The translations under genes and the position numbers were made by a program. Shown piece by piece: positions 1-22,907 of a DNA stretch of 22,907 bases. How positions within the stretch are numbered: the stretch's first letter is position 1; the number at the start of each line of letters is the position of its first letter. Source of the stretch: an uncultured Anaerolineaceae bacterium. GTDB lineage: Bacteria; Chloroflexota; Anaerolineae; Promineifilales; Promineifilaceae. Where the stretch lies: the NCBI GenBank assembly GCA_937967805.1, contig CALBTC010000082.1, positions 1 to 22,907 of the forward strand, read 5' to 3'. The notes beneath the pieces were generated by a model, which saw nothing but the letters and a program-made list of their open reading frames with translations, was not told the DNA's origin and did no database searches.

Positions 1-695
1 ACACCGAATGGTACGAATGGTTTGTGGCTCCTTACCCACTCGGCGGCGACCCCATGACCGACGGCGATCCCGGCAAAGCGCCGCACGTCATCAACAATTC
101 CTGGGGCTGCCCTGACAGTGAGGGATGCACAACCCCAAATATATTGGAAGCAGTCGTAAACAACGTGCGAGCGGCCGGCATCGTTACGGTTCATTCAGCA
201 GGCAATGCTGGCCCCGGCTGCAACACAATAACCTATCCAGCAGCTACTTACCCAGCATCATTCACCGTAGGGGCAACGGATATTAATGATAATATTGCCA
301 GTTTTAGCAGCCGTGGCCCTTCATCTTTTGACAGCGGCTTGAAGCCCGATATCGTTGCGCCCGGTACAATGGCCTACCCTTCAATTGGAATTCGTTCTAC
401 CGTACTTAATGGAAGCTATGGCTACAAATCTGGCACGAGCATGGCGGCTCCACACGTTGCTGGCGTAGTTGCGCTGCTCATATCGGCCAATCCGGCACTG
501 GCGGGGGATGTAGACGGGATTGAGGCGATTTTGCAGCAGACGGCCGTTCCCCGCACAACTTCTCAGGGCTGTGGTGGTGATGGCTCAACTGACGTGCCGA
601 ATCATGTGTATGGCTACGGCCGTATCGACGCCCTCGCCCCCGTCTTGCAGCAGTTCCCCTTAAAGCTCTGCCTGCCATTTTCTGTTAGCGAATAA
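1..695 (+). CDS. Subtilisin-like (S8) serine protease, C-terminal part (5' truncated)
   Basis: The frame is open from base 3 and runs off the left edge, so only the last ~230 residues are present. What is visible is the back half of a peptidase S8 catalytic domain. There is an N-N-S-W-G stretch, the oxyanion-hole Asn in HSAGNAGPG, and the catalytic Ser in SGTSMAAPHVAG near base 440. The usual YGYGRIDA end of the domain follows. The catalytic Asp and His must lie upstream of the window. There is no C-terminal anchor or sorting domain; the protein stops about 15 residues after the catalytic fold. Several Cys residues (WGCPDSEGC, PGCNT) suggest disulfides in an exported enzyme. It presumably degrades extracellular protein. 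Two copies of the ACGGCCGT octamer fall inside it. The family call is firm; the substrate is unknown. Confidence 0.93.
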   Translation, partial: TEWYEWFVAPYPLGGDPMTDGDPGKAPHVINNSWGCPDSEGCTTPNILEAVVNNVRAAGIVTVHSAGNAGPGCNTITYPAATYPASFTVGATDINDNIASFSSRGPSSFDSGLKPDIVAPGTMAYPSIGIRSTVLNGSYGYKSGTSMAAPHVAGVVALLISANPALAGDVDGIEAILQQTAVPRTTSQGCGGDGSTDVPNHVYGYGRIDALAPVLQQFPLKLCLPFSVSE

Positions 696-806
696 TCCGG
701 TAAAATCCCCTTCGGGAAGAAAATAAGAACCGCAGATTTGCGCAACTTGCGCTCGCAGATTTTTCTCTGCGCCTCTGCGCCTCTGCGTTAAGGTTTAGGA
801 GAAAAG

Positions 807-1721
807 ATGAAACGTGCCGTAAGCATCAGTTTAGGCAGTTCCGAACGAGATAAAAAAGTAGAAGTTACGCTGCTCGGCGAGCGCGTCAGCGTGGAGCGGC
901 GCGGCACCGACGGTGACATTGCCAAAGCCACCGCCCTCTTCACCGAGCTGGACGGCCAGGTGGACGCACTGGGCGTGGGCGGTATTGATCTGTGGGTGAA
1001 GATGGACGACAAAACGTGGAACATCTCCGCCGCCCACAAATTGATCCGGGGCGTCAAGCAAACGCCCGTGGTGGATGGCAGCGGGCTGAAAAATACGCTG
1101 GAAGCACAGGCGGCGCAAACGCTGGTGGCCGAACTTGGCGCCGGCTATGCGCAAGGGCGGGTCTTGCTCACCGCCGCCATAGACCGGTACGGCATGACCA
1201 AGTCATTTGTGGCCCAGGGGTACGAGATTGTCTTCGGCGACCTGATGTTTGCCCTCGGCATTCCCATCCCGCTGCGCAGCTTTAGCACGTTCAAAGTTGT
1301 GGCCCGGCTGCTGGCGGCTCCGGCCACCAAGCTGCCCATCAGCGTGCTCTACCCCACCGGCGAGAAGCAGGATATGATCATTCCCAAATTCACCAGGTGG
1401 TACGCTTGGGCCACGGTCATTGGCGGCGACTGCCATTACATCAAGCGGCACATGCCGGATAATTTGCGCGGTAAGGTGATCGTAACCAACACCACCACGC
1501 CCAAAGACATGCAGATGTTCAAAGATCGCGGCGTAACGCATGTGCTCACGACCACGCCGGTGCTGGACGGCCGTTCCTTTGGCACCAACATGATGGAAGC
1601 GGCATTAACGGCTGTTGCCGGCAAAAAACGGCCGCTCAGCAATGCCGAACTCAACGAGATACTGGCCCAACTCGATCTGAAACCCACCGTTCACAATTTA
1701 GAGGAATTACAAACCGCGTGA
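807..1721 (+). CDS. Conserved protein of the 'quinate 5-dehydrogenase'-like family
   Basis: 304 residues, ATG start with an AGGAGA ribosome site 5 nt upstream (797-802). The opening (MKRAVSISLGSS followed by VERRGTDGD) and the later VDGSGLKNTLE segment match, from memory, a family annotated 'quinate 5-dehydrogenase' in Chloroflexota and some Firmicutes. I see no glycine-rich GxGxxG dinucleotide motif of a classical quinate/shikimate dehydrogenase, so the enzymatic name is weakly supported. The G-x-G-G-I-D-L-W stretch may be a nucleotide- or ligand-binding loop. No signal peptide or membrane segment is seen, so it is probably cytoplasmic. It overlaps the following nucleotidyltransferase gene by 4 nt, implying coupled translation and a shared pathway. 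Confidence 0.6.
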   Translation: MKRAVSISLGSSERDKKVEVTLLGERVSVERRGTDGDIAKATALFTELDGQVDALGVGGIDLWVKMDDKTWNISAAHKLIRGVKQTPVVDGSGLKNTLEAQAAQTLVAELGAGYAQGRVLLTAAIDRYGMTKSFVAQGYEIVFGDLMFALGIPIPLRSFSTFKVVARLLAAPATKLPISVLYPTGEKQDMIIPKFTRWYAWATVIGGDCHYIKRHMPDNLRGKVIVTNTTTPKDMQMFKDRGVTHVLTTTPVLDGRSFGTNMMEAALTAVAGKKRPLSNAELNEILAQLDLKPTVHNLEELQTA

Positions 1722-2518
1722 CACACATCAACTGCGTTATCCTGGCCGGTGGCCTGCCTGAACCAGGCGAACCGATGTACGAAATGACTCAAGGTAAAAG
1801 CAAGGCGCTGCTGGATATGAACGGCCGTACCATGCTGGAGCGCGTCGTCGATGCTTTGCAAGCATCCGAAACAATTGGCGAAATTGTCGTCGTGGGACTG
1901 GGCAGCGACATGGGCATGACTTTCCACAAGCCTGTTTACCACCTGGAAGATCACGGCAGCCTGCTCAAAAATGCGCTGGCAGGCCTCGACAAAATCCGCC
2001 AGCTGCATCCGGAAACCAATCTGGTTCTCCTATGTTCGGCCGACATCCCCACCCTCACCCCGGCTATCGTCGATGATTTTATTCATAAATGCGAGCCTTT
2101 TGATAAAGGGTTGGTGTACAACTTTGTCGATAAACCCACCCTCGAAGCCCGCTTCCCCCATTCTAATCGCACTTATGTCAAGCTGAAAGACGCGCTCATT
2201 GCTGGGGGAGATATGACATTAATCCAGGCCGACCTGGCCGACAGCAATCAGGAAATTTGGGAAGCATTAACCAACGCCCGCAAACATGCCTGGCAGTTGG
2301 CGCGCGTTATTGGTGTCCGCTTCATGCTTAAATTCTTGCTGCGCCAGCTCAGCATTGCCGATATTGAGCAAACCGCCGAACGCATTACCGGACGCCCCGC
2401 CCAAATCATGCTTAACCCCCATGCCGAAATCGCTATGGATGCCGACAAACCGGAGCAAGTACGGCTTCTGCGTGCGGATATTGAACGGAGAGGGGTGGAA
2501 ATGAAAAGTGAAAAGTAG
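1718..2518 (+). CDS. MobA-like nucleotidyltransferase family protein
   Basis: 266 residues from a GTG start whose last two bases form the stop of the preceding gene (GTGA overlap); GAGGAA at 1701-1706 is the ribosome site. The N-terminus, CVILAGG, is the start of the glycosyltransferase-A-like NTP transferase fold. A loop follows with K-S-K-A-L-L-D-M-N-G-R, where Lys normally contacts the phosphates. LLCSADIPTLTP supplies the Asp of the metal/nucleotide site (the D-x-P motif of MobA/IspD-type enzymes). The C-terminal ~90 residues are helical and match nothing I recognise. It probably transfers a nucleotidyl group to a small molecule or cofactor; the acceptor cannot be told from sequence. Coupling to the upstream gene suggests they act together. 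Confidence 0.72.
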   Translation: MTHINCVILAGGLPEPGEPMYEMTQGKSKALLDMNGRTMLERVVDALQASETIGEIVVVGLGSDMGMTFHKPVYHLEDHGSLLKNALAGLDKIRQLHPETNLVLLCSADIPTLTPAIVDDFIHKCEPFDKGLVYNFVDKPTLEARFPHSNRTYVKLKDALIAGGDMTLIQADLADSNQEIWEALTNARKHAWQLARVIGVRFMLKFLLRQLSIADIEQTAERITGRPAQIMLNPHAEIAMDADKPEQVRLLRADIERRGVEMKSEK

Positions 2519-2583
2519 GGGCGGGACACGCGGGAAATTATCAACTCCATGCAGAACGGTCATTTCTCCCGCGTGTCTTGCCC
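2519..2583 (+). terminator. Imperfect GC-rich inverted repeat after the nucleotidyltransferase gene
   Basis: Arm 2519-2537 (GGGCGGGACACGCGGGAAA) pairs with 2563-2583, whose reverse complement is nearly the same sequence with two inserted bases. It starts at the stop codon and would fold into a long stem with a ~25-nt loop. There is no T-run, so it is either a Rho-assisted or weak terminator or one of the dispersed palindromes common in these spacers. Confidence 0.5.
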
Positions 2584-2599
2584 TCTAAGGCCTAAAATT

Positions 2600-2662
2600 G
2601 GGTGAGACGGTGCGGAGAGAAGCTCGTTTGCTTGTCAAAAATCATAGCGCACCGTCCCACCC
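2600..2662. repeat. Second inverted repeat in the 2519-2677 spacer
   Basis: GGGTGAGACGGTGCG (2600-2614) pairs with CGCACCGTCCCACCC (2648-2662) with one mismatch in 15. It sits 15 nt before the ATG of the kinase/MazG gene, so the 3' arm could fall in that gene's leader. It has no T-tract. It is distinct in sequence from the first hairpin at 2519-2583. Confidence 0.55.
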
Positions 2663-2677
2663 CTACATTGGATAAAT

Positions 2678-3700
2678 ATGAACAATAAATTCGTCGCTAT
2701 TGAAGGCGTCATTGGCGTGGGCAAGACCACGTTGACCCGGCTGCTGCAAAGCAAGTTTGAGAACGCCAGCGTGCTGCTGGAAGTGTTTGAAGAAAATCCG
2801 TTTTTGGCCGGTTTTTATAAGGACCGGGCGCAGCTGGCCTTTCAGACGCAGATTTTCTTTTTGCTCAGCCGCTATCATCAGCAGCACGAGGCCGTGCCGC
2901 AGGCACTGCAGCAGGGAATGCTCATTTCTGACTATACCTTTGCCAAGGATGAGCTGTTCGCCTGGCTGAACCTGAAGGATGATGAGCTGGCGATGTACGG
3001 CCGTGTTCACGCCGCCCTCGGTGAAAAAATCCCCAAACCCGATCTCATCGTCTACCTGCAAGCCGACCACGACGTGATCATGCGCCGCATTGCCCTGCGC
3101 GACCGGCCGTATGAGCGGGACATGGACCCGGAGTACATTCGCAAGCTGGCGGCCGCTTACGAGGCGTGGTTAAGCAACGTGCAGGATACGGCCGTTCTCA
3201 CCATCAACGTCAACAACCTTGATTACTTGTCTGATCCGGATGACCTGGACCACGTGGCCGACCTGATTGAAAAAACGCTTACCGAGCAAGCACCCAGTAC
3301 TCCTCCGGCCCATGCGCCGCTGACCTTGCTGCAAAACGGCCGTTTGCCCGATTTCCAAAGCTTCCACCGCCAGCTAGACAGCAGCAAAGGGTTCGACCCC
3401 GATCTCTTTTTCAACTATATCCTGCTCATAGAAGAAGTGGGCGAAATAGCCAGTGAAATGGTTAAGATTTGGGGAGAGACAAAACAGTTGGCGAGTGACG
3501 GCCGTGCCACCAGCGAAGCGCACCAACTGGCCCTGGATAAACGCCGCCCCAAGCTGCGCCGCGAGCTGGCCGACCTGCTGGCCTACACCTTAAAACTGGC
3601 CAACTACGCCGGCATCGACCTGGAAAAAGCGTATTTGGAAAAAATGCAGACCAACGTCGGCCGCAGCTGGTCCAAGGAACGCACCTTCCAGATTAAATGA
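2678..3700 (+). CDS. Deoxynucleoside kinase fused to a MazG-like NTP pyrophosphohydrolase
   Basis: 340 residues, about 120 longer than a normal deoxynucleoside kinase. Residues 1-205 are a dNK-family kinase. The P-loop is G10-V-I-G-V-G15-K16-T17, followed by the FEENPFL acceptor-site segment, the SDYTFAKD motif and the Arg-rich lid RDRPYERDMD. It should phosphorylate a deoxynucleoside (dA/dG-kinase-like) for salvage. Residues ~220-340 form an all-alpha MazG-like domain. Metal-binding motifs are E252-E-V-G-E256-(x3)-E260 and E296-L-A-D299, as expected for hydrolysis of (d)NTPs to (d)NMPs plus pyrophosphate. The two domains sit in one uninterrupted frame with a short proline-containing linker (STPPAHAP). 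Start: ATG with a weak GGA 6 nt upstream. The convergent gene follows across a hairpin. Domain calls are firm; the biological coupling is inferred. Confidence 0.85.
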   Translation: MNNKFVAIEGVIGVGKTTLTRLLQSKFENASVLLEVFEENPFLAGFYKDRAQLAFQTQIFFLLSRYHQQHEAVPQALQQGMLISDYTFAKDELFAWLNLKDDELAMYGRVHAALGEKIPKPDLIVYLQADHDVIMRRIALRDRPYERDMDPEYIRKLAAAYEAWLSNVQDTAVLTINVNNLDYLSDPDDLDHVADLIEKTLTEQAPSTPPAHAPLTLLQNGRLPDFQSFHRQLDSSKGFDPDLFFNYILLIEEVGEIASEMVKIWGETKQLASDGRATSEAHQLALDKRRPKLRRELADLLAYTLKLANYAGIDLEKAYLEKMQTNVGRSWSKERTFQIK

Positions 3701-3704
3701 TTTT

Positions 3705-3776
3705 AACCGCAAAGGGCGCGAAGAGCGCAAAGTTTTTTCTTTATTCTTCTTTGTGTCCTCTGCGTCCTTTGCGGTT
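3705..3776. terminator. Inverted repeat between convergent genes (possible bidirectional terminator)
   Basis: AACCGCAAAGG (3705-3715) is perfectly complementary to CCTTTGCGGTT (3766-3776), and the pairing continues imperfectly inward. A T-rich run (TTTTTTCTTTATTCTTCTTT) lies in the loop. It occupies the whole gap between the stop codons of the + strand kinase/MazG gene and the - strand gene ending at 3779, so termination for both strands is plausible. The CTCTGCGTCCTTTGCGG phrase also belongs to a repeat family seen near 766, 13990 and 20950. Confidence 0.55.
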
Positions 3777-3778
3777 TA

Positions 3779-4540
3779 TCAAATTTTCTCGATTTGCAGC
3801 GCTTCTACCTCTAAAAATTGCGGGGTTGTGACGGGAATCGTGCCCCAACGAAAACGGCCGTTTGCCGTCGCCACCATATACTGATTATCAATCCAGCAGA
3901 CAAACCCCAGCGGTCCGCGCGGGCTGAATGGGGTCTGGTGAATGAGACGGCCGTCTACCCAAAAGTCACAGCCCGTTTCGCGCCAAATCAATTGATACTC
4001 GCGCCATTGCGTCATGCTTTCATGAATAGGTTGGAAGGAAATTTGCAGCTGCTTTTGCACCCAGGGCCAGATTTTGCGCCGCAACACCGTAAACTGATTT
4101 AACAACAAAACAACCGGGGAAAAAGGGGCCAACCCAATGGCTCGCCAGGTCGTGGCGTCCAGCGTAGAGGCAAACCAGCCACATCCCGTTCCCTTGTGTG
4201 CCAAAGGCAAATCATTGGGTGGCGAGCCAAAAAAGAACCAGGTGGCCTGCGGCAGCGCGGGCACCGGCTTGCTGGGGTCGCCAAACGGGGCGTTCCAAAA
4301 GCCAAACCCGGCCGTGCCTACCAACTGATCCGCTTCGTGGGAAAAGCGCGCCCGCAGCGATAATTGCGTGCCGGGTCGCCAGGGATATTCCTTGCGGCGA
4401 CCAATGCAGTCATCAATTTGGGCATCGGTGTAGCCGGATTTACAAATTTGTAGGTGAAGTTTGACACGGTTGGTGGAAGACGGCCGTTCTCCCTCCACTT
4501 GCCCCCCATTTATCTCCAGAACTCGGATTTTGTTCGCCAT
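3779..4540 (-). CDS. Uncharacterised beta-rich protein, possibly lectin/glucanase-like
   Basis: 253 residues, ATG at 4538-4540 preceded by AGGACCTCAA, an acceptable ribosome site. I do not recognise the family with certainty. The sequence is rich in Trp, Phe and Gly and alternates like a beta-sandwich: LSLRARFSHEADQL, GTAGFGFWNAP, YQLIWRETGCDFWVDGRLI, and GPLGFVCWIDNQYM. That last pattern, a bound-ligand reporter strand followed by F-W-V-D-G, recalls concanavalin-A-like or laminarinase-like jelly rolls. I do not see the E-x-D-x-x-E catalytic signature of family GH16, so enzymatic activity is not supported. No signal peptide is present. It is divergently arranged with the metallo-hydrolase gene at 4637. 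Confidence 0.55.
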   Translation of the reverse strand: MANKIRVLEINGGQVEGERPSSTNRVKLHLQICKSGYTDAQIDDCIGRRKEYPWRPGTQLSLRARFSHEADQLVGTAGFGFWNAPFGDPSKPVPALPQATWFFFGSPPNDLPLAHKGTGCGWFASTLDATTWRAIGLAPFSPVVLLLNQFTVLRRKIWPWVQKQLQISFQPIHESMTQWREYQLIWRETGCDFWVDGRLIHQTPFSPRGPLGFVCWIDNQYMVATANGRFRWGTIPVTTPQFLEVEALQIEKI

Positions 4541-4579
4541 TTGAGGTCCTCATGATTATCCGCTTGAACAATTATCAGG

Positions 4580-4585
4580 TATAAT
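4580..4585 (+). promoter_or_regulatory. Possible -10 element (TATAAT) for the 4637-5577 operon
   Basis: A perfect TATAAT lies 51 nt upstream of the ATG at 4637 in an AT-rich gap between divergent genes. The only TTGAAC nearby (4564-4569) is 10 bp away, too close to be its -35 element, so this is a -10-only assignment. Confidence 0.35.
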
Positions 4586-4636
4586 TGGGCAGCTTTAAAA
4601 GACACATCGCGCTTTACGTTTTGGAGAACATTTTTT

Positions 4637-5266
4637 ATGGAACTAACCTGGTATGGATTAAGCTGCTTTCGGTTAACCGAACGCAAACACGCCTCTGTGG
4701 TCACCGACCCGTACAACGGCAAATTGGGGCTGCCCAATCTTAAACTCAGGGCAGATGTGGTCACCATTAGCCACGATGCGCAGGGTCACAATTATGCAGC
4801 GGCCGTTAGCGGTTCGCAACACAATTTGGATGGCCCCGGTGAGTATGAAATCGGCAACGTCTTCATCACCGGCATCATCACCCAAACGGCCACTCGCGAC
4901 AAAAGTAACATCATCTTCTTGTTCGATTACGATGGACTTAAAGTGGCCCATCTTGGTGATTTAGACAAAGTCCCCTCCCAAACAGAGATCGAAGCCTTAG
5001 AAGAAGTCAACGTCTTGCTGCTGCCCGTTGGCGGCGGGAACAGCCTCAACGCGGCACAGGCGGCCGAGCTGGTTTCGATGCTGGAACCCAACATTGTGAT
5101 TCCCATGCATTACAAAATGCCAGGACTAAAATTAGAGCTTGAAGAAGTTGATCGCTTCTTGAAAGAGATGGGTGTTACCGAGCCGACGGAAGAGGAAAGT
5201 TTGAAGATCTCTCTAACCAACTTGCCGGAAGAAACAGAAACTGTCATTCTCACACCAAAATTATAG
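4637..5266 (+). CDS. Metallo-beta-lactamase-fold protein with a degenerate metal motif
   Basis: 209 residues; GGAG at 4623-4626 precedes the ATG. It belongs to the small MBL-fold hydrolases of the Lactamase_B_3 type: WYGLSCFRL start, D-P-Y-N-G, then VVTISHDAQGHNY. It continues with DGLKVAHLGDLD (H105, D108) and IPMHYK (H158). In the canonical motif H-x-H-x-D-H, this protein keeps H46 and H51 but has Ala48 and Gly50 where the second His and the Asp should be. The remaining metal-site residues are intact, so it may bind one metal, use a different chemistry or be a non-catalytic relative. It is cytoplasmic, with no signal. It shares an operon with the 100-residue protein 8 nt downstream. Confidence 0.8.
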   Translation: MELTWYGLSCFRLTERKHASVVTDPYNGKLGLPNLKLRADVVTISHDAQGHNYAAAVSGSQHNLDGPGEYEIGNVFITGIITQTATRDKSNIIFLFDYDGLKVAHLGDLDKVPSQTEIEALEEVNVLLLPVGGGNSLNAAQAAELVSMLEPNIVIPMHYKMPGLKLELEEVDRFLKEMGVTEPTEEESLKISLTNLPEETETVILTPKL

Positions 5267-5274
5267 GGGTCGTT

Positions 5275-5577
5275 ATGGCCACAAAACTATTAATGCGCTG
5301 GGACGTACGTCCCGAAACAGAATCTGAATATTTTGAATTCCTGGTTCACGAATTTATTCCTGGCCTGAACAAACTGGGCATCTCCGACATTCAGGTATGG
5401 TATACGCAATACGGTGATTGCGAGCAAAAGCTGGCCAGCGGCATTGCCAACACCAAAGAGCGTATGGAGGATGCACTCAACAGCCCAACCTGGGATCAAT
5501 TAAACGACAAACTACAGGAATTTGTGGACAATTTCAGTCAGAAGGTAATTCCAGCAACGGGCGGCTTTCAGATTTAG
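5275..5577 (+). CDS. Small conserved protein, possibly dimeric alpha/beta-barrel-like
   Basis: 100 residues; AGGGG 7 nt before the ATG, 8 nt after the upstream stop codon. The pattern beta (KLLMRWDV), helix (SEYFEFLVHEFIPGLNKLG), beta (DIQVWYTQYG), helix (TKERMEDALNSPTWDQLNDKLQEFVD), beta resembles ferredoxin-like dimeric alpha-beta-barrel proteins. No family motif is recognised. The terminator that follows makes it the last gene of a two-gene unit with the MBL-fold protein. Confidence 0.65.
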   Translation: MATKLLMRWDVRPETESEYFEFLVHEFIPGLNKLGISDIQVWYTQYGDCEQKLASGIANTKERMEDALNSPTWDQLNDKLQEFVDNFSQKVIPATGGFQI

Positions 5578-5603
5578 CGAAGCTGCTTCTAACAAAAAAC
5601 GAT

Positions 5604-5632
5604 AAGGCCTGCCTGTTGGCGGGCCTTTTTTG
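5604..5632 (+). terminator. Rho-independent terminator
   Basis: AAGGCCTGCC (5604-5613), loop TGTT, GGCGGGCCTT (5618-5627), then a T-run. The stem is 10 bp with one G-T pair. It lies 27 nt after the stop of the 5275 gene and closes the 4637-5577 operon. This is the most canonical terminator in the window. Confidence 0.88.
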
Positions 5633-5696
5633 TTGCGTATTATCTCAGTTGGATGAATTGCCGCATTCACGGAAATGACAAACAGGGCGGGATTGA

Positions 5697-6041
5697 TTAT
5701 ACGGCCGTTTTCTCCGTTTTTCCTTTACCCGAACCATTTGCGGAGGCGGCGGGCGCATCTGCTTTGCTGCCATTTTCTTTCTCAGAAGGTTCCGCCTTGG
5801 CACCGCTGCCATTTTCGCTGCTCTTGCCGTTGGTTGATGGGGCTGTGGCCCCATTTGTGCCTCGGCTGTCGGTCACGTAAAATCCGCTCCCTTTAAACAC
5901 AATACCCACGGAATTAAGCACCTTGCGTAGAGCATTATCAGTTTCGCATTCCGGGCAATCGGTCAGCGGATCGTCCGCCATGCGCTGCTTGATATCAAAC
6001 TGGTATTCACAATTATTGCATCGATAACTATATGTTGGCAT
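5697..6041 (-). CDS. FmdB-family zinc-ribbon protein with Gly/Ser/Asn-rich tail
   Basis: 114 residues from the ATG at 6039-6041. This start is chosen over an in-frame upstream codon at 6089 because MPTYSYRCNNC is the standard FmdB/CxxC_CXXC_SSSS opening and GGAAAAG precedes it. The zinc ribbon is C-N-N-C ... C-P-E-C within the first 40 residues, followed by LRKVLNSVGIVFKGSGFYVTDSR, the usual family end. Residues ~65-114 are a low-complexity tail rich in G, S, N, K, A and E, ending K-T-A-V. The last three residues are encoded by an ACGGCCGT octamer adjoining the stop codon. The function of the family is uncertain, with regulatory or metal-binding roles proposed. Confidence 0.85.
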   Translation of the reverse strand: MPTYSYRCNNCEYQFDIKQRMADDPLTDCPECETDNALRKVLNSVGIVFKGSGFYVTDSRGTNGATAPSTNGKSSENGSGAKAEPSEKENGSKADAPAASANGSGKGKTEKTAV

Positions 6042-6155
6042 TTTTCTACTTTTCCAGCGAGTTGATAATGGGATAATAGTTGATTTCACCTATATTCAGC
6101 CTAATCAACCCTTACCCAAATGATCGAAAATTTATTGTAACGACCGATCTCTTAT

Positions 6156-6185
6156 TTGACAACCAGACGGCAGCTATGCTACAAC
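6156..6185 (+). promoter_or_regulatory. Putative sigma70-type promoter for the PH-domain gene
   Basis: TTGACA (6156-6161), an 18-bp spacer and TACAAC (6180-6185), with an extended -10 TG at 6177-6178. It lies ~60 nt before the ATG at 6248. The -35 is perfect and the -10 matches 4 of 6. Confidence 0.45.
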
Positions 6186-6247
6186 CAATTTGTTAATTTT
6201 TTGTTAGCAAATTGGTCCACATCCAAAACAATTAGGGAGAACATTTG

Positions 6248-6799
6248 ATGACAATTAAAGAAGCACAAGCGCGTATCAAAGCCCGTGTTTGGCAAGCTGT
6301 CGCCCAGACCGACCTGGATCTATCTGCTCTGGACAAAACAACGCTGGAAGCCTTTGTCGATCTGGTTACCGAATCAGCCCTGTTGGAAATTGACAGTGAG
6401 CTTGACGCCTCGATGCTGTCCAGTTCCCAAGGAGCAACCGGCGACGATGAAGAAGAGGAAGATGAGTTCGGCGAAGAGGTGTTGTGGCAAGGACGGCCGT
6501 TTCTTTCCCTGGTCCTCGACTACACCATCACCGATGAACGCATCAAAATTACCTCCGGCCTGCTCGGCAAATCGCACGAAAACGTGGAGCTCATCCGCGT
6601 GCAAGACATTGATCACAGCCAGACCTTTGGCGAGCGCGTCCTCAAAATTGGTGACATCACCATTCGCAGCCACGATCCCAGCCATCCCGAAGTCGTGCTG
6701 CGCAACGTACAAGACCCCACCGGCGTCTACGAAATCCTGCGCCGCGCCGTGCTCAACGCCCGTAAGCGCCACAACTTCAGCTACCGCGAGGAGATGTAA
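6248..6799 (+). CDS. Bacterial PH-domain protein with acidic N-terminal segment
   Basis: 183 residues; GGGAGA (6235-6240) is well placed for the ATG at 6248, so the TTG one codon earlier is not needed. Residues 1-55 are helical. Residues ~60-75 are a strongly acidic stretch (DDEEEEDEFGEE). Residues ~78-170 are a bacterial PH (YdbS-like bPH2) domain: LWQGRPFLSLVLDYTITDER, then ITSGLLGKSHENVELIRVQD, IDHSQTFGERVLKIGDITIR, and a C-terminal helix. Usual YdbS proteins have transmembrane helices; this one has none, so it should be cytoplasmic or peripheral. The partner or ligand is unknown. The downstream gene is convergent. Confidence 0.75.
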   Translation: MTIKEAQARIKARVWQAVAQTDLDLSALDKTTLEAFVDLVTESALLEIDSELDASMLSSSQGATGDDEEEEDEFGEEVLWQGRPFLSLVLDYTITDERIKITSGLLGKSHENVELIRVQDIDHSQTFGERVLKIGDITIRSHDPSHPEVVLRNVQDPTGVYEILRRAVLNARKRHNFSYREEM

Positions 6800-6839
6800 T
6801 CCAGTAAGCAGTAGCCCGTAATCAATCATCGGTTTTTGC

Positions 6840-7523
6840 TTACGAGTCGGCAAGGCTGCGCAGCGCCGGCATGTTGAGCAGTACCACTTGCTTGCGGGCG
6901 ATGCTGATCAGGCCGTCTGCCTTCAAATCGTTGAGAGTCTGGGTTACCGTTTCGCGGTAGGTGCCCAGCATTTCACTTAAGTCCTGGTGCGTGTAACCGG
7001 TCACCGTTTGCCGCCCGCCCTGTTCCTCGTGAAGCTTCAGCAGCAGCGAGGCCAACCGGGCGGGTATGCTTTTGAAGGCAACTTCTTCTAGTCGCGCTTC
7101 TAGCTGCGTCAGTCGTTTGCCCAGTGCCTCTACAAAACGGAAAGCAACCTCCGGCTTTTCCTGCACCAACCGCTCCACGTCGGAGCGACTCATGACACAC
7201 AAGATGCATTCATCTACCGATTCGGCGAAGGTGTTGTGCATCCCCTGCCCCACCAGAGACATCTCACCGAAAATAGCCCCTGGCCCCAATGTGGCCATTA
7301 CCAGCTTCTTGCCATTGGGGGCAATGCGGTACAGCTGCACCCGACCCTTCTTTAGCAAGAAAAGCACTTCGCCGCTGTCTTCCGGCATGTAGAAGATTTT
7401 GCCGGGCCGGCAAGTAGACATGGTTAGCTGGCGATCCATCTGCGCCAGTTCATTGGGGGTCAGATCGCGAAAAACCTGAATGTTGGACAGATAGTCAACT
7501 TTAACACTGTTAGTTTCGGGCAT
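6840..7523 (-). CDS. Crp/Fnr-family transcriptional regulator
   Basis: 227 residues from the ATG at 7521-7523, which has AGAGG at a good distance. An in-frame GTG at 7587-7589 would add 22 residues but has no ribosome site and goes beyond the usual family length. Residues ~14-125 form a cyclic-nucleotide-binding-like beta-roll with GAIFGEMSLVG in the phosphate-binding-cassette position. There is no Arg in the R-S/T-A cAMP-contact position, so the effector is unlikely to be cAMP. Residues 153-227 are the winged helix (TGYTHQDLSEMLGTYRETVT, then LNDLKADGLI). No N-terminal Cys cluster for an Fe-S cluster is seen. It lies directly behind the glutaredoxin-like gene, hinting at redox or stress control. 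Confidence 0.92.
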   Translation of the reverse strand: MPETNSVKVDYLSNIQVFRDLTPNELAQMDRQLTMSTCRPGKIFYMPEDSGEVLFLLKKGRVQLYRIAPNGKKLVMATLGPGAIFGEMSLVGQGMHNTFAESVDECILCVMSRSDVERLVQEKPEVAFRFVEALGKRLTQLEARLEEVAFKSIPARLASLLLKLHEEQGGRQTVTGYTHQDLSEMLGTYRETVTQTLNDLKADGLISIARKQVVLLNMPALRSLADS

Positions 7524-7591
7524 AAATTTGGCCTCTTCAGATACCTTCTCATCTTTAACGATGGTGTGAAAACGGCCGTTCTTACCCACAC

Positions 7592-7837
7592 TTACTTGTT
7601 CATAATGCTTACAAGCCGTTTTTGCAGCGCGTCCCTGGTCGGATTACCCAGCGAGATAATCTTCCCGTCTAACAAATAAGTGGGTACGGCAAAGACGTTT
7701 TCCGGCATCGGTTCCTGCTCCATATCTACCACATTCAGCAAAACGTTGGGAAAGTTGGGCATAATGTCGTCTAAAATGCGCTGCGTTTCGGCACAAGACC
7801 AGCAATCGTCGGCAATATATACGGTGAGCGTGTGCAT
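7592..7837 (-). CDS. Glutaredoxin/thioredoxin-fold small protein (CxxC)
   Basis: 81 residues: beta strand TLTVYIAD, active site C12-W-S-C15, helix, second strand VLLNVVDME, and the cis-Pro motif A-V-P-T-Y followed by L-L-D-G-K. This is a complete minimal thioredoxin fold, similar in length to glutaredoxins and NrdH. It lacks the YCPYC/CVQC signatures, so the specific role is open. The ATG has no obvious ribosome site. The stop codon is 2 nt from a possible upstream start of the Crp gene and 68 nt from the preferred one, so the two form an operon. Confidence 0.82.
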   Translation of the reverse strand: MHTLTVYIADDCWSCAETQRILDDIMPNFPNVLLNVVDMEQEPMPENVFAVPTYLLDGKIISLGNPTRDALQKRLVSIMNK

Positions 7838-7915
7838 GATGTGGCGATGGTAGCATGGGGCAACGGCCGTTTACGTAACCTCCGTTACACAAAGGTGACT
7901 GTTTCCTGAGAACAG

Positions 7916-9187
7916 TCAGACAGGCAGGAAAAAGCCGACGATTGCACCGCCCTCTGGTGCATTTTCGGCCCAGATACGGCCGTGATGCGCCACCACAATT
8001 CCTCGGGCAATGGCCAGCCCCAACCCGGCCCCACCGCCGGAAGCCCGACTGCGCGCCTCTTCACCGCGATAAAATTGCTCAAATACGCGCTTTAAATCTG
8101 CCTCTTCAAAGCCGGGCCCGTCATCCTGTACGGTAACCACAACGCCGTCTTGTTGGCGAACGGCCGTGACCTGCACCGTCCCCCCAGCAGGTGTGTAGCG
8201 CAGCGCATTGCTCACCAGATTGGCCAGCACCCGCCCAATTTTGGGCGCACACATCCATACCAATCCTAAATTGTTCGCCACCTCTCCCCGGAGGGTAATT
8301 CTTTGCCTTTCGGCCATCGCCTGAAACCTCTCCAGTGTATCTGAAACCAGATCACCCAGGCTGTGGTGCGCCTTCTCCATGCTCAGGCCACCGGCGTCCA
8401 GCTGAGCCAGCTCAAACAAGTCATCAATGATGTTGTTCAGAGCAATGATGTCGCTGCGAATCGTGCTGTAATACCGCTTCACCATTGCTGGATCGTCTAC
8501 CACGCCATCGTGCAGCGCCTCAATCATGGCCCGAATGCTGGTGAGCGGCGTGCGTAAATCGTGGGAGGTCCAGGCAATAAGGTCTTTGCGCATCTTTTCC
8601 AGCTCTTCCCGCTCCTGCGCCGCCTGCTGCAGCTGAGCAGCCATCTCGTTAAACGTGTTGCCCACCATGGCGACTTCATCCCGGCCAGAGATGGACACGC
8701 GCGCCTTCAAATTCCCTTCAGCAATTTGCTGGGCGGTGCGGGCCAGTTGGCGCAGACCGTCCGTGACGCTGGCAGCCACAAAAATGCCGAACGTGGTGGC
8801 AATAATGGCCGCAAAAAGCAGCAGCACGCCGCTCAAAATCAAGTCATGCTCATCGTTAAAAAACATACGCTCAGACATGATCCAAACGTTTACCAAAATC
8901 ACAACAGCCGCCCAACCGTAAGTCAGCACCAGGGTCAGGCTAAGTGAGGGGGAGCGCGCCAGGCCGCTGCGATACAAGATATAGCCCATCACTAACGACC
9001 CCAGGGAGGAAATGCTGAGCCAATACATCAGCGTGGTAATTTCCTCCACGGGCGCCTGCATGATCGCCACCATCAGAACAGCAACCAGCGTGAGGGCAGC
9101 CACAATACCCACGGCGAAAATACGCCAGGGGGAGCGGCTGAGAGAATCGGCGTATTTATATTTGGTAGAGCCAAGACTGTTAACCAT
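7916..9187 (-). CDS. Membrane sensor histidine kinase (4 TM, HAMP, HisKA, HATPase)
   Basis: 423 residues. Four hydrophobic segments lie at ~22-43, 52-72, 82-106 and 116-140, with almost no periplasmic domain between them, so sensing is probably intramembrane. A HAMP linker follows (~140-195), then the H-box with phospho-acceptor H209 in WTSHDLRTPLTSI. The N-box is LANLVSNALRYTPAG; G1 is VQDDGPGFEEADLKRVFEQF; G2 is GGGAGLGLAIARGIV. All catalytic motifs look intact. The gene begins 5 nt after the response-regulator stop, so the pair is one operon read leftwards. The stimulus cannot be predicted. Confidence 0.94.
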   Translation of the reverse strand: MVNSLGSTKYKYADSLSRSPWRIFAVGIVAALTLVAVLMVAIMQAPVEEITTLMYWLSISSLGSLVMGYILYRSGLARSPSLSLTLVLTYGWAAVVILVNVWIMSERMFFNDEHDLILSGVLLLFAAIIATTFGIFVAASVTDGLRQLARTAQQIAEGNLKARVSISGRDEVAMVGNTFNEMAAQLQQAAQEREELEKMRKDLIAWTSHDLRTPLTSIRAMIEALHDGVVDDPAMVKRYYSTIRSDIIALNNIIDDLFELAQLDAGGLSMEKAHHSLGDLVSDTLERFQAMAERQRITLRGEVANNLGLVWMCAPKIGRVLANLVSNALRYTPAGGTVQVTAVRQQDGVVVTVQDDGPGFEEADLKRVFEQFYRGEEARSRASGGGAGLGLAIARGIVVAHHGRIWAENAPEGGAIVGFFLPV

Positions 9188-9192
9188 GAGAT

Positions 9193-9915
9193 TTATCCGG
9201 GATCAAATTTGTAACCAACGCCCCACACAGTTAATAAATGAGTAGGATCGCTGGGATCAACTTCTATCTTCTCGCGCAGACGGCGAATATGAACGGTGAC
9301 GGTGCTGGGGTCAACGTATTCAGAGAAGCCCCAGACGTTTTCCAACAGTTGGTCGCGCTTAAACACCTGCCGCGGATGGCTGACCATGAACCAGAGCAGG
9401 TTAAATTCGGTGGCGGTGAGATCAATGGAATTGCCGCGCACGTTGACAATGCGGGTTTTGGGATCGATGGAGAGGTCATTGTATTGTAACGGCCGTTCCC
9501 CCTTCTCAACCCCGCTGCCACCACGCGCCCGTCTTAAAACCGCCTTCACCCGCGACACCAATTCGGCCGGCGAAAACGGCTTGGTGACGTAATCATCTGC
9601 GCCCAACTCCAGGCCATAAATGCGGTCGGTCTCCTGCCGCCGGGCGGTAAGCATGATGACTGGCACATCGGAGCCGGCATCGTCACGCAGGCGGCGCACG
9701 ATTTCCAGGCCATCGACCTCGGGCAGCATCAGGTCCAGCACCACCAGGGCGGGAAGTTGTTCACGAATGGCGTCAAGGGCGGAACGGCCGTCTTGCGCCA
9801 CGCGCACCGTAAACCCTTCCCGTTTCAAATAGAGGGCCACCACCTCCACTACAGAAGCTTCATCATCGACAACTAAAATGTCACCATATTCATGAAATGA
9901 TTGATTTAGGGTCAT
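9193..9915 (-). CDS. OmpR/PhoB-family response regulator
   Basis: 240 residues; AGGAG 8 nt before the ATG. The receiver domain (~12-125) has acidic pocket D-D-E (VVDDEA), phospho-acceptor D61 in VVLDLMLP, T90 and K112 (YVTKPFS). The C-terminal winged helix (~145-238) carries LTATEFNLLWFMVSHPRQVF and PSTVTVHIRRLREKI, the recognition helix of OmpR-type regulators. It is the first gene of a two-gene operon with the histidine kinase. The heptamer direct repeat ~40 nt upstream (9952-9969) is a likely autoregulatory site. Confidence 0.95.
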   Translation of the reverse strand: MTLNQSFHEYGDILVVDDEASVVEVVALYLKREGFTVRVAQDGRSALDAIREQLPALVVLDLMLPEVDGLEIVRRLRDDAGSDVPVIMLTARRQETDRIYGLELGADDYVTKPFSPAELVSRVKAVLRRARGGSGVEKGERPLQYNDLSIDPKTRIVNVRGNSIDLTATEFNLLWFMVSHPRQVFKRDQLLENVWGFSEYVDPSTVTVHIRRLREKIEVDPSDPTHLLTVWGVGYKFDPG

Positions 9916-9951
9916 ATTTGCGTACTCCTGCCTGGTTTTTAGCGGAAAATT

Positions 9952-9969
9952 GTTACAGCAATGTTACAG
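9952..9969 (-). promoter_or_regulatory. PhoB-like direct-repeat operator upstream of the response regulator
   Basis: On the minus strand CTGTAAC-ATTG-CTGTAAC: two identical heptamers with an 11-bp period (GTTACAG at 9952-9958 and 9963-9969 on the plus strand). Heptamers repeated every 11 bp are how OmpR/PhoB dimers bind. It sits 37-54 nt upstream of the regulator's ATG. Confidence 0.55.
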
Positions 9970-10091
9970 CCCAGATTATTCCGCTGGGGGTTAATTGTTT
10001 CGTAAGAATTCAGTAACCCAACCTTCACACAGTTTCATTATGATACCAATTAAGCTATTATGCCAACTGACTAAAAGCAAAACACATATGA

Positions 10092-10162
10092 CACGAATAG
10101 ACGAATAACACGAATTTTTTTCTTGACTGATTCGTCTCATTCGCACATTCGTCCAATTCGTG
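10092..10162. repeat. Imperfect inverted repeat of CGAAT units in the spacer before the molybdoenzyme
   Basis: CACGAATAGACGAAT (10092-10106) pairs with ATTCGTCCAATTCGTG (10147-10162) apart from the central one or two bases, with further GAAT/ATTC units between. The 267-bp spacer 9916-10182 otherwise holds only the regulator's leader and the direct repeat. No clear ribosome site precedes the ATG at 10183. Confidence 0.5.
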
Positions 10163-10182
10163 GTTAATCTTTTTGCATACTC

Positions 10183-11241
10183 ATGAACAATCATCTCTCC
10201 CGACGAAAGTTTCTGCAGATGGCCTCCGGCACGGCCGTTTTATTTTTGGCCGGTTGTCGTCCCAAAGCGGAACCAACACCCATCAATATGCCGGCGGCGA
10301 CGGCCGTTCCCTCCCCTCCTGCCACCCTGCCGCCACTTAGCCGCGATCTCATCCTCACGCCCAACGATGAATTTTACGTGATGGAAACCAACGGCACGCC
10401 CAGCGTGGACCGGGCCGAATGGCGCCTAACCATCGATGGTCTGGTGGAAAATCCGCTGAGGCTCAGTTTTGATGACATTGAAGCACGGCCGTTTGTCGAA
10501 CAGATGCGCACGCTGGAATGCATTGGCAACGCCGTCGGCGGCAACCAGATCGGCAATGCGGTATGGGGCGGCGTCTTACTGGCCGATTTGTTGGCAGAGG
10601 TGAGGGTAATGGAAACGGCCGTCCGCGCCAAATTTGAAGCTGCCGATAATTACGAAACGTCCGTCTCTTTGGATTGGATCAATCAGCCGGGCACCATGCT
10701 TGCTTACCAGATGAATGGCGAGCCGCTGCCGCCGAAACATGGCTACCCGCTGCGCCTATTCATGCCGGGGCTGTACGGCCAAAAGATGCCCAAATGGATC
10801 ACCCGCATCGAGTTTATCGACCACAACCTTCACCTGGGAACGTGGGAAAAGCAGGGCTGGTCCAACGTGGCAAAGGTCAAAACCAATTCGCAAATCATGA
10901 TGCCCACCCACATCCAAAAAGTGCCGCTGGCCCCGCTGGAAATCTTCGGCGTGGCCTACGCCGGTGACCGTCACATCGCCCAGGTGGAAGTGGGCATCGA
11001 GAACCAGGACGGCGATCTGCGCTGGCAGTTGGTCGAGGAGCTGGTGCGCGGCCCCAGCGACGAGGTGTGGACCCAGTTTTATCTGCCCTGGACGCCGCCC
11101 GCTGCCGGAACCTACACCCTGCTCGTCCGCGCCACCGACGAAACCGGCTTTGTCCAAACCGAGCGCGCTCGCGGCGTTTTGGAAGGTGCTTTTCCTGACG
11201 GGACGGACAAAATTCACAATATCGTCATTGTCGTTGTGTAA
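10183..11241 (+). CDS. Exported molybdopterin-dependent oxidoreductase (sulfite oxidase family)
   Basis: 352 residues. The N-terminus combines a twin-arginine motif (S-R-R-K-F-L-Q-M) with a lipobox (F-L-A-G-C25), so it is probably exported folded with its cofactor and anchored as a lipoprotein. Residues ~55-235 are the oxidoreductase molybdopterin domain, with C113 in RTLECIGN as the expected molybdenum ligand (sulfite oxidases have L-x-C-x-G-N). GYPLRLFMPGLYG and the W-I-T-R-I-E-F segment are also typical. Residues ~240-350 form the Ig-like dimerisation domain. There is no heme domain in the chain; the downstream multiheme cytochrome could accept its electrons. The substrate (sulfite or another oxo-acceptor) is not proven. 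No ribosome site is evident. Confidence 0.88.
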   Translation: MNNHLSRRKFLQMASGTAVLFLAGCRPKAEPTPINMPAATAVPSPPATLPPLSRDLILTPNDEFYVMETNGTPSVDRAEWRLTIDGLVENPLRLSFDDIEARPFVEQMRTLECIGNAVGGNQIGNAVWGGVLLADLLAEVRVMETAVRAKFEAADNYETSVSLDWINQPGTMLAYQMNGEPLPPKHGYPLRLFMPGLYGQKMPKWITRIEFIDHNLHLGTWEKQGWSNVAKVKTNSQIMMPTHIQKVPLAPLEIFGVAYAGDRHIAQVEVGIENQDGDLRWQLVEELVRGPSDEVWTQFYLPWTPPAAGTYTLLVRATDETGFVQTERARGVLEGAFPDGTDKIHNIVIVVV

Positions 11242-11251
11242 TCGAGTAATT

Positions 11252-11320
11252 GTCATTCTGACCGAAGGGAAGAATCCCTTTGAGGATCATCCTGTAAAAG
11301 CCACGCCCACGAAGGATGAC
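11252..11320. repeat. Dispersed-repeat-like element with internal hairpin
   Basis: The element is bounded by GTCAT (11252-11256) and ATGAC (11316-11320). Inside it is a perfect 6-bp hairpin, AAGGGA-AGAA-TCCCTT (11265-11280). The phrase GTCATTCTGA-CGAAG-GAAGAATC resembles a short intergenic repeat I remember from many bacterial draft genomes. It fills most of the gap between the molybdoenzyme and the cytochrome gene. Confidence 0.45.
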
Positions 11321-11351
11321 ATATGCAAACAAGGGAGACAAAGGTCAACAA

Positions 11352-12098
11352 ATGTGGAAACCCGGCAACAAAAAACAATGGCTGCTGACAATTCTGGTTG
11401 CAGGCATTGTGCTGTCTGTCACTTCCATCGTCACCGCCTCGGAATTGGAAGAACGGGACGAATTTTGTACGAGCTGCCACCGGGCACCTGAACTGACTTA
11501 TTTTGAGCGGGCGCACGATGCCACAATGAACGCAAACGCCACCGACCTGGCAAGCTTTCATTACGCTGACAACAATCAATTCCGCTGTGTGGATTGCCAT
11601 CGAGGTGACCAAAGCTTTGTGCAACGGGCCGAGATTTTGTGGTTGGCGGCACAGGATACGGCCGTTCACTTCCTAAGCACCCCCGACCAAACCATTGAAA
11701 AAGGGAACGTGCCCGCGCCCAATCCGCACGCGGGCAGTTGGCAAGGGCCGGAACGGTACAGCCGCACGCCGGGCATTTTGAACGACGGCTGCCTGAGCTG
11801 CCATCAGGACGTCCTCACGCTGGTCGGCTTTGAGAACCATTTCCACAACAAGCTGCCCCAGGCCCAGCTTGCCTATGCCCAAACAGAGCGGTTAAACTTC
11901 CCCGACGGCTGGCCCGGCGAAGCCGGCAGCCCGGCGCTCCTGGTGCCTGAAGAAACGGTACTCACCTGCCTGGACTGCCATCGGGCCCACGTACCCGGCC
12001 TGGAATTTGACTACTTTTTGAACGAAACGGCCGTTATCCTACCCGCCTGTGTGCAATGCCACCTGGAAGCAAACGCCGGGCCGGTGGACTTAAAATAG
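11352..12098 (+). CDS. Five-heme c-type cytochrome, membrane-anchored or exported
   Basis: 248 residues from the ATG at 11352 (AAGG 8 nt upstream). The in-frame ATG at 11316 lies inside the repeat and would add 12 polar residues ahead of the signal. Residues ~7-28 form a hydrophobic signal or anchor (KKQWLLTILVAGIVLSVTSI). Five heme-attachment motifs follow: CTSCH, CVDCH, CLSCH, CLDCH, CVQCH. Extra His residues (ERAHD, SFHYADN, ENHFHNK) could be distal ligands. The start plus first two motifs recall NapC/NirT-type quinol-oxidising cytochromes. The position right after the sulfite-oxidase-like enzyme suggests an electron-transfer partner, analogous to SorA-SorB; this is inference. Confidence 0.87.
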   Translation: MWKPGNKKQWLLTILVAGIVLSVTSIVTASELEERDEFCTSCHRAPELTYFERAHDATMNANATDLASFHYADNNQFRCVDCHRGDQSFVQRAEILWLAAQDTAVHFLSTPDQTIEKGNVPAPNPHAGSWQGPERYSRTPGILNDGCLSCHQDVLTLVGFENHFHNKLPQAQLAYAQTERLNFPDGWPGEAGSPALLVPEETVLTCLDCHRAHVPGLEFDYFLNETAVILPACVQCHLEANAGPVDLK

Positions 12099-12115
12099 AG
12101 ACTGGAGATTGGAGA

Positions 12116-13393
12116 TTGGAGAATTCAATTATTCGACGCCACATTTTGCTGATAATAACTTTGCTAAGCTTGGCTGCTTGCAGGGAGACTTCGCCGGAGG
12201 TAACTCAAATTCGCAACACGGCCGTTCCAACCACCACCAATCCAGTTTCTACACCCACTTTAGCAAATGTTGCAGCAGAGACGGCCGTTCCCGCCATAGA
12301 ATTACCGTCCAGCAGCTCGCCTACACCGACTATGACCGCAACTGCAACCGCCACGTCGCAACCAACCCCAACAGTACCGCCGCCCACGCCGGTAGCCACT
12401 GTCGAGCTGGCAGGTGCCACCGTGCCGCCCGGCTTTAGCCTTATCAAGTTTGCCGATCTTTACCGGCCCACCGGCCTCACCTTTGATGGCGCCGGGCGGC
12501 TGTACGTCACCTCGTTTGACGGCACGGTGCATGTTTTGACCGATACCGACGGCGACGGTCGTGCCGACAGCGACACGGTATTCGCCACCGGCTTCAGCAC
12601 CGCCCTGGGTATCACCCTGCGTCCCGGCACAAACGATGTGTACGTCTCCAGCAACGGCCGTATCACCCTGCTGCGCGACGAAAACGGGGACGATCGGGCC
12701 GACGTCCGCGAGATTTTTGTGAGCGGTCTGCCTACCGGGCTGCACCAAAACGACAATCTCAAATTTGGCACCGATGGCTGGCTCTACATGGGCGTCGGCT
12801 CTACCTGCGACGCCTGCGTGGAGGCAGACGAGCGCAGCGGCACCATCATGCGCTTCAACGTGGACACGGGCGAAAGCGAAATCATCGCCAGCGGCCTGCG
12901 CAACCCGTACGATCTCGCCTTCCACCCGACCACCGGCGACCTGTTCGCCACCGACAACGGCCGGGACGATTTAGGCTTAGGCAGTCCGTTTGAAGAGCTT
13001 AACCACATTGTCATGGGCGGCGACTACGGCTGGCCGGACTGCTGGAATAAGGGCGAAGGCAGCGATTGTGCCGGGACGGAAACGGCCGTTGCCTTCTTTG
13101 AACCCCACTCCTCGGCCAACGGTCTCGACTTTTACACCGGCAGCCAGTTCCCCGCCGAGTATCAAAACGACGCTTTCGTCGCCATCTTCGGCACCTTCCT
13201 CACCGACGGTGTAGCCACCGGCATCGCCCGCGTGCAGCTCACCCCAAACGGCGACAGCTACCAAAGCACCGTCAGCTGGTTTGCCCAATGGCCAGACGGC
13301 CGTCCCCTGCCGCTCATCATGGGGCCGGATGGGGCACTTTATGTGGGGGATTATATTAATAGTGTGATTTATCGGATTAGTTATGGGTCGTGA
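12116..13393 (+). CDS. PQQ-dependent sugar-dehydrogenase-like beta-propeller lipoprotein
   Basis: 425 residues from a TTG at 12116 with GGAG 8 nt upstream; this start puts a lipoprotein signal (IIRRHILLIITLLSLAAC, Cys22) at the N-terminus. The longer frame from 12056 overlaps the cytochrome gene and buries the signal. Residues 23-105 are a Thr/Pro/Ala-rich stalk. Residues ~110-425 are a six-bladed glucose/sorbosone-dehydrogenase propeller: RPTGLTFDGAGRLYV, GLHQNDNLKFGTDGWLYMGVG with the likely catalytic His, RNPYDLAFHPTTGDLFATDNG, and MGGDYGWPDC. Two calcium-loop-like strings, DTDGDGRADSD and DENGDDRADV, are present. The ribosome site and start sit in a tandem GAGATTG repeat. The substrate is unknown. 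Confidence 0.82.
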   Translation: MENSIIRRHILLIITLLSLAACRETSPEVTQIRNTAVPTTTNPVSTPTLANVAAETAVPAIELPSSSSPTPTMTATATATSQPTPTVPPPTPVATVELAGATVPPGFSLIKFADLYRPTGLTFDGAGRLYVTSFDGTVHVLTDTDGDGRADSDTVFATGFSTALGITLRPGTNDVYVSSNGRITLLRDENGDDRADVREIFVSGLPTGLHQNDNLKFGTDGWLYMGVGSTCDACVEADERSGTIMRFNVDTGESEIIASGLRNPYDLAFHPTTGDLFATDNGRDDLGLGSPFEELNHIVMGGDYGWPDCWNKGEGSDCAGTETAVAFFEPHSSANGLDFYTGSQFPAEYQNDAFVAIFGTFLTDGVATGIARVQLTPNGDSYQSTVSWFAQWPDGRPLPLIMGPDGALYVGDYINSVIYRISYGS

Positions 13394-13394
13394 G

Positions 13395-13423
13395 GATGAC
13401 AAGGTGACAGGGTGACAAGGTGA
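13395..13423 (+). repeat. Short tandem repeat of GTGACA-type units
   Basis: GATGACAAGGTGACAGGGTGACAAGGTGA directly after the stop codon at 13393 is three imperfect ~9-10-bp units, described here by its GGTGACA core. It fills part of the 78-bp gap before the thioredoxin gene. I see no gene-regulatory motif in it. Confidence 0.5.
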
Positions 13424-13471
13424 AGGTGTGAATACTTTTTATTTTTACATTGATCAGAAAAGGAGAGTAAT

Positions 13472-13900
13472 ATGCGGAAAATAATTTGCATAATCTTTTC
13501 AGTTTTGCTGCTTTTGCTGGTGGTGGGATGTGGCAGTGGTGAAGCGGAAACGGCCGTACCTAGCCAACCAACAGACACCAACACCGTCGAAACCGACACC
13601 GATACCAAAGCGGTGGCCGCCAAACCACAACTCATCGAGTTTTACGCCGATTGGTGACCAACCTGCCAACGGATGCAGCCCATCGTGAATGGGTTAGAAA
13701 GCGAGTATGGCAGTGAAATTGAGTTTGTCAAAATCAACATCGACGATCCCGATTCGGCCGCGGCAAAGCAGGAGTATGGCTTCCGCTACCAGCCGTTTTT
13801 TGTCCTGGTCAACGCCGACGGCGAGGTGCTGGAAGAATGGCCCGGCTACACCGATGCCCAACTTTTCGAGGACGCCTTCGCCACCGTTTTGGAAAACTAA
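13472..13900 (+). CDS. Thioredoxin-fold lipoprotein, candidate selenoprotein (in-frame TGA at active site)
   Basis: Read through the TGA at 13655-13657, this is one 142-residue frame with AGGAG before the ATG. It has a lipoprotein signal (CIIFSVLLLLLVVGC, Cys20), a Thr/Asp-rich linker to ~50, then a thioredoxin domain: LIEFYADW-[TGA62]-P-T-C65-Q-R-M, central strand IEFVKINIDD, YGFRYQPFFVLV (cis-Pro), and G-Y-T-D-A-Q-L-F-E-D-A-F. The TGA occupies exactly the first Cys of the W-C-x-x-C motif, giving U-P-T-C. The downstream half is uneroded, and a hairpin suited to a bacterial SECIS follows. Other genes here use TGA as a true stop (1719, 3698, 13391), so the code is not reassigned. Alternatives are a single nonsense mutation or a sequencing error. 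The protein probably reduces or rearranges disulfides outside the membrane beside the redox enzymes upstream. Confidence 0.7.
13677..13695 (+). promoter_or_regulatory. Candidate bacterial SECIS hairpin
   Basis: AGCCCAT (13677-13683), loop CGTGA (13684-13688), ATGGGTT (13689-13695): a 7-bp stem with one G-U pair. The loop begins 27 nt after the TGA and has G at its second position followed by U. Bacterial SECIS elements are described as a stem-loop just downstream of UGA with a GU in a small apical loop. It is entirely within the coding frame, as expected. It could be a chance hairpin. Confidence 0.5.
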
Positions 13901-13904
13901 AAAC

Positions 13905-13976
13905 CCATGGATTTCGCAGGTTTGTCATCTGCGTAATGGTTCGGCTGCGCTCACCACAAGTCTGCGAAATCTGTGG
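13905..13976. repeat. Inverted repeat after the thioredoxin gene
   Basis: GATTTCGCAG (13910-13919) and CTGCGAAATC (13962-13971) are perfectly complementary, extended by CCA/TGG at the outer ends. It may end transcription of the redox gene cluster, but there is no T-run. The following segment (CCTCTGTGTTCTCTGTGGCAAA, here split as CCTCTGTG and CTCTGTGGC) belongs to the CTCTGCG phrase family seen at other gene junctions. Confidence 0.5.
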
Positions 13977-14018
13977 ATAAATTTCTTCTCAATTTCCTCT
14001 GTGTTCTCTGTGGCAAAA

Positions 14019-14723
14019 TCAATCGTGTACGGCCGTTTCACAAGCAGGCCACGGGTCTTCCCCGGCCAGCAGGGCGGCCAGCGCCGGGCTGTCAGCATAA
14101 ACGCCCCAGTAGCGCGGCGGCAGCAGCGCAGCGATCTTCACCATGATCAGGTGCGTGTACGCCGCCAAATCGGCCCCCTTGGCCCGACGGCCGATTTCCG
14201 GCAAGGTGTATGGCTCCCCAATTCGCATGGTAACTTTAGTGGGGCGCAGCCGCTTAAAATTGGCAAAAATTCGGTCATTATTCTCAAATCCCACCGGCAA
14301 AATGGGCACGTCGGCCCGGCTGGCCAGATAGGCTGCGCCCACTTTGGCTTCCTGCATTTGCCCATTTTTGCTGCGGCTGCCCTCGGGCGCCAGGCCAAAC
14401 ACCACACCCCGCTCAATGGCCGCCATCGCATCGCGCAGACCCTGGCGGTCCACCTCGCTGCGATTGATGTAAATGGCGCCCAGCCAGGCCATGATCGGCC
14501 CGTAAATGGGATGGCTGCGCCACTTTTCCCCGGCAAAGAAGGCCCATTCCACCAGGGGAAAGCCCAGCAGCAGCAGCGGCGTGTCGGCCACGCTGGTGTG
14601 GTTTAGGGTAACGATATACGGGCCACTGGCGGGGATATTTTCCCGACCAATGACCTCCATACGGGTGAGCAAAATTGTGCGTGTGACGTGCATGGCAGCA
14701 CTGATAAGTCGGTAACGAAACAT
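14019..14723 (-). CDS. 1-acyl-sn-glycerol-3-phosphate acyltransferase-like protein (PlsC family)
   Basis: 234 residues. Motif I is N-H42-T-S-V-A-D47 (H-x4-D catalytic dyad); motif III is A-P-E114-G-S-R-S, matching F-P-E-G-T-R-S with A for F; V-P-I-L-P-V-G-F is motif IV. These support acyl transfer to a (lyso)phosphatidic acid-type or related acceptor at the cytoplasmic face of the membrane. The N-terminus (MFRYRLISAAMHVTRTILLT) is amphipathic and probably membrane-associated. No ribosome site is visible before either the ATG at 14723 or the internal ATG at 14693. The C-terminus ends E-T-A-V-H-D, part of it contributed by an ACGGCCGT octamer. It is read in the same direction as the LysM lipoprotein gene upstream. 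Confidence 0.86.
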   Translation of the reverse strand: MFRYRLISAAMHVTRTILLTRMEVIGRENIPASGPYIVTLNHTSVADTPLLLLGFPLVEWAFFAGEKWRSHPIYGPIMAWLGAIYINRSEVDRQGLRDAMAAIERGVVFGLAPEGSRSKNGQMQEAKVGAAYLASRADVPILPVGFENNDRIFANFKRLRPTKVTMRIGEPYTLPEIGRRAKGADLAAYTHLIMVKIAALLPPRYWGVYADSPALAALLAGEDPWPACETAVHD

Positions 14724-14737
14724 GGCAAAATGATACT

Positions 14738-14779
14738 GGTTAATGGTTAATTGTAAATGGTTAATGGTTAATTGTTAAT
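14738..14779. repeat. Two 21-bp direct repeats (GGTTAATGGTTAATTGTAAAT type)
   Basis: Copies at 14738-14758 and 14759-14779 agree at 20 of 21 positions. The unit begins GGTTAATGGTTAATTG. The second copy includes the stop codon and last residues of the LysM lipoprotein gene. Related AATGGTTAA sequence recurs at 22796-22856. Confidence 0.75.
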
Positions 14780-15758
14780 TGTTTGTCGTTTGGGCTTCGG
14801 CATGGAGGGTGTAGGTGACGGTTTCACCGCCGGGGGGCGCCGCTTCGAGTTGGAACGGCCGTTCCTCCCCCACGCCTAATTCCTCCGCCACCACCTGCTG
14901 CTGAAAGCCGGTCACGTTCCCCTGTGCATCATAAAAAGTGGCAACGAGTTGCACCTGGTTGGCAGATACCTCGCCGCTGTTAACGACGGTGCCACTCAGC
15001 GCCACGCTGTCATCATTGAGCGTTAGTTCCGGCGCCAGCACCTCCACATTCAGCGTGCGGGTGCCCAGTTCAACAACGGCCTGCCCCCCAACCACCGCCA
15101 CTGTCGGCTGCGCTAAGTTAAGAGGTGGCTCATTGACGAGCACACCAAACGGGCCGCGTTCGCCTGGCGGGATGATGGACGCGGCAACCCAGGCAGTCAC
15201 ACTGCCGACGAGTTGGCCGTCGGCCGCCAGCAGGCCAATTTCTACCTGGATATTTTCGACGGCCGTTTCCCCTTCATTGGTCACCTCGCCCAGCAGCCAC
15301 AGACTGCCCACCGGCGTCAGATAAGCATGAATTTTATTGACACTCACTTGCAGCGGCACCGGCGTTCCCTGCACCGACAAGGCGCTAGGCGTTGGCGGCG
15401 GCGGCAAGATCACCGGCTGGCCAATCTGCAAATTCTCCGGCACGATGCCCGGATTAAGCGCCAGAATCTCCTCCACCGTCGTGCCCCGCTGAATGGCAAT
15501 CTCCAAAATCGTGTCGCCCGATTCAATCTGGTAGACGACAGGCGTGGCCGTGGGCGTTACGGTGGGGGTGGGCAGCGGCGTGGGGGTGGTTTGGATGACG
15601 GCCGTTGTGGGTGCCGCCCGCGTAACAAAAGAAACGCCAATTTGCGGCGTGTGGGTGGGAACGGCCGTTTCCACCAGCACCGTTCCCGCTTCGCCATTAG
15701 ACCGGCAAGCCACCAATAGCAAACTCAAACTCAATAGAATCACAAACAATTTAGGCAT
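14775..15758 (-). CDS. LysM-domain lipoprotein with Ig/FxLYD-like C-terminal region
   Basis: 327 residues from the ATG at 15756-15758. An in-frame TTG at 15789 would put 11 residues ahead of an otherwise standard lipoprotein signal (MPKLFVILLSLSLLLVAC, Cys18), so the inner start is preferred. A Thr/Pro-rich stalk follows to ~75. One LysM domain (VVYQIESGDTILEIAIQRGT, then TVEEILALNPGIVPENLQIG, then QPVILP) should bind peptidoglycan or chitin-like glycans. The C-terminal ~190 residues contain two beta-sandwich units with the pattern LWLLGEVTNEGETAVENIQV ... and VALSGTVVNSGEVSANQVQL, typical of FxLYD-type domains. There is no strong ribosome site. It probably sits on the outer face of the membrane and holds the cell wall. 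Confidence 0.85.
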   Translation of the reverse strand: MPKLFVILLSLSLLLVACRSNGEAGTVLVETAVPTHTPQIGVSFVTRAAPTTAVIQTTPTPLPTPTVTPTATPVVYQIESGDTILEIAIQRGTTVEEILALNPGIVPENLQIGQPVILPPPPTPSALSVQGTPVPLQVSVNKIHAYLTPVGSLWLLGEVTNEGETAVENIQVEIGLLAADGQLVGSVTAWVAASIIPPGERGPFGVLVNEPPLNLAQPTVAVVGGQAVVELGTRTLNVEVLAPELTLNDDSVALSGTVVNSGEVSANQVQLVATFYDAQGNVTGFQQQVVAEELGVGEERPFQLEAAPPGGETVTYTLHAEAQTTNN

Positions 15759-15837
15759 AACAAAACAGGGAGTATATACCCAAACCGCCAAATGGCACGG
15801 TCATGAAAAAGTTACCCATGAAAAATTCAGGGATGAA

Positions 15838-15886
15838 GCGTGAAACGTGATGCGTGAAGTTTCCTTTCTCACGTTTCACGCATCAC
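15838..15886. repeat. Palindromic element with two mutually exclusive hairpins
   Basis: GCGTGAAACGTGA (15838-15850) is perfectly complementary to TCACGTTTCACGC (15869-15881). GTGATGCGTGAA (15847-15858) is perfectly complementary to TTCACGCATCAC (15875-15886). The arms overlap, so only one stem can form at a time. The element is built from alternating CGTGAAA and CGTGATG units. Confidence 0.7.
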
Positions 15887-16050
15887 TTTGTGGCAAACGG
15901 CCGTCTTTGCCAGTAAAGTTAGCCCCTTCAAAACAACTTCGCCAAAATGGAAGCATACGGCCTGCAAACAGATTTGGCATTCAAGAAATTGGTCCAATCT
16001 TGTTTCAATTGAAAGATTTTCCTCTCTCAACCGTTATACAGGCAGAAACG

Positions 16051-16096
16051 GGTGAGAAGTTGCATGGTCAGCACTTGCCATCTGCAACTTCTCACC
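16051..16096. repeat. Inverted repeat in the sigma-factor leader
   Basis: GGTGAGAAGTTGCA (16051-16064) pairs perfectly over 14 bp with TGCAACTTCTCACC (16083-16096), loop 18 nt. It ends 16 nt before the GAGG ribosome site of the sigma gene, so it could be a leader hairpin or an operator. Confidence 0.65.
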
Positions 16097-16120
16097 TGCA
16101 ACCCAAAAACCGAGGTTTTT

Positions 16121-16687
16121 ATGCTTGATAACGACCAACAGCTTGTCGAACAGGCGCGGCAGGACCCGGCAGCGTTTGGCGCTCTGTATGACCGGTACGT
16201 GGACCGCATTTTTGTCTACACAGCCCGGCTCATGCAGGATGATGCCGCGGCTCAGGATGTAACGGCCGTAACCTTCGAAAAAGCGTTACGCCACATTCGG
16301 CAGAATAGCTGGCAGGGCGATCATTTTGTCGCCTGGCTTTACCGCATTGCCCGCAACGAAGCGATCTCCCGGCTGCGGCGGCAAAAGTGGCTCTCGCCAC
16401 GTGACTGGTTTGGCAGCACGGAACTGCGCAGCACGGAAACGGCCGTGCAGTCCCGCCAGACCCGCCAAACCATCCACCGCGCCCTGGCCCGCCTGCGTCC
16501 CAAAGACCGCGACATCATCGTCTTGCGCTACCTGGAAGAGCTCTCCAGCGAAGACGTCGCCGACATCCTGGCCTGTTCCACCGACAACGTGTACGTGCGC
16601 CTGCATCGCGCCCTGGTCCGGCTGCGCGCCGAGCTGGAACAAGAGATGCCCGCGCCAGCGAGAGAGGTAAATCCACATGTCTCGTAA
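16121..16687 (+). CDS. ECF-type RNA polymerase sigma factor
   Basis: 188 residues from the ATG at 16121 (GAGG 5 nt upstream). In-frame codons further upstream run through the leader hairpin and are unlikely. Region 2 (~19-82): FGALYDRYVDRIFVYTARL, then DDAAAQDVTAVTFEKALRHI and FVAWLYRIARNEAISRLRRQ, matching the core-binding and -10-recognition helices of extracytoplasmic-function sigma factors. Region 4 (~115-170): ALARLRPKDRDIIVLRYLEE, then LSSEDVADILACSTDNVYVR, a helix-turn-helix for the -35 element. The last 11 nt overlap the next gene, whose product looks like a membrane anti-sigma or sensor protein. It probably responds to an envelope signal. Confidence 0.94.
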   Translation: MLDNDQQLVEQARQDPAAFGALYDRYVDRIFVYTARLMQDDAAAQDVTAVTFEKALRHIRQNSWQGDHFVAWLYRIARNEAISRLRRQKWLSPRDWFGSTELRSTETAVQSRQTRQTIHRALARLRPKDRDIIVLRYLEELSSEDVADILACSTDNVYVRLHRALVRLRAELEQEMPAPAREVNPHVS

Positions 16688-19556
16688 CAAAAATTTAAAC
16701 CAATTTGACGATTTAGTTGATGAACTGAAACAGACCGAGGAACGGCCGTCCCTCCCCCCCACTTTCAAAACCGAACTGCGCGGCCAACTGCTGGACCAAT
16801 ACGAACAATCCGGCTTTTCCTGGGGGAATGTGCGGCAATGGGCGGGAACGGCCGTTGCCCTCGGCGTATTGGCCCTGATTGTCTTTATCAGCTGGAGCAG
16901 CCTCAGCCGGCAGTCCGGGGCCGCCAGCGCCTTCATGGACGCTGTGGACGTACCTGGTCGCGACGAATTTATTGTGTACGATCAGCTGCGTATTGAGCTG
17001 CCCGTCTGGACCGATCAGGATACCGGACTGACCGAAATGACGGCCGAATCGTGGCAATCGCTCGACGGCACCTTTTTCCGGGGCGAGGTCGTCGATGCCA
17101 ACGGCAAGCAGCGCGTTTTTGCTCAAGCCGATGGCCAATTCCTCTGGCGCGGCACGTATGACAGCAATGTTGAGCGCATGGAAACCGTCTCGCTGCAATA
17201 CTTTGACGTTTACCACGCCCTGGCTCATGCCGAGGGCTGGGCAGGCAATGCCACCACGCCGCCTTTCTACGACGATGTCGGCTGGGACGGTTTGGTGCAA
17301 ACAGTCCTGCGGCTGGATTGGCAGTGTGAAGGGGCGGAATGCGTCAACAAATATCTGGTTGAACCGCCGCTGGGGGTTAGCAGCCGGGGTGGGGAATATG
17401 AACCGTACGGCTGGGGTGTTTCTTTAATTGATACAGAGACGACGGCCAACGGCCGTTCCCTCACCACCTACCTCATTGGCTATTACCCCAATCAAGATGG
17501 ACTCTCCGGCAGCCAATACCGGCTGGTAAAGCTGGACAGCAGCAGCCACGCCGTTGTCGAGGTCGCCGACTACGACGGCGAGACGCTGCTGCGCCGCCTG
17601 GAACGCGTCACCCACCAGATCATGACCAGCGCCGATTTGCCCGAAGACCAGTTCACGCGGTTACCGCCTGGCACCGGCGTTTCTTATGTCCTGCCGGAGG
17701 GTCGCACAACGGCCGAAACCCGGCTGCTGGCCGCCCCCAATGGCGAACCAGAAGCCACGCTGACGGCAGACACGCTGGTTACACTCAGCGGCCTGATGGC
17801 CAACCAGCTGGCTGTGGTGCAAAACGGCACCACCTGGCAATACATCACCGTGCCCGGCGTGGGCCAGGGTTGGGTGGATGAAGCAAACTTACAGTGGCCG
17901 CTCACCAGCGACGGTCAGCTGGTTGATCTGGATACGAGCGGGCTGCCAACGGCCGTTCCCCTCCAAACTCAGCTTACCATCCTGCAAACTTACCGGACCG
18001 AGCTTCAGGCTATCTTGCCTCAATCCAGCGGAGAAGAGATAGCCCTCTTTGAACAAGCCCTGATCGAAATTGAGGCCGAAATTGCCCGGCTTGAACAGCA
18101 AATCAGTGAAGGAGAAACGGCCGTTTCAGGCGCAATCAACAGCCCTTCGCTTCTCACCCATCACCTCTCAGCAGCAGAGGTAGACCCAGGGGAAACACTG
18201 GCAGTGACCCTGTTTTGGGAAGGTGAGCCAGCAGCAAATACCACAATCGCTGTCCATCTTACCGACAGCAGCGGCACTTTGTTGAGCCAGCAGGATCAGC
18301 CATATGACGAAACAATGGAGGTCAGCGTTACAGTTCCAGAAACAGCGGATGATAGCGCCTACAACCTTGTTGTGATTCCATATGATGCGACAACAGGTAC
18401 CCGGCTAGATTCGCTGCTCTTGAAAGAAATCTTGGTTGAAGCGGCCGTTACCTCTCCAACCCAACATGCCACCAACGACGTCTGGCTCATTTCCGCCACC
18501 CAGTACGCCCGTACCTCAACCAGCGATCCCGTCACGCTGAAAATCACCGTTGGCTACCAGTTCGAATCGGATGAAGAGGTGATTCTCAAGCCGCTCTATG
18601 CCAACCCCAACTGGGAATCATCCAGCGGTGGGCGCATACCAATCGACGGCTTAAGCGATTCCATCACGCTGACGGAAAAATCCGGCACACAAACCATCAC
18701 CTTCAGCGCCAACCCGGACGAAATGCGCCAGATAGTGGGCACCGACCAGCCGGTCCTTGTGATGCAATTGGGCTACTTGAGCGAGGCTGAAAACGGCCGT
18801 CGCGAACTAAACATCCTGGCCATGCCCACCCTTACTGATTTTGTCATCGATTTAGCCAGAACCCATGAAATGCAGTACTATGAACATGACCATACGGCCG
18901 TCGTTAGCGGTACAGGCGGCAACGGCCTAACCTTGCGCAGCGAACCAAACGGGCAGCAATTAGGCGTTCTGGAAGAAGGCAGCGTCGTCACTCTCAACGA
19001 TGATCCCTTGCTGGAAAGCGAAGGGCTTCTTTGGCAATCTATATCCACGACAGTTGGGGAAGGCTGGGTCGTCGCTGATTTTTTGGACTATCCTGTAGGA
19101 TACACGCCAAATCAACTTTGGATAACCAAAGCCATCCAGCTCCCCCGTACTGGTCCCGATAAGGCCATTACCCTGGAAATTACAGTAGAATACATATTGG
19201 TAACCGCCGAGGAAGCTGTTTTGAGTCTCAGCTTTATTCATCCAACATGGGAAGAAACATCGCTAGATGGCTACCGCTACCCAAACTTCAATGCTTTGGG
19301 CGATAAATACCTTGTACTAGCTGGGACAGGCTCTGTAACTATCACTGCGACAATCGACCCTGAAACAATCACCTCCGCCATATACTCAAATGAATTTAGA
19401 CTGATGACACGGCTTTGGGCAACGGATGAAGTCAGTCAACAAACATCTGATCTCATTCTCATGGGTTTTGACAATGGTATGACTTTCGACCTGGAGTCAG
19501 TTAAGGAAATCAGTTACGAAATGGACCCCTCAGAATTGGACGAGTTGGAGCCGTGA
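16677..19556 (+). CDS. Large membrane anti-sigma-like protein with SH3-like and duplicated extracellular domains
   Basis: 959 residues; GAGAGG before the ATG, 11-nt overlap with the sigma gene. Topology: a ~50-residue cytoplasmic N-terminus (NQFDDLVDELKQTEERPSLP), one transmembrane segment (~54-73) and a ~885-residue outside part. This order, next to an ECF sigma gene, fits an anti-sigma factor, although the zinc motif H-x3-C-x2-C is absent. Outside: a globular region (~85-335) with a C-E-G-A-E-C pair; an SH3-like domain (~344-409, ending GVGQGWVDEANL); a coiled coil (~430-480); an Ig-like segment (~490-585); a beta domain (~600-735, NDVWLISATQYAR); a second SH3-like domain (~739-805, TVGEGWVVADFL); and a second copy of the beta domain (~810-945, NQLWITKAIQLPR). 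The ligand is unknown. Confidence 0.72.
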   Translation: MSRNKNLNQFDDLVDELKQTEERPSLPPTFKTELRGQLLDQYEQSGFSWGNVRQWAGTAVALGVLALIVFISWSSLSRQSGAASAFMDAVDVPGRDEFIVYDQLRIELPVWTDQDTGLTEMTAESWQSLDGTFFRGEVVDANGKQRVFAQADGQFLWRGTYDSNVERMETVSLQYFDVYHALAHAEGWAGNATTPPFYDDVGWDGLVQTVLRLDWQCEGAECVNKYLVEPPLGVSSRGGEYEPYGWGVSLIDTETTANGRSLTTYLIGYYPNQDGLSGSQYRLVKLDSSSHAVVEVADYDGETLLRRLERVTHQIMTSADLPEDQFTRLPPGTGVSYVLPEGRTTAETRLLAAPNGEPEATLTADTLVTLSGLMANQLAVVQNGTTWQYITVPGVGQGWVDEANLQWPLTSDGQLVDLDTSGLPTAVPLQTQLTILQTYRTELQAILPQSSGEEIALFEQALIEIEAEIARLEQQISEGETAVSGAINSPSLLTHHLSAAEVDPGETLAVTLFWEGEPAANTTIAVHLTDSSGTLLSQQDQPYDETMEVSVTVPETADDSAYNLVVIPYDATTGTRLDSLLLKEILVEAAVTSPTQHATNDVWLISATQYARTSTSDPVTLKITVGYQFESDEEVILKPLYANPNWESSSGGRIPIDGLSDSITLTEKSGTQTITFSANPDEMRQIVGTDQPVLVMQLGYLSEAENGRRELNILAMPTLTDFVIDLARTHEMQYYEHDHTAVVSGTGGNGLTLRSEPNGQQLGVLEEGSVVTLNDDPLLESEGLLWQSISTTVGEGWVVADFLDYPVGYTPNQLWITKAIQLPRTGPDKAITLEITVEYILVTAEEAVLSLSFIHPTWEETSLDGYRYPNFNALGDKYLVLAGTGSVTITATIDPETITSAIYSNEFRLMTRLWATDEVSQQTSDLILMGFDNGMTFDLESVKEISYEMDPSELDELEP

Positions 19557-19575
19557 TGAAACGGCCGTAATCAAA

Positions 19576-19631
19576 AACCTCCCGCAGGCTTCACCTCAAG
19601 ACACGGACTTGGACAGAACCTGCGGGAGGTT
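19576..19631 (+). terminator. Long hairpin after the anti-sigma-like gene
   Basis: AACCTCCCGCAGG (19576-19588) pairs perfectly with CCTGCGGGAGGTT (19619-19631); the loop contains a second short stem (CAAG/CTTG). It starts 20 nt after the stop codon. There is no T-run, so it may be a terminator, an RNA-stabilising hairpin or a structured leader of the next gene. Confidence 0.6.
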
Positions 19632-19656
19632 GCCCTCGCTCAACTTTAGTCGATAC

Positions 19657-19691
19657 AATACCCCCTTCAACCAACTGAAGGGGGTATTTTT
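19657..19691 (+). terminator. Intrinsic-terminator-like hairpin abutting the start codon of the fusion gene
   Basis: AATACCCCCTTCA (19657-19669), loop ACCAAC, TGAAGGGGGTATT (19676-19688): a perfect 13-bp stem followed by a T-run and then ATG at 19692. The only Shine-Dalgarno-like sequence for that ATG (AAGGGGG) is inside the 3' arm. The structure could therefore end upstream transcription, control the downstream gene by attenuation, or hide its ribosome site. Confidence 0.7.
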
Positions 19692-22600
19692 ATGCCTGAT
19701 GTCACCATTTTGCGGCCAACGTTTAGTCTGGAAGAAGCAGTTGAACTGGCCCGCGATCTCTACAATCTCAACACCACCGCCCGCGAACTACCCAGCGAGC
19801 GCGACCAAAATTTTCACCTGGCTGCAGCAGACGGCCAACAATACATCCTAAAAATCGCCGGCCTTACCGAATCACTGGAAACCTTGAAACTGGAGAAAGC
19901 ACTTATGACCCACCTCAATCGCCAATCCTCCGAAGCTGCTCAGGACAAGCCTCCAATCTCCAATCTCATCCCCAAACTGGTTCTAGCAACTACCAACAAA
20001 CCATTCACCCATGTCAGCAAAAACGGTATCCGCTACCCCGTCCGGCTCATCACGCATTTACCGGGGAAACTGCTGGCTCACACCAAACCACATAGTCCGG
20101 CGCTGCTGCACAGCCTGGGCCGTACCCTCGGCCAGATTGACGCTGCTCTGGCCAATTTTGAACATCCCGCCGCGCATCGTGAATTAAAGTGGGATTTGAA
20201 GCTGGCTGGATTTATCGTTGACTACCTGAAATTCATCCCCGAGGATGGCCAACGCCAACTGGTGCAGGGTTTTCTGGACCACTTTTTGCAGCACACGCAG
20301 CCCCGACTCGACGGCCTGCGCCACAGCATCATCCACAATGATGCCAATGATTACAACATCCTGACCAGCAACCAGCAAGTCAGCGGCATCTTCGACTTTG
20401 GCGACGCGCTCTATACCGCTACGGTGTGCGAGCCGGCCATCGCCGCTGCCTACGCCAGCCTGCACAAGCCGGACCCGCTGGCCGCAGCCGCCGACGTCGT
20501 GCGCGGCTATCACACTGCCCACCCGCTCACCGAGGCGGAAGTGTCACTGCTCTTTTCGCTCATCGCCATGCGCCTCTGCGTCAGCGTGACCATGAGCGCC
20601 TACCAGCACACCCAGGAACCAGACAACGCTTACCTGCAAATTTCGGTCCGTCCCGCCTGGGAAACGCTGGAAAAGCTGGCCCAAACCAGCCCGCTGCTGG
20701 CTGAGGCTACCTTCCGCCACGTCTGCGGCTGGGAGCCTGTGGCCAAGTCTGTGCAGGTTATAGATTGGCTACGCGAAAACAGGGGGCGACTTGCGAAGGT
20801 GATCGACGCCGACTGGCAAAAATCACCACCCACTATTTTCGATCTCACTTCGGGCAGTCTGCTCCTCGGCCAACTCCAAGACCCCAATGACACTGAAGCG
20901 TTTACCATGCTCCTTTTCACCGCGATGGCCCAAAATACCGCCGCCCACCCCTCTCTCTCCTCTGCGCCCTCTGCGGCAAAAAAAATCGGCATCGGCCGTT
21001 ACGACGAACCGCGACGCATCTACACGGCCGACAGCTTCCGTATCCCCGGCAATGATCGGGATGAATGGCGGACCATTCATATCGGGCTGGATTTGTTTGC
21101 AGAGGCGGGAACGGCCGTACACGCCCCCCTCCCCGGCACAGTCCACAGCTTCGCCAACAACACTGACCGCCTCGACTATGGCCCAGTCATCGTCTTGCAA
21201 CATGACGTCTACGATGGCCTCACCTTCTACACACTCTACGGCCATCTCAGCGAAGCTTCACTGGAAGGCCTCACCGTCGGCCAACGCATCGCCAAGGGAG
21301 AGAAGTTTGCCGAAATTGGCACTTTCCCCAGCAACGGCGGCTGGCCTCCGCATCTGCACCTGCAAATCCTGTGCGATTTGCTGCCACCAAACGCCGCCAC
21401 CGACTTTCCCGGTGTCGCCGCTCCCAGCCAGCGTGCCATCTGGCTCAGCCTCTGCCCTGATCCCAACGTGCTCGTCAGGATTCCCAGCTACTTTTTTCCT
21501 CAAGCTGGTCGCAGCAGGGAAGAAATTCTAGCCCTGCGCCAGAAGCACCTGGGGCCGTCCCTGAGCATTTCCTACCAAAATCCGCTGCACATCGTGCGCG
21601 GCCAGGGACAATACTTGTATGACGAAAACAACCAGCCGTACCTGGACGCGGTCAACAACGTGCCGCACGTGGGGCACAATCATCCCCATGTGGTCAAGGC
21701 GGCGCAGCGGCAAATGGCCGTTCTCAACACCAACACCCGCTACCTGCACGACAATCTGGTCGAGTACGCCGCCCGGCTTACCGCCACGCTGCCGGAACCG
21801 CTCTCCGTTTGCTACTTTGTATGCAGCGGCAGCGAGGCCAACGAACTGGCCCTGCGCCTGGCCCGCAGCCATACCGGCCGGCGCGATTGGCTGGTGCTGG
21901 ACGGCGCGTATCACGGCAATACGGCCGCACTCATCGACATCAGCCCGTACAAGTTTGACGGCCCTGGCGGGGCGGGTGCGCCGGAGCATGTTCACGTGCT
22001 GCCCATGCCGGACCCGTATCGCGGCTTGTATCGCGGAGATGATGAGAGGAACGGTCGTCTCTACGCGCAGCACGCTCAGGAAATCATCGAAAAGCTGCAA
22101 ATGCAAGGTAATGGGATTGCCGGATTCATCGGCGAGCCGCTGCTGGGCTGTGGTGGCCAAATTGTGCCCACCGCGGGATTTTTCCGGGCGCTGTTCCCGC
22201 TGGTACGAGCTGCTGGTGGCGTTTGCATTGCCGATGAGGTGCAGGTGGGATTCGGCCGTGTGGGCACGCACCTGTGGGCCTTTGAAACGCAGGGTGTGGT
22301 GCCGGACATCGTCACGCTGGGCAAGCCGATTGGCAACGGCCATCCGCTGGCGGCCGTGGTTACCACGCCCGAAATCGCCCAATCTTTTGCCAACGGCATG
22401 GAATATTTCAACACCTTTGGCGGCAATCCGGTCTCTTGCGCCATCGGACTGGCAGTTTTGGAAGTGCTGATATTAGAAAAGCTACAGTTCAGGGCGCGTG
22501 AGGTGGGTAACCGCTTACTGGATGGCTTGCACAGACTGCAAGCCCGATTCCCGCTCATCGGCGATGTGCGCGGGCTGGGACTGTACATCGGTGTGGAGCT

Positions 22601-22808
22601 GGTGCGCGACCGGCAAACCCTGGAGCCCGCTGCTGAAGAAGCCTCTTACATTGCCAACCGCATGCGCGATAAGGGCATCCTCATCAGCACCGACGGCCCG
22701 CTGCACAACGTGCTCAAAATCAAGCCACCGCTGGTTTTTACGGAAGAAAACGCCGATTTTTTAGTGAAAACGTTGGGGGAGATTCTAGAAGAAATGGTTA
22801 ATGCTTAA
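19692..22808 (+). CDS. Fusion: aminoglycoside-phosphotransferase-like kinase / M23 (LytM) domain / class-III aminotransferase-like phospholyase
   Basis: 1038 residues. Residues ~20-335: APH/choline-kinase-like fold with H215-N-D217-x4-N222 and D235-F-G, the catalytic base and metal-binding motifs. Residues ~435-590: M23 domain with zinc ligands H463-x3-D467 and H554-L-H556, flanked by typical LytM strands. Residues ~610-1038: PLP fold-type-I aminotransferase ([25 protein letters not shown]) with PLP-Lys K878 in [10 protein letters not shown]. From established knowledge, kinase fused to an AGXT2L-type enzyme in bacteria was used to link hydroxylysine kinase and the phospholyases acting on phosphoethanolamine or phosphohydroxylysine. 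A kinase-then-elimination pathway is therefore plausible; the true substrate is not shown. No signal peptide is seen, so the M23 part would be cytoplasmic. It has one ACGGCCGT octamer (21111). Confidence 0.88.
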
Positions 22809-22856
22809 TGGTTAACTGTAAATGGTAAACGATTAACCATTAGCCATTTACAATTG
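22796..22856. repeat. AATGGTTAA-family repeat with hairpin, overlapping the end of the fusion gene
   Basis: ATGGTTAATG and TTAATGGTTAACTGTAAATGG resemble the 21-bp repeats at 14738-14779. TGTAAATGG and CCATTTACA form a 9-bp inverted repeat. The last four residues of the fusion protein (M-V-N-A) and its stop codon are encoded inside the repeat. Confidence 0.6.
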
Positions 22857-22863
22857 TAACTAT

Positions 22864-22880
22864 ACAGGTCTGAGACCTGT
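22864..22880. promoter_or_regulatory. Short palindrome with nearby -10-like sequence
   Basis: ACAGGTC-TGA-GACCTGT (22864-22880) is a perfect 7-bp inverted repeat, followed by TATAAA (22883-22888) and an ATG at 22897 at the window edge. It could be an operator or a small dispersed palindrome. The downstream frame is too short to judge. Confidence 0.35.
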
Positions 22881-22907
22881 GGTATAAATAAGCATCATGG
22901 ATTACCA

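Follow-up and report, generated by a model that had tools for sequence, protein, structure and literature searches.

A predicted selenocysteine thioredoxin lipoprotein hidden by an in-frame TGA in an Anaerolineaceae genome

A gene interrupted by an in-frame TGA in an uncultured Anaerolineaceae bacterium very probably encodes a selenoprotein. The interrupted codon is conserved as TGA or Cys among homologues, the hairpin behind it covaries and the selenocysteine (Sec) machinery is present in the nearest genomes. Judged from such sequence comparisons, the best explanation, which we hold with high confidence, is an intact selenoprotein gene with Sec at residue 62. Its product would be an exported, lipid-tethered thioredoxin with a UPTC active site. 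An earlier note on this DNA had proposed just such a Sec (UxxC) thioredoxin lipoprotein hidden by a TGA, and the codons of homologues together with the hairpin comparison support the proposal. The features of the window, the whole stretch of 22,907 nucleotides that was analysed, are collected in Table 1.

Table 1. Features of the predicted selenoprotein gene and its neighbours; positions are those of the window.
Feature	Position	Strand	Basis or remark
HAMP histidine kinase, adjoins response regulator	7916..9187	-	ORF list
OmpR-type response regulator	9193..9915	-	homologues near Sec thioredoxin
Oxidored_molyb enzyme (sulfite-oxidase family, below NCBIfam cut-offs)	10183..11241	+	Pfam
Multiheme c-type cytochrome (Cytochrome_C7)	11316..12098	+	Pfam
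GSDH/DUF7133 (sugar-dehydrogenase-like), directly upstream	12056..13393	+	Pfam
RBS-like AAGGAGA, 5 nt 5' of ATG	13460..13466	+	read from sequence
Predicted selenocysteine thioredoxin lipoprotein gene	13472..13900	+	142 residues, TAA stop
Predicted lipoprotein signal peptide, lipobox VVG-C; Cys20 (13529-13531) would be lipidated	13472..13531	+	regular expression and hydropathy
TGA codon, predicted selenocysteine 62, first position of UxxC active site	13655..13657	+	homologue comparison
Putative resolving Cys65 codon TGC	13664..13666	+	role from thioredoxin chemistry
Candidate SECIS hairpin, stem 13677-13683/13689-13695, loop CGUGA 13684-13688, G second in loop	13677..13695	+	comparison, covariation

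The interrupted frame and its homologues

Read directly from the sequence, the frame opens with MRKIICIIFSVLLLLLVVGC, runs to LIEFYADW, meets the TGA, resumes with PTC and closes with VLEN and the stop codon. Of the residues of the read-through product, 61 precede the TGA and 80 follow it. The TGA takes the place of the first Cys in the thioredoxin CxxC motif. The Pfam Thioredoxin model matches the read-through frame at 2.2e-14 and 53.7 bits (cut-off 23.5), and solved thioredoxins are matched by its sequence. By domain and fold, the read-through product belongs to PF00085. Sequence and Pfam thus bear out the claim that the TGA sits on the first Cys of FYADW-U-PTC with 80 in-frame residues beyond it.

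More specific models do not reach their cut-offs. The NCBIfam thioredoxin equivalog TIGR01068 scores 54.5 bits against a cut-off of 96.8. The NCBIfam models of the CcmG/ResA/TlpA group also stay below theirs (ResA 26.9 of 170 bits, DsbE 28.8 of 123.15, TlpA 22.7 of 230). In the window protein a Gln precedes the Pro that aligns with the cis-Pro of thioredoxins.

When each species is represented by one genome, the nearest loci found are L001 (Anaerolineaceae bacterium NAT123) and L002 (an uncultured Anaerolineae bacterium). Both carry a TGA at the same codon as the window, in independent assemblies. A search of the class to which L002 belongs, itself reading through all stops, gives matches in 253 of 396 genomes at E 1e-8.

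The earlier note had asked what homologues carry at residue 62, and had named stray stops or frameshifts in relatives as grounds for giving up its reading. Among the 152 homologous genes examined, the Sec-site codon is TGA in 119 and Cys in 33, a ratio that is not a population frequency, since the sample was chosen by resemblance to a Sec query with its Sec taken as Cys. TAA or TAG occurs in none, in a tally that read TGA as Cys and TAA or TAG as stops with a mismatch penalty (a mild bias). Stray stops and frameshifts were not found: all 152 genes have TGA or Cys at this position. The 152 genes are those of the window, L001, L002, 29 loci (L012-L040) and 120 places among the matches listed; L011 repeats L002 and was left out.

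Full-length Cys homologues are numerous, and a profile search returns 525 proteins at E 1e-15. On a quick tree of 96 columns we count 15 changes between Sec and Cys, with gain and loss of Sec not distinguishable. The starred branches force at least six changes for CxxC and at least three for UxxU. The window groups with L001 and L002; the next larger group, which is starred, comprises seven UxxC genes.

UxxU denotes genes with TGA at both active-site positions. There are 13 of them among the 152 genes, all within the 119 TGA genes (L092:361-372, L113, L151 and 10 more), each with a single SECIS-like hairpin. We considered decay as the origin of UxxU and find it unlikely: at least five of seven pairs form in 13 of 13 genes, 11 have a lipobox and the other two a hydrophobic segment.

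Export, neighbourhood and possible role

The window protein begins with a putative lipobox, MRKIICIIFSVLLLLLVVG-C, found by regular expression and a hydropathy scan. By the same means a lipobox is predicted in 91 of the 119 TGA genes versus 21 of the 33 Cys genes. Another hydrophobic segment occurs in 21 TGA and 7 Cys genes, and neither kind in 7 and 5, respectively. Most likely, the product is a membrane-tethered thiol-disulfide reductase outside the membrane.

We propose the following mechanism. SelB on the hairpin, 20-38 nt after the TGA, would deliver Sec-tRNA(UCA), and the UGA would be read as Sec62. To judge from its signal sequence, the product would leave the cytoplasm, receive a lipid on Cys20 and stay anchored on the outer side of the cytoplasmic membrane. 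There it would act as a classical small thioredoxin with a UPTC active site. Fold and thioredoxin chemistry suggest that the Sec selenolate attacks a substrate disulfide, that Cys65 resolves the mixed selenenylsulfide, and that a CcdA/DsbD-type protein may reduce the oxidised form again from across the membrane. Each nearest genome encodes at least one such protein. The CcdA-like gene examined in each of them adjoins its own TlpA-like CGPC protein, and hence its link to the Sec thioredoxin is one of availability only.

Pfam confirms the neighbours that the gene had been said to have, a molybdoenzyme, a multiheme cytochrome and a sugar-dehydrogenase-like protein. By eye, the GSDH/DUF7133 protein has a LAAC lipobox (its ORF start is mechanical and overlaps the preceding gene), and the Oxidored_molyb enzyme has a Tat-like RRKFLQ and a LAGC lipobox. 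Separately, a small CWSC protein with a weak Thioredoxin_3 match lies at 7592-7837 on the reverse strand, with a Crp-family regulator beside it and the histidine kinase close by.

The order of genes is the same in the window, L001 and L002, for the latter two as taken from ORF lists: kinase-regulator, molybdoenzyme, multiheme cytochrome, GSDH-like protein, Sec thioredoxin. Among 16 relatives, with flanks of 6 kb in L001 and L002 and of about 1.5 kb or less in the 14 others, the full molybdoenzyme-cytochrome-GSDH context occurs in L001 and L002 only. Parts of it are found elsewhere. L001, L002 and L013 have the GSDH gene next to the Sec thioredoxin (with 58% identity between the L013 copy and that of the window), and in L012 and L015 the immediate neighbour of the thioredoxin is a response regulator with 76-78% identity. 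The 11 other relatives have neither GSDH nor regulator among identified ORFs of at least 100 aa, the size from which neighbours were counted; the Pfam scan covered some of these ORFs. Given the GSDH gene in L013 and the regulator in L012 and L015, these pairings reach beyond the full cluster. By neighbourhood, the GSDH-like protein is the best-linked candidate substrate, and the multiheme cytochrome is less so.

A different job for the Sec protein would be cytochrome c maturation, as a CcmG/ResA stand-in serving the nearby multiheme cytochrome. In the window, L001 and L002 the cytochrome gene is the second one upstream of the thioredoxin gene, as this role would suggest. Yet we consider the role unlikely. 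Both nearest genomes have an AhpC-TSA-type CGPC protein by DsbD_TM and Cytochrom_C_asm proteins, which would fill it already. Moreover, in L012 and L015 the thioredoxin gene directly follows the response regulator, with no cytochrome between (the L013 stretch reaches as far as the GSDH gene).

Hairpin, machinery and the reading of the UGA

The hairpin AGCCCAU-CGUGA-AUGGGUU is exactly as it had been described, with a 7-bp stem starting 20 nt and a CGUGA loop starting 27 nt 3' of the TGA. The bSECIS model, in the part of PMC13188914 available to us, has a loop of 3-9 nt, a stem of 4-16 bp, a G in the first two loop positions, 16-37 nt from UGA to loop and an energy of at most -7.5 kcal/mol. With a 5-nt loop, 7 bp, a G at loop position 2 and 26 nt between UGA and loop, the candidate has the bacterial SECIS geometry claimed for it and fits the published model in stem, loop and spacing. 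Its folding energy is borderline relative to the threshold of -7.5, at -9.0 kcal/mol for 48 nt and -7.0 kcal/mol for the 19-nt hairpin.

Taken alone, the hairpin of the window is not significant. Folded over 48 nt, it does not outdo dinucleotide shuffles (z 0.13), and all 7 pairs also form in 6.65% of synonymous recodings. The hairpin is compelling only through comparison with homologues. Rfam has no match within the window at gathering cut-offs. At the window's register, at least six of seven pairs form in 112 of 119 TGA genes versus 6 of 33 Cys genes. A G stands at loop position 2 in all 119 TGA genes versus 19 of the 33 Cys genes. The energy threshold, applied to a 23-nt segment, is passed by 98 TGA genes and 4 Cys genes.

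For the hairpin statistics, rows within 12/60 nt of a kept row were dropped, which reduces the 119 genes to 62. These 62 genes form 6.29 pairs, compared to at most 4.92 in 2000 synonymous recodings. Since the recodings stay well below the observed value, the pairing is not due to coding. In alignment A2, whose 59 deduplicated rows omit L031, L117 and L174 (at least two with a shifted hairpin) and so favour the fixed register, 92.3% of cells are paired versus 79.8% in shuffles. The same 59 genes contain 60 double-change cells versus 16.4 in shuffles, a strong covariation, and slid registers are all far worse than the fixed one. RNAalifold recovers the hairpin unguided.

Cys genes pair slightly above their own recodings (3.64 versus 3.21 pairs, P 0.0085), and a leftover SECIS may explain this excess. 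The Cys gene L017:1477-1935 (reverse strand) resembles the Sec gene L018 and keeps the stem and the CGTGA loop. Its hairpin is a possible relic of a change from Sec to Cys, and the idea of a fossil SECIS in Cys genes leans mainly on this gene.

The nearest genomes contain the components needed to insert Sec. SelA scores 579 and 578 bits (cut-off 268), SelB 345 and 337 bits (cut-off 242) and SelD 377 and 375 bits. The tRNA-Sec model scores 67 and 72 bits (cut-off 47), but 5 of the 14 controls also score above that value, and the model is not specific alone. The TCA anticodon (UCA) of the tRNA-Sec in both genomes rests on ARAGORN, which finds no tRNA within the window. SelD itself (L049, L050) contains one TGA in both nearest genomes (SCAG-U-ASK), followed by a 7-bp hairpin.

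In the class sample of 396 genomes, 318 have a SelA match at E 1e-60, which in 315 exceeds the cut-off. SelA is present in 102 of the 106 examined genomes with a TGA gene and in 9 of the 20 Cys-only genomes examined (7 of 20 without two sub-cut-off matches); the Fisher test that accompanies these counts gives P 8e-8 and ignores kinship. The four examined TGA genomes with no SelA match (G250, G314, G317, G356) are likely incomplete. In G185, G198, G208 and others, SelA appears as two matches, the best near E 1e-95, instead of one near 1e-170, perhaps from a split or interrupted selA.

Alternatively, the UGA could be read as another residue, Trp or Gly, through a near-cognate tRNA or a changed code. 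Trp does stand at the Sec site in 7 of 120 proteins among the matches listed (P0026 with ADWWPTC; P0041, P0047), and Gly in P0029, also among the matches listed. Perhaps these residues arose where gene callers read TGA by a different code, so that the observation itself may be a gene-calling artefact. A motif tally of the 120 proteins listed out of the 525 gives CxxC 67, WxxC 5, WxxW 2 and 46 unclassified (the tally is pattern-limited). Against such a reading, the 152 genes examined at the DNA level have only a TGA or Cys codon, 7 of the 18 other ORFs tallied in the window end in a TGA stop, the SECIS covaries and SelA tracks the TGA genes. We give it very little credence.

Databases hold the gene in pieces. 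A first protein search returns two: one begins at Met68 and is 95% identical, the other comes from a more distant relative and ends exactly with ...FYADW. A search with the C-terminal half, under a length rule that keeps full-length proteins out of the results, returns 24 C-terminal pieces with identities down to 60%, of which 23 start at Met68. Standard gene finding tends to cut this gene in two. One could take the pieces at face value, as a lipopeptide of 61 residues and a protein of 75 residues whose translation restarts at Met68, since the 75-residue piece stands in databases as a protein and Met68 is nearly invariant in closer relatives. However, neither piece has the whole fold: the first strand of the model (53-58) lies before the TGA and the rest after it. 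Cys homologues are continuous, and Met68 is replaced in many class members, for example in L027, L035 and L064. Two separate products are very improbable.

A pseudogene or sequencing error, with TGC or TGT turned into TGA and the downstream half decaying or misread, would suit the interrupted frame of the window alone, but it is scarcely credible and refuted at the family level, where the same TGA occurs in independent assemblies, TGA is found in 119 of 152 homologues and TAA or TAG in none, and low dN/dS 3' of the TGA (0.036, 0.09 and 0.067 in three comparisons of window, L001 and L002) excludes decay.

Wider meaning and comparison with known selenoproteins

Building on the selenoprotein reading, a broader picture seems to us about evenly balanced between right and wrong. 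Anaerolineae would possess a class-wide Sec thiol system outside the membrane. At its centre would stand lipid-anchored thioredoxins among which Sec is common and Sec and Cys were interchanged repeatedly. Several lineages would have exchanged both active-site Cys for Sec and so arrived at UxxU, with one hairpin, two UGAs and a diselenide. In the lineage of the window, the protein would work for a cluster of oxidoreductases with a two-component system at its flank.

If this holds, a class with few cultured members would have numerous exported selenoproteins, represented in databases partly by truncated or perhaps mistranslated pieces, and its redox chemistry outside the membrane would therefore be missed. 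CxxC, UxxC and UxxU on one scaffold would form a natural series in which to study what favours Sec outside the cell, how two UGAs can share one SECIS and by what route Sec and Cys replace each other. Annotation repair would gain from a curated family model.

Selenoproteins of Chloroflexi have been recorded before. Three were counted in the part of PMC1794560 that we could consult, and Sec formate dehydrogenases are described in the accessible parts of PMC4959059 and PMC5736913. The string 'chloroflex' has no occurrence in the main texts of PMC13188914, PMC9312934 and PMC2398784. Within the titles and abstract openings of the selenoprotein literature on Anaerolineae and Chloroflexota, mostly outside subscription journals, we found no description of the family. 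The family, its extent, its UxxU versions and its gene neighbourhood look undescribed in the searchable literature.

Close in domain is the Sec thioredoxin (PF00085, UxxC) catalogued in tables of PMC13188914 and PMC9312934. As far as these tables go, domain and Sec position are the same, and the SECIS likewise lies in the coding region. On the window side, the differences are a lipoprotein signal, the UPTC motif, the Gln in front of the Pro mentioned above and a score below the NCBIfam thioredoxin cut-off.

Close in form is NF041057, the 'Rcas_1661 family thioredoxin-like (seleno)lipoprotein', which corresponds to DsbG-like in the available part of PMC13188914. It is likewise a Trx-like lipoprotein with Sec or Cys. 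However, it is a model of 247 positions with a cut-off of 190 bits, to which the window has no match at E 1e-3. One of 25 members of the window's family, L021, matches it weakly (23.7 of 190 bits), with its N-terminal part. Both nearest genomes have NF041057 members with one TGA that exceed the cut-off (L180 in G002, L181 in G001), as well as further, weaker TGA-containing matches. Several exported selenoproteins may thus coexist in these genomes.

With NF041057 and its TGA-bearing members, a Trx-like selenolipoprotein is not new as such. Of the two things that the earlier note held to be new, the lipoprotein form therefore has a precedent, while the context, whose full set is found only in the two closest relatives, still looks undescribed.

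Several Trx-like selenoprotein families are known, as is UxxU in Prx-like and other families, according to the accessible parts of PMC13188914, PMC9312934, PMC2398784 and PMC1794560. Trx-like 1 and Trx-like 3 from marine metagenomes of the Global Ocean Sampling survey (PMC2398784) are likewise UxxC and Trx-like, and Trx-like 3 is given there, in the portion available, as a distant match to cd02950. The double-Sec active site is shared with Prx-like 2 UxxU (PMC2398784) and with Prx-like UxxC/UxxU (PMC13188914), again from the available portions of both papers. Those proteins are described as peroxiredoxin-like, whereas the UxxU genes of the present family encode a thioredoxin domain, and 11 of these 13 have a predicted lipobox.
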